Made by a program: the position numbers and the translations under genes
IMG/VR virus record: IMGVR_UViG_3300030020_000050
Span: 1-41,758 of that record
DNA from: a virus
DNA length: 41,758 nt
Direction: 5' to 3' (one strand)
Part shown: positions 1 through 41,758 of the stretch, piece by piece
How the letters are laid out: the number at the start of each line of letters is the position of its first letter
Position numbering within the stretch: position 1 is the stretch's first letter
Notes under the pieces: model-generated
What the model saw: only the letters and a program-made list of their open reading frames with translations
Database searches by the model: none
Told to the model about the DNA's origin: nothing

Positions 1-1
1 G

Positions 2-556
2 GCGGACCTGCACGAGGCGGACCTGTCCGGGGCGGACCTGGGCGAGGCGAACCTGGGCGAGGCGGACCTGGGCGAGGCGAACCTGTCCCGGGCGGACCTG
101 GGCGGGGCGGACCTGCGCTGGGCGGACCTGTCCCGGGCGGACCTGCGCGGGGCGAACCTGGGCGGGGCGGACCTGGGCGGGGCGGACCTGTCCGGGGCGG
201 ACCTGCGCGGGGCGGACCTGCGCTGGGCGGACCTGTCCGGGGCGGACCTGCGCGGGGCGAACCTGTGCGGGGCGGACCTGCACGAGGCGGACCTGTCCGG
301 GGCGAACCTGGGCGGGGCGGACCTGCGCGAGGCGAACCTGGGCGGGGCGGACCTGTCCGGGGCGAACCTGTACGGGGCGGAGCTGTCCGGGGCGGACCTG
401 TCCCGGGCGGACCTGTACGGGGCGAACCTGGGCGGGGCGAACCTGTACGAGGCGGACCTGTCCGGGGCGGACCTGCGCGAGGCGAACCTGTCCGGGGCGG
501 ACCTGCGCGGGGCGGACCTGCGCTGGGCGGACCTGTCCCGGGCGGACCTGCGCGGG
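2..556. repeat. 15-bp tandem repeat array (37 units)
   Basis: The array consists of 37 units of 15 bp, consensus GCGGACCTGNNCNGG, with GCGAACCTG as the main variant. It encodes the pentapeptide repeats. Variation is concentrated in the fourth and fifth codons (TCC, CGC, GGC, CAC or TAC, then GGG, GAG, CGG or TGG). Confidence 0.95.
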
Positions 557-649
557 GCGAAGTGCGCGTTTGCTCCCGAAGGGTGGACCGTGAAAGACGG
601 TGTGCTCGTGTCTGTTGACGGGAGCGACGAAAGGAAAGCTGATGCCTGA
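2..649 (+). CDS. Pentapeptide-repeat protein, 5' end cut by window edge
   Basis: The frame is open from base 2 and ends at TGA 647-649. It encodes 37 uninterrupted pentapeptides of form A(D/N)LXX (bases 2-556) with no register shift; one unit has Glu at the second position. A non-repeat tail of about 30 residues follows (KCAFAPEGW, then VLVSVDG). Pentapeptide repeats fold as a right-handed quadrilateral beta helix with the Leu in the core. Some family members mimic DNA and bind gyrase, but most have no known role, and none can be assigned here. The start codon lies outside the window. The DNA is a 15-bp minisatellite, so copy number may vary or assemble badly. The downstream gene overlaps it by 8 bases. 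Confidence 0.9.
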   Translation, partial: ADLHEADLSGADLGEANLGEADLGEANLSRADLGGADLRWADLSRADLRGANLGGADLGGADLSGADLRGADLRWADLSGADLRGANLCGADLHEADLSGANLGGADLREANLGGADLSGANLYGAELSGADLSRADLYGANLGGANLYEADLSGADLREANLSGADLRGADLRWADLSRADLRGAKCAFAPEGWTVKDGVLVSVDGSDERKADA

Positions 650-956
650 CCGACGCCGCATGAACCTCGCGGAAGTGGCGCCACGGATAGCACAGGCGAG
701 AGATCAACTCGTGGCAATCAGGGTCGGGGAGCGCAACCAACGGAAACGCCTACGGGATGAGGTCATGCGCCTAGAGCGGCTACATGCTCACCGTGACCTA
801 CAGCGTGTCCGTTGCGGAGCATTGACCCGAGCGCCGGCGAGTGCCCGAGCGAGCTACACTCACGAACGCCAGCGCAAGCTGGAACAGTCGGAGACCCTAC
901 TCGCCAGGGCAGAACGCGAACTACGCGAGGCAGAGGAACGCGCCTGCTTTGTGTGA
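642..956 (+). CDS. Small charged coiled-coil protein
   Basis: This encodes 104 residues starting MPDRRRMNLAEVAPR. The ATG at 642 lies inside the end of the pentapeptide gene (stop 647-649) with AGGAAAG at 632-638 just upstream, so the two are probably translationally coupled. A second in-frame ATG sits six codons later. The sequence is dominated by Arg, Glu, Leu and Ala with heptad-like spacing (RLERLHAHRDLQ, LLARAERELREAEER), suggesting a helical coiled coil. No family is recognised. It is the last rightward gene before the convergent hairpin. Confidence 0.7.
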   Translation: MPDRRRMNLAEVAPRIAQARDQLVAIRVGERNQRKRLRDEVMRLERLHAHRDLQRVRCGALTRAPASARASYTHERQRKLEQSETLLARAERELREAEERACFV

Positions 957-966
957 ACGCGAAACA

Positions 967-992
967 CCCCCGCGCCAATGAGGGCGCGGGGG
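967..992. terminator. Hairpin between convergent genes
   Basis: CCCCCGCGCC at 967-976 and GGCGCGGGGG at 983-992 form a perfect 10-bp stem with a 6-base loop. It separates the rightward gene ending at 956 from the leftward operon ending at 1096. No strong U tract follows on either strand (leftward reads TGTTTC), so termination may be weak or bidirectional. From 993 to 1095 I see nothing else clear. Confidence 0.6.
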
Positions 993-1095
993 AAAGTGGG
1001 TTGGGACGCCCGAGAGGGGGTCTTTTACAGGCAGGCACTCGCGCCGCCGTCCGCCCTACTGAGGTATGCGCGCAAAGGAAACCCTAAGCGCTTGG

Positions 1096-1359
1096 CTACA
1101 CCTCATCATCTTCGTCAACGCCAATCTCGAACTCGAAGGCCACCTCAGTAGCCTCGTTCAGGATCGCCTTGACAACGTGGGGTCGAACCTCCGACGAGAT
1201 CATCTCAGTCTGGACACCCTCCGCAAGGAGAACCTCCGTGACAATGATGATCTCGCCAAGCTCCGCGTCATCCCCATACTCATCCTGGATCCGAGTGGCC
1301 AGCTCCATCGCAAAGTCGCCAAGCTGCGCGACAATACTGGTGCTACCCTCGGCCTCCAC
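1096..1359 (-). CDS. Small acidic protein, last gene of the recA operon
   Basis: This encodes 87 residues. The start is GTG at 1359, overlapping the TAG of the upstream gene (TAGTG). The protein is Glu- and Asp-rich with an acidic C-terminus (GVDEDDEV) and alternating hydrophobic strands (IIIVTEVLLAEGV). No family is recognised. It may be a small structural or regulatory protein. The overlap with the preceding gene suggests coupled translation. Confidence 0.65.
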   Translation of the reverse strand: MEAEGSTSIVAQLGDFAMELATRIQDEYGDDAELGEIIIVTEVLLAEGVQTEMISSEVRPHVVKAILNEATEVAFEFEIGVDEDDEV

Positions 1360-1592
1360 TAGAAGCCTGAGCCTGAGCTGACTCCACCCGGATACACGAG
1401 CGACGGGGCAGTCGAGACCGTGTCCTTCGTGCGGTTGATACGCGCGCGATCGACGGTGTTGCCAACCGGGTCGCCGGGGTAGAAGCTGCCAGCGACACCG
1501 CCGGTCAGGGTCGCGTCCGGGCGTTTCGGGACATCGAAGCCAGCGTACTGGTTCGGGCCGAGAGCGTCATTCGGGTTGATCTTAGAAGCCAT
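1359..1592 (-). CDS. Unknown small Gly/Pro-rich protein
   Basis: This encodes 77 residues starting MASKINPNDALGPNQY. The ATG at 1592 is preceded by a GGAG site. The sequence is low in helix formers and rich in Gly, Pro, Asn and Ser (GGVAGSFYPGDPVGN, LVYPGGVSSGSGF), with no membrane segment. No family is recognised. Composition resembles small virion-associated proteins, but it sits in the recA operon, so that is only a guess. It lies 4 bases downstream of the next leftward gene. Confidence 0.6.
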   Translation of the reverse strand: MASKINPNDALGPNQYAGFDVPKRPDATLTGGVAGSFYPGDPVGNTVDRARINRTKDTVSTAPSLVYPGGVSSGSGF

Positions 1593-1596
1593 GTGA

Positions 1597-1893
1597 TTAC
1601 TCCAGAGTGTCGGTGGCCAGACGAGCGCCGCCAGGGTTGATGGGGGTAGGAGCGCCGATCGGACGATCCTTGACTATCGGCAGCGCGCCGGCCTGCACAC
1701 GGTTCGCCTGCGAAGTGTCGGGGCTATAGTCCGCGTGACTATTGCCACGGAGGAACTGGTTGGAGCCACGCCTGCGGATGATCGGATCCACGCCCAGTTC
1801 GCGTGAAGGCCAGCCCGACAGCTCGTCGTAGCCGAGGCCGATCTCATCACTCAGCGTGCCACCAACTACGGTAGGTGCGAGGGGATTCGCCAT
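1597..1893 (-). CDS. Unknown Pro/Gly-rich protein
   Basis: This encodes 98 residues starting MANPLAPTVVGGTLSDE. The ATG at 1893 has a GAAGGAAG-like ribosome site about 8 bases upstream. Its start overlaps the end of the HNH gene by 28 bases. It contains a basic patch (IIRRRGSNQFLRGN) and a proline-rich C-terminal half (GAPTPINPGGARL). It shares its disordered composition with the next gene (1359-1592), but the two do not align obviously. No function is assigned. Confidence 0.6.
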   Translation of the reverse strand: MANPLAPTVVGGTLSDEIGLGYDELSGWPSRELGVDPIIRRRGSNQFLRGNSHADYSPDTSQANRVQAGALPIVKDRPIGAPTPINPGGARLATDTLE

Positions 1894-2186
1894 TGGTTGC
1901 TCTTCCTTCGGTTACACGCGGCATGGGCAGCGCGAAGATTGTCAAGTCTGGTGCGGCCCCCATCGACGACAGGGATCACATGGTCAGCGACATCGGCACC
2001 CTCAAGCCCGCAGATATGACAGATGCCATGATCGCGGGCGAGGGTGATCCGACGCAGCTTCTTGTGTGTCGCGCTCGACGTGGCCACCGACGAAGGAGAC
2101 CTACGCGAATGCGTAGCACAACGACCCCCGAACCCAGCGAGAGCAGGACAACCGTCCTCCTGGCAAACGCTGGGGAGGCCGTTCAC
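1866..2186 (-). CDS. HNH endonuclease
   Basis: This encodes 106 residues and starts at GTG 2186, which overlaps the TAG of the preceding gene. The C-terminal half has the HNH layout: CHICG, then ADHVIPVVDGG carrying the Asp-His, then DNLRAAHAACNRRKS with the Asn and final Cys. An N-terminal CQEDGC...C..H cluster adds a probable second zinc site. HNH nucleases nick or cut DNA. Small phage ones may be homing enzymes or packaging partners of terminase; this one lies far from terminase, so a free-standing or homing role is possible. Confidence 0.88.
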   Translation of the reverse strand: MNGLPSVCQEDGCPALAGFGGRCATHSRRSPSSVATSSATHKKLRRITLARDHGICHICGLEGADVADHVIPVVDGGRTRLDNLRAAHAACNRRKSNQWRIPSHLP

Positions 2187-2425
2187 TAGGCGACGGGCGC
2201 CGGCGCGGGAAGCGCAGCGGTGACAGTAGCCTCAAGCGACGTGACCTGGGCCGTGACAGCGTCCACTTCCGCCTGAGACGGGGTGGCATTGTCAGCGATC
2301 AGGGCGTCCACGCTGGTAGTCAGCGAGGAGACAGCGGAGGTGAGAGCAGTCAGAGTTACAGTCATGTCAGCTACCTTTCGTTCAAGGATTCGGATACGGA
2401 GGGTTTGTGAGCGACGCAATTTCAT
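2186..2425 (-). CDS. Coiled-coil protein
   Basis: This encodes 79 residues from the ATG at 2425, which overlaps the TGA of the preceding small gene (ATGA). A shorter 59-residue product could begin at the ATG at 2365, which has a better ribosome site (AAAGG eight bases upstream). The heptad pattern is continuous through both possible starts (RIRILERKVADM, then TSAVSSLTTSVDALIADN). A second helix follows (EVDAVTAQVTSLEATV) and the end is Ala/Pro-rich. It is probably a helical oligomer; its function is unknown. Confidence 0.6.
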   Translation of the reverse strand: MKLRRSQTLRIRILERKVADMTVTLTALTSAVSSLTTSVDALIADNATPSQAEVDAVTAQVTSLEATVTAALPAPAPVA

Positions 2426-2553
2426 CGCTTCTGCTTCTGCTTCGGCGTGAACTCCCCACGGGCAGGGTCGCCGGTCCAAGTGGGTTTGCCGTTCACGATC
2501 ACGCAGAACGGGTGACGCTCGTCATACCGTAGGGGCTGCTTGGTGTTCGTCAT
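2422..2553 (-). CDS. Small protein (43 residues)
   Basis: The protein runs from MTNTKQPLRYDERHPF to FTPKQKQKR. Its ATG at 2553 lies 32 bases inside the preceding gene and its TGA overlaps the next ATG. It contains a compact hydrophobic stretch (FCVIVNGKPTW) and a basic C-terminus. There is no strong ribosome site, so expression would rely on coupling. The reading frame fits the overlap pattern of the operon. No function is recognised. Confidence 0.5.
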   Translation of the reverse strand: MTNTKQPLRYDERHPFCVIVNGKPTWTGDPARGEFTPKQKQKR

Positions 2554-2701
2554 TCTTGATCGCCTGAGCCTTCCTACGGCGCCTATTGCGTCGTTTCTGA
2601 TCGTCTAGCCCGAGCATGTCGAGTAGCTGGGTGTGCTCCATCTCGCGGTAGATCGCATACGGGATCACGATTTCGCTTGTGGACTTACGTTCGCGGATCA
2701 T
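2522..2701 (-). CDS. Small basic protein (59 residues)
   Basis: The protein starts [18 protein letters not shown]. The ATG at 2701 overlaps the TGA of the 34-residue gene upstream, and a GGGAG site lies 7 bases before it. The N-terminal half has a short strand and helix (IVIPYAIYREMEHTQLLDML). The C-terminal half is strongly basic (QKRRNRRRRKAQ), which suits nucleic-acid binding. No family is recognised. Confidence 0.6.
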   Translation of the reverse strand: MIRERKSTSEIVIPYAIYREMEHTQLLDMLGLDDQKRRNRRRRKAQAIKNDEHQAAPTV

Positions 2702-2802
2702 GCGGATCTCCCGATGTGAAGTGCGTGTTTGCCAAGCTCGATGTGGAGGTAGCCGTGGCCGACCTTCACGTAAAAGTTGTCGCCGCAGAAAGAGAGAGTC
2801 AA
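2698..2802 (-). CDS. Tiny protein with TTG start (34 residues)
   Basis: The TTG at 2802-2800 overlaps the recA stop (TTGA) and is preceded by GGAGG about 9 bases upstream. The frame reads M, then [13 protein letters not shown], and ends HALHIGRSA. The stop overlaps the next ATG. The predicted peptide is mostly beta strand and contains one Cys. The ribosome site and the double overlap make it more likely real than chance. No function is recognised. Confidence 0.55.
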
Positions 2803-3767
2803 GACGGTGCCTCCGTGACTGCGTTGCGGAGATGGTCGAGCGTGACAGCGCACTCGCCGGCTTCCAGGGCTTTCGCTACGTTCGCACGGCCATTGCCGAG
2901 CTTGTCTTCACCGAACGAGTAGTAGCCGCCGGACTTCTTGATGATGCCGCGCTCCACGCCGACATCCAGGACACAGCCAGCGATGCTGATGCCCTTCCCG
3001 AAGACAATGTCGAACTCGGCCTGCCGGAACGGAGGGGCCACCTTGTTCTTCACGACCTTCACCCGGACCTTGTTGCCAACCGCTTCCGAGCCGTCCTTCA
3101 CGGTCTCGATACGGCGAATGTCAAGGCGCTGGGAGGCGGCGAACTTCAACGCGCGACCACCAGGCTGGGTCTCGGGCGACCCGAACATCACGCCGACCTT
3201 TTCACGGATCTGGTTGATGAACAGGATCATGCAGTCGTTACGTGCGGCCGGCCCAGCGAGCTTCCGCATCGCCTGGCCCATCATGCGGGCCTGTAGCCCA
3301 ACAGACTGCTGCCCCATCTCGCCCTCAAGCTCGGCTTTCGGTGTCAATGCCGCGACGGAATCCACGACAACGACGCCGATCTCGCCTGAGCTGACGAGCT
3401 GCTCCGTGATCTCAAGCGCCTGCTCGCCGTAGTCAGGCTGCGAGAACAGCAGGCTCCCTGTGTCAATGCCGATCGCGGCGGCGTAGATCGGGTCGAAGGC
3501 GTGCTCCGCGTCGATCATGGCGCACCGTAGGCCCTTCTGCTGGGCGCTAGCAATGACATGCTGGGCGAGCGTCGTCTTCCCCGAAGACTCGGGGCCGAAC
3601 AGTTCGACGATCCTCCCACGAGCGAGGCCACCAATGCCAAGGGCCAGGTCGAGAGGGAGTGCCCCAGTCGAGATTGCCTCAATGTCAAGCGGCTTGTCGT
3701 CCAGGTTCAGGATCGAACCGGCGCCGAAGGAACGCTCGATGTTGCTGATGGCCTCGCTAAGTGACAA
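2799..3767 (-). CDS. recA: RecA recombinase
   Basis: This encodes 322 residues from TTG 3767, chosen because AGGAGG lies exactly 6 bases upstream; a GTG seven codons earlier (3788) has no such site. Walker A GPESSGKT is at about residues 58-65, Walker [12 protein letters not shown] follows, and the L2/FINQIR region and [13 protein letters not shown] are typical of RecA. RecA coats single-stranded DNA and drives ATP-dependent strand exchange. The protein is shorter than bacterial RecA (about 350), mainly at the C-terminus. The start lies within the upstream small gene. Together with Erf, SSB and two nucleases it implies a phage-encoded recombination pathway. Confidence 0.97.
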
Positions 3768-3867
3768 TGTCGCCCTCCTCGTACTCACGGATCAGGGTGT
3801 CAGGGTCACGGTCCTCGGCTTCCGCCAGTTCGGTGACCTCTTCGATGTCGAGCTGTTCGTAGTCCAT
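3757..3867 (-). CDS. Small acidic protein upstream of recA (36 residues)
   Basis: The frame runs from ATG 3867 to TAG 3759-3757 and overlaps the recA start by 11 bases, so it likely couples recA translation. The sequence is very acidic ([18 protein letters not shown]...REYEEGD). No clear ribosome site precedes the ATG; a GTG three codons upstream (3876) is an alternative. It is the first gene of the leftward recA operon. Its function is unknown; an acidic peptide next to recA could be only a leader. Confidence 0.5.
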
Positions 3868-4229
3868 CGGGAACACGCTACGTCCGTGAGTGGAGGGTGA
3901 AGGTTTAGGCCCGACCACGAATGTGTAATCGAGCCGGTGGTCGCTTCATATGGCCTGGTGAGCGTGAGCTGGCGCCAGAGCGAACACGGTCCCAGGCCGT
4001 TAGACGTACACCGGGATCATTGCATTCTACATGCTGCCAGGAGGTAGCTCGCTGACCTGCTAACCGGGACTTGCTCCTGGGGCGGTTCTGAAATCTCGAT
4101 CCCGAGACGCCGGGCGAGGTCTAGGTCTATCTGCTGGAACATTGGCCAGCAAAAAAGAAGATTGCCAACAGACAAGAGAGGAAACAAGACCCGTACACGT
4201 AAGAAAGGCCGACTCCCCCCAACCGTAGC
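3868..4229. promoter_or_regulatory. Divergent intergenic region
   Basis: These 362 bases separate the leftward recA operon from the rightward DNA-metabolism operon, so both need promoters here or close by. The palindrome CTGGCGCCAG lies at 3969-3978. On the minus strand TAGAAT near 4009-4014 could be a -10 for the recA operon, but no good -35 is visible. An A-rich stretch AAAAAAGAAGA lies near 4151. No gene is supported here. The promoter role is inferred from gene orientation. Confidence 0.55.
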
Positions 4230-4586
4230 TTGGAAAGGGTGCTGCCACCTCCCGGCTCAATCGTCCAAAGCCCAGCAGGGCAACCCCTCCTGTATCTCCG
4301 ACACGAGACACGGAACAAGGTGGCGGGGATCCTGTTCATCGGCGCCGAAGGCAGGAACGCAGTCACTCGCTGGTACCCGCTGGACGAGGTACCCGACGAC
4401 TACGTGGTCATCGACGACCAGGGCGCCAGGGGTGAAGCCGAGTTCTTGCGACGGGAACTGAAAGAGGCCGAGCGCAAAGAAACCGCGCTGAGCCTGACAA
4501 TGAGCGCTGCGGTCAAGCTCCTCACAGACTCGCAGGCCGAGCACATGCGTGAGCATTACAGGAGAATGTATGAGCGCTCTGCGTGA
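4230..4586 (+). CDS. Unknown protein, first gene of the rightward operon
   Basis: The longest reading is 118 residues from TTG 4230; GTG 4239 or a GTG near 4320 (VAGILFIGAEG) are alternatives, and none has a good ribosome site. From VAGILFIG onward codon use is typical of the genome. A helical charged segment follows (AEFLRRELKEAERKETALS) and the end, RRMYERSA, overlaps the primase gene by 17 bases. No family is recognised. The first 30 residues are doubtful. Confidence 0.55.
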   Translation: MERVLPPPGSIVQSPAGQPLLYLRHETRNKVAGILFIGAEGRNAVTRWYPLDEVPDDYVVIDDQGARGEAEFLRRELKEAERKETALSLTMSAAVKLLTDSQAEHMREHYRRMYERSA

Positions 4587-5412
4587 CGCGGCGTGTGAAT
4601 ACGCTGACCGTGGGTGGGCGGTACACCCGCTGCACCCGAGAAGCAAGGCGCCGGCGACACCGCACGGCATGAACGATGCGACCACCGATCTGCGGACCGT
4701 GTTCCGGTGGTGGTCGGCGTACCCCGACAGGAACATCGGGATCAACTGCGAGAAGAGCGGGCTGGTTGTCATCGACGTTGACCCGCGACACGGCGGCGAC
4801 GACGCTCTACACCAGCTACGCCTGGAGCTACCGCAGCTCAACCCGAGTGTTCACGCATTGTCGGGAGGAGGCGGGGAGCATCACATCTTCCTCGCGGAAC
4901 CCGACGTGGTCTACAGGCGGGAGATTACACCCGGCGTGGACATCAAGCATCGGGGGTACATCGTGGCGCCGCCGTCCGTACATCCAGACGGGCCGGCCTA
5001 CGAATGGAGCGTAGACGGGGATCCCCATTGGCAGCAGGTGGCGTCTCTGCCCGGAGCGTGGACGCAGCGGATGGTGGTTGGCCCGGCACGGAAGGTCGCC
5101 CCGAAGCTCAAGTTCTCAACGGACAGGCTCCGGACGATCCAGGCCGCTGACTACGTGGAGACATTGACAGGCCGAGACTGCTCGACCGGATGGGTGCAAT
5201 GTCCGTTCCACAAGGGTGGCAATGAGCGTACCCCGAGCATGAATGTGTGCGGAACCGTGTGGGCTTGCTATGCCTGCGACCCTCCGCCGGGGAAGAACAC
5301 GATGGGCGGGAACATTTACGACTTCGCGGGGATGCTACGCGGCTACCCGATACCTCTCCGGGGCAGCGACTTCTACGAGGTCAAGTGTGCGTTAGAGGCG
5401 GCGTGTCGATGA
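4570..5412 (+). CDS. DNA primase: prim-pol domain plus zinc ribbon
   Basis: This encodes 280 residues from ATG 4570, preceded by AGGAG five bases upstream; an ATG seven codons earlier lacks a site. The N-terminal part (about 1-180) matches bifunctional primase/polymerase proteins: RGWAVHPLHPRSKAP, the metal pair in VVIDVDPRHGG (Asp69, Asp71), GGGGEHHIF and VDIKHRGYIVAPPSVH. A CHC2-like zinc ribbon follows at Cys211, His214, Cys233 and Cys236. The zinc ribbon is C-terminal to the catalytic part. No helicase domain is fused and none was recognised in the window. It would prime phage DNA synthesis. Confidence 0.88.
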   Translation: MSALRDAACEYADRGWAVHPLHPRSKAPATPHGMNDATTDLRTVFRWWSAYPDRNIGINCEKSGLVVIDVDPRHGGDDALHQLRLELPQLNPSVHALSGGGGEHHIFLAEPDVVYRREITPGVDIKHRGYIVAPPSVHPDGPAYEWSVDGDPHWQQVASLPGAWTQRMVVGPARKVAPKLKFSTDRLRTIQAADYVETLTGRDCSTGWVQCPFHKGGNERTPSMNVCGTVWACYACDPPPGKNTMGGNIYDFAGMLRGYPIPLRGSDFYEVKCALEAACR

Positions 5413-5711
5413 ACCCTGCCCGGCAGAAGGTAGAAGACGAGGGCTGCTGCCGTGTGTGCGGTGTGTTCTCCAGCTATTGCGACGCCGCTCACCTTTGGGA
5501 CAGGTCTCTCGGAGGTAAGGGCTTTGACAATGCCGATCTTATCGTGCCCCTGTGTGCCCGTATCAAGGGTGGACTCGGGTGTCACGAGCTGTACGACTCA
5601 CACCAGCTAGACATCCTGCCGTTCCTCACAGTCGATGAGCAGGTCGCGGTTGTCAGGGCTAGCGGTTCAATCGCACGAGCAATGAGGAGGCTCTGTGGGG
5701 AAGCTAAGTAG
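5409..5711 (+). CDS. HNH-like zinc protein (putative nuclease)
   Basis: This encodes 100 residues. The ATG at 5409 overlaps the primase TGA. CRVCG starts the zinc site, followed by CDAAHLWDRSLGGKG (candidate His), DNADLIVPLC and GCHELYD (Asn, Cys, His). The order C..C, H, N, C, H fits the HNH fold, though a DH pair is not seen, so catalytic ability is uncertain. It sits between primase and a resolvase-like nuclease. Confidence 0.65.
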   Translation: MNPARQKVEDEGCCRVCGVFSSYCDAAHLWDRSLGGKGFDNADLIVPLCARIKGGLGCHELYDSHQLDILPFLTVDEQVAVVRASGSIARAMRRLCGEAK

Positions 5712-6030
5712 GAACAAGGGGGCAGAAGGTGAGCGTGAAGTTGTACGCCTTGCAACGGGCTTCGCTGTCAGGGCCGAGCGCACCGCCCAGCTACAGGCCA
5801 ATCCGAACGGGAGTGAGAAGAGTGATGTGCGTTTTCTCGACTACCCCCACCTTCATATTGAGGTCAAGCGCGACAACACGAAGAGTGTGGACGCGATGGT
5901 CAGGCAGGCGATGAAGGACAAGCACCCAACGGAGGAGGCCGTAGTGATCTGGAGACGTGACCGTGCTGCATGGCGTGTGGACATCTCACCCGAGCTGTTC
6001 TTCGATCTACTGATCCGGGCGGAAGCATGA
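5695..6030 (+). CDS. Holliday-junction-resolvase-like PD-(D/E)XK nuclease
   Basis: This encodes 111 residues from GTG 5695 with AGGAGG four bases upstream, inside the previous gene. The N-terminus GKLSRNKGAEGEREVV with Glu14, then SDVRF (Asp44) and HIEVKRD (Glu56, Lys58), matches the E-D-ExK core of the Hjc/endonuclease-like fold. Such enzymes resolve branched DNA made during recombination and replication. Alternatives are a general PD-(D/E)XK nuclease or a VRR-like protein. The neighbours support a DNA-repair role. Confidence 0.75.
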   Translation: MGKLSRNKGAEGEREVVRLATGFAVRAERTAQLQANPNGSEKSDVRFLDYPHLHIEVKRDNTKSVDAMVRQAMKDKHPTEEAVVIWRRDRAAWRVDISPELFFDLLIRAEA

Positions 6031-6491
6031 CGCTTGGCGAGGCGATCACGTCGATCGTTGGTGACTTCAAGTCGCTGGCCACGTTTGCCAATGGTCCGGT
6101 GGGTCAGTACCACAAGGACAAGCTGATGCAGTCGAAGTCCACGACGAAAGCGCCGAGGGACTTCGGGGATGAAGCGTCGCTGATCGTCGATCGGGTCGTG
6201 GCATTGGCGAAGATCACCCATGCCCAGGTCGAGGCGTTGAAAGGCGGACGGTTTCTTGTCAATGGCACGAGGAACCACCCCGTCTACGCATCCACTCGTG
6301 AGGCGATCCTCGCTGAGGTGGGGAACCCTCCGGAGGAGCTGGCGTACCTGTACCGGATGCACCAGTCGAGCGTGGAACGGATCCGTAGGGAGAACAACCA
6401 GGACGCACGGACCGGCGAGTACGTGGCTCCTGATGAGCGGCCGTTGACGCAGCCGGCACGGGACACGATGAAGGAGAGGGCACATGTTTGA
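6027..6491 (+). CDS. Possible helix-turn-helix protein
   Basis: This encodes 154 residues. The ATG at 6027 overlaps the nuclease TGA. The region PPEELAYLYRMHQSSVERIRRE near residue 105 looks like a helix-turn-helix with a recognition helix of the SSVERIRR kind. The remainder is helical with a flexible C-terminus (VAPDERPLTQPARDTMKER). I do not recognise the family. A DNA-binding or regulatory role is inferred from this one motif. Confidence 0.5.
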   Translation: MTLGEAITSIVGDFKSLATFANGPVGQYHKDKLMQSKSTTKAPRDFGDEASLIVDRVVALAKITHAQVEALKGGRFLVNGTRNHPVYASTREAILAEVGNPPEELAYLYRMHQSSVERIRRENNQDARTGEYVAPDERPLTQPARDTMKERAHV

Positions 6492-6720
6492 GTCGCCCAT
6501 GCGAGATGAAGGTGATATGGCTGCCATACCACCCCAGGCGGTCAACCTGTTCCAGGTCACGAACAGGGCACAGCGCCGCAAGCTGCTGAGACAGCTCCGT
6601 AGGGAATACCGGAGAAAAACCCGTTGGTGGCGCCGTGCGTGGCGTGGAGTCCACACCTTCGACGACATTGGCCGCATCGCTCGGGCCGTAGAGAGGCAGG
6701 CAAATGACACGGACGCTTGA
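6484..6720 (+). CDS. Small basic protein
   Basis: This encodes 78 residues from ATG 6484, overlapping the previous gene by 8 bases, with GGAGAGGG upstream; ATG 6517 is an alternative start. The centre is very basic (RAQRRKLLRQLRREYRRK then RWWRRAWRG), suggesting nucleic-acid binding. A short helix follows (DDIGRIARAVER). No family is recognised. Confidence 0.6.
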   Translation: MFESPMRDEGDMAAIPPQAVNLFQVTNRAQRRKLLRQLRREYRRKTRWWRRAWRGVHTFDDIGRIARAVERQANDTDA

Positions 6721-7315
6721 TGGCTTCCCGAAGCTGTATGTGGTCGGCCCAATGTCAGGGGTCAAGGACAAGAACATGCGGCTGTTCGAGGAGACCGAAA
6801 ACGATCTGCTCGATCGTGGGTACCCGGTGCAGACACCGTTCATGTTCGAGCAGCTCGGAGTGGACTGGAACGAGTACCTGGCGTTGTCAATCAAATACCT
6901 GCTGACGGAGAACGTGGAGTGCCTCGTGTTTCTCCCCGGCTGGCAGTTCTCGCGGGGTGCCCTCATCGAGTTCGGTGTGGCAACGTCGGTGGGCCTGCCG
7001 TGCCTGTCGTGGCCGGACATGTGCGTGATTGGTGCCGAGAAGGCGGAGCGTGACAATCCGCTGCCCCTGACCCGAGCAGGCATGTTGGTACACGGTGAGC
7101 GTCAGCACGAGTACGGCCACCCGAGCGAGGACTTCTCCCGGATCGCTGCGATGTGGAGTCCGCTGTTCGGGATCGACGTGAAACCTGAGCAGGTGGCGCT
7201 CGCTCAGATATGCGTGAAGCTGTCCAGGCTCGTTGTCACGCCGGGCCACTACGACAGCATCGTTGACATCGCCGGGTATGCGGAGACCTACGAGATGGTG
7301 AGGCGGCAGGCATGA
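6704..7315 (+). CDS. DUF4406-DUF6378 fusion protein
   Basis: This encodes 203 residues from ATG 6704. Residues 8-110 match the DUF4406 pattern: YVVGPMSGVKDKN, VDWNEYL, CLVFLPGWQFSRGALIEF. That fold is related to nucleoside 2-deoxyribosyltransferases. Residues 125-203 match DUF6378: GERQHEYGHPSEDFSRIAAM, then QICVKLSRL and DSIVDIAGYAETYE. Both domains occur as separate phage proteins; here they are one chain. A role in nucleotide metabolism or base modification is possible but unproven. The gene overlaps both neighbours. Confidence 0.8.
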   Translation: MTRTLDGFPKLYVVGPMSGVKDKNMRLFEETENDLLDRGYPVQTPFMFEQLGVDWNEYLALSIKYLLTENVECLVFLPGWQFSRGALIEFGVATSVGLPCLSWPDMCVIGAEKAERDNPLPLTRAGMLVHGERQHEYGHPSEDFSRIAAMWSPLFGIDVKPEQVALAQICVKLSRLVVTPGHYDSIVDIAGYAETYEMVRRQA

Positions 7316-8037
7316 CAATCGTCCGGCCCGATGTCACGTTCGACGCGAAGAAGCATAAATACTACCTCGATGGTGAGGAACTGCTTGGGATCTCGACGGT
7401 TGCCAAGATTGGCGGCGCGCTCGACGCATTCGGTGTAGCGTCAGCGTGGGGGTACAACCTCGGGGTCGAAGGGGCGTATGAGATACGCAACCTCAGCCAG
7501 TTCGAGACGCTCAAGGCGTTCAAGGATGAGATGAAACGCCGCGGCCTGACGCCGTGGTCGAAAAGCAAAAAGGCCCAGGACCGTGGGAACTATGTCCACG
7601 ATGTCCTGGAGGCGCTAGCAACGAGCGGCGAGGTGCCCGACCTGGATGGCATTGCCGGGGAGGAGGCAGGCCACGCGAGAGGCGTACTCAAGTGGTACGT
7701 GGAGTGGCAGCCGAGCTTCGTGTCCACGGAGGTGCAGGTGGTATCCGCCACCCACAAGTTCGCCGGCAGGTACGACATCCGGGCCAGGGTGAAGGACGTG
7801 CTGTGCCTCATCGACCTCAAGACATCGAAGCGCGTGTACGAGGAGCAGCATTTCCCTCAGCTCATGGGCTATGAGATTGCCAGCGTCGAGATGGGCTTCC
7901 CGCCCACGGAGGAGCAGTACGTCCTGAACACACACCCGGACGGGACATATGACTTCGTGCTCTCGACGGCGATCGAAGAGGACTTCCTGGCGTTCCTCGC
8001 TGCGGCTAAGTCCATCCGAAGGATGAAGGGCAAGTAA
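7312..8037 (+). CDS. Cas4/RecB-like PD-(D/E)XK exonuclease
   Basis: This encodes 241 residues; the ATG at 7312 overlaps the preceding TGA. Core motifs in order are His96 (NYVHDVLE), Asp155 (FAGRYDIRA), Asp168 and Lys170 (LIDLKTSKR), and a Gln/Tyr motif (FPQLMGYE, residues 181-188). This is the RecB-nuclease/Cas4 arrangement. Four conserved cysteines of an iron-sulphur cluster are not seen. Next to an Erf-like annealing protein it probably supplies the exonuclease of a two-part phage recombination system. Confidence 0.82.
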   Translation: MTIVRPDVTFDAKKHKYYLDGEELLGISTVAKIGGALDAFGVASAWGYNLGVEGAYEIRNLSQFETLKAFKDEMKRRGLTPWSKSKKAQDRGNYVHDVLEALATSGEVPDLDGIAGEEAGHARGVLKWYVEWQPSFVSTEVQVVSATHKFAGRYDIRARVKDVLCLIDLKTSKRVYEEQHFPQLMGYEIASVEMGFPPTEEQYVLNTHPDGTYDFVLSTAIEEDFLAFLAAAKSIRRMKGK

Positions 8038-8041
8038 TGGG

Positions 8042-8069
8042 TTTTACCGTCTCCCCGTCAACCTAGATT
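8042..8069 (+). promoter_or_regulatory. Promoter-like element upstream of the erf-like gene
   Basis: TTTTACCGTC (8042-8051) and TAGATT (8064-8069) lie in the 30-base gap before the erf-like gene. The same decamer precedes TATAGT at 10669-10695. TTTTAC would be the -35 with a 16-base spacer. The ATG at 8077 follows so closely that the transcript may be leaderless, which fits the poor ribosome site. Confidence 0.4.
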
Positions 8070-8076
8070 GGATGCC

Positions 8077-8733
8077 ATGACCGACACAGAAGACAAGTTC
8101 GTCAGCGTGAAGGATGCGCTGCTGGACTTTCACCGCAACATGCCTGACATACAGAAGACGAAGGACAACCCCGGCTTCAAGGGCGCGAAGTACGTGCCCC
8201 TGGACGAGGTGATGGACGCGGTGATACCCATGCTGGAGGAGCGCGAGCTTCTATGGGTGTGTGAACCGGACATCAACGTGGACACGAGTGTCCCGATGCC
8301 GATACTCAGGTGGAAACTCGTCTACCTGCCGAACGGGACCGAACTCACCGGCGACTACCCCCTACTGCTGGACAAACAGAACGCACAGGGCATGGGGTCC
8401 GCCATCACCTACGCCAGGCGGTATGCACTCATGTGTGTGCTGGGCCTCGTCGCTGACGAAGACGACGATGGCAATGCGGCGTCCGGGGTGGGCGACAAGG
8501 GCAAGGACGCATCACGTCCCGCTGCTCCGACAATCCCGCTCGACAGGGCAAAGGCGATCCTGGCAACGGCACAGTCAATCAATCTCGCGGAAGACACGAC
8601 GCTCGTCTCCGTGTTCAAGGCGAAGCTCGCTTCGGTGGGCGCCGTCGAAAACAAGATCGCGCTTCTCACCGTCGATCAGGCGGAGGATGTGGAAGCGTGG
8701 CTGGCAAGGGAGGCTGAGCGTGTTCCTAGCTGA
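8077..8733 (+). CDS. Erf-like single-strand annealing protein
   Basis: This encodes 218 residues from ATG 8077; TTG 8068 would add three residues. The first 130 residues fit the ERF superfamily: FHRNMPDIQKTKDNPGFKG, KYVPLDEVMDAVIPML, then GMGSAITYARRYALMCVLGL near residues 105-124. A linker and a helical C-terminal domain follow. ERF proteins form rings on single-stranded DNA and anneal complementary strands. The Cas4/RecB-like nuclease is directly upstream. No ribosome site is visible. Confidence 0.85.
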   Translation: MTDTEDKFVSVKDALLDFHRNMPDIQKTKDNPGFKGAKYVPLDEVMDAVIPMLEERELLWVCEPDINVDTSVPMPILRWKLVYLPNGTELTGDYPLLLDKQNAQGMGSAITYARRYALMCVLGLVADEDDDGNAASGVGDKGKDASRPAAPTIPLDRAKAILATAQSINLAEDTTLVSVFKAKLASVGAVENKIALLTVDQAEDVEAWLAREAERVPS

Positions 8734-8962
8734 GCGCCTAGCGCAGGCCGTGATAGACGCCGGGAGCGGCCTGGAGATATACCCGTCATATGTAACTGAC
8801 CAGGACGGCGCCCGGCTGGTCGGATGGACCGTGAGCGTCGGGATCGGAAACGACCCTAGCTACATGTGGTTCACGAAGGAATCACGCTATCTAGAACATG
8901 CGTGTCAGAGCGCCATTGACGAGATAGCCAAACGAAACGAGGAGGCCAAAAATGCAGGTTAG
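8720..8962 (+). CDS. Unknown small protein (80 residues)
   Basis: The GTG at 8720 overlaps the erf-like gene by 14 bases, with GGGAGG six bases upstream. The protein starts MFLAERLAQAVIDAGSG and looks like mixed alpha/beta, with strands (GWTVSVGIG, YMWFTKES) and a charged C-terminal helix (IDEIAKRNEEAKNAG). No family is recognised. Confidence 0.65.
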   Translation: MFLAERLAQAVIDAGSGLEIYPSYVTDQDGARLVGWTVSVGIGNDPSYMWFTKESRYLEHACQSAIDEIAKRNEEAKNAG

Positions 8963-9122
8963 TCTCTCGGGGATTTTGGGCGTCGCCTTCGTGGTGCTCA
9001 AGCTCACCGGTACGATCGCATGGTCGTGGGTGTGGGTGCTCGCCCCATTCTGGATCCCGTTCATTCTCGTGGCGGTCATCCTGCTGATCGGACTGTGCTT
9101 GGCGGCTGGGACGCGACGATGA
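8952..9122 (+). CDS. Small two-span membrane protein
   Basis: This encodes 56 residues from ATG 8952, with GGAGG nearby and an 11-base overlap with the previous gene. Two hydrophobic segments are visible: GILGVAFVVLKL near residues 7-18 and a long one from IAWSWVWVLAPFWIPFILVA to residue 51. The KLTG...WSWVWVLAPFWIP pattern resembles small phage proteins annotated as transmembrane Fragile-X-F. Its role is unknown; it probably sits in the host membrane during early infection. Confidence 0.7.
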   Translation: MQVSLSGILGVAFVVLKLTGTIAWSWVWVLAPFWIPFILVAVILLIGLCLAAGTRR

Positions 9123-9484
9123 CAGCCTCACTCGTCAACAGCACGCGCCGCGAGATGTTCCGGCTGCGTACCACCGCGTCACGTATCAAGGACGCATGGA
9201 TCATCGCAGTCCCGGAACGCTTCATGCGGCAGGCGATCCTGAGCGTGGTAGCGGAGCGCGGCTACCAGCTCGGGAAGTGGGGCGCACAGCACCATCAGCC
9301 GGCCGTGTGGCTGGCAATCCTGACCGAGGAGGTCGGGGAGGTTGCTAAGGAGATCGCAGACGCCACGGCAGGCGGCATCAAGTTCAACCACGAGCACTAC
9401 CGCAACGAGCTAGTACAGGTGGCGGCTGTAGCCGTCGCTGCAATCGAGTCCCTCGACGTAGAAAGGTCGTCTGGCAATGACTGA
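9119..9484 (+). CDS. MazG-like nucleotide pyrophosphohydrolase
   Basis: This encodes 121 residues; the ATG at 9119 overlaps the previous TGA. The pattern RGYQLGKWG...WLAILTEEVGEVAKE followed by RNELVQVAAVAVAAIESL is that of the MazG-like helical family. The metal-binding EExGE (near residues 70-74) is present; the second motif begins Glu97 and has Gln where Asp is common. Family members hydrolyse (d)NTPs to monophosphates and may also lower alarmone levels. It overlaps the winged-helix gene. Confidence 0.75.
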   Translation: MTASLVNSTRREMFRLRTTASRIKDAWIIAVPERFMRQAILSVVAERGYQLGKWGAQHHQPAVWLAILTEEVGEVAKEIADATAGGIKFNHEHYRNELVQVAAVAVAAIESLDVERSSGND

Positions 9485-9716
9485 CACCATCACTCTCACC
9501 GGCAAGCAGGCGAAGGTCATCGTGGCCCTCGCCAATGCCAAGAAGGGCACCGCTAAGGCGCTCGGCACCACGTCCACGTTCATGGGTCGCCTCATGGAGC
9601 GCGGCTGGGTTGAGGTCACGGCGCAGCAGGCCACCGGCGGCAGGGCGGCCCACGTCTACAGGCTGACAACGGTTGGCAAAGCGCTCGTTCGTCGAGCACG
9701 CAAAGTGGACTACTAG
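9477..9716 (+). CDS. Winged-helix DNA-binding protein
   Basis: This encodes 79 residues from ATG 9477, overlapping the MazG-like gene by 8 bases. KQAKVIVALANAKKG, then KALGTTSTFMGRLMERGWVEV, then HVYRLTTVGKALVRRA follows the MarR/winged-helix order of helices ending in a wing strand. It is probably a small transcriptional regulator of phage or host genes. The exact subfamily is not determined. Confidence 0.65.
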   Translation: MTDTITLTGKQAKVIVALANAKKGTAKALGTTSTFMGRLMERGWVEVTAQQATGGRAAHVYRLTTVGKALVRRARKVDY

Positions 9717-9725
9717 TCCACGCTC

Positions 9726-10076
9726 ATGGACCCCTTCGACCTGCGTACATACCGCGAAGAGTCATACCGGGTGAGCGAGGCACACGCCTCGGCCATCGTG
9801 GAGCTGAGGATGACGGGCGAGGAACATGCCCGTGCTGAGGCCAAGTACCACAGGGTACTGGCCGTGGCAATCGCCGCCCTCATCCCCGAGGTGGGGAAGA
9901 CTCTTGCGGAGACGCAGGCGAAGGGGACACCCGAGGTGCAGGAGGCCAAAATCTCCCGTGACATCTCGGCCGCATACGACCGGGCCGCGATGGAGCGGCT
10001 TCGCAAGCTCAGGGATGACCGCGCGTCACTCCTGACAATGGGAGCCTGGTCGCGTGCCAACGAGGAGCAGTCGTGA
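9726..10076 (+). CDS. Unknown helical protein
   Basis: This encodes 116 residues starting MDPFDLRTYREESYR. The ATG at 9726 lacks a clear ribosome site; the gap to the previous gene is 9 bases. The sequence is almost entirely helical and Ala/Glu/Arg-rich (VSEAHASAIVELRMTGEEHA, DRAAMERLRKLRDDRAS). A coiled coil is likely. No function is recognised. Confidence 0.6.
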   Translation: MDPFDLRTYREESYRVSEAHASAIVELRMTGEEHARAEAKYHRVLAVAIAALIPEVGKTLAETQAKGTPEVQEAKISRDISAAYDRAAMERLRKLRDDRASLLTMGAWSRANEEQS

Positions 10077-10153
10077 CATTCGCGCTCGTGTGTTTCGCCG
10101 GGTGCATGTTCATGTGGCTGACGATCGAATCGTGGGAACCCCCAACAACATGA
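10073..10153 (+). CDS. Tiny hydrophobic peptide (26 residues)
   Basis: GTG 10073 overlaps the previous TGA (GTGA) and is preceded by GAGGAG five bases upstream. The frame reads M, TFALVCFAGCMFMWLTI, then ESWEPPTT. It is a single possible membrane span. The ribosome site and overlap support translation, but the short length makes it uncertain. Confidence 0.5.
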   Translation: MTFALVCFAGCMFMWLTIESWEPPTT

Positions 10154-10163
10154 GGAGCGAGCA

Positions 10164-10694
10164 ATGGGCAAGATCGACCCCGAGACAGGGGAGCTTACGG
10201 GTGAGCTAGAGCCGCTCGAACGTGAACAGTTCCGTGCAGAGCAGGCAGAGATAGACCTCCAGTTGGCCAATGAGGATCTCGCCCGCCAACGCCGTATCAT
10301 TGCCAGTCTGAAGGCGCAGCTAGGCAAGCAGAAGGCGGAGGCGCCCGAAGGCAAAAGCGCGGAGCTGATCGCCCGCTACTACTCAAAGCGCATGACGAAG
10401 ACGAAGGGCTGGAAGTTCGGGGAAAAGCGGAAGGACTGCGTCATAGCCCGGCTCAGGGAAGGGTTCACCCCCGAGTACATGTGCCGAGCGATCGACGGAC
10501 TCGCTATCGGTGCCTCTCAGAACCAGGACACCGGCGTCAAGTATGACGACCTTGAGTTCCTGGCCCGTAACGAGGTTCATCTCGAAAGATTCCATGAGGT
10601 CGCGGAACGTAACGACGCGCCCACCCTTATCACACCGGCTTGGTTGAGGTGTTTGGCTGGCCTCGACTTTTTACCGTCCGAGCTGTCGCTATAG
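10164..10694 (+). CDS. Replication-loader-like protein (putative)
   Basis: This encodes 176 residues from ATG 10164 with GAGGAG upstream. Residues 1-60 form a charged coiled coil (ELEPLEREQFRAEQAEIDL). The C-terminal 110 residues (ARYYSKRMTKTKGWKF, ARLREGFTPEYMCRAIDGLA, VKYDDLEFLARNEVHLERF) resemble the C-terminal domain of phage replisome organiser or helicase-loader proteins, which often carry a KYDDLE..LR...VERF motif. If so it could bring host helicase to the phage origin. This rests on motif memory only. Confidence 0.5.
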   Translation: MGKIDPETGELTGELEPLEREQFRAEQAEIDLQLANEDLARQRRIIASLKAQLGKQKAEAPEGKSAELIARYYSKRMTKTKGWKFGEKRKDCVIARLREGFTPEYMCRAIDGLAIGASQNQDTGVKYDDLEFLARNEVHLERFHEVAERNDAPTLITPAWLRCLAGLDFLPSELSL

Positions 10695-10695
10695 T
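10669..10695 (+). promoter_or_regulatory. Promoter-like element upstream of 10765-11439
   Basis: TTTTACCGTC (10669-10678) and TATAGT (10690-10695) overlap the end of the preceding gene. They repeat the arrangement found before the erf-like gene at 8042-8069. TATAGT is a good -10 hexamer. About 70 bases of untranslated leader would follow before ATG 10765. The spacing is 15-16 bases if TTTTAC or TTTTTA is the -35. Confidence 0.45.
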
Positions 10696-10764
10696 GTGAT
10701 CCACACCGGAGAGGTTGTCTGCCGGCCCAGACATATTCCCCCTAACAGGAACGAGCAACCCAAC

Positions 10765-11439
10765 ATGCCCGCCACGATCACCCTGGATGACGAGCTGACG
10801 TACGCCGACAAAGCCGAGGTTCTTCCCGTGCTAGCACAGGCGGTCGAGAAGCCCCGACTTGCAATCTTCCGCAGCGAAAAGAACCTCCGTGACGGATGCG
10901 GGACACAGGAGCAGGTGAACGAGGCGTACCTGGAGCACGGACCCGCCATCTACCGCGTCCTGGCAATCGCTTCTCGTGGAATGCACATGGAGCAGGATTG
11001 GGAGCGCTACATCGCGGAGCATCTCGCCGGACAGACAGTCGGGTTCCCCAAGATCAGGACGGACACGCTGGAACAGATCATGGAGACACGGCTTGTCCCC
11101 ATCGCTCCCCTGCGAAGCAAACTCGTGACGCATCTCGTGTCGAACGATCACCTCACATGGCGCAGCCTGATGAAGACGAGCTACGAACACATGGCTCGCT
11201 TCGTGAGGGACGGCGCGACGGACATAGGTAGCCGCATTGACATCCGTGAGTGGTACATGGATGAGAACACCACCCGTGAGGAAGCTGGATGGAAAACAGA
11301 CCAGTTCCGGTACCACATGGGCCTCAAGGCCCGAGGCGAGGCCGGGGGCAACACGCGGCTCCTATGGCTGTCGGACTACCACAGGGCGGCGGCGGTCGCA
11401 TTGTCAATCAACGCGGATCTCCGAGAGGTAGGCGTATAG
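10765..11439 (+). CDS. Unknown protein upstream of ssb
   Basis: This encodes 224 residues from ATG 10765 (MPATITLDDELTYADK). A GTG at 10696 would extend it by 23 residues but overlaps the promoter-like element. It is soluble and mixed alpha/beta, with several Trp and Arg residues (EQDWERYIAEHLAGQTVGF, HLTWRSLMKTSYEHMARFV, EWYMDENTTREEAGWKTDQF). It directly precedes ssb with no gap, suggesting a DNA-metabolism role. No family is recognised. Confidence 0.65.
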   Translation: MPATITLDDELTYADKAEVLPVLAQAVEKPRLAIFRSEKNLRDGCGTQEQVNEAYLEHGPAIYRVLAIASRGMHMEQDWERYIAEHLAGQTVGFPKIRTDTLEQIMETRLVPIAPLRSKLVTHLVSNDHLTWRSLMKTSYEHMARFVRDGATDIGSRIDIREWYMDENTTREEAGWKTDQFRYHMGLKARGEAGGNTRLLWLSDYHRAAAVALSINADLREVGV

Positions 11440-11820
11440 ATGCAGGATCTCAACACAGTCACGATCATTGGCAGGCTCACCCGTGACCCGGAGCTACGTG
11501 CTCTGCCGTCAGGGATGAGTGTGTGCGAGTTCAGCCTCGCTGTCAATGGGAGCGTCAAGAAGGGCGAAGTGTGGGAAGACGAGGCGAACTTCGTCAACTG
11601 CACGCTCTTCGGGGCGCAGGCCGAGTCCCTCGTGAAGTTCTCGCAGAAGGGCGACCGGCTGGCAATCGTCGGACGCCTCAAGCAGGAACGCTGGGAGGAA
11701 GCCAACGGTACGAAGCGTGAGCGCATCAAGGTGATCGTGAACACGTCGCAGTTCCTCACCCCCAAACGTGACGACGGGGACGCAAAGCCCGCCGACGCGC
11801 CATCCGACGCACCTTTCTAG
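11440..11820 (+). CDS. ssb: Single-stranded DNA-binding protein
   Basis: This encodes 126 residues from the ATG right after the previous stop. The OB fold is clear: MQDLNTVTIIGRLTRDPELR, FSLAVNG, EANFVNCTLFGAQAE, KGDRLAIVGRLKQERWEE. The C-terminal tail is short, acidic (RDDGDAKPADAPSD) and ends APF, consistent with the SSB tail that recruits partners. It protects single-stranded DNA during replication and recombination. Confidence 0.96.
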   Translation: MQDLNTVTIIGRLTRDPELRALPSGMSVCEFSLAVNGSVKKGEVWEDEANFVNCTLFGAQAESLVKFSQKGDRLAIVGRLKQERWEEANGTKRERIKVIVNTSQFLTPKRDDGDAKPADAPSDAPF

Positions 11821-11828
11821 GAGGCAAC

Positions 11829-12131
11829 ATGAGCGTACCCACACCCACCCCGGAGCACCTGATGAAGGCGCTACTGACCCTCAACAAGGAGGAGGCCGTA
11901 GCAATGGATGCCGGCGACACGCTCGCTGACAGGTTCTCCAGGGCGCTCGGCATCCCGGCGGACGACGTGACGGCGTTCGTCGCTCCCGTCTCCATCGCGG
12001 TCCTGGACATTGTCAACCACTACCCCGAGTCGGACGTACCCGACGAGGTGCGAGGGCACGTCATTGCTAGCGAAGGGTTCCTGCGCGGCCTGGAACTCGG
12101 TCGTGTGATCGAGCGGCAGGCACAGGCATGA
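11829..12131 (+). CDS. Unknown helical protein, paralogue 1
   Basis: This encodes 100 residues from ATG 11829, with AGGAGG just upstream. It is largely helical (HLMKALLTLNKEEAVAMDAG, SIAVLDIVNHY) and ends EGFLRGLELGRVIERQAQA. That ending resembles LYLMGVELGKQLG in the next gene, suggesting the two are distant paralogues. Function is unknown; position after ssb suggests an accessory role. Confidence 0.6.
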   Translation: MSVPTPTPEHLMKALLTLNKEEAVAMDAGDTLADRFSRALGIPADDVTAFVAPVSIAVLDIVNHYPESDVPDEVRGHVIASEGFLRGLELGRVIERQAQA

Positions 12132-12415
12132 ACGACGACCGGGTGCGTGCTGCGTCACAAGCGTTGACAATCAACTTCGACGATCGTGGCGGGGAGGAAA
12201 CCTCATACGACGCTATGCAGCGCGTCTTCGGCGGAGTGTCCGACGAGTTCGTTGAAGAATTCGCTCAGCACGCACTCGGTCTATACATGATGCTCTACAA
12301 GCGGACGCAGATGCCTCATCTTGTGCCCGTGAACCTGTACCTGATGGGCGTCGAGCTGGGGAAACAGCTCGGCGTCGGTGAGGGCGCGGAGATGTTCGGA
12401 GGTCTCGATGGCTGA
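12128..12415 (+). CDS. Unknown helical protein, paralogue 2
   Basis: This encodes 95 residues; the ATG at 12128 overlaps the preceding TGA. It includes FGGVSDEFVEEFAQHALGLY and LYLMGVELGKQLGVGEG. The C-terminal helix resembles that of the preceding gene. No known family is recognised. It is coupled to both neighbours by overlaps. Confidence 0.6.
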   Translation: MNDDRVRAASQALTINFDDRGGEETSYDAMQRVFGGVSDEFVEEFAQHALGLYMMLYKRTQMPHLVPVNLYLMGVELGKQLGVGEGAEMFGGLDG

Positions 12416-12731
12416 CACACACGAGTTCCAGGAAGGGAACGACCCGCGTAACCAGGGCACCTGTGTGAGGTGTGGACGTGGTGAGATGCACATAGTCCAC
12501 ATGCACAGGCCCGTCCAGGCTGACAGGTACGACGGGTATGACAATGACGTGTCGGTAGCGCCCCTGGCGGGCCGGACGTTGGCAGCACTACAGGTTCTCC
12601 ACCGCGAATTCACGCCCGGCAGTCTGGCAATCGCCAGGGCGGTGCTGATGGAGTCCGGTGCCTGTATATGCCGGGGGCTTGGGTATGAACGCGACTGTCC
12701 GATCCACGGACATGACGGGAGTGAGCAATGA
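12408..12731 (+). CDS. Small protein with two Cys/His clusters
   Basis: This encodes 107 residues from ATG 12408, with CGGAGG a few bases upstream. CVRCGRGEMHIVHMH (residues 21-35 or so) and CICRGLGYERDCPIHGH near the C-terminus look like two small zinc sites. The middle is helical (GRTLAALQVLHREFTPGSLA). It may bind nucleic acid or act in protein contacts. No family is recognised. Confidence 0.6.
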   Translation: MADTHEFQEGNDPRNQGTCVRCGRGEMHIVHMHRPVQADRYDGYDNDVSVAPLAGRTLAALQVLHREFTPGSLAIARAVLMESGACICRGLGYERDCPIHGHDGSEQ

Positions 12732-13579
12732 AGCTGACAGTCGGACTGTGCGGACTCGCTGGGCTGTATGCCCCAGGGACACCCGCCGAAAAGATCGCAC
12801 GACGCAAGATGATGGCAGCGGCCACCGGGATCAACCGGGACAGGATCGACCTGTTCGACCCTGCGAGCGCCGCGTTCATCAAGCAGACCATTGCCGAAGG
12901 GACACCCGTCCTGCCGGTGTACGACCATGTGGCATACGGGGAGGTAGCGACCACGCTCCCGGCGCTCATTGCCGCAGCAGGACTCACCCCTCAGAACTGC
13001 CCGCGTATCGAGATCCGGAACGAGCCGTACTACGAACAGATCACGGCGCAGCAGTACGCAGTCGAGTACGACGCAGCGAAGAAAGCGCTCGACGGCAAGG
13101 GGTTCATCCTCCTGGCTAAAGGGTGGGGTGACTACTACGACGTGAATGCGTGGTCACAGGAGGAAGGCGGGCGAGGGTGGAACCGAGACCTGCAGCTGGC
13201 CCTCGGCTACTCGGTAGACGAGTGGGCGATGCACTTCTACGGCCCGCAGGGTGCTCGTGGTGTGCAGGGCGGAGGCAACGCGACAGGCTGGGGTGCCATC
13301 ACCCCGACCATTGCCAACCTCGTGAAGGACGGGATCTGGAAGCCCGTCCACATTACGGAGTGTGGCGAGGACGCAAGCGTCACTCCCGCTGAACAGGCGT
13401 CGGCGTGGCAGCAGTACGTTCTCGAAGGGTGTGTCCTCGGGATCGAGTCGGTCTACATCTACTCGTCGAACGATGGCAATGGGGAAACCTACGGCTGCTT
13501 CGACGAACACTTCAACGCGAAGCCTGCGGTGGCTGCGGTTGCCGGCGCGATGGCTCGACTGAAAGCGGTGGCACGATGA
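12728..13579 (+). CDS. Clan GH-A glycoside hydrolase
   Basis: This encodes 283 residues; the ATG at 12728 overlaps the previous TGA. The sequence fits a TIM barrel of the GH-A clan: RIEIRNEPYY carries the acid/base Glu99 after Asn98, WAMHFYG supplies a His-x-Tyr at about 169-171, and HITECGED supplies the candidate nucleophile Glu211. No signal peptide or membrane segment is visible. GH-A enzymes cleave beta-linked glycans. Substrate and subfamily cannot be read here. It could attack host cell-wall or capsule glycan, but it sits at the end of the replication operon rather than with tail or lysis genes. Confidence 0.75.
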   Translation: MKLTVGLCGLAGLYAPGTPAEKIARRKMMAAATGINRDRIDLFDPASAAFIKQTIAEGTPVLPVYDHVAYGEVATTLPALIAAAGLTPQNCPRIEIRNEPYYEQITAQQYAVEYDAAKKALDGKGFILLAKGWGDYYDVNAWSQEEGGRGWNRDLQLALGYSVDEWAMHFYGPQGARGVQGGGNATGWGAITPTIANLVKDGIWKPVHITECGEDASVTPAEQASAWQQYVLEGCVLGIESVYIYSSNDGNGETYGCFDEHFNAKPAVAAVAGAMARLKAVAR

Positions 13580-13674
13580 GGAAGCGAAGCACCGGCAAGC
13601 TGATCGAACGCAAGCAGGTTCCGGCCGAACACTACCCGTGTGAGGGGCCGCTGCACACGTACACCGTGACTTAG
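13576..13674 (+). CDS. Tiny basic protein (32 residues)
   Basis: The ATG at 13576 overlaps the TGA of the glycoside hydrolase gene. The protein runs from MRKRSTGKLIERKQ to LHTYTVT. It is basic at the N-terminus and has one Cys. It is the last gene before the terminator. Only the overlap pattern supports it. Confidence 0.45.
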   Translation: MRKRSTGKLIERKQVPAEHYPCEGPLHTYTVT

Positions 13675-13764
13675 AGGGCACAGCCCTCGCAAGAGAGTCG
13701 GGCAGCCGTGCTAGGCTGTCAGACGGCCAGGGGTTCATTGCTCCCCTTGGCTCCTAGTTGGGAA

Positions 13765-13800
13765 GGGGCACCGGCTGTTGGGGCTGGTGCCCCTTTTTTA
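13765..13800 (+). terminator. Rho-independent terminator of the rightward operon
   Basis: GGGGCACC (13765-13772) pairs with GGTGCCCC (13786-13793), and the stem extends inward with one mismatch. A run of six or more T residues follows (13794 onward). This is a canonical terminator for the 4230-13674 operon. The 90 bases before it (13675-13764) hold other short hairpins but no gene. Confidence 0.92.
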
Positions 13801-13920
13801 TGCCCCGAGCCATCCGTAGTTTCCCACAAACTTCTCCACGTTGTCCATACGCACGGTGCTATCCATGTCCTCTCGTGTGGACTTGCAACCTCCCAGGCTG
13901 CGGGGGGATTGTCAAGGGTA

Positions 13921-13980
13921 GAAGTCCGCAGTCGGGCTGCCAGACGCCATAAGAGGATCGCCTGGCAGCCTACAGACTTC
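13921..13980 (-). terminator. Long imperfect hairpin at the end of the late operon
   Basis: GGCTGCCAG (13935-13943) pairs with CTGGCAGCC (13962-13970), and three more inner pairs are possible. Outer arms GAAGTC (13921-13926) and GACTTC (13975-13980) also match. It directly follows the stop of the leftward metallophosphoesterase gene. There is no U tract, so it may stabilise or process the 3' end rather than be a simple terminator. From 13801 to 13920 I see nothing clear. Confidence 0.5.
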
Positions 13981-15194
13981 TATGCCGCGACGTTGTAGAC
14001 GTGCGCCCGCCTACGATTCGACCGATCTTCGCCGTCCAGGTAAATCTTCTCGGTCGTGACCAGGCCATGTTTCCTCGCAACGAGCAGGAGACTCTGCTGC
14101 GGGCGTGACCCCGCCTGGATCTGACGGGACAGGTTGTTCGGGCCAACCCAATCCCCGACAATGATGCTCTCGCCGCCGCCGCCATTCGGGATCGACGTAG
14201 GCTGATGGTGGTGGCCCATGATGAGGTAGTCATGGATGATCTCGCTCATCCGGATCAGGCGACCGTCCGCCTTCGCCATCCCATACGCGGGGATCCCCGA
14301 CACGCCTTTGATCTCGTCTCCGTGGATCGTCAGGAACGTGTGGCCCATCGTCTTGAACAGGATCGCGCCGGCCGCTTCATTGACAGCCAGGTCGATCGCC
14401 CCGGCCAGGTCGTTGATGACCAGCTCCCCAAGCAGGTAGTCCCACGAGTAGTCCGCCGGGATCGCGCCAGCCATCTTGCCGCCGACCTTCCCGTGGTTGC
14501 CGGGGACCACATACAGGGCGACCTTCTTCACGCCCAGTTCCCGAGCCTTGGTAATGATCTGCCCGAGGAGGTACGACATCTTCGCGCGGAGGTTCAACAC
14601 CTGCTTGATCGGGTGGAGGCCGAGCTGCCACTCCATGCCCCGGTAGATGCCGTGGCCCTCAACCATGTCGCCGCCGAGGATCAGATGCAGCTCCTCGAAG
14701 TTGACCGACGAGCTGCGGTCCTCCATGTACTCTGTGACCTTCGTGAGATACATCCGGGCGCGCTGGTCGAAGACCTCCTCCGAGAACCCGCCCATGCCGA
14801 ACGGGACATCGACCTTCTGTACGTGCTGCCCGTACTGGATATCGAAGATGGGGAGCACGATCGACCGTGACGGGAGCCTGCTGCTGCGAGGCTTCACGAC
14901 AATCTCCGGGAGACTGACCGGACGCTGAGCGGCCTCGACGACTTCCTGGATCCACTCCTGGCGCCTGCCCTCACGCTCCGAGAGCTGTTTGTTGACCCGC
15001 TTGAGGTCACGGATCTCCTGCTCTTTCGCGGCCGTTGTCAGGTTCGGCGTCTCGTACAGGATCTCGTACAGCTCGTGGTCCGTCTTCGCCCAGCCCCGGA
15101 GGGTTGAGTCAGCGACCTGTAGCTCCGCCGCTGTCGCCCGGATGGATCCACGGTGCTGGAACACGGCTTCTATCTGCTCATTGGTAGGTCTCAT
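13980..15194 (-). CDS. Metallophosphoesterase with N-terminal helix-turn-helix
   Basis: This encodes 404 residues from ATG 15194, with AGGAGG upstream. Residues 1-40 look like a Fis/HTH-type domain (IRATAAELQVADSTLRGWAK). A coiled coil follows (about 55-90). The catalytic domain has DIQYGQH (Asp118), LILGGDMVEG (Asp176), VVPGNHGK (Asn233, His234), TIHGDEIKG and MGHHHQP. This is a calcineurin-like (Mre11/SbcD-type) metallophosphoesterase, although the first motif has Gln where His is common. It could act on DNA ends. Its place as the last gene of the late operon, after the lysozyme, is unusual for a repair enzyme. Confidence 0.88.
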   Translation of the reverse strand: MRPTNEQIEAVFQHRGSIRATAAELQVADSTLRGWAKTDHELYEILYETPNLTTAAKEQEIRDLKRVNKQLSEREGRRQEWIQEVVEAAQRPVSLPEIVVKPRSSRLPSRSIVLPIFDIQYGQHVQKVDVPFGMGGFSEEVFDQRARMYLTKVTEYMEDRSSSVNFEELHLILGGDMVEGHGIYRGMEWQLGLHPIKQVLNLRAKMSYLLGQIITKARELGVKKVALYVVPGNHGKVGGKMAGAIPADYSWDYLLGELVINDLAGAIDLAVNEAAGAILFKTMGHTFLTIHGDEIKGVSGIPAYGMAKADGRLIRMSEIIHDYLIMGHHHQPTSIPNGGGGESIIVGDWVGPNNLSRQIQAGSRPQQSLLLVARKHGLVTTEKIYLDGEDRSNRRRAHVYNVAA

Positions 15195-15213
15195 TGTCCT
15201 CCTAGAACGAAGA

Positions 15214-15243
15214 AAGGCCCCCTGTCGGATGACAGGGGGCCTT
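15214..15243 (-). terminator. Strong hairpin between lysozyme and phosphoesterase genes
   Basis: AAGGCCCCCTGTC (15214-15226) and GACAGGGGGCCTT (15231-15243) form a perfect 13-bp stem with a 4-base loop. Read leftward it is followed by TCTTCGTTC, a moderate U-rich tail. It probably ends much of the late transcript after the lysozyme and lowers expression of the phosphoesterase downstream. Confidence 0.75.
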
Positions 15244-15310
15244 GGGGCATGGGCGTGGCGCGCTTGTGGTTCCGATCAGCCATACCCTACATTGTCGGAC
15301 AAGGGGGGGA

Positions 15311-16054
15311 CTAGTAACCCTTGTGGATCCGGATGTTCACCACGCGACCCTCATGCAGCCAGTACAGGCACATACGTGAGGGCCTCCGTGTGGTACGGCA
15401 ATGGTGCCTGTTGAGCAGGTACCTCAGCTCGGTCCGGAGCCGAATGTCACGGGCCAGGTAGTTCGTGGCCACGCGCGCCGGCGCCTTGAGGAACAACGCC
15501 ACCTCCTGCTGACGGCGACGCTGGAGACCAGAGAGGACAGCACCCCCGGCGTGGTCGTACTGGAGCATCAGCCGGGTCGCAGCCCAATACTGGTGGGACA
15601 CCAGATCCGAGCGGAGCGTGCCGTAGAAGATCCCGGCCCCGAGGTTCCAGGCGAAGCTGTCGAGAGCGTCCACCTGATTCTGGTTCAAGCCAGGGCCAAG
15701 CTCATTGACAGCCCATTGGTATCGGGCTTCCACCAGATATCCCAGCCGGGCCTGAGCGTTCGACTGTGAGATGCACGAGGAACCCGAATGGATCCCTTCC
15801 GTTTCCCCATAGCCACGAGTCCAGACCCCGCCGTAGCTGTCCCAGTAGGGGCAGGACACGAACCCCTCGAACCCCTCGATGAGATGCTCACCATTGACAG
15901 AGATCCGGTAGCCGGGGCTACGGGAGATCGTCTTCGGCGGCGCGGCATACGCATACCCTTCCGGGCGAGCAGCAGACTGGGGGACCGGAGGCTGACTGTT
16001 TGTCCCGCAGCCCGCCACGAACAGGCAGGCGACGAGAGTCAGTAGCCGCTTCAT
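15311..16054 (-). CDS. GH24-type lysozyme (endolysin) with lipoprotein signal
   Basis: This encodes 247 residues from ATG 16054. The N-terminus MKRLLTLVACLFVAGCG is a lipoprotein signal peptide with lipobox VAGC, modified Cys at 16. A Pro/Ala-rich linker follows. The lysozyme core reads HLIEGFEGFVSCPYWDSYGG, VWTRGYGET, with Glu63 and Asp72 nine residues apart as in T4-type lysozymes, and NQNQVDALDSFAWNLG later. It cleaves peptidoglycan glycan strands. A lipobox is unusual for an endolysin; it may anchor the enzyme outside the membrane. The basic C-terminal 50 residues are unassigned. Confidence 0.88.
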   Translation of the reverse strand: MKRLLTLVACLFVAGCGTNSQPPVPQSAARPEGYAYAAPPKTISRSPGYRISVNGEHLIEGFEGFVSCPYWDSYGGVWTRGYGETEGIHSGSSCISQSNAQARLGYLVEARYQWAVNELGPGLNQNQVDALDSFAWNLGAGIFYGTLRSDLVSHQYWAATRLMLQYDHAGGAVLSGLQRRRQQEVALFLKAPARVATNYLARDIRLRTELRYLLNRHHCRTTRRPSRMCLYWLHEGRVVNIRIHKGY

Positions 16055-16488
16055 CCCTGCTGCGTCTGACCCGCAGGAGTGGTCGGGGCAGGAGCGTCTT
16101 CGCTCGTGACCACCTGCGTCTGACCCGAGCTGTTGTCGATCGGAGCGTCTTCACTCACGACAACCTGCGTCTGAGTCGGCTCAGTTTCATTGTCGGGGAG
16201 CACGGCGGTACGAGGCATCGCGGCGGCAATAGCCTGGCCGTCCAGCGAGGCGGTGATGACGTGACTCTGTTTCAGCCACCGTTCGGCGTCCTCGAATACC
16301 TGCCAGCCATGCAGCCACTTGAGGGCAGCGGCAGAAGCAGACGTGGCAACCGTGATCTCGATGGCGGTGATGTCGCCAGCCGAAGGGACCGGCAGTCCGG
16401 GGAAGTTCTTGGCGAGCCACCCGGCAGCGATACCAGAGCCGAGTGCGAACAGCGGGGTGAGCAGAGCGACAATGCGATTAGTCTTCAT
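16051..16488 (-). CDS. Putative holin
   Basis: This encodes 145 residues from ATG 16488, overlapping the lysozyme gene by 4 bases. Two hydrophobic segments lie at about 7-28 (IVALLTPLFALGSGIAAGWL) and 42-60 (AIEITVATSASAAALKWL). The C-terminal half is hydrophilic and holds two near-copies of TQVVxSEDAP. Position directly before the lysozyme and the two spans support a holin, which makes the membrane lesion at lysis. No holin family is matched by sequence with certainty. Confidence 0.65.
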   Translation of the reverse strand: MKTNRIVALLTPLFALGSGIAAGWLAKNFPGLPVPSAGDITAIEITVATSASAAALKWLHGWQVFEDAERWLKQSHVITASLDGQAIAAAMPRTAVLPDNETEPTQTQVVVSEDAPIDNSSGQTQVVTSEDAPAPTTPAGQTQQG

Positions 16489-16496
16489 GTGGCCTC

Positions 16497-17201
16497 CTAG
16501 AGGTCGGTGACAACGTCAGCTTCGCCCGCTTCGCGCAGGAGAAAGTCCAACGTCTCGGAGGGGAGCCAGACCACCTGCGGGTAGTCGGTTCCCCACGAAT
16601 TGAGGAGAGGTACTGCCCAAGCACCGGGGCGCCCGAGTGCGGTGAGGACTTCCTGCGTGTCCTGTGTCCACCTGTGAACCGTTGCCAGCTTTTCAGCCGG
16701 CCCGTCAGCCTGCGCGTTGCGTTCAGCGACCAGGGCTTTCTGCGGACGGATCCCGTCAGCTTCGAGCACCCTGACAACCGAGTGATTCGTAGTACCCTCG
16801 CCTTCGGGGTACGTGCCGTCCATCTTTCTTGCCTCGTCGTACAGCAGCAGGGCGTCATACGTGACGCCGTGGATCAACGTCTGAGCGTGAGCGTGGCCGA
16901 AGCCCTCACACGCCCCTTCCTGCCCCTGGTTGTAGAACGTCTGCCAAGCGGCCTGGAGGAGTTTCACCTGGCCCATCGCAGCGAGACATGTGCAATGTCC
17001 ACCGCGAGCGGGAGACTTGATTTCCTTCACGAACGGCAGATGCCACGAGCCGTCCGCAGTCTGTTTCGGGGTGTCGAACTCGGGGAACCAGAGCGTGCCG
17101 ATTGTCGCCGGAGTCGGGACAGTCGGAGGTGCAGCGCTCAGCGGTTTCGCCGCGATGTGGTCGAAGTTGTCAGGCGTCAGCCTTCCGAGAGACCGGATCA
17201 T
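16497..17201 (-). CDS. Papain-like (C1-type) cysteine peptidase homologue
   Basis: This encodes 234 residues from ATG 17201, chosen because GGGAG is five bases upstream; GTG 17207 would add two residues. NQGQEGACEGFGHAHA has the catalytic-Cys pattern of papain-like peptidases (Cys98). LLNSWGTDY near residue 200 is the Asn-Ser-Trp-Gly motif, and WLPSETLDFLL follows as in the family. The usual Gly-His-Ala before NSWG is absent; the segment reads RPGAWAVPLLNSWG. It may be inactive or use another His. It sits inside the lysis cassette, so peptidoglycan peptide cleavage is one idea; a virion role is another. Confidence 0.7.
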   Translation of the reverse strand: MIRSLGRLTPDNFDHIAAKPLSAAPPTVPTPATIGTLWFPEFDTPKQTADGSWHLPFVKEIKSPARGGHCTCLAAMGQVKLLQAAWQTFYNQGQEGACEGFGHAHAQTLIHGVTYDALLLYDEARKMDGTYPEGEGTTNHSVVRVLEADGIRPQKALVAERNAQADGPAEKLATVHRWTQDTQEVLTALGRPGAWAVPLLNSWGTDYPQVVWLPSETLDFLLREAGEADVVTDL

Positions 17202-17460
17202 TGTCACTCCCTATGTGGATCACGCCGTCGTTCGGCACGCCCGGGTGGTGTATGTGGCAGAACTTGAGGTGGTCGTGCGTGAACCGGCCCATCTTGTGAC
17301 AGCCCGTCTCGTGACATTCGACATGGTGGTATGCACCGCCGAGGAGACCGATGAGGGCGCCGAGCTGGAGCACGGTGAGGAGTTCCATCCAGCTCGTGAT
17401 GACGACCGGCTGGCCGGCCTGCGGAGCCTGGCTGATGAAGTGCAGCGTCGCCAGTATCAA
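17170..17460 (-). CDS. Cys/His-rich single-span membrane protein
   Basis: The frame supports 96 residues from TTG 17460, which overlaps the previous TGA; ATG 17388 would give 72. A hydrophobic segment (MELLTVLQLGALIGLLGGAY) precedes a cluster of Cys and His (HHVECHETGCHKMG, then HDHLKFCHIHHP), likely one zinc site on the side of the membrane facing the C-terminus. Small phage proteins of this layout are known in lysis regions. It probably works with the neighbouring holin-like proteins. The start is uncertain. Confidence 0.6.
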   Translation of the reverse strand: MILATLHFISQAPQAGQPVVITSWMELLTVLQLGALIGLLGGAYHHVECHETGCHKMGRFTHDHLKFCHIHHPGVPNDGVIHIGSDNDPVSRKADA

Positions 17461-17759
17461 TGGGCCGTCGCCATCACGTAGACGAGGTAGCCGAGCGCAG
17501 CGGAAGCTGTGCAGGCAGTCCATATCTTTGCGATGAACGCACCGGCGCCTTCGCTCCGAGCTTCGCCTCGCTCAAGGGCAGAGATGCGAGCCTCCACCGC
17601 GATACGGCCAGCCTCACGAGCAGCGTCGAGCCGCTCAATGTCAGCACGGTCCGCCTTCGCGTCGAGCTTCGAGGTCATCACCGCGAGAGCGGTGTCGAGC
17701 TTCTGCTCAAGGCGTGCGAGGGTTTCCGACAGTAGCTGCCAAGCCTGGGCTTCGGTCAT
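17457..17759 (-). CDS. XhlA-like coiled-coil/membrane protein
   Basis: This encodes 100 residues; the ATG at 17759 overlaps the previous TGA. A long coiled coil (LLSETLARLEQKLDTALAVM through ARISALERGEARSEG) is followed by one C-terminal span (WTACTASAALGYLVYVMATA). This is the plan of haemolysin XhlA-type proteins that help holins in some Gram-positive phages. Function is inferred from layout and position at the start of the lysis cassette. Confidence 0.62.
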   Translation of the reverse strand: MTEAQAWQLLSETLARLEQKLDTALAVMTSKLDAKADRADIERLDAAREAGRIAVEARISALERGEARSEGAGAFIAKIWTACTASAALGYLVYVMATAH

Positions 17760-18376
17760 CAGTACCCCGCCGCAATGTAGTTCACATTGATTTGCTGCTC
17801 GACGTTGTTGTCGATTACCACACGCCCCGCTCCGGCGGATTCCACCGAGGCGGCAGCGAGGTCCATGCCCGCGTTGTTGACAGTACCGTAAGCCACGGCA
17901 ACAAAGCTGACACAGGCAGTCGGAAAGGTGTAGCTCAGAGGGATGCTGGATTCAAGCCAGCCTGCGGAGCGCGCTCCGAGGTTATGTGCCCCGGCCTGGA
18001 TTTTCAGGGCTGTCCCATTGTCAGCGATGAGGTTGGCTTCGATCTTCCCGCGAGTGACGGCTTCCGGCTCAAGCTGAGACGTGCCAACCGATTCGGCGGC
18101 AAGCTGGGTCGCCGTGATGCCAGAGTTCACCGCGATCCAGTTGGTCCCGTTGTCCCACCAGACAATGCCGTTGTTCGCGGTAGTCGTGTCACCCTGTACC
18201 ACGTACAGCCGGCCGCGCGTGTAGGGGGCGCCCGGACGTGCAGCCAGGGTGCCCTGCCCACCTTCGACATCATTGTCGAGCGCTTCCGCCAGGGCCTCCA
18301 TGTCCGTAGCGACTTTCGGAGCATCCGTGGTTTTCGGATACGGCAACGAGCGCCGCGTAGTTTTACCTGTAGCCAT
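17759..18376 (-). CDS. Tail fibre or fibre-tip protein (putative)
   Basis: This encodes 205 residues from ATG 18376, with GAGGGG upstream. It has features of phage fibre proteins: KVATDMEALAEALDNDVEGG, RLYVVQGDTTTANNGIVWWD, GTNWIAVNSG, then a beta-rich C-terminus (GWLESSIPLSYTFPTA). It lies directly after the tail protein I homologue, where fibres are usually encoded. It may bind the host surface or form an adaptor for another fibre. No chaperone gene is seen. Confidence 0.65.
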   Translation of the reverse strand: MATGKTTRRSLPYPKTTDAPKVATDMEALAEALDNDVEGGQGTLAARPGAPYTRGRLYVVQGDTTTANNGIVWWDNGTNWIAVNSGITATQLAAESVGTSQLEPEAVTRGKIEANLIADNGTALKIQAGAHNLGARSAGWLESSIPLSYTFPTACVSFVAVAYGTVNNAGMDLAAASVESAGAGRVVIDNNVEQQINVNYIAAGY

Positions 18377-18386
18377 CAGCTACCCC

Positions 18387-19034
18387 TCATTTCGCCGGTT
18401 CGAGTTCGACATCTTTGTACGTGGTGTGCGCGGCTTCCGTCAGCGCGTAAGTCGCGTGAGCCGCTTCCAGGGTCAGGTACTCGCCGCCCGTAACAGTCAC
18501 GTAGGTGAGGTTCACCCATGCCGGTACCATCGACAGGATCGCAGTCAAGGTCGCCAGTTCGCTCGGGGTTTCCGAAGCGTTCGTAGCGACGAAGAGCTGG
18601 AACGGTTCGCCGCCGTACATTGGATAGACCGTCACCGTTTTGGATCCCGTCAACGTGGACTTGGCAATCAGTTCGATGCCTTCCACCGTGCCCCTCAGAT
18701 AGTTCAAGGGGTTCGAGATCCACGTCCGGGCCAGAGCTGTTTGGCCCGAAGCGATGGTGCGTTCCATCAGTTCCGAGCTGATCCCGACGAACTGCCCCAG
18801 CCACGGTAGCCACGCGGCAGGCACCAGGGAGGGCGTGAACAGGATGGCGAACGGAGGCAGGTTCAGCGTTTCGTTGATCTGCACGATTTCCGCAGCCGGG
18901 TCCAGCATGGCCGCGAGAGCGCTGACGAAATACCAGCCGGCCCAGCCGTGGGCGGAGTCCGTTTTGAAGAACGTAGGCGCGAGCTGTTCGTACAGGCGCC
19001 CGCCTGTTTCTGTGAGCGTGCCGGGTTCCGCCAT
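18387..19034 (-). CDS. Baseplate protein I-like (P2 gpI/Mu gp48 type)
   Basis: This encodes 215 residues from ATG 19034, with GAAGGG upstream. RLYEQLAPTFFKTDSAHGWA, then SLVPAAWLPWLGQFVG and ARTWISNPLNYLRGTVEGI follow the pattern of tail protein I family members, which join the baseplate wedge to the fibres. The C-terminal 70 residues are Thr-rich and may form the fibre attachment. The order gp25, J, I, fibre is conserved in contractile phages. Confidence 0.8.
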   Translation of the reverse strand: MAEPGTLTETGGRLYEQLAPTFFKTDSAHGWAGWYFVSALAAMLDPAAEIVQINETLNLPPFAILFTPSLVPAAWLPWLGQFVGISSELMERTIASGQTALARTWISNPLNYLRGTVEGIELIAKSTLTGSKTVTVYPMYGGEPFQLFVATNASETPSELATLTAILSMVPAWVNLTYVTVTGGEYLTLEAAHATYALTEAAHTTYKDVELEPAK

Positions 19035-19037
19035 GAG

Positions 19038-20384
19038 TTACCCTTCTTTGACTTCGAGGGTTAGCGTGCCGAGTTTCGGCAGGGCCACCACGCCGGTCAT
19101 TGTCACGTCGGAGGTGCCACCGTTCAGCTTGAGTTCCGCGACATAGTGAACGCCGGAGACACGAAGGATGCTCGCCTCAGCATTGACAATCCGGACCACC
19201 GGGTCGTTGTTCCATTCCTGGGTCGCGCGGCCCGGAGGCTGACCCCAGTAGGCAGGATTCAGGAACGTGGTAATGGCTTCTTCGATCGCAGCTTTCATCG
19301 CGGCCATCGTCGTGCCGGGCCAGGCGTAGACCTTGGCTTCCACGTTGATCGTGGATTCGGTCGGGGCCAGGACGTTGTAGGAGACGCCGACGAGGAGCTG
19401 TTTGGCGATTTCGGCCTGGAGCGCGGCACGTTCCCCCGAGCTGAGGCCCACGCCGGCGGCGTTGCCAACCCACGAGGCGACATACCCAGCGTTGCCGACC
19501 GTGCCGGTGAACGTCAGGCTGTTCGCTTTCGATTCGGTCGCGGCGTTGTTCAGGGTGACAGCCGTGCCGCTGACGATCGCCGTTACATACGTGCTCGCAG
19601 GGATCCCCGGACCAGTCACCGCAGTCCCGACAATGATCGTCGCCGTGGAAGGCAGGCCCGTGACAGCGGTCGTACTGTTCAGCGTGCCCGTAGCCACATA
19701 GGTGCCGGTCGGGTTGTAGCCCGCCTTCGAGAACGCGCGGCCCACGCCGGTCTTCGTGAGGAGCAGCCTGGAGAAGTCCGTGGACGTGATCGGCTTCGGA
19801 GACTGGAGGGCCAGCTCTTCGGTGACGCGAGTCAGGTACGCAGCGTCCGTCTCTGCTTCGGTGCCGCCGTTCGTAGCAGACGCCAGAGTCACGCCCGAGA
19901 TGTACGCCAGGGGGGACGCGAGTTCCACGATCGAGCCGGTGATGCCATTCGCCGCCGTACCCGGTTCGAGGGCACGCACAGGCACACCAGAGACCATCGT
20001 GGCGGTCGCAGCGATCGTCGCGGCTTCCGTCGTTTCAAACGCACGCCGAGCACCACCACCGTCGAGCCAGACGCCGACAGTCCCCGAGGGGATCACATGG
20101 CCCAGCGAGTCCGTGGCGGTCCACGTTGTCAGGCCCGAGGCGAAGGCTTCTTCGACCGGGGGGATGTTGGCAATGTTCGCGCCGAAGAACCGGAAGATGT
20201 TGGTAGCCCCATCCGCCGCAGCTTCGTTGAGCTGAGCGCCGATCTCCGAGACCGCACCGCCGATCCGGTAGTCCAGGGCACCTTCCGCCGCAGCCCAGCC
20301 GGGGAACGCCGTCTGCATGTTGAGCACGAAGCCCGCAAGCAGCGTGGCCGGCGAGAGTATGAAGGGCGGCGAGAGGTATTCCAT
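19038..20384 (-). CDS. Baseplate protein J-like
   Basis: This encodes 448 residues from ATG 20384, which overlaps the gp25 stop (ATGA); the longer upstream reading is out of context. The sequence matches the J-like/gp6 baseplate wedge family: GWAAAEGALDYRI, GVPVRALEPGTAANGITG, GTEAETDAAYLTRV near the centre, and INVEAKVYAWPGTTMAAMK before the end. A Thr-rich insert (ATGTLNSTTAVTGLPSTAT) near the middle looks like an extra beta domain absent from short J proteins. It forms the wedge ring of the baseplate. Confidence 0.87.
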   Translation of the reverse strand: MEYLSPPFILSPATLLAGFVLNMQTAFPGWAAAEGALDYRIGGAVSEIGAQLNEAAADGATNIFRFFGANIANIPPVEEAFASGLTTWTATDSLGHVIPSGTVGVWLDGGGARRAFETTEAATIAATATMVSGVPVRALEPGTAANGITGSIVELASPLAYISGVTLASATNGGTEAETDAAYLTRVTEELALQSPKPITSTDFSRLLLTKTGVGRAFSKAGYNPTGTYVATGTLNSTTAVTGLPSTATIIVGTAVTGPGIPASTYVTAIVSGTAVTLNNAATESKANSLTFTGTVGNAGYVASWVGNAAGVGLSSGERAALQAEIAKQLLVGVSYNVLAPTESTINVEAKVYAWPGTTMAAMKAAIEEAITTFLNPAYWGQPPGRATQEWNNDPVVRIVNAEASILRVSGVHYVAELKLNGGTSDVTMTGVVALPKLGTLTLEVKEG

Positions 20385-20695
20385 CAGACCCCGATCTGGA
20401 GGTTGGCGTTGACAATTGCCGAGTCGAGGACGGTCGGGTTCAGTTCGGCAAGCACCTTCGCTCGCGGCTCCCACCTGGAGATCGGGCCAAGGATCCGCTG
20501 CCGGTTGATCGGCTCCTGCTCGAACGTGAGATCAGGCAGACCGAATTCGGGTGCGTCGTTGAACTGGCCCGGTTCCGTAGCGCAGACAGCGAAGACGCAG
20601 TTGGCAACGTCTTCCACCGAGGACTGTTCGACAACAGCGGCGCTACCGTTGAAGTACCGGAACGGCAGGTCGAAGTGGGGGACTGAGACGGACAT
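20384..20695 (-). CDS. gp25-like baseplate wedge protein
   Basis: This encodes 103 residues from ATG 20695. It matches the GPW/gp25 family in length and in the core (VEDVANCVFAVCATEPGQF, APEFGLPDLTF). gp25-like proteins anchor the baseplate and start sheath polymerisation. The C-terminus overlaps the start of gene J. The conserved EPR of other members appears as SRWEPRAKV. Confidence 0.85.
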   Translation of the reverse strand: MSVSVPHFDLPFRYFNGSAAVVEQSSVEDVANCVFAVCATEPGQFNDAPEFGLPDLTFEQEPINRQRILGPISRWEPRAKVLAELNPTVLDSAIVNANLQIGV

Positions 20696-20703
20696 GTAGC
20701 CTC

Positions 20704-20964
20704 CTAGAAGCTGACAACCCAGGGCACCCTTTCCTCGTCGAAGAGAACCAGGACCGTGGCACCGGGCGCGATGGTCCCGGTTTTGATTTTCGCCATGTAA
20801 GGCTGAGAGATGCTGATGGCCGGGATTGTCACCTTCACCCAGCCACCAGAGGAGGCAGCCAGGGCTACCGCTTTGTAAGCGGAGCCCTGGCTCAGACCAT
20901 CGTCTGCGGCGCCAAGCGCCGGCCCGTGAGTGCGATCATGGGGCTGTCGTTGACGGCGTATCAC
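20704..20964 (-). CDS. Baseplate spike/OB-fold protein (gpV-like, putative)
   Basis: This encodes 86 residues from GTG 20964, with AGGAG six or seven bases upstream. The protein reads KAVALAASSGGWVKVTIPAI and IAPGATVLVLFDEERVPWV, a small beta barrel with the pattern of the OB domain of gp5/gpV spike proteins and of other baseplate hub plugs. It lacks a long beta helix. It lies between hub and gp25, as spike proteins do. The family match is by pattern only. Confidence 0.6.
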   Translation of the reverse strand: MIRRQRQPHDRTHGPALGAADDGLSQGSAYKAVALAASSGGWVKVTIPAISISQPYMAKIKTGTIAPGATVLVLFDEERVPWVVSF

Positions 20965-20973
20965 GAGCGACTC

Positions 20974-23121
20974 CTATGGGTATCCGGCGGGCATCTTGCC
21001 TTTGACAGGGACCGAGGCGTTCTCGACACCCTGTTTAGCCCCGAGTTTCCCGAGGAGGTTGTTGAAGCTCACCCCGGCAGCGCTCATTTCCACGTCACCC
21101 TTGCCCGTCACCTGACCAAGGGAAGCCGCGAGGGTTTCCTGCGGGCCGCCGCCACCCCAGCCGCTCTCGCTGTTCGGAGAGGCAGGATGCAGGTAGGCGA
21201 TCGGTTCGCCCGCTTTGACGGGTTCCCCGACTTTCTTTTCGCTGGTGATGTTCTCAGCGTGGTAGATGTGCTTGCCCGCGTAAGGTCCGCTCGTGAGCGT
21301 GTAGCCCAAGAACCATCCGTCTTCCCAGCCGGGAGCGTGTTCGGAGCAGTAGACGATCCCATCGCCCATTGCCACGATCCACCCTGAGCCTGCGAAGTCC
21401 ACGCCCATGTCCACGCGCTCAGGCGTGAGATTTTGGATCTTGGCGAACGGGTTGACATAGCCTTCGACTTTGCTCGAACCGGGCTTGCCTTCTTCTTCCG
21501 CTTCCGTGACGCCACCCGAAGCAGCAGGCTCCAGGCGCGGCGGGAGGGTCTTCTCCAGGGTGACGGTGATCGCATCGCTGCGGTCGAGGATGTCAAGGGA
21601 CACGTTGGACACGACCCAGTTGCCATTCGCGGGACCGACGCCCTTGACGGAGCAAAGCTCGCCAGGTTGAGCAGCCCAGAGCGACGCGCGACCAGAGACC
21701 TTGATCGTGGCAATGCCGTCTCGGGCACCGATGCTCACGTCAGGCTCAACCCAGTCCACGCCATTCTTGCCACGCTCGACTTCCATTTTCACTTTCTGCT
21801 CCGTCAGCAGGTATTCACCCGAGACGTACCAGAGAGCGTTGTTGCGGACGAACGCGAACCAGGACACTTCCGACGCGAGGCGCTGGATGCAGTCCCATGT
21901 AGTCTCGCGGGGGCCACGAGAGAACGAGTAGACACCGGGAGTGACAGGGCCAGTCAGCCCTTCCGTCGAGGCGGTCACTCCATACACCCGGACCATATGT
22001 TCGGCTTCGGCTTTCGAGGGGCCGTAGTCCCCATTGCCAGAAGTGGCTTTGCCGGCGCCCGACTCCTGCACAGCCTGAGCCATTTCGGAGGTGTTGTAGT
22101 GGGTGTTGCCTGTCTCCATCTGGATGGCGCCGCCGTTGCCGGAGTAACCATTGACGAGGAACCCTTGGACCTGATCCTGGATCGTGGTCCCGTAGGTGGT
22201 GAGGTTCCCCGGTTCGAGCTGGAAGTAGTTAGGGGAGAGCTTGCCCGCTTCCGACTCCACGCAGAGCGCCTGGAGCATTGCCACCTGCGCCTTGAAGTGC
22301 GCTTTGAGTTCGACGGCCTCTTCGAGCGCTTCGTTCAGGATCTTCAACTGGCTCGTGGTCGCCGGGGCACCCTTCACGGTGATGCCGTCGGACGGCCCCA
22401 GGTTTTTCCCGGAGGATTCTTTCAGGTCGGTAGCGGTTTCCGCGAGAGTCGTGACAGCGATTGGCTGAGCTGCCTTTTCCTCCGGGATGTATGCGCCGAT
22501 GTTGACTTTCTGGTGGCGCGATGCAGCAGTCACGAGTTCGTGAACGAAGCCGGCGCGTGTCACCTTGCCGCGTTCGCGGATGATTGCTTCGCCCACCTCT
22601 TCCCGGAGCTGCGCTGCAACCCGGTCTTCAAAGGACAGTTCGAGCTTGGATTCCGTAACACGGAACCCCATGAGCCGGAACCAGATCCCGTCAAGGTTGA
22701 AGTCGATCGGGCGCTGCGGGAGGATCCACTCTTCTTCGTCTTCTTCCCCGTACCGCCCTGATTTCGAGGAGTCGGTGATGCTCCGCCGGGAGAACGTCTT
22801 GGCGGAGGACTTGCTCACGTCTTCCTTCTTGAACATCCACTTGGCAAAGAAGGGATGGTTGAGCAGCTCGAATTTGGGATCCTCGCAGACCAGCTTGATC
22901 GTCGAGGCGCCGGTGATTGTCAGTTCGACAGCCGCACTCTCAAGCGCGCCCATGACATTCCAGTCGTGAACATGCTTACCGTCCGGTTCGACAATCGTGA
23001 CCTTGGGATCCACGATCTCGCATTTCGTCAGATCGAAGGCATGGTTGACACGGTGTTCGGACCGTTCAAAGCGAGCCTGCTCAGCCTGATACAAGACGAC
23101 CGCTGCCGTAGGCTTACCCAT
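20974..23121 (-). CDS. Tail hub protein with C-terminal degenerate M23-like domain
   Basis: This encodes 715 residues from ATG 23121. The N-terminal 480 residues look like a gpD/gp27-type hub (DPKVTIVEPDGKHVHDW, WDCIQRLASEVSWFAFVRN, LWYVSGEYLL, IKVSGRASLWAAQPGE). From about residue 555 there is an M23 peptidase-like fold: TPERVDMGVDFAGSG, IVAMGDGIV, IYHAEN near 618, GEPVKAGEPIAYLH. The first zinc His of HxxxD is Asp here, so the domain is probably not an active peptidase, or it is a glycan-binding remnant. The hub joins tube and spike and passes through the cell envelope. Confidence 0.78.
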   Translation of the reverse strand: MGKPTAAVVLYQAEQARFERSEHRVNHAFDLTKCEIVDPKVTIVEPDGKHVHDWNVMGALESAAVELTITGASTIKLVCEDPKFELLNHPFFAKWMFKKEDVSKSSAKTFSRRSITDSSKSGRYGEEDEEEWILPQRPIDFNLDGIWFRLMGFRVTESKLELSFEDRVAAQLREEVGEAIIRERGKVTRAGFVHELVTAASRHQKVNIGAYIPEEKAAQPIAVTTLAETATDLKESSGKNLGPSDGITVKGAPATTSQLKILNEALEEAVELKAHFKAQVAMLQALCVESEAGKLSPNYFQLEPGNLTTYGTTIQDQVQGFLVNGYSGNGGAIQMETGNTHYNTSEMAQAVQESGAGKATSGNGDYGPSKAEAEHMVRVYGVTASTEGLTGPVTPGVYSFSRGPRETTWDCIQRLASEVSWFAFVRNNALWYVSGEYLLTEQKVKMEVERGKNGVDWVEPDVSIGARDGIATIKVSGRASLWAAQPGELCSVKGVGPANGNWVVSNVSLDILDRSDAITVTLEKTLPPRLEPAASGGVTEAEEEGKPGSSKVEGYVNPFAKIQNLTPERVDMGVDFAGSGWIVAMGDGIVYCSEHAPGWEDGWFLGYTLTSGPYAGKHIYHAENITSEKKVGEPVKAGEPIAYLHPASPNSESGWGGGGPQETLAASLGQVTGKGDVEMSAAGVSFNNLLGKLGAKQGVENASVPVKGKMPAGYP

Positions 23122-23124
23122 TGT

Positions 23125-23862
23125 CTACCTTCCGTATTTCTGCTCCCATTGACGGAGGAGCGCCTTTGACGGGAGCTTGATTTCCTGTCCGGCGCGGACC
23201 TTGGAGGTGGCGCCCTGGATCCACTTCTTCCCGTGTTTGCCGCTGTTCAGGTGGGCGAGAGGGCCGCCGAGACGGGCGTTTTTGAACAGGTGCTTGGCAA
23301 TCTGTTCAAAGCTCTCTTCGTTCTTGACGCGGTAGCCGCCCGGCACCTTGTCGTCTTCGAGTCTGCCGAGCGCTTCGAGGGAATCGTTATGCACCATGTA
23401 GGTGACGGCGACATCCTGGCGGAGCAGCGCGCCGGTCTGGTCATCCCTGATGGCCTCACCCCAGTCCAGTCCGACAATGACCCACGAGAGTTCCGCGTGC
23501 TTATCGGCGTCGTTCGGGATCGTGCCCAGTCCATAGAGACTGAGTAGCGGAGGTTCAGCGGGAGTGCCTTCGAGCGCGAGGCCGGCGAATTCTTCCAGGA
23601 GGGCGCGCTGGTCATCGAGATCCGCTTCCTGGCCAATGCCAAATGTGTCAAGCATCGACGGGATCTTGTGCTTGTACGATTCGGCCGGGCCACGCCAGAC
23701 GGTGAGGGGAGGCAAGTACGGACGCTTGACCTCCTCCCATGTGCCGATGCCGCCTGTCGTGGTGATGCTACCCGACCCGTATTTCAGGACGAGCGCGCGA
23801 CCGTGGCCGGCCGTGTCATTCGTTTCCGCGATTTCATACGCTGCGGGGTCTGAGTTCGGCAC
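23125..23862 (-). CDS. LysM-like tail/baseplate protein
   Basis: This encodes 245 residues from GTG 23862, with GAGGAG four bases upstream. The middle (VWRGPAESYKHKIPSMLDTF, SWVIVGLDWGEA) is like the region before LysM in tail proteins next to tape measures. The C-terminal 60 residues (EQIAKHLFKNARLGGPLAHL, then VRAGQEIKLPSKALL) form a LysM-like repeat similar to XkdP and gp53-like proteins. It likely links the tail tube initiator with hub or peptidoglycan. Confidence 0.7.
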   Translation of the reverse strand: MPNSDPAAYEIAETNDTAGHGRALVLKYGSGSITTTGGIGTWEEVKRPYLPPLTVWRGPAESYKHKIPSMLDTFGIGQEADLDDQRALLEEFAGLALEGTPAEPPLLSLYGLGTIPNDADKHAELSWVIVGLDWGEAIRDDQTGALLRQDVAVTYMVHNDSLEALGRLEDDKVPGGYRVKNEESFEQIAKHLFKNARLGGPLAHLNSGKHGKKWIQGATSKVRAGQEIKLPSKALLRQWEQKYGR

Positions 23863-23870
23863 GGTACTCC

Positions 23871-25964
23871 TCAGCGATTGGTTTCGTGGTTCCGGTTATG
23901 GCGGTTGACCGCTTCGGTGAGCTGCTTCCCGTCGAGGTACACTTTGTTGTCAACTTCAAACACGATTTTGCCGTTGCGGTTGGTGACGTTGGCGCCACCG
24001 TCCAGGCCCTCGTGCGGAGTGACATGTTCGCCGGGGTTGATCGTGTACCGGGTGCCCGTCGTCGGATCCGTCCATGTCGGGCTGAGCCGCTGATCCTTCG
24101 TCACATGCTTGCTACCGGCGTTCGTCCCCGCGTAGGGGTTGCGGCCGGCCAAGCGCCCACCAGGGAAGTAGTGGGGGAGCTGGGAGGCGTGGTGTTCGCC
24201 CGCTTCAAGGTGTGGATGCCCGTGGGCGTGTTCGCCCGGTTTCGGGTGTTCCTTGAAGGTTTTGGTGCCAGGGATGATCCCGAGCTTTTCTTCCCATTGC
24301 CTCTGCGTTTTTTCCTGTCCGCCGAGGTGGTGCTGTTTGGCAATGACCACCAGGGCAGTCAACGCGGCAGCGATCGGGATGAGCGGCAGGAGGCCAGTCG
24401 CACCGAGCGCCGGCTCAGCCAACTGGAGGATGTTCGCCATGCCCGCGTTACGCAGCGCCATCAGCGCAGCCTCGGGTCCAGCGACGGCACCTCCACCCGC
24501 TACCTCAGCAGCGAACGAAGCACCGGCGGCCTCAACCGTCTCAGCGAACAGGGCGCCTGAGCCTGTGATCTCAGCAGCGGCGCCTGGGCCACCCGTGAAG
24601 GGCGACAGCAGGACTTTGAAGGCCGTTGCCACGCCCGAGACGATGAACGCCGCAGGAGCCAGTACAGCGAGGAACGCGAGGAACGCGCCGGTCGCCACTT
24701 TCACGGGACCAGGAAGTTCATGGAAGAACGAGGACACACCCTGCGCGGCAGTCCCGAGCATGTGGAAGCCTTGCAGGACATACGGTCCGAAGACCCGCCC
24801 GAGTTCGACAGAGACGTCCTTGAGCTGGGCCGTCACTTTTTCAAACTGGGCGCCGAGGGTTTCCGTCGTCTGCGCGTAGTGGGATTCCAGCGTCGAGTCC
24901 CCTTTGACCCCTTCGAGGCGGGCCAGGATCTTCGTGTACGCCGGGAGCTGCGACATCGACAGGAAGATCGTGCCGGCGCTACGAGCACCCCCGAACATCG
25001 TGGCAATGTCCTGTGTGGATTCATTGCCCATCGTCTTCTTGTCTTCGGTGATCCTCTTGATGACGTTTTCAAAACCACCGGAGGTCTGGAGGAGGTTCTG
25101 GAGTTCGTCCTTACCAAAGCCGAGCTTCTCCGCAGCGCGGAGGCCAGCGCCTTTCAGCGTGATCGCTTTGATAAGCGTGGTCCGCAGCAGGGTTGCGAAC
25201 GAGACCGCGCCACCCGCACTCTGGTCGCGTGATGCCGCAGCGAGAGCCGCGAGAATGTCACGCTGAGGGATACCCAGCGCACCGGCAACCGGGAACAGAT
25301 TGTTTTTGAACATCGAGTTGAGTTCCGGGAGGTGCATCTTGCCCGCACCGACCGTTTCGTCGAGGAGCGCCATCTCTTCGCGGAACGATTTGACACCCTT
25401 GTGGCCCGAGTCCCACGCAGAGGTGAGGGCTTCGACCGTGCTAGGCAGAGAATCCAGTCCGATTTTCGCTCCCATTGCCGAAGCACGCAGAGCATTCTGG
25501 TCGGTCGTGACGTTCTGGAACACGGACTGGAGTGGGTACAGGGCTTCCGCGACTTCCTTCGGCCCGTAGCCGAACTTGGCAAACGAGCTGGCGCCGCGTT
25601 CAAGTTCCTGCCGCTGCTTCTTAGTCGCGTGCGCCTGAGTTTCGAGCAGCTTGAACTGACGTTCCGCATCTACAGCCTCTTTGACGCTGACACCGATCAG
25701 GGCAGCAGCGGCAATAGAGACCGGGGCGGTGTAGCGTGCGATCTGGTGGGCTTTCTTAGCGAACGAATCCAGCCGGCCCGAGAGGACGCTCAGCGCATTG
25801 CCAGCGACTTCGGTCTCTTTCTCCATCTTGGAACCGATGTTCGACTCAGCAGCCGCCGTACCGATCCCCTTCACCGAGTCAGCGACACCCGCCGCCTCAG
25901 TCTCGAACGCCGAACCTCCCAGGAGGCGCACACGTACAGCTACCTCTTGCGCCTCAAGAGCCAT
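23871..25964 (-). CDS. Tape measure protein
   Basis: This encodes 697 residues from ATG 25964, with AGGGGG upstream. It follows the tail chaperones and is long, helical and Ala-rich. A TP901-type core is visible (KEAVDAERQFKLLETQAH, SAGGAVSFATLLRTT, GSDSTL-like loops). Two hydrophobic stretches lie near 440-470 (VATGAFLAFLAVLAPAAFIV) and 555-575 (LLPLIPIAAALTALVVIA). A His-rich region follows (EHPKPGEHAHGHPHLEAGEH). It sets tail length and may form a channel for DNA. At 697 residues it predicts a rather short tail. Confidence 0.92.
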   Translation of the reverse strand: MALEAQEVAVRVRLLGGSAFETEAAGVADSVKGIGTAAAESNIGSKMEKETEVAGNALSVLSGRLDSFAKKAHQIARYTAPVSIAAAALIGVSVKEAVDAERQFKLLETQAHATKKQRQELERGASSFAKFGYGPKEVAEALYPLQSVFQNVTTDQNALRASAMGAKIGLDSLPSTVEALTSAWDSGHKGVKSFREEMALLDETVGAGKMHLPELNSMFKNNLFPVAGALGIPQRDILAALAAASRDQSAGGAVSFATLLRTTLIKAITLKGAGLRAAEKLGFGKDELQNLLQTSGGFENVIKRITEDKKTMGNESTQDIATMFGGARSAGTIFLSMSQLPAYTKILARLEGVKGDSTLESHYAQTTETLGAQFEKVTAQLKDVSVELGRVFGPYVLQGFHMLGTAAQGVSSFFHELPGPVKVATGAFLAFLAVLAPAAFIVSGVATAFKVLLSPFTGGPGAAAEITGSGALFAETVEAAGASFAAEVAGGGAVAGPEAALMALRNAGMANILQLAEPALGATGLLPLIPIAAALTALVVIAKQHHLGGQEKTQRQWEEKLGIIPGTKTFKEHPKPGEHAHGHPHLEAGEHHASQLPHYFPGGRLAGRNPYAGTNAGSKHVTKDQRLSPTWTDPTTGTRYTINPGEHVTPHEGLDGGANVTNRNGKIVFEVDNKVYLDGKQLTEAVNRHNRNHETNR

Positions 25965-25973
25965 GTGGTCCCC

Positions 25974-26698
25974 CTAGAAGAGTTCGACAATCCGATTACG
26001 GATCAAGAGCGCGAGCTGGTCATCCTGCTCCGCCTTGAACTTCAATGCGGCCCGTGTGAGAGCCTGCGCCGCGAGAACGAGATCCGAGTCCTCTGACTGG
26101 ATCAGGGTGAGGCCGTCAGCCACGCCGAGGTGAGCGGCAATGGCGATCGTCCTGATGTCCTCGCGGTCCGCTAGTTTCCCAGGTACTCCTCGTCGATCTT
26201 GAGGGTCGTGTCCTGGAGCCACAGCGCTACCGTGTTCGCGCACCGGATGAGTGCGTATTCGTTGCCACCGAACAGCGCGTGGACCGTCTCGAGTACCGTG
26301 TCCGTGGTCGGGAGTCCGAGTGCCTCGTCGAGGCGCGGATCACCGATGAACACGGGCGAGTCGGCAAGCGGTTTCACGACGCCGTCCACGCGGATGAGGA
26401 CATCCTCAGCGCACGTAACAATGAGGTCGCTCGCGGCGAGGTACTGTGCCTCGGACGGATCCTTGACATTGGTGAGATCCTGCGCGCCGGCGTTCAGCGA
26501 CTTGAACGAGATCCACTTGTAGCGGATCAGGAGCAGGCCGTCGTAGCCGGGAACAACAAGGTCAAGCGGCTTCGCTTTCGTACCGAGCTGTTCCCGGCTC
26601 TTCCGTAGTATTGACAGGACCGACTGAGCATCCGTCTCCGGTGGGTGCTGCTCCGTCGCGGATGCAGGGTCAGGGGTGGGGATGTTCGAGTCGGACAT
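25974..26698 (-). CDS. Tail assembly chaperone fusion made by -1 frameshift
   Basis: The upstream frame (26698-26174) joins the -1 frame (26174-25974) at GGGAAAC, giving about 241 residues (175 plus 66). The added part begins LADREDIRTIAIAAHLG and ends RNRIVELF. The downstream frame has no good own start. Such gpG/gpGT-like fusions occur in many tailed phages and guide tube assembly on the tape measure. Base 26174 is read twice. Confidence 0.87.
26171..26698 (-). CDS. Tail assembly chaperone, unshifted form
   Basis: This encodes 175 residues from ATG 26698, with AGAGGAG upstream. The protein starts MSDSNIPTPDPASATEQHP with a Pro-rich N-terminus and then a mixed fold (LGTKAKPLDLVVPGYDGLLL). 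It ends KIDEEYLGN at the TAG directly after the slippery sequence. It lies between tube and tape measure genes, the usual chaperone position. It is the abundant form of the chaperone pair. Confidence 0.87.
   Translation of the reverse strand: MSDSNIPTPDPASATEQHPPETDAQSVLSILRKSREQLGTKAKPLDLVVPGYDGLLLIRYKWISFKSLNAGAQDLTNVKDPSEAQYLAASDLIVTCAEDVLIRVDGVVKPLADSPVFIGDPRLDEALGLPTTDTVLETVHALFGGNEYALIRCANTVALWLQDTTLKIDEEYLGN
26174..26180 (-). promoter_or_regulatory. Slippery heptamer for -1 ribosomal frameshift
   Basis: Reading leftward, the bases are G GGA AAC (zero frame: CTG GGA AAC TAG), an exact X XXY YYZ slippery site. The zero-frame stop TAG (26173-26171) follows directly. The -1 frame continues from CTA GCG GAC to 25974. 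Confidence 0.9.
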
Positions 26699-26707
26699 AT
26701 GTCTCCT

Positions 26708-27145
26708 CTAGGCGCTGTTGACGGATGTGATTTCAGACTTGGGCGAGACCATGAACTCGATCACGGCTGCTTTGTCTGACTCGGAGTCGGTCGGGGGCGG
26801 CGTTACATCCACGAGTCGTCCGGTGTAGACGATCGAGTGGCCTTTCTTTTTGCCGTTCGGGTCGAGCGGCTGCTTCGAGACTTCGGCTTCTGCGCGACCG
26901 GCCTGCGTGATGAGCCATTCGATGCTCGGGTCCACCGTCGTGTCGTACAGCCGGGACACGGTGATGTTGTCAATCGACTTCGGACCACCGAGCGAAAGCT
27001 CGGCAGCCAGGCCATTGGCGGGACGGTACTTCGTGTCCTTCGCCTTGGCCGCGCCACCGGACATCTTGTCACAGATGAGCACGAGCTTCGTGCCTTCCAC
27101 TCCGGTGATTGTCAGGGTCACTTCATAGAGATCCTCGCGGAACAT
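26708..27145 (-). CDS. Tail tube protein
   Basis: This encodes 145 residues starting MFREDLYEVTLTITGVEG. The gene lies directly after the sheath gene, with TAGGCCGCG before the ATG. It is beta-rich (VTLTITGVEGTKLVLICDKM, IDNITVSRLYDTTVDPSIEW, VIEFMVSPKSEI) and of the size of myovirus tube proteins. The tube is the inner tail channel for DNA. The identity is mainly by position and length plus beta pattern. Confidence 0.78.
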   Translation of the reverse strand: MFREDLYEVTLTITGVEGTKLVLICDKMSGGAAKAKDTKYRPANGLAAELSLGGPKSIDNITVSRLYDTTVDPSIEWLITQAGRAEAEVSKQPLDPNGKKKGHSIVYTGRLVDVTPPPTDSESDKAAVIEFMVSPKSEITSVNSA

Positions 27146-27151
27146 CGCGGC

Positions 27152-28588
27152 CTACACTTCCTGCGCCAGCGTGACGCGCGTGAGGTTGAGGTTGATGGAG
27201 TCCGCACCAGGCGACCGCTTGCACGCGATGTTCGCGTTCAGGTTGCCTTCCGCCTCGGTACCGATCGTGTTCACGTCGGAGCCAGCGTCCACGGAGAACG
27301 CTTCGCCGGCGGTCAGGCCGAACAGGGCGCCGATCTGGTAAAGACCCAGGAGCATCGCGGAGAGCTTGTTGCCGTATTCGGCCTGGAGCGTGCCCAGCCC
27401 GTCGATCTCCCCGAAGAGGAGACCTTCCTCAATCGACAGCGCTTTCCATTCGATCGCCATGTCCAGACGGACGTTGGAGAACTGGAGGTACAGCGGTTCG
27501 GTGTTCGGGTTCGCCAGGGTCCGATTGCCAAACGCCCGGACCTGACCCAGCACACTCTTCGAGACGTTGATCCCGGCGGTGTAGAGGGCTTCCGTTTCGG
27601 TTTCGCTGAACGTGGTTTCCTGACCGAGCGAGGTGTAGAACACCGCACGCCTACCGGCCGGCGCCAGGTTCGGGTTGCCAGCAGCGTCGATGGCGGAGCA
27701 CTTCGCGGCGATGAAGGGACTCTCCGGGCAGTACCGGGTAGAGGTGACACCCGGCAGGCCGGGGATCGACTGCCACGAAGCGAACACGGCGCCCGCTTTC
27801 GCGGTCGCACCCAGCGCAGCACGCAGGGCTTCGCCTTCCGCCTTGAGAGCGGATTCGGTAGAGCCAGCAGCAGCGTCAGCGACAGCGCGCCTTTTCTGTT
27901 CCGAGGCGATCTTGAAGAGCGCTTCGACAACCGCTTTCGTGGCGACACCCGGAACGGACACCTGGCCCGGACCGAATTCCGACTTGAACGACTTGAGCGC
28001 CGCTTCGTATTCCACGGTGGTCGGGGCGATATTCGTGCCACCAACCAGCGTCACCGTTTCCGCGAGCGGGACTTCCGCCGGGAAGGTGCTCGTCAGAACC
28101 ACGAAGGTGTTGTTGCTTTTCGACCAGGCGATAGCTTCTTCGTAGGACGCGAACACGGGAGAGGTTTCCACCGTTTCCGTGCCGTTCTTGACGGTGAGCT
28201 GGAACTTCGTGGTTTCGACCGTCGCCGCGACAACGGACAGCGCGTTGCCCCACACCCCCGCAGAGGAAGCGGTGATTGTCAGGATGTTGGTCGAGGTGCC
28301 TTTGCCTTTGAGCGTGATCGTGCCCTTGACAGCGGTCGAGCCGATTGCGCGGCAGAAGTACAGACGCGAGCCGCCTTCGGAGAAGAAGGTTTCGACTGCG
28401 TCCGACAGGGTTGCGGAGTAGGTACCGCGTCCACCGAAGATCCGCTGGAACTGGGCGAAGCTGGTGAGCAGTACCGGGAAGGACGGGCCAGCCTGTGAAT
28501 AGCCGACCGCGAACCACGTACCCGTGCTTGTGAGCGGCGTGGTGGGGGGAAGGGCCGTAGACCCCGTTACGTTAGATCCTGGACGCAT
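27152..28588 (-). CDS. Tail sheath protein
   Basis: This encodes 478 residues from ATG 28588; a GAGGAG lies about 10 bases upstream. The longer upstream reading overlaps another gene and is rejected. FAVGYSQAGPSFPVLLTSF, then GGRGTYSATLSDAVETFFSE and RLYFCRAIG are typical of the sheath family N-terminus. NPNTEPLYLQFSNVRLDMAI, then GDVNTIG-like and LNANIACKRSPGADSINLNL form the conserved C-terminal part. The sheath surrounds the tube and contracts at infection. This gene identifies the phage as a myovirus. Confidence 0.94.
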   Translation of the reverse strand: MRPGSNVTGSTALPPTTPLTSTGTWFAVGYSQAGPSFPVLLTSFAQFQRIFGGRGTYSATLSDAVETFFSEGGSRLYFCRAIGSTAVKGTITLKGKGTSTNILTITASSAGVWGNALSVVAATVETTKFQLTVKNGTETVETSPVFASYEEAIAWSKSNNTFVVLTSTFPAEVPLAETVTLVGGTNIAPTTVEYEAALKSFKSEFGPGQVSVPGVATKAVVEALFKIASEQKRRAVADAAAGSTESALKAEGEALRAALGATAKAGAVFASWQSIPGLPGVTSTRYCPESPFIAAKCSAIDAAGNPNLAPAGRRAVFYTSLGQETTFSETETEALYTAGINVSKSVLGQVRAFGNRTLANPNTEPLYLQFSNVRLDMAIEWKALSIEEGLLFGEIDGLGTLQAEYGNKLSAMLLGLYQIGALFGLTAGEAFSVDAGSDVNTIGTEAEGNLNANIACKRSPGADSINLNLTRVTLAQEV

Positions 28589-28784
28589 CGACGCCAAGCT
28601 CCTCTGTGGTAGTAGTGTCAGCGATGACCGGAGCAGGCTCCGGGTCGGGCGTGGGGGCATCTGTGGGCACAAGGCGCCCCAGGTCGATCAATCGCTGATC
28701 GGGCGTGTCAATGACATCCCCAAAGACGAGTGGTTCGCCGTTCTCCAGGTACTCAACGTAAGTACCGACATATGTGTAAGGCAA
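28572..28784 (-). CDS. Unknown small protein before the sheath gene
   Basis: This encodes 70 residues from TTG 28784, with AGGAG six bases upstream. The protein reads PYTYVGTYVEYLENGEPLVF, then DQRLIDLGRLVPTD, and has a Pro/Thr-rich acidic end. It overlaps the sheath gene by 17 bases. Small proteins in this place are often head-tail or tail-terminator partners. Function is unknown. Confidence 0.65.
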   Translation of the reverse strand: MPYTYVGTYVEYLENGEPLVFGDVIDTPDQRLIDLGRLVPTDAPTPDPEPAPVIADTTTTEELGVDASRI

Positions 28785-28793
28785 GGGGTTCTC

Positions 28794-29411
28794 CTATGGC
28801 GTCTGAGGTTTGCTGCCAACTGGTGTCTGCTGTGTGATGAGCGGCAACGCGCCCGGTTCGACACCAGGAGTAGACGACGGTTCCTGCGGGCCGGCGAAGC
28901 GCCGGCTGACATTGCGGACTTCCGTCTGGAACTCCAACTGCGCCGCACCGAACGTGCGCGCCGACGCCTCGGAGACATGGACGCCGTAGTCCTCACTCAG
29001 CCAGTCCGTAGCGACAGCGAAGTCTTCGAGGCTCCCCTTGTCGGTGAAGATCGACCGGATGACCCCGGCGTAAATCTTCGCTAGCCTCTCGGAAGAGGTG
29101 CGGTCCTGTGAGCTGACAGCGACCCCGACCTTCATCGGGAACGTCGCTCGGTACGCTTTCGTACCGTCAGGCTGTGGGTGGGCCAGCTTGTCGCTGGAGA
29201 TCAGGATTGCCGGGAGCTGCTCTTCCGGGAAGTGGTTGAAGTCCGAGCTGAACGTGTAAGAACCTGGCAATGGCAGCGTGCCGAATTCGTCGCCAATGTG
29301 ACGCTCGACGAAGCCCAAGTACGTGGGCATCCACAGCTTGAGCGTGGCGACATATGCGTTCTCAACATCGGTTGCGAGAACGAGAGGTCCGAAGACTTCG
29401 AGGTCACTCAT
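28794..29411 (-). CDS. Tail terminator/neck protein (putative)
   Basis: This encodes 205 residues from ATG 29411, with AGGGGG upstream. The sequence includes YVATLKLWMPTYLGFVERHI, RATFPMKVGVAVSSQDRTS, then ERLAKIYAGVIRSIFTDKGS and FQTEVRNVSRRF. It resembles neck proteins of the Tc1 kind that cap the tube before joining the head, including the late strand before a disordered C-terminus. The family assignment is by position and pattern. Confidence 0.65.
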   Translation of the reverse strand: MSDLEVFGPLVLATDVENAYVATLKLWMPTYLGFVERHIGDEFGTLPLPGSYTFSSDFNHFPEEQLPAILISSDKLAHPQPDGTKAYRATFPMKVGVAVSSQDRTSSERLAKIYAGVIRSIFTDKGSLEDFAVATDWLSEDYGVHVSEASARTFGAAQLEFQTEVRNVSRRFAGPQEPSSTPGVEPGALPLITQQTPVGSKPQTP

Positions 29412-29418
29412 GTGCCCC

Positions 29419-30015
29419 CTACAGGTATTTGGAGAAGAACGAGGTGTCGCTACTCTTCGCGCTCTTCAACCAGTTCTCGGCGGCATAGCCAGGACCGCCC
29501 ATGATCCACTCCGAGCACCAGCCCGTAATGACAAAGGCATCCTCGGCGCTGATTGCCAGGATCCGGCGACGCTTCTGACCTTCCTTGCTCTTCACGTTCT
29601 GCACCATTCGGGCGTAGAAGAGTTTGGCTTTGCCTTTCGAGTTGACCCCGAAGACAGCGGAAGCGTTAGTCACGTAGCGGTACTGCTCTTTGTGCGCCGG
29701 CATTGTCAACGCCTGGAACAGCTCGTCCGGGATCCGGGTGTCGCCGTCTTTCTTGGTGCGGCGTTGCCGGTCGCGGAAGGTTTCCGGGTTCGCGCCCTCC
29801 TTGATCTTCTGCTCCACCGTTGTAGGCAGCAGAGGCAGGTACGGATCCGAGCGCACCCGGCGGGCCTGCTGGATCTGTAGGAGGCCAACCATCTCCTCCA
29901 TCAGGGGACGGCTCTTCTTCGCCCGAGCGCCCATCGCGGCAATGTGAGACGCGACCGCGAGATCGCCGTTGACTTCGATGTACGCCTTGAACGAAGAAGG
30001 GCGCGGCTTAGCCAC
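29419..30015 (-). CDS. Head-tail joining (neck) protein, putative
   Basis: This encodes 198 residues from GTG 30015, overlapping the previous TAG. It is basic (ARRVRSDPYLPLL, RDRQRRTKKDGDTRIP) with a beta-rich C-terminal part (ASAVFGVNSKGKAKLFYARM, RRRILAISAEDAFVI). It sits between connector and tail terminator genes, like Ne1/gp10-type or virion-morphogenesis proteins. Function is inferred. Confidence 0.62.
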   Translation of the reverse strand: MAKPRPSSFKAYIEVNGDLAVASHIAAMGARAKKSRPLMEEMVGLLQIQQARRVRSDPYLPLLPTTVEQKIKEGANPETFRDRQRRTKKDGDTRIPDELFQALTMPAHKEQYRYVTNASAVFGVNSKGKAKLFYARMVQNVKSKEGQKRRRILAISAEDAFVITGWCSEWIMGGPGYAAENWLKSAKSSDTSFFSKYL

Positions 30016-30200
30016 TACTCAACCTGAGTCTGGCCAGCCGGCGAGGGGGCGAGCGCACGGACCGCGACAGCAGCCGCGACAGCTTCCGTAGTCGGGGTGC
30101 CAGCGACCAGAGCCTTCGGCTTAGGCACGAGACCCGAGTAGCCGGGAGACTCCGTGGCGGTCGTGAGTGGGGCGGGAAAAGGGGCGGGCTTCCAGCTCAT
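30015..30200 (-). CDS. Small Ala/Pro-rich protein
   Basis: This encodes 61 residues from ATG 30200, with AGGAG upstream. The protein is rich in Pro, Ala and Thr (KPAPFPAPLTTATESPGYSG, TTEAVAAAVAVRALA). It may be a minor head-tail part or a linker. No family is recognised. Confidence 0.55.
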   Translation of the reverse strand: MSWKPAPFPAPLTTATESPGYSGLVPKPKALVAGTPTTEAVAAAVAVRALAPSPAGQTQVE

Positions 30201-30208
30201 GTGGACTC

Positions 30209-30643
30209 CTAGTAGGTACCTGTCGCGTAGCCGGGGTACTCCGTGGCAACGCGCATTGACGAAACGGCAGTAGGAGAGTTCGGCTCAAGGCCACGAGCTG
30301 CCTCATCCCACGCCTTCAACTCTTCGCGGAACTCCATGCGGAGAGCGTTGTACGGCGACATCCCCGTCTCGGTCTGCTCCGGGAAAAACGCCAGCTCGAT
30401 CATGTACGCCGCCCTCAGAGCCGCGAGAGCCTGGGCCTGTTCAGCCAGGATCGGCGGGACTTCACCGAGGCGAGGCATCAGCAGCGCGACAGCGCTGTCG
30501 ATCATTTCCGCAACCTGCTGACCCGTAGGGATCGTTTCCGAGTTGAAGACGCCGGCAAGCGCGCCGCTCGTGTTACGGGTACGCGCCATGATGCGCTGGG
30601 CTACCTGGGGGACCGAAGGCGCCCAGGAGGGAAGGTCTGCCAT
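30209..30643 (-). CDS. Head-tail connector (Ad1-like, putative)
   Basis: This encodes 144 residues; the ATG at 30643 overlaps the previous stop. It is helical: SWAPSVPQVAQRIMARTRNT, VAEMIDSAVALLMPRLGEVP, then AQALAALRAAYMIELAFFPE and MEFREELKAWDEAARG. This fits the gp6/gp15-type connector that sits under the portal. A YPGYATGTY tail follows. Confidence 0.72.
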   Translation of the reverse strand: MADLPSWAPSVPQVAQRIMARTRNTSGALAGVFNSETIPTGQQVAEMIDSAVALLMPRLGEVPPILAEQAQALAALRAAYMIELAFFPEQTETGMSPYNALRMEFREELKAWDEAARGLEPNSPTAVSSMRVATEYPGYATGTY

Positions 30644-30960
30644 CAGAAGCCTCCAGTTGGGCGGGCCAGGATGTTGAAGTGCCGTGGACCCATCGGGATC
30701 CCGACAGGCATCAGGTCAATGTCACCGACGTTCTCAGCGAATTCGACCCATACCGGGCGCCGGCCCGTGAGGTCAGCGCGCCTGTAGGTAGAGAAGCCGA
30801 TCGGGATACCTTCCGTCTGGAGCGAGACAATCTGCATCCATTGACGAACGTCCTTACCGACCGGCTGCATCGCGGACGCGGGCTTCTCAAGCAAACGCCC
30901 GAGAAGCCCCGTCACGCGGACAATGCGACCACCTTCATCAGTTGGTGTGGTGGCGTCCAT
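30643..30960 (-). CDS. Head-tail stopper-like protein (putative)
   Basis: This encodes 105 residues from ATG 30960, with AGGTAACA upstream. The beta-rich sequence (IQ-type IVSLQTEGIPIGFSTYRR, RRPVWVEFAENVGDIDL, GPRHFNILARPTGGF) has the size and place of Hc1/stopper proteins. Its stop overlaps the next gene. Function is inferred from gene order. Confidence 0.55.
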   Translation of the reverse strand: MDATTPTDEGGRIVRVTGLLGRLLEKPASAMQPVGKDVRQWMQIVSLQTEGIPIGFSTYRRADLTGRRPVWVEFAENVGDIDLMPVGIPMGPRHFNILARPTGGF

Positions 30961-30966
30961 TGTTAC

Positions 30967-31161
30967 CTACCCGATGTGCTGGAGCTGACCGAAATCGTCG
31001 AGATCCTCGGTAGCCGTATGGGAGACGACGAAGTGACCTTTGCTTCCGATCGGGGCCGGGGTCGTGACAACCTCCACGACGATCTCCTCCGGAACCTCAC
31101 GGGGCGGGTCAACAACGAGGTCGGGAGCGGCCGAAGCCGCCCCCGTGGTCTCGTCGGTCAT
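30967..31161 (-). CDS. Small acidic protein after the capsid gene
   Basis: This encodes 64 residues from ATG 31161, two bases after the capsid stop. The sequence reads MTDETTGAASAAPDLVVDPP, VPEEIVVEVVTTPAPIGSK, GHFVVSHTATEDLDDFGQL. A capsid decoration or neck role is possible. No family is recognised. Confidence 0.58.
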   Translation of the reverse strand: MTDETTGAASAAPDLVVDPPREVPEEIVVEVVTTPAPIGSKGHFVVSHTATEDLDDFGQLQHIG

Positions 31162-31163
31162 GG

Positions 31164-32450
31164 CTAGTACCAGAGCGGGACGACTGCGCGTGCCCCGTCG
31201 TGGATCATGTAGCCGAGCCTGCACTCGTACAGAACCGCAAAGAGGTTCTGCTGGAACAGGTTGTACGTCGTGCCGCCGTTCTTGATGGTCGCCTCGTTCG
31301 AGGTGCGGACCACAACGTCCTCGCGCATACGTACGTGGATGTTCGGCTTGTGGACAATGACGCCCACCGGCCGCTTGACGGTCGCGGCCGTAGCCGTTGC
31401 TTCCGTTTTGGTCGAAGTGACCGCTTCGATGACACCCGTGGAGGTGTTGAATTTGCCGAGTTCGACAGCGGTCTCTTCACCGATTTTGCCGGTGATCGCC
31501 TTGATGACGATTTCCGTTCCGACGATGCCGAGGGCAGCGTTCGCTTCCACCGGCTGACCGATGTAGAGCGGAACCGGGTTGGTTTCGCCCGAGCGACCGG
31601 AGACCACGTAGGACGCGGAACCGGAGGTGCTCGCCAGTTTGATCGTCTGAGCAGCGCTGGTGATTGCCGCCAGGTTCGTCGAGTGAGCACGGTCGAGGCC
31701 GTAGAAGGCGTCAACCGACTGACCACCGAACGAGCCACCGTCGTACAGCGGACGGCCGAAGCCGTCACGCGCATCACGCAGATAGCGCTGGAACCCGAAG
31801 CCGACGAGAACGCCGATGTCGTTCGGGTTGCCGTAGCCGTTTTCCTCCAGGAGCGCCAGACCAGCCGACACACCCTTCTGGATGTTGGTTTCGGTGACAC
31901 CCGGCAGGACGATTCCCTGACTGGCCTGGCCGAGCAGCGGAGAGTCGAAGACGGAACCGTATTTGGCACCCTCCTTCGCTTCCGAGGCGCCATTGACAGT
32001 CGATTCCTGCGTCGCGCCCTTTTCGATGTAGGTTCCACCGGAGCTGCCGAGCGCGTGAGCGTCGATTGCCACCGAGAGAGCCTGGCGAACGCCGGCGTCA
32101 ACCAGCACGTTGAGATCCCCGTTCTGGAGATCCTGGAGCTGCTCGTCCGTGAACAGGACGATGGACGCGAACTTCTTGACATTCAGGACAGCCTGGTTGA
32201 ACGAGGCTCCCGTGACACCCTTTTCTGCACCCTCGCCTACGGGTCCAGCGACGGGGCGGCCTTCCCAAATCGGGAAGTTCGTCTTACGGGCAGACGTGCT
32301 GCGGGCGTCGCCCGCGATCTGGAGAGCGCCGGTCTCGACAAGGATGCCGTTGACCAGGATCTCGCCCTGCTCCGGAGGGAGGAGGTATCCACCGGCTGCT
32401 TCGGAACCCTCGCGGATAGGGATCTGGTTAGTTACTGACGGAGTGGGCAT
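31164..32450 (-). CDS. Major capsid protein (HK97 fold)
   Basis: This encodes 428 residues from ATG 32450, with AGGAAAGG four bases upstream. SEAAGGYLLPPEQGEILVNG, FPIWEGRPVAGPVGEGAEKG, VLNVKKFASIVLFTDEQLQD and VRQALSVAIDAHALG match HK97-type capsid proteins. An insert from about residue 250 to 365 carries a small beta domain (IVIKAITGKIGEETAVELGK, VIEAVTSTKTEATATAATV), likely an insertion domain on the capsid surface. IHVRMREDVVVRTSNEA ends the axial domain. The N-terminal delta domain is very short, so no protease may be needed. Confidence 0.93.
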   Translation of the reverse strand: MPTPSVTNQIPIREGSEAAGGYLLPPEQGEILVNGILVETGALQIAGDARSTSARKTNFPIWEGRPVAGPVGEGAEKGVTGASFNQAVLNVKKFASIVLFTDEQLQDLQNGDLNVLVDAGVRQALSVAIDAHALGSSGGTYIEKGATQESTVNGASEAKEGAKYGSVFDSPLLGQASQGIVLPGVTETNIQKGVSAGLALLEENGYGNPNDIGVLVGFGFQRYLRDARDGFGRPLYDGGSFGGQSVDAFYGLDRAHSTNLAAITSAAQTIKLASTSGSASYVVSGRSGETNPVPLYIGQPVEANAALGIVGTEIVIKAITGKIGEETAVELGKFNTSTGVIEAVTSTKTEATATAATVKRPVGVIVHKPNIHVRMREDVVVRTSNEATIKNGGTTYNLFQQNLFAVLYECRLGYMIHDGARAVVPLWY

Positions 32451-32561
32451 TTAGCCTTTCCTGGGTGTTAGGTATGGGTGTGTGTGATTCGCCCCATCGC
32501 GGGGACTACGGGCGCGGGGTGAAAACCACACACGCCTTGTCAATGAGCGGGTCGCCCGCTA

Positions 32562-33212
32562 CTAGTCGCCAGCCGGTGCAGGCTCAAGCCCTGAGAACAG
32601 GGAGCCGTTACCGCCAGTAGACCCCTGGCGGGCGGCAATGGCCTGGAGGATGAAGCTGTTGTGATCCTTGGTCGGGTCACTCTTCGCCGGCGGGGTGATG
32701 CGGACGCCGCCGTCAGGCGGGGCCGAAGGTGCCGGCTGACCACTCATTGCCACGAAAGCCTTGAGCGTGTCGGCGTCGGCGGCCAGCTCCTCCTTAGTGG
32801 AGCCGGTAAGACGGGATGCAAGCTGGAACGGGATCCCCTGCTCAGAGGCGACCTCGTACCGGAGAGCCTGAATACGAGCGCTCTCGGCCTCGGCCCTGGC
32901 CTCCGCGATCTGCTGCTCAAGGGGCTTGGACGCCTGGATCTGCGCGTCGAGCTGGGCCTCAAGGTCACGAGCGCGGGCATAGGCGTCAGCCGACCTGCGC
33001 TTCTCCTCGCGGGCAGTCTCACGTTCCGTGTCAATCAGACGACGGACGGAGTCGGGATTGTCAGCCTGCGCGATGATCTGATCGGCAGGGTCAGGCGCAG
33101 CCGGCGGTGCGGCAGCCGGCGGGTCAGGTGCAGCGAGCGGATCTGCGGGTGCAGGTGTAGCTCCCGCCGCCGTGAATGCAGCAGCGAGCGGGTCCGTCGC
33201 GGACTCGGGCAT
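32562..33212 (-). CDS. Scaffolding protein
   Basis: This encodes 216 residues from ATG 33212. The N-terminal 50 residues are Pro/Ala-rich (TPAPADPLAAPDPPAAAPPA). A long charged coiled coil follows (RRLIDTERETAREEKRRSAD, LEAQLDAQIQASKPLEQQIA, AEARAEAESARIQALRYEVA), then ELAADADTLKAFV and a disordered C-terminus. Scaffold proteins lie between portal and capsid genes, as here, and form the inner core of the procapsid. No protease domain or separate protease gene is seen. Confidence 0.85.
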   Translation of the reverse strand: MPESATDPLAAAFTAAGATPAPADPLAAPDPPAAAPPAAPDPADQIIAQADNPDSVRRLIDTERETAREEKRRSADAYARARDLEAQLDAQIQASKPLEQQIAEARAEAESARIQALRYEVASEQGIPFQLASRLTGSTKEELAADADTLKAFVAMSGQPAPSAPPDGGVRITPPAKSDPTKDHNSFILQAIAARQGSTGGNGSLFSGLEPAPAGD

Positions 33213-33241
33213 GTGTCTCCTTTACGACGCTCTCGGAGCGT

Positions 33242-34777
33242 CTAGTTCTGGATGCGTGAAACGCGGACGGCCTCGGTGACGTTCTTCTCCTGAGCGCCAT
33301 TGCCATCCGGACCTGCACCTGGGGCTTCGGGGGTGACGGGGACGATCCCGAACTCCGTGGAGTTTTCGTCGAGACCCATCGCCTTCTTCATCGCCTTCCA
33401 CCTCTTGATCGTGTCCGGGTCCGCTCCGATCTCCTCGAAGAGGGCCTGCTGTGGGACGCCGATCGTTGACAGCTTGATTGCGCCGTCAATGCGCTGCGAC
33501 CTGATGCGCTGCTCCGGGTCTCCCCAAACAGTCTTCACAGGATCTTTGGCCTTAGCCTCGTCGCCGGCGGCACGGAACGCGAGACGGATTGTCTCGTTCC
33601 ACGTACCCTCAAAGTCCGTTTTCTTGGACTTGACCTTGGCAACAAGGCCGGTCTCTGTGGCCGTCAGGGAGTCGCCCGAAGGAAACGCACCAGACTGGCC
33701 AAGGAGGTAGTGAGGAGGAGTCCTCGTCAATGCCGCGATGTGCTGAATCAGCATCTCGATCGCTTGCACGTAGTTCCGGAGGTCCGTGGCCTCGAACTGG
33801 CCAAACTTCGCCTCCGGGTGCTCCGACACCCACACGCGGCCGACAGACGCGAGAAACTGCTCGTCTGTCAATGCACGGCCCGTCTCCGGGTCTCTCGGAA
33901 CTTCAAGTCCAGTAGCCCAACGCTGAGCGAACGACGCGAACTCGGACGCGATCATCATGTCCGAGACGAGCTTGTTCACGGCGTCCTGCACCGGGATGAC
34001 CACCGCAATGTCAGAACGACCACCGACCGCGAGAGTCGGGTTGTTCCGGAGCGGGATCAGCGATACGACTTTCAGCCGGTTCGGGGTGCAGAACGGGGCG
34101 TCCTTACGGGGCACCCACTCGATCCCATTGCCAGCGCCGGTGGTGGGGCTGTTCAGGTAGTCCGTGGGTGTCCACAGGCCAGACACCGCGAGACCACGCT
34201 CTTCCTCGTGGCCCTTCTCCTCCGCTTCGTAGCGGTAGGTGGCGTCCGGCAGGTAGACCGTTGCCAGGATCCTGCCCTGGTGATCGACCCACTCTTTCAG
34301 GCCGGCGACCCTGAGACGCGGATTCGCAGCGTCATGCAGGACGATCGCCTGCGTCGGGTGCTCGATCGTGATGAGCGGACTCTCCGTGTCATACGCCTTG
34401 TTGCCATCGGGGTCCACCAGGATGTAGGCGTGGCCGAGCTTGACAGCCTCCGTGTGCGCCATACGGCAGTCGGCGTCCAGGTAGTTGTCCTGCCAGATGC
34501 GGGTCGCTTCCTCGTCGGCCTCATCCGCGCCTGTGCCTGAGCGGAAGCCGTTGATGATGAGACGCTCGACAGAGGCGTCCACGATCAGCTCGCACCAGTT
34601 GTCAGCGAACTCCCGGAAGAGATTGCCGAACGTGGCCCGGAAGCGAGACGTTGCGAACTGGAGGCGGTGAATCCCCTCGTAGTAGTTCTCCCACAGTTGG
34701 ATCTGCGGGTTGCGCGCCTTGAGTTTCTGATCCATGTGGATCAGGTACAGCTTGGCTTCCGCTGGCGTCGAGGCCAT
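33242..34777 (-). CDS. Portal protein (SPP1 gp6-like)
   Basis: This encodes 511 residues from ATG 34777 (MASTPAEAKLYLIHMDQK). ENYYEGIHRL, NWCELIVDASVERLIINGFR, then AYILVDPDGNKAY, QDAVNKLVSDMMIASEFASF and LTRTPPHYLLGQSGAFPSGD are the signature of the SPP1 gp6/Gp6-portal family. SDSLTATETGLVAKVKSKK-like stretch follows near the crown. The portal is the dodecameric vertex for DNA packaging and neck attachment. TerL lies just upstream. Confidence 0.93.
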   Translation of the reverse strand: MASTPAEAKLYLIHMDQKLKARNPQIQLWENYYEGIHRLQFATSRFRATFGNLFREFADNWCELIVDASVERLIINGFRSGTGADEADEEATRIWQDNYLDADCRMAHTEAVKLGHAYILVDPDGNKAYDTESPLITIEHPTQAIVLHDAANPRLRVAGLKEWVDHQGRILATVYLPDATYRYEAEEKGHEEERGLAVSGLWTPTDYLNSPTTGAGNGIEWVPRKDAPFCTPNRLKVVSLIPLRNNPTLAVGGRSDIAVVIPVQDAVNKLVSDMMIASEFASFAQRWATGLEVPRDPETGRALTDEQFLASVGRVWVSEHPEAKFGQFEATDLRNYVQAIEMLIQHIAALTRTPPHYLLGQSGAFPSGDSLTATETGLVAKVKSKKTDFEGTWNETIRLAFRAAGDEAKAKDPVKTVWGDPEQRIRSQRIDGAIKLSTIGVPQQALFEEIGADPDTIKRWKAMKKAMGLDENSTEFGIVPVTPEAPGAGPDGNGAQEKNVTEAVRVSRIQN

Positions 34778-34932
34778 ATGGGTCTCCTGGTGTGATCGAA
34801 GTGTTGCCCCGGCCGTCGCCGGGGCGGGCGCCTATGAGGGCACCGACCACCACTCGCCTATGTGGGCGTCTCATGGGTGGCTTCTGCGGCTGCCCGCGCG
34901 GTATGGCGCTATGTATGCGCCGCAGCCAGCAG
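34778..34932 (-). ncRNA. Structured intergenic leader between terL and portal
   Basis: This 155-base gap holds several stems. GCCCCGGC (34806-34813) pairs with GCCGGGGC (34818-34825). CCTATGAG (34831-34838) can pair with CTCATGGG (34870-34877), enclosing CGCC/GGCG (34855-34868). CTGCGGC (34884-34890) pairs with GCCGCAG (34919-34925). No ORF is supported. It could be a structured 5' leader, an RNA, or a partial terminator plus promoter. Evidence is only base pairing. Confidence 0.4.
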
Positions 34933-36684
34933 CTAGTAGACCGTCATCGGGACGCGCGAGATGAGGTTGACATTCACCCCAGCCGCTATTGCGTCTCGAT
35001 ACGCCTCCCACGAAAGACAGCCGGCCATTGCCGCGTCGATCTTGAGAGGAGAGTCAGGTCGCTCCTTACGGATAAGGAACAGGTTGACCCCGTCTTCGTC
35101 AAGGATGGGTATGGCGTACTTTCTGGCATTCGCAAGATGCGCCCTGAAAACAGGGTTGCCGTCATACGTCCACACTCCCTCCTTCATCCCGGCGATATAC
35201 GCCTTCAAGGAGAGGGCCATCCTCTTGTGTGTGTTCGTGGGCCATTGGAAAACGCGGGGATGTCCACGTTCTTTCCCACGCTTGTGCGGGTACTTCGCTA
35301 CCCATTCGGCAACGTGCGTATCCCAGTAGTAGGGATCGGCGTACATCCGCCAGACATCCCAGTAGTCGAACGCAGACGCGACCGCCGCATCCACCTCGTC
35401 GGCGGGTACAGACCAGTTGTCCTGAGTGCCGGGGTTAGCCCAGCACGCATACAGGGCTTGACGGCCAGTAGCGAGATCAGTCACCACGATCGCCGTGGTG
35501 TCCCGCGTCTGAGCACCATCGAAGCCCAGGACGACCTTCGCGCCCCTGGGAGGCAGGTACCCCTCCAATACGTCTTTGTCAATCATGTCGAGTGGGAACG
35601 CCTGGAGAGACTGCTGTACCGGCCTGTTCAGCCAGACGCGCTCCCAGTAGGCCATGTCGGTCTGAGGATCCAGACCAAGCTCGACAATGGCGTCAATGTC
35701 CGTCCACGAAGAAGCCGGGCCAGACGCATCAATGACGGCGGCCCGCATTCCCCCGATGTTCGGCGTGCTGTCCTCGTTCCGGAGAACGTGGTGATCGTCG
35801 GCCTGCCGGTGGTAGAAGAACAGCCGGGAGTCCTTGATCTTGTCTTCCGCCACCATGCGGGCGTAATCCATCGTCCCTTCGGCAACCGAGCCGAGTCCCG
35901 GCTCGAACGCCGTAGTGATCTCCAGAGTCCACGCATCCGCAGCTTTACGCTTCGGGATGTTCGCCAACATGGTCTGGTGCGACGCGACGAGTTTTTCCGT
36001 TGTCATACGGTGTGTCTCGTCGAAGATGTTTAGGGTTGTCCTAGCACCATCTCTAGAATCCGGGGACGAGGCGAGTGCGACGGCCTTTCCCGCAGCTTTT
36101 CCTCCAGGATCCAGCACAAGGATGCGTTCGTTGCCAATGTCAAAGTCAGCAGCGAGCGGGCCTTCTTCAAGCATGACTTTGAGAGCGCCATAGGCAAGCT
36201 CCTCACTCTGATCCTCCGTGTAGGCAACCATCGGGATATACGGGTCGAAGACACCCACGCCGACGGGCTCGCCGGCCGCATACTTGTACGGGCGCCACAA
36301 GCCGTTCTCATCGACGTAGTCCCACTCCGATTCCTCGCCCTCCTCGGCCCAATGGTCGAAGCGGACAGGTGCGGCGGGGTGCAGCTCGCCGGCGGTCACA
36401 GCCGCCGCGAACTCGGTCTTGGCCCAGCCCTTCCGGACAGACAGCCCGACCCGCTTGAACCGGCGGCGGCCAGAGATGTCCAGCCCCTCCGGGGTCATGG
36501 TGCCAGGGGCCTGGAGTTCGTAGGCCATGTGGAGGATCGCGGCCTTCTCGATGTCAAGCGAGTATTTCTGGCCTCGGATGTCTCCCGGACCGTGGACTAG
36601 GTACGACTCCATCCAGCACTTGATCTGCGGGCCAAGCGTGATACCTGTGCGGTTATCCCGTTTCGGGATTACGAAGACGCCCAT
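34933..36684 (-). CDS. terL: Terminase large subunit
   Basis: This encodes 583 residues from ATG 36684, which overlaps the TerS stop (TAATG); the longer upstream reading is in the TerS gene and is rejected. A Walker A-like segment VRKGWAKTE is at about 83-91, and Walker B with catalytic Glu NIFDET at about 219-224. The nuclease part starts VVLGFDGAQTRDTTAIVV (Asp389) and continues RMYADPYYWD and KIDAAMAGCLSWEAY. TerL cuts and pumps phage DNA into the capsid through the portal. Confidence 0.93.
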   Translation of the reverse strand: MGVFVIPKRDNRTGITLGPQIKCWMESYLVHGPGDIRGQKYSLDIEKAAILHMAYELQAPGTMTPEGLDISGRRRFKRVGLSVRKGWAKTEFAAAVTAGELHPAAPVRFDHWAEEGEESEWDYVDENGLWRPYKYAAGEPVGVGVFDPYIPMVAYTEDQSEELAYGALKVMLEEGPLAADFDIGNERILVLDPGGKAAGKAVALASSPDSRDGARTTLNIFDETHRMTTEKLVASHQTMLANIPKRKAADAWTLEITTAFEPGLGSVAEGTMDYARMVAEDKIKDSRLFFYHRQADDHHVLRNEDSTPNIGGMRAAVIDASGPASSWTDIDAIVELGLDPQTDMAYWERVWLNRPVQQSLQAFPLDMIDKDVLEGYLPPRGAKVVLGFDGAQTRDTTAIVVTDLATGRQALYACWANPGTQDNWSVPADEVDAAVASAFDYWDVWRMYADPYYWDTHVAEWVAKYPHKRGKERGHPRVFQWPTNTHKRMALSLKAYIAGMKEGVWTYDGNPVFRAHLANARKYAIPILDEDGVNLFLIRKERPDSPLKIDAAMAGCLSWEAYRDAIAAGVNVNLISRVPMTVY

Positions 36685-37223
36685 TACTGGTACAGGACAT
36701 CGGTCGGATCCGCAGTCGGCGCTGACAGGGGCAGCTCGACAATGTCGGCGTCCGTCAACGTGACATCCACGCGCTTCGTGTTCCGCTTCCTCGTCTTCGA
36801 GGTGGTCTCCTCCGTCTCGGCAATGACCCAGTCCAGGGACCGGCGTGCCATCGGCGTGAGGCCGTACTGCTTGATGAGGGCGTCGATGTTGCTCGACACC
36901 ATTGTCGTAGACCGGCCGTCCTCGAACCGCTCCCAATACTCGGTTTCCAGGGCGACGAGACGAATCAGCGTGGGGATGTCAACCCCGAGGAACTCATCCA
37001 CCATCTCGGAAGACCACAGGGCCTCCCACAGGTAGAGTGCGTTCGGGTGCCAATCCGCAGGTTCACGGACCGTTATCGTCTCGCCGTCTTCTTTGACCTT
37101 GACAACCCGGTACCGCTGGGGCAGCTCGGGCTTGACATTCGGTGATGTGACAACGAGCGCCGTCGCGGTGCTCACTTGGTTCCGGCGTGCCCGTGCAGAC
37201 GGGTGCTTGGGGTAAGGGGGCAT
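36684..37223 (-). CDS. terS: Terminase small subunit (putative)
   Basis: This encodes 179 residues from ATG 37223. Position directly before terL and features of P27-like small terminases support it: a basic N-terminus (PKHPSARARRNQ), WHPNALYLWEALWSSEMV, LIRLVALETEYWERF and QYGLTPMARRSLDWVI. It would recognise the packaging site. A pac or cos site is therefore expected near here, but none was identified. Confidence 0.8.
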   Translation of the reverse strand: MPPYPKHPSARARRNQVSTATALVVTSPNVKPELPQRYRVVKVKEDGETITVREPADWHPNALYLWEALWSSEMVDEFLGVDIPTLIRLVALETEYWERFEDGRSTTMVSSNIDALIKQYGLTPMARRSLDWVIAETEETTSKTRKRNTKRVDVTLTDADIVELPLSAPTADPTDVLYQ

Positions 37224-37237
37224 CGCGCCCTCCTGTG

Positions 37238-40120
37238 TTAGCTAGGTTGCCGGACAACCACGGCATACGCCTGTGGCACAGTCACCTTCGAGTAGATCGG
37301 GTGCGGGGTACTGACCTGCGCGTACAGCCGGCGCATCGTGATGACTGCGAACGAGTGTCGGCGGGCAATCGTCAGACGGAGCTGTTCACCGGCACCCGTT
37401 ACGCCAAGTGATAGCGACATCTGGCCCCTGACGGGTCCCTGCGAGTGTCCATTGACACCGAGGGTCTGCGAGAGCGCGCCGGCGGTAGAACGGACAACCC
37501 TTGTCCGTGTTGCCAGGCCGAGAGGCATTCCGAGGAGCGACTGGCCGACATCGCCCTTCCCGCCATGCCCCGAGACCGAGATCACGGCCTTCAGGGATCC
37601 TGTGGCCGTCCTGACCGAAGAAGTCTTCGACTGCTCACCGATTGGCAATGAGATCGACCCAGATGCCGTTCTGTACGAGTTGACCTTCGAGGACAACCCA
37701 AACGGCAGCGCAGCGCGCCCTTCGCCTTCTCCCGTGAAGGAGAGGATGAACTTTCCGACTTCTTCCCGGACCGTTTTGCCTTCTGGCCCGGTTTTCGCCC
37801 AGTATGTGAACGAATGGCCTTTTTCGATGATCGAGCGGTATTCGCTCGACCTGCCTTCGCCCTGGAGCTTCAAGTTGAAGTTTTCAACCTGGCTATTCGG
37901 GATCAGGTCTTCGTTCGAGTTGAAGAGCAGCCACCGAGCGCCACTAACGGTGCCCTGCTGCGGAGAGGCGCGTTCCTGGGCGCGGCGAGATTCCGCAGCG
38001 TTCGTAAACGGCCCATGCCCGAGGTTCGTAACGCCTTTTTCCCCGGTGAAGGGCGACGTGTAAACCATCTGCTCCTGGAGCGCCTCCTGTACGTGTTCCG
38101 TGAGGTTATTGACGCTTTTCGTCGGCCAGGTCAGTTCCTTGTACGGTTCGCCCGATTCCATCAGTTCGACCAAGGCACGAATGTCGTAGATACCTGACAA
38201 TGTGCAGACACCGTCGATCGTGCCGGGGTTCGCCGCGTTCATGCGCTCAGCGACCATCGAGACAATGTGACCTCCAGCCGAGCCACCAACCAGGACGACG
38301 TGAGGGTTGGCAATCAGGTTCAGTTCAGACGTATGAGCGAGCGCCCAGTTGACAGACGCTTCGATGTCTTCAAACTGACCAGGGAAGGCACCTTCCGTGG
38401 AGGAAGCGTCCCGGTAGTTCGGGAGGATGACCGTGCCAACCCCATCTTTGTAGAGGTTGTTGGCATACGTGCCGGTCATTTCCCATTGTTCATCCACCCA
38501 GCCACCGCCGTGAACCATCACCACGAGGGTCTGCTGGAGCGTTTTCGGCACGTAGGTTTTGACAACCTGATTCGTGCCGGCGCCGTAGCGACCAGCCGAG
38601 CTGAACCCCGAGCCTTCGATGCCGAGCGGGAAGCTCATGGCACCCAACGCCGAGCGGACCGTGTGGACCGTGGAACTCAGGTTGAGCGGGAGCGACTGGC
38701 CCGTGCGGACGAGATGGCCGAAGCCAGAGGTGCCGACTTGGACAGGGTTGTGGATCTGCCCGGTTGTCGTGCGGCTAGAGGAAGTCTTACTGGCCAGGGC
38801 TACAGGGACGGAGAGTTCGCCCTTGTGTTCCGGTCCGGGGTAGCCCAGGATGACCACATTGGCCCAGCCGAGCTTTTCTTTTTCGACCCATTCGCCAGAG
38901 GCGACTTCACCAGCTTTCTTCCCTTTTTTGGCGGGGCCGGTGAAGTACGGGGTGGCGCCTTCCGTGGAAGTGCTGAGTTCCATCTGCTGCGTGAGGGTGC
39001 CCGAGATGGAGCGGATCCACAGGAAGCTGCTCTGGCCGGGGTAGATAATCCCCGTCTGAGTGAATTCGACGAAGAGGGCTTTGCCTTTTTCAGGGGCGTG
39101 TTTGACGGTCCCCTTGGCAATGACCGTTTTGCCGGGTTTCGCGCCTTCGTCGCTCAGGATGGCGAATTCAAATTCGCCTTCGGCAGCCGCGACAGACGGA
39201 GTGATCCGGAGCTGCTCGGCCTTCCAGACTTTTTTGAACGTGGGGAGTTTGACCGCGAACGGGGTATCGCTGGCGGCCTGGACCGCTTTGCCCGCGTTGA
39301 TCGGTTCCGATTCCGGGGCAGCGTCCTGGAGGGGGCCGTGGCCCGCACCTTCCGGCAGGTCGATGACGAGGCTGATCGCGCCGGCCGTGCCGAAGCTCGA
39401 CTTGGCACCAGAGGACGAAACGGACAGGACCGCGCCCAACGCGCCGGCCACCCGAGTCACGCGTTTCGCGCCGACAGACGACAGGCCAAGCGGCAGACCG
39501 AGCGCACCCTTGGCTTCTCCGGACTTGTGGCCCGTGGAGGCTACGCTGAGGGCCGCGCCGAGGGCACCAGCAGCGCTCCTAACGGACTTCGTCGCCGTCG
39601 CCGTACCAACCGGCAGCCCGAGCGCCCCAGCCGTCCCTTTGGCCGTTTCTTCGGTGCCGAGGACAGCGGTGTAGAACTGACCCGTCAGCGTTTTTTCAGC
39701 CCATTCCGTCGCTTCGGACGGTTTTTCGATTTTCGCCGGGACTTTGTTTTTCAGGATTGTCGATTCGCCGTGCGCCTCAAGGTACAGCGCGCCGCCGAAC
39801 GGGATGATGACTTCCCAGTATTCTTTCGCCGTACTCAGGACGCCGGATTTCACAGACCCATTGACAAGGATCCATTTTTCCTTCGCCGGCGTTCCCGTGT
39901 ACGTCGCTTCCGCAACTACAGCGCCAGGATGTCCGCCCGTGTTTTCGCAGATAAAGACCTTGAACGAGGTACAGGTAGGAAGCGAAGACCCCGTCCGGAG
40001 TTCAAACGATTCGGCGGTCCCGTTTTTCAGCGGCGTGAATTTCTGCGCGTACCCGACCTTTTCCGAGATAGCGGTGTTCGTCCCGGAGACGAACGTCTGT
40101 GTGCCGGCCAGTAGCGACAT
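37238..40120 (-). CDS. Repeat-rich virion protein with embedded alpha/beta-hydrolase esterase
   Basis: This encodes 960 residues from ATG 40120, with GGGGAGA upstream. Order: beta-sandwich (about 20-150); four or five units of about 20 residues (165-255, GALGLPLGL type); a second beta-sandwich (285-430) that resembles the first; a second repeat array (434-510); an esterase (515-795) of the HSL/carboxylesterase kind; a third array (800-915); a C-terminal region with RHSFAVITMRRLYAQV. Esterase marks are HGGGW (537-541), GGSAGG with Ser614, Asp738 in SNEDLIP and His769 in EKGHSF, a full triad. It probably deacylates a host surface polymer or lipid. It lies between two small structural genes and TerS, so a virion fibre or surface role is inferred. 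Confidence 0.82.
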   Translation of the reverse strand: MSLLAGTQTFVSGTNTAISEKVGYAQKFTPLKNGTAESFELRTGSSLPTCTSFKVFICENTGGHPGAVVAEATYTGTPAKEKWILVNGSVKSGVLSTAKEYWEVIIPFGGALYLEAHGESTILKNKVPAKIEKPSEATEWAEKTLTGQFYTAVLGTEETAKGTAGALGLPVGTATATKSVRSAAGALGAALSVASTGHKSGEAKGALGLPLGLSSVGAKRVTRVAGALGAVLSVSSSGAKSSFGTAGAISLVIDLPEGAGHGPLQDAAPESEPINAGKAVQAASDTPFAVKLPTFKKVWKAEQLRITPSVAAAEGEFEFAILSDEGAKPGKTVIAKGTVKHAPEKGKALFVEFTQTGIIYPGQSSFLWIRSISGTLTQQMELSTSTEGATPYFTGPAKKGKKAGEVASGEWVEKEKLGWANVVILGYPGPEHKGELSVPVALASKTSSSRTTTGQIHNPVQVGTSGFGHLVRTGQSLPLNLSSTVHTVRSALGAMSFPLGIEGSGFSSAGRYGAGTNQVVKTYVPKTLQQTLVVMVHGGGWVDEQWEMTGTYANNLYKDGVGTVILPNYRDASSTEGAFPGQFEDIEASVNWALAHTSELNLIANPHVVLVGGSAGGHIVSMVAERMNAANPGTIDGVCTLSGIYDIRALVELMESGEPYKELTWPTKSVNNLTEHVQEALQEQMVYTSPFTGEKGVTNLGHGPFTNAAESRRAQERASPQQGTVSGARWLLFNSNEDLIPNSQVENFNLKLQGEGRSSEYRSIIEKGHSFTYWAKTGPEGKTVREEVGKFILSFTGEGEGRAALPFGLSSKVNSYRTASGSISLPIGEQSKTSSVRTATGSLKAVISVSGHGGKGDVGQSLLGMPLGLATRTRVVRSTAGALSQTLGVNGHSQGPVRGQMSLSLGVTGAGEQLRLTIARRHSFAVITMRRLYAQVSTPHPIYSKVTVPQAYAVVVRQPS

Positions 40121-40152
40121 GGTGTCTCCCCGACCGGCACACGGTCATTTCT

Positions 40153-40773
40153 CTAGGCTGCGGTTTTCGAGTCGTCCCACACGTTTTCGGTGATGGTGTA
40201 CGCCTGTTCCGATTCAAAGGTTTCCGGCGTAGCCACCTTGTTGACCGCGAGGCATTCTCCAGCCGCGACCGCTTCCCCTTCGTAGAACACGATGTAGGTC
40301 ACGACGATTTTGCCAGCGCCCGAAGCGCCCGGCACTTTGAATTCTTTGCTCGTGGTGTCCTTGATGACGCCCTTCGCAGCAGCAGCCCACGTAGTCGGGT
40401 TCCGCTTGTTGGCTTCCGCCGATTTGTTCTTCACCGCGATCTCTTTGACCTGGGCGAATTTGAACGCGCCAGCGACCGTGCCAGTCCATTCCTCGATCGG
40501 CCCGCCTTCGGTCTGCGAGACCGTGACGTTTTCCGCTTCCGCCGTGACAACGAAGTAGAAGCGACCTTCGACGAGCGTGTTCGCTTCCGACGTGTTCACG
40601 TAGATGATGTTGTTGGCAACCAGCCCGTGACCGGCCGTCAGTTTGATCTTCTTTTTTTCCACGTCTCCCGTGGCGGTGAATTCTTTGTACGCTTCCGCGA
40701 GCGAGCAGAATTTCGCTTTGCCCGTGATCGTCGTCAGGGCCGCGTTCTTGAGCGTGCCACCAACTGCTGACAT
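40153..40773 (-). CDS. Virion structural protein (putative)
   Basis: This encodes 206 residues from ATG 40773, with AGGAG upstream. It starts MSAVGGTLKNAALTTITGK and is beta-rich with many Val, Thr and Lys (KIKLTAGHGLVANNIIYVNT, GRFYFVVTAEAENVTVSQ, KIVVTYIVFYEGEAVAAGE). It resembles capsid-decoration or tail-shaft-like proteins. It is the third gene of the late operon, next to the 960-residue protein, and may be its partner. No family is recognised. Confidence 0.62.
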   Translation of the reverse strand: MSAVGGTLKNAALTTITGKAKFCSLAEAYKEFTATGDVEKKKIKLTAGHGLVANNIIYVNTSEANTLVEGRFYFVVTAEAENVTVSQTEGGPIEEWTGTVAGAFKFAQVKEIAVKNKSAEANKRNPTTWAAAAKGVIKDTTSKEFKVPGASGAGKIVVTYIVFYEGEAVAAGECLAVNKVATPETFESEQAYTITENVWDDSKTAA

Positions 40774-40856
40774 GTGGATCTCCTATGGGTGAGGTTGAAG
40801 GCGGCCCATGAGGACACGCGCAAGGTGGGGCTAGATTTCGATGAGCGGGCCAGGCA

Positions 40857-41180
40857 TCAGGCCGGCGCGAAGCTGATCGTGCCTTTCAGGGGCGGCAGCA
40901 CTTCCGTTGCCGATTCTTCGATGTCCAGCACGAAGTTGAGCTGCGGCGCCGGGGCTTCCGAAGTCTGAATTGGAGTCAGCTTGACTTCGACCGTCCCAGC
41001 GGCAGCATTGACAGTCAGGCCATTGCCAGAGGTCAGCACCAACCAGTCGGCGCCAAACGTCAAGCGGACCGTCATGTTCGTCAGCGTCAGGACTTTCGAG
41101 TGGGCCGCGTCTTCAAACAGCGCGATCGAGAAGCGGCAGGTACGGCCACGGGTGGCTTCGATGTATTCGAGCTGGCTCAT
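40857..41180 (-). CDS. Small beta-rich structural protein (putative)
   Basis: This encodes 107 residues; the ATG at 41180 overlaps the TGA of the previous gene. It has a beta-sandwich pattern with alternating strands (KVLTLTNMTVRLTFGADWLV, TVEVKLTPIQTSEA, LNFVLDIEESATEVL). It pairs in tandem with the next upstream gene, which has a like fold pattern. It may be a small fibre or baseplate part. No family is recognised. Confidence 0.58.
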   Translation of the reverse strand: MSQLEYIEATRGRTCRFSIALFEDAAHSKVLTLTNMTVRLTFGADWLVLTSGNGLTVNAAAGTVEVKLTPIQTSEAPAPQLNFVLDIEESATEVLPPLKGTISFAPA

Positions 41181-41593
41181 AGCGTCTCGATCGGGGCCAG
41201 GGGCGCCTCACCGGGCGCTGAGAGGACGCTGATCTTGCCGGCGGCGAGCGTGAACACGTCACCGTCCGCGAGCTTCGCTGTGACCGTGTAGTCGTAGTCG
41301 CCTTCGTTGAGCTGTTCGGTCTCGACCGAGGACAGTTCGATTGACGCGGTTGAGACGGGCGACGGTGTAGACGGGACCACCTGAGTCCAGACCACGGGAC
41401 TCGACCCGTAGATGTTGGAGTCGTCGTAGCCGACCGTCATCGTCAGCGTCGAGCCGGCCAGGTTCGGATACCAGCTCGCCCACCATTTCAGGGCGCGCGA
41501 CTCCGCAGCCTTGTACGAATCACCTTTGGTGATCTCCTGATGCGTGGCAATAGGCGCTTCGGGCACAGGAGCCTCCAGGTAGGTAGCGCTCAA
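41177..41593 (-). CDS. Beta-rich structural protein, first gene of the late operon
   Basis: This encodes 138 residues. The start is TTG 41593, which has no clear ribosome site; the next Met is well inside the fold, so the start is uncertain. The sequence has beta strands (STLTMTVGYDDSNIYG, ASIELSSVETEQLN, DYDYTVTAKLADGDV). It and the next gene look like small immunoglobulin-like virion parts. It overlaps that gene by 4 bases. Confidence 0.58.
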   Translation of the reverse strand: MSATYLEAPVPEAPIATHQEITKGDSYKAAESRALKWWASWYPNLAGSTLTMTVGYDDSNIYGSSPVVWTQVVPSTPSPVSTASIELSSVETEQLNEGDYDYTVTAKLADGDVFTLAAGKISVLSAPGEAPLAPIETL

Positions 41594-41637
41594 GGGCTGG
41601 CAATGGGCGCCCGAGCGAGGTAATTTGGCTTGCTAGA

Positions 41638-41684
41638 GCCGTTTGAGAGGGGTTTGTAACAGCCTTGTAACAGCTCAAAACGGC
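41638..41684. promoter_or_regulatory. Inverted repeat enclosing a tandem 11-bp repeat
   Basis: GCCGTTTGAG (41638-41647) and CTCAAAACGGC (41674-41684) are near-perfect inverted arms. Between them lie two copies of TTGTAACAGC (41654-41663 and 41665-41674). It is upstream of the late leftward operon. It may be an operator or a promoter control element. On the minus strand a run of seven T (41705-41711) follows a weak stem further upstream. No gene is supported from 41594 to 41758. Confidence 0.5.
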
Positions 41685-41758
41685 GTTGTTGAGATGCGTA
41701 CACACAAAAAAAGACCTAGCCCCAGGCGTAGCCATTACGCGCGCGGTTGCACCCCCCC

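Follow-up and report, generated by a model that had tools for sequence, protein, structure and literature searches.

Esterases on phage fibers are already known, and most of them are SGNH enzymes of phages with Gram-negative hosts. Protein gp63.1 of coliphage G7C deacetylates LPS, and SGNH fibers of Klebsiella prophages are active on pNP-acetate (PMC13123978). Tailspikes of Acinetobacter prophages carry SGNH esterases (PMC12115436), and receptor-binding proteins (RBPs) of the streptococcal 5093 group have an esterase fold (PMC9863714). The locus described here resembles the SGNH/GDSL fibers and tailspikes, for which acetyl removal from surface glycan was shown or proposed, in that an ester-cleaving domain would be carried on a receptor-binding fiber. 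It differs in the fold (SGNH there, an alpha/beta-hydrolase with an HGGG motif here), and the known proteins act on Gram-negative hosts and are encoded at the usual tail locus. The streptococcal proteins represent an esterase fold in the RBP of a Gram-positive phage; their esterase is C-terminal and at the tail tip, and the likeness concerns the esterase fold at large.

Arthrobacter phage Seahorse (cluster AY) came up in a Foldseek search against viral models. Its gp33 (MH910041, 694 aa) is also an actinophage protein with tandem N-terminal beta domains (judged by eye) and an alpha/beta-hydrolase, encoded by a gene at the fiber position. However, this hydrolase is S33-like and not Abhydrolase_3, it is C-terminal, and it has no flanking repeats. 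The gene follows the lysis genes instead of preceding the gene for the terminase small subunit (TerS), and tblastn gave no match between gp33 and the 960-aa protein of our locus. At the same place Arthrobacter phage Bridgette encodes gp30 with Mtd_N and GDSL domains (RefSeq "tail fiber protein"). Actinophages therefore already exchange esterase folds on fiber-position proteins. No carboxylesterase is annotated in Arthrobacter phage Tiff81, a relative of Seahorse. As a separate observation, Arthrobacter cluster AY phages (L067, 5324–8232; L068, 4704–6918) swap alpha/beta-hydrolase and GDSL domains on fiber-position genes, and next door, on the opposite strand, they have another, stand-alone esterase whose fold matches.

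The 960-aa protein and its gene neighborhood

The window, which is the whole stretch of DNA analyzed, is a virus record of 41,758 bases. It encodes tail sheath, tube, tape measure, baseplate and endolysin proteins, and the sheath, tube, tape measure and baseplate genes indicate a contractile tail. The closest proteins to its terminase large subunit (TerL) were those of actinophages, at about 40% identity. Judged by its genes, the virus is thus contractile-tailed and actinophage-like, and the actinophage-like genes together with related metagenome contigs suggest that it came from soil. A genome scan with TerL gave only distant Bifidobacterium matches, while a portal search in 396 genomes of the phylum of Bifidobacterium detected portals with up to 48% identity. 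One contig of an actinobacterial genome with matches to TerL, portal, sheath and tube had no fiber cluster before TerS.

The late genes run leftward, from two small proteins through the 206-aa protein, the 960-aa protein, TerS, TerL and portal to scaffold and capsid:

41177–41593, minus strand: small PHROG_1084-type protein (PHROG match), first late-operon gene in the contig
40857–41180, minus strand: second small protein of 107 aa, probably of the PHROG_1084 sort (44% to a 114-aa PHROG_1084 match of the relative L008)
40153–40773, minus strand: 206-aa protein, weak matches to fiber protein gp80 of podophage GP4 and to a PHROG head protein
37238–40120, minus strand: 960-aa repeat-built, putative appendage (fiber-like) protein with embedded esterase (ORF; contigs from other metagenomes)
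36684–37223, minus strand: TerS, Terminase_7 (Pfam)
34933–36936, minus strand: TerL, longest ORF, conserved part 34936–36600 (PHROG/homology)
33242–34777, minus strand: portal protein, SPP1 Gp6-like (Pfam)

The 960-aa gene starts with ATG, 5 nt downstream of a purine-rich GGGGAG, is co-oriented with the late genes and ends 14 nt before TerS. The initial annotation had described a repeat-built late structural protein beside the terminase; the repeats and the location in a late (structural) operon next to the terminase were borne out, and the same arrangement was present in a diverged relative. A short tail-fiber-like gene already occupies the usual tail position (17759–18376), which would make the 960-aa protein a supplementary appendage.

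Some neighboring genes deserve mention in their own right. TerS was matched by PHROG_226 "minor tail protein", a family that is probably mislabelled. Between the tail-fiber gene and the endolysin, a 236-aa protein (16500–17207, minus strand) has papain-like motifs (QGQEGACEGF, NHSVV, LLNSWG) and matched the peptidase family PHROG_16701 at 1.5e-4; it may be a virion or lysis cysteine peptidase. A protein of 715 aa that is encoded after the tape measure region (20974–23121, minus strand) had no PHROG match, and its C-terminal part is weakly M23-peptidase-like (E 0.05).

From the N- to the C-terminus, the 960-aa protein consists of N1, repeats, N2, repeats, esterase, repeats and C-tail:

39650–40120, minus strand: N1, beta-type domain, residues 1–157 (33% identity to the N-domain of the relative L008/L033)
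39335–39649, minus strand: first repeat block, about five 20-residue units, residues ~157/158–262 (autocorrelation, lag 20/41)
38831–39334, minus strand: N2, diverged second copy of the N-domain, residues 263–430 (match to N1)
38579–38830, minus strand: second repeat block, about four 20-residue units, residues about 430–514 (autocorrelation)
37736–38578, minus strand: alpha/beta-hydrolase (Abhydrolase_3/BD-FAE), putative esterase domain, residues 515–795 (Pfam, PHROG_3341, AF2 and Foldseek)
37385–37729, minus strand: third repeat block, about six 20-residue units, residues 798 to about 912–915 (autocorrelation)
37241–37384, minus strand: C-terminal tail, residues 913–960, resembling the tail of the relative (STPHPIYSKVTVPQAY versus TTPAPLFGSIQVPARIP in the alignment)

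Repeats of about 20 residues on both sides of the esterase, as noticed initially, were confirmed by a period of 20 residues with an autocorrelation z of 6.6 when the three blocks were joined. N1 (about 1–157) and N2 (about 263–430) are diverged duplicates (blastp 2e-4, phmmer 1.2e-4). Inspection by eye revealed no obvious signal peptide. When the whole protein and its N-terminal half were compared by tblastn to 50,697 phage records, no match was obtained. The searches against solved structures yielded no homologue for the repeats or the N-domains (best match of the N-domain 0.005, a PSII protein) and nothing meaningful for the 206-aa neighbor. No homology to a known fiber anchor domain was detected in the 960-aa protein; the 206-aa neighbor is weakly gp80-like. 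AF2 modelling of the full protein without an alignment gave a pLDDT of 32.

The embedded hydrolase domain

The domain exceeded the Pfam gathering cut-offs of both Abhydrolase_3 (65.3 bits, cut-off 25; E-value 8.8e-18) and BD-FAE (64.8 bits, cut-off 26.8; 1e-17), and it matched PHROG_3341 "esterase" at 3e-12. A GDSL/SGNH profile match was not found in the 960-aa protein by the Pfam search, which returned Abhydrolase instead. The residues expected for catalysis and an insertion were located as follows:

38501–38512, minus strand: HGGG oxyanion-hole motif, residues 537–540 (HGGGW 537–541), invariant in the A7 alignment
38279–38281, minus strand: candidate nucleophile Ser614 in GGSAGG, residues 612–617 (motif and A7 alignment)
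37943–38149, minus strand: insertion/cap, residues 658–726, also present in the relative but not in stand-alone phage esterases
37907–37909, minus strand: triad Asp738 in NEDLIPN, aligned with the Asp of the relative (KDLIE)
37814–37816, minus strand: triad His769 in KGHSFTY, invariant in the A7 alignment

The A7 alignment has 12 rows, namely the domain of the window and eleven homologues from phage contigs, and served as AF2 input for residues 508–807. The HGGG motif and Ser, Asp and His (537–540, 614, 738, 769) occur in the HSL-like order, so that the initial annotation of a complete HSL-type triad at residues 515–795 was correct in its coordinates and in every motif residue, and the Pfam result agrees with it. 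The pair HGGG[WF]...GxSAGG at its natural spacing did not occur in any of 200,000 shuffles of the 960-aa protein.

Modelling and structure searches had also been proposed for this domain, and both pointed to the same fold. AF2 with the A7 alignment predicted an alpha/beta-hydrolase for residues 508–807 with a pTM of 0.71 and a core pLDDT of mostly 70–96; the insertion 658–726 was poorly modelled (pLDDT <50). The best PDB matches of this model in Foldseek were HSL-family esterases (E about 1e-9, probability 1.00, TM 0.5–0.6). In the profile search against structures, the acetyl xylan esterase 6xyc and another carbohydrate esterase ranked first (3e-37). The scores for the NCBIfam HSL equivalogs LipP1 (52 vs. 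350 bits) and HaHSL_fam (44 vs. 320 bits) were far below the cut-offs, and we therefore consider the domain as related to these equivalogs but not as a member. According to profiles and model, residues 515–795 are an alpha/beta-hydrolase fold of the HSL-like Abhydrolase_3/BD-FAE group and a putative esterase.

In fold, HGGG, GxSAGG, Asp and His the domain resembles the bacterial HSL/BD-FAE esterases EstDL136 (6iey), EstE1 (2c7b), brefeldin A esterase (1jkm) and acetyl xylan esterase (6xyc). While those are free enzymes, the domain of the window sits within a repeat protein, has the insertion common to its relative and has Gly before the Ser. In the HSL motif, the residue preceding the nucleophilic Ser is usually Asp, Glu or Thr; Gly precedes Ser614. 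The esterases of mycobacteriophages Courthouse, MiaZeal and Minerva are phage-encoded alpha/beta-hydrolases as well, but they are separate, unfused genes with about 25% identity over half the domain. Escherichia phage Perceval and ctokW459 also encode esterases, which were considered as fiber fusions and rejected because both genes stand alone.

Relatives and turnover of the esterase module

The domain was found at 100% in contigs from three other metagenomes, two of which contain the full 960 aa and the third residues 76–960. A 47-kb relative (L008/L033) with a TerL of 76% identity shares the gene order of the window, and its corresponding locus encodes a protein of 730 aa. This protein comprises N1 (33%), few repeats, the esterase (31%), repeats of period 18 and a similar C-tail; by tblastn between the two genes, only N1 and the esterase could be aligned. 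HGGG, Ser, Asp and His are all kept in the esterase of the relative at 31–33% identity. Identity between window and relative was 76% for TerL, 68% for portal and 58% for capsid, and the appendage gene diverges far faster, as expected for receptor-binding proteins.

Two more distant relatives (TerL about 64%) encode repeat-built proteins of 380 aa (L009) and 524 aa (L012) near TerS, both without esterase. The comparison of the L012 repeat protein to solved structures gave one match that looks low-complexity and nothing meaningful. Upstream of TerS, L012 additionally encodes a GH5 protein (585–2054) that is cellulase-like and starts with a signal-like N-terminus; it is a candidate plant-polymer enzyme. 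Since the esterase is kept in the relative with 76% TerL identity and missing in the two further ones, these sequences suggest a module that may be present or absent in a rapidly evolving appendage protein, whose gene lies near the beginning of the late operon, ahead of TerS.

The initial annotation had called the whole arrangement unfamiliar. This was overstated: esterase-bearing fibers and tailspikes are well known (SGNH/GDSL), and Arthrobacter actinophages carry GDSL or alpha/beta-hydrolase proteins at the fiber position. The position before TerS was found here only in a few close relatives. What is new in the present case is the HSL/BD-FAE class of the esterase, its insertion within a shaft of repeats, its occurrence in a contractile actinophage-like virus and a gene position ahead of TerS.

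Proposed function and alternative explanations

The 960-aa protein shows features that fit a receptor-binding fiber or tailspike: location in a late structural operon, a repeat shaft and rapid divergence. We consider it fairly probable that it is a virion appendage (fiber) with an HSL/BD-FAE esterase that would process an acylated host-surface polymer at adsorption. The two N-terminal beta-type domains would probably serve as anchor or in glycan binding, and about fifteen 20-residue beta repeats would form a presumably trimeric shaft with the esterase inserted between two repeat blocks. During adsorption the shaft would position the esterase at the surface of the cell. There Ser614, polarized by His769 and Asp738, would attack acyl esters, with HGGG as the oxyanion hole stabilizing the tetrahedral intermediate. 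Short acyl esters, most likely acetyl, on surface polysaccharide or glycolipid would be cleaved. This would expose or release the receptor, and the phage could recognize it, move along it or detach from it. Deacylation of host glycan or lipid by a virion-borne esterase, as suggested initially, is thus plausible from the sequence. We infer catalysis, presence in the virion, the substrate and attachment to the tail rather than to the head in the same way.

The appendage might instead be a fiber or decoration attached to the capsid, whose esterase would aid binding to acylated soil or cell polymers, or release from them, and would not process the receptor itself. The grouping of the gene with TerS, TerL, portal and capsid, the match of the 206-aa neighbor to a PHROG head protein (1.2e-5) and the existence of a tail-fiber-like gene elsewhere (17759–18376) are in line with such a head fiber. 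But the same neighbor also matches GP4 fiber gp80, below the Pfam cut-off, and in phage L036 a homologue of the PHROG_1084-type protein adjoins TMP-like and fiber-like genes, and we regard head attachment as unlikely. Loss of catalysis, leaving a mere binding module on the fiber, appears very unlikely: the motif reads GGSAGG/AGSAGC and not G(D/E/T)SAGG, but the conservation of the complete triad and of HGGG between two proteins that share just 31% identity suggests that catalysis is under selection.

BD-FAE is a bifunctional acetylxylan/feruloyl esterase. This family is among the two best Pfam matches and carbohydrate-esterase structures are the best profile matches, so the virus could help its host to digest plant polysaccharide, with the beta domains as carbohydrate-binding modules. 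The GH5 gene that L012 has near TerS, with its signal-like N-terminus, would fit, and a soil virus GH5 was demonstrated to be active (PMC6786970), providing a precedent. An auxiliary role is possible but less likely because the esterase is fused to a long repeat shaft with fiber-like domains, lacks an obvious secretion signal and is encoded in the late structural operon; very fast divergence and virion-like neighbors also argue against it, and we give this role a low probability. Esterases of the Abhydrolase_3/BD-FAE group are common in bacteria, and a bacterial esterase could have been joined to a phage gene by assembly or chance. An assembly chimera was excluded because contigs from three other metagenomes carry the domain at 100%, two of them with the full protein, and because the diverged relative has the same architecture; we attribute practically no probability to an artefact.

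Returning to the esterase-bearing fiber, a different esterase family in an appendage shaft, retained in one diverged relative but not in others, suggests that removal of surface esters is an adsorption strategy that recurs and can be swapped in the actinophage-like group too. In its widest form the proposal is tentative and rather doubtful: in contractile actinophage-like viruses, a repeat-shaft fiber whose gene precedes the terminase would carry an HSL/BD-FAE serine esterase as an exchangeable catalytic module, and this enzyme would open infection by deacylating host surface glycan or glycolipid. We found no prior description of such a virion enzyme class. The analysis names a precise serine, Ser614, as candidate nucleophile.

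A stand-alone relative of the domain was also observed: in large environmental phages, a BD-FAE-like esterase gene directly follows a ClpP-like protease gene and is kept in two contigs (L028, 9242–10648; L041, 7242–8648).
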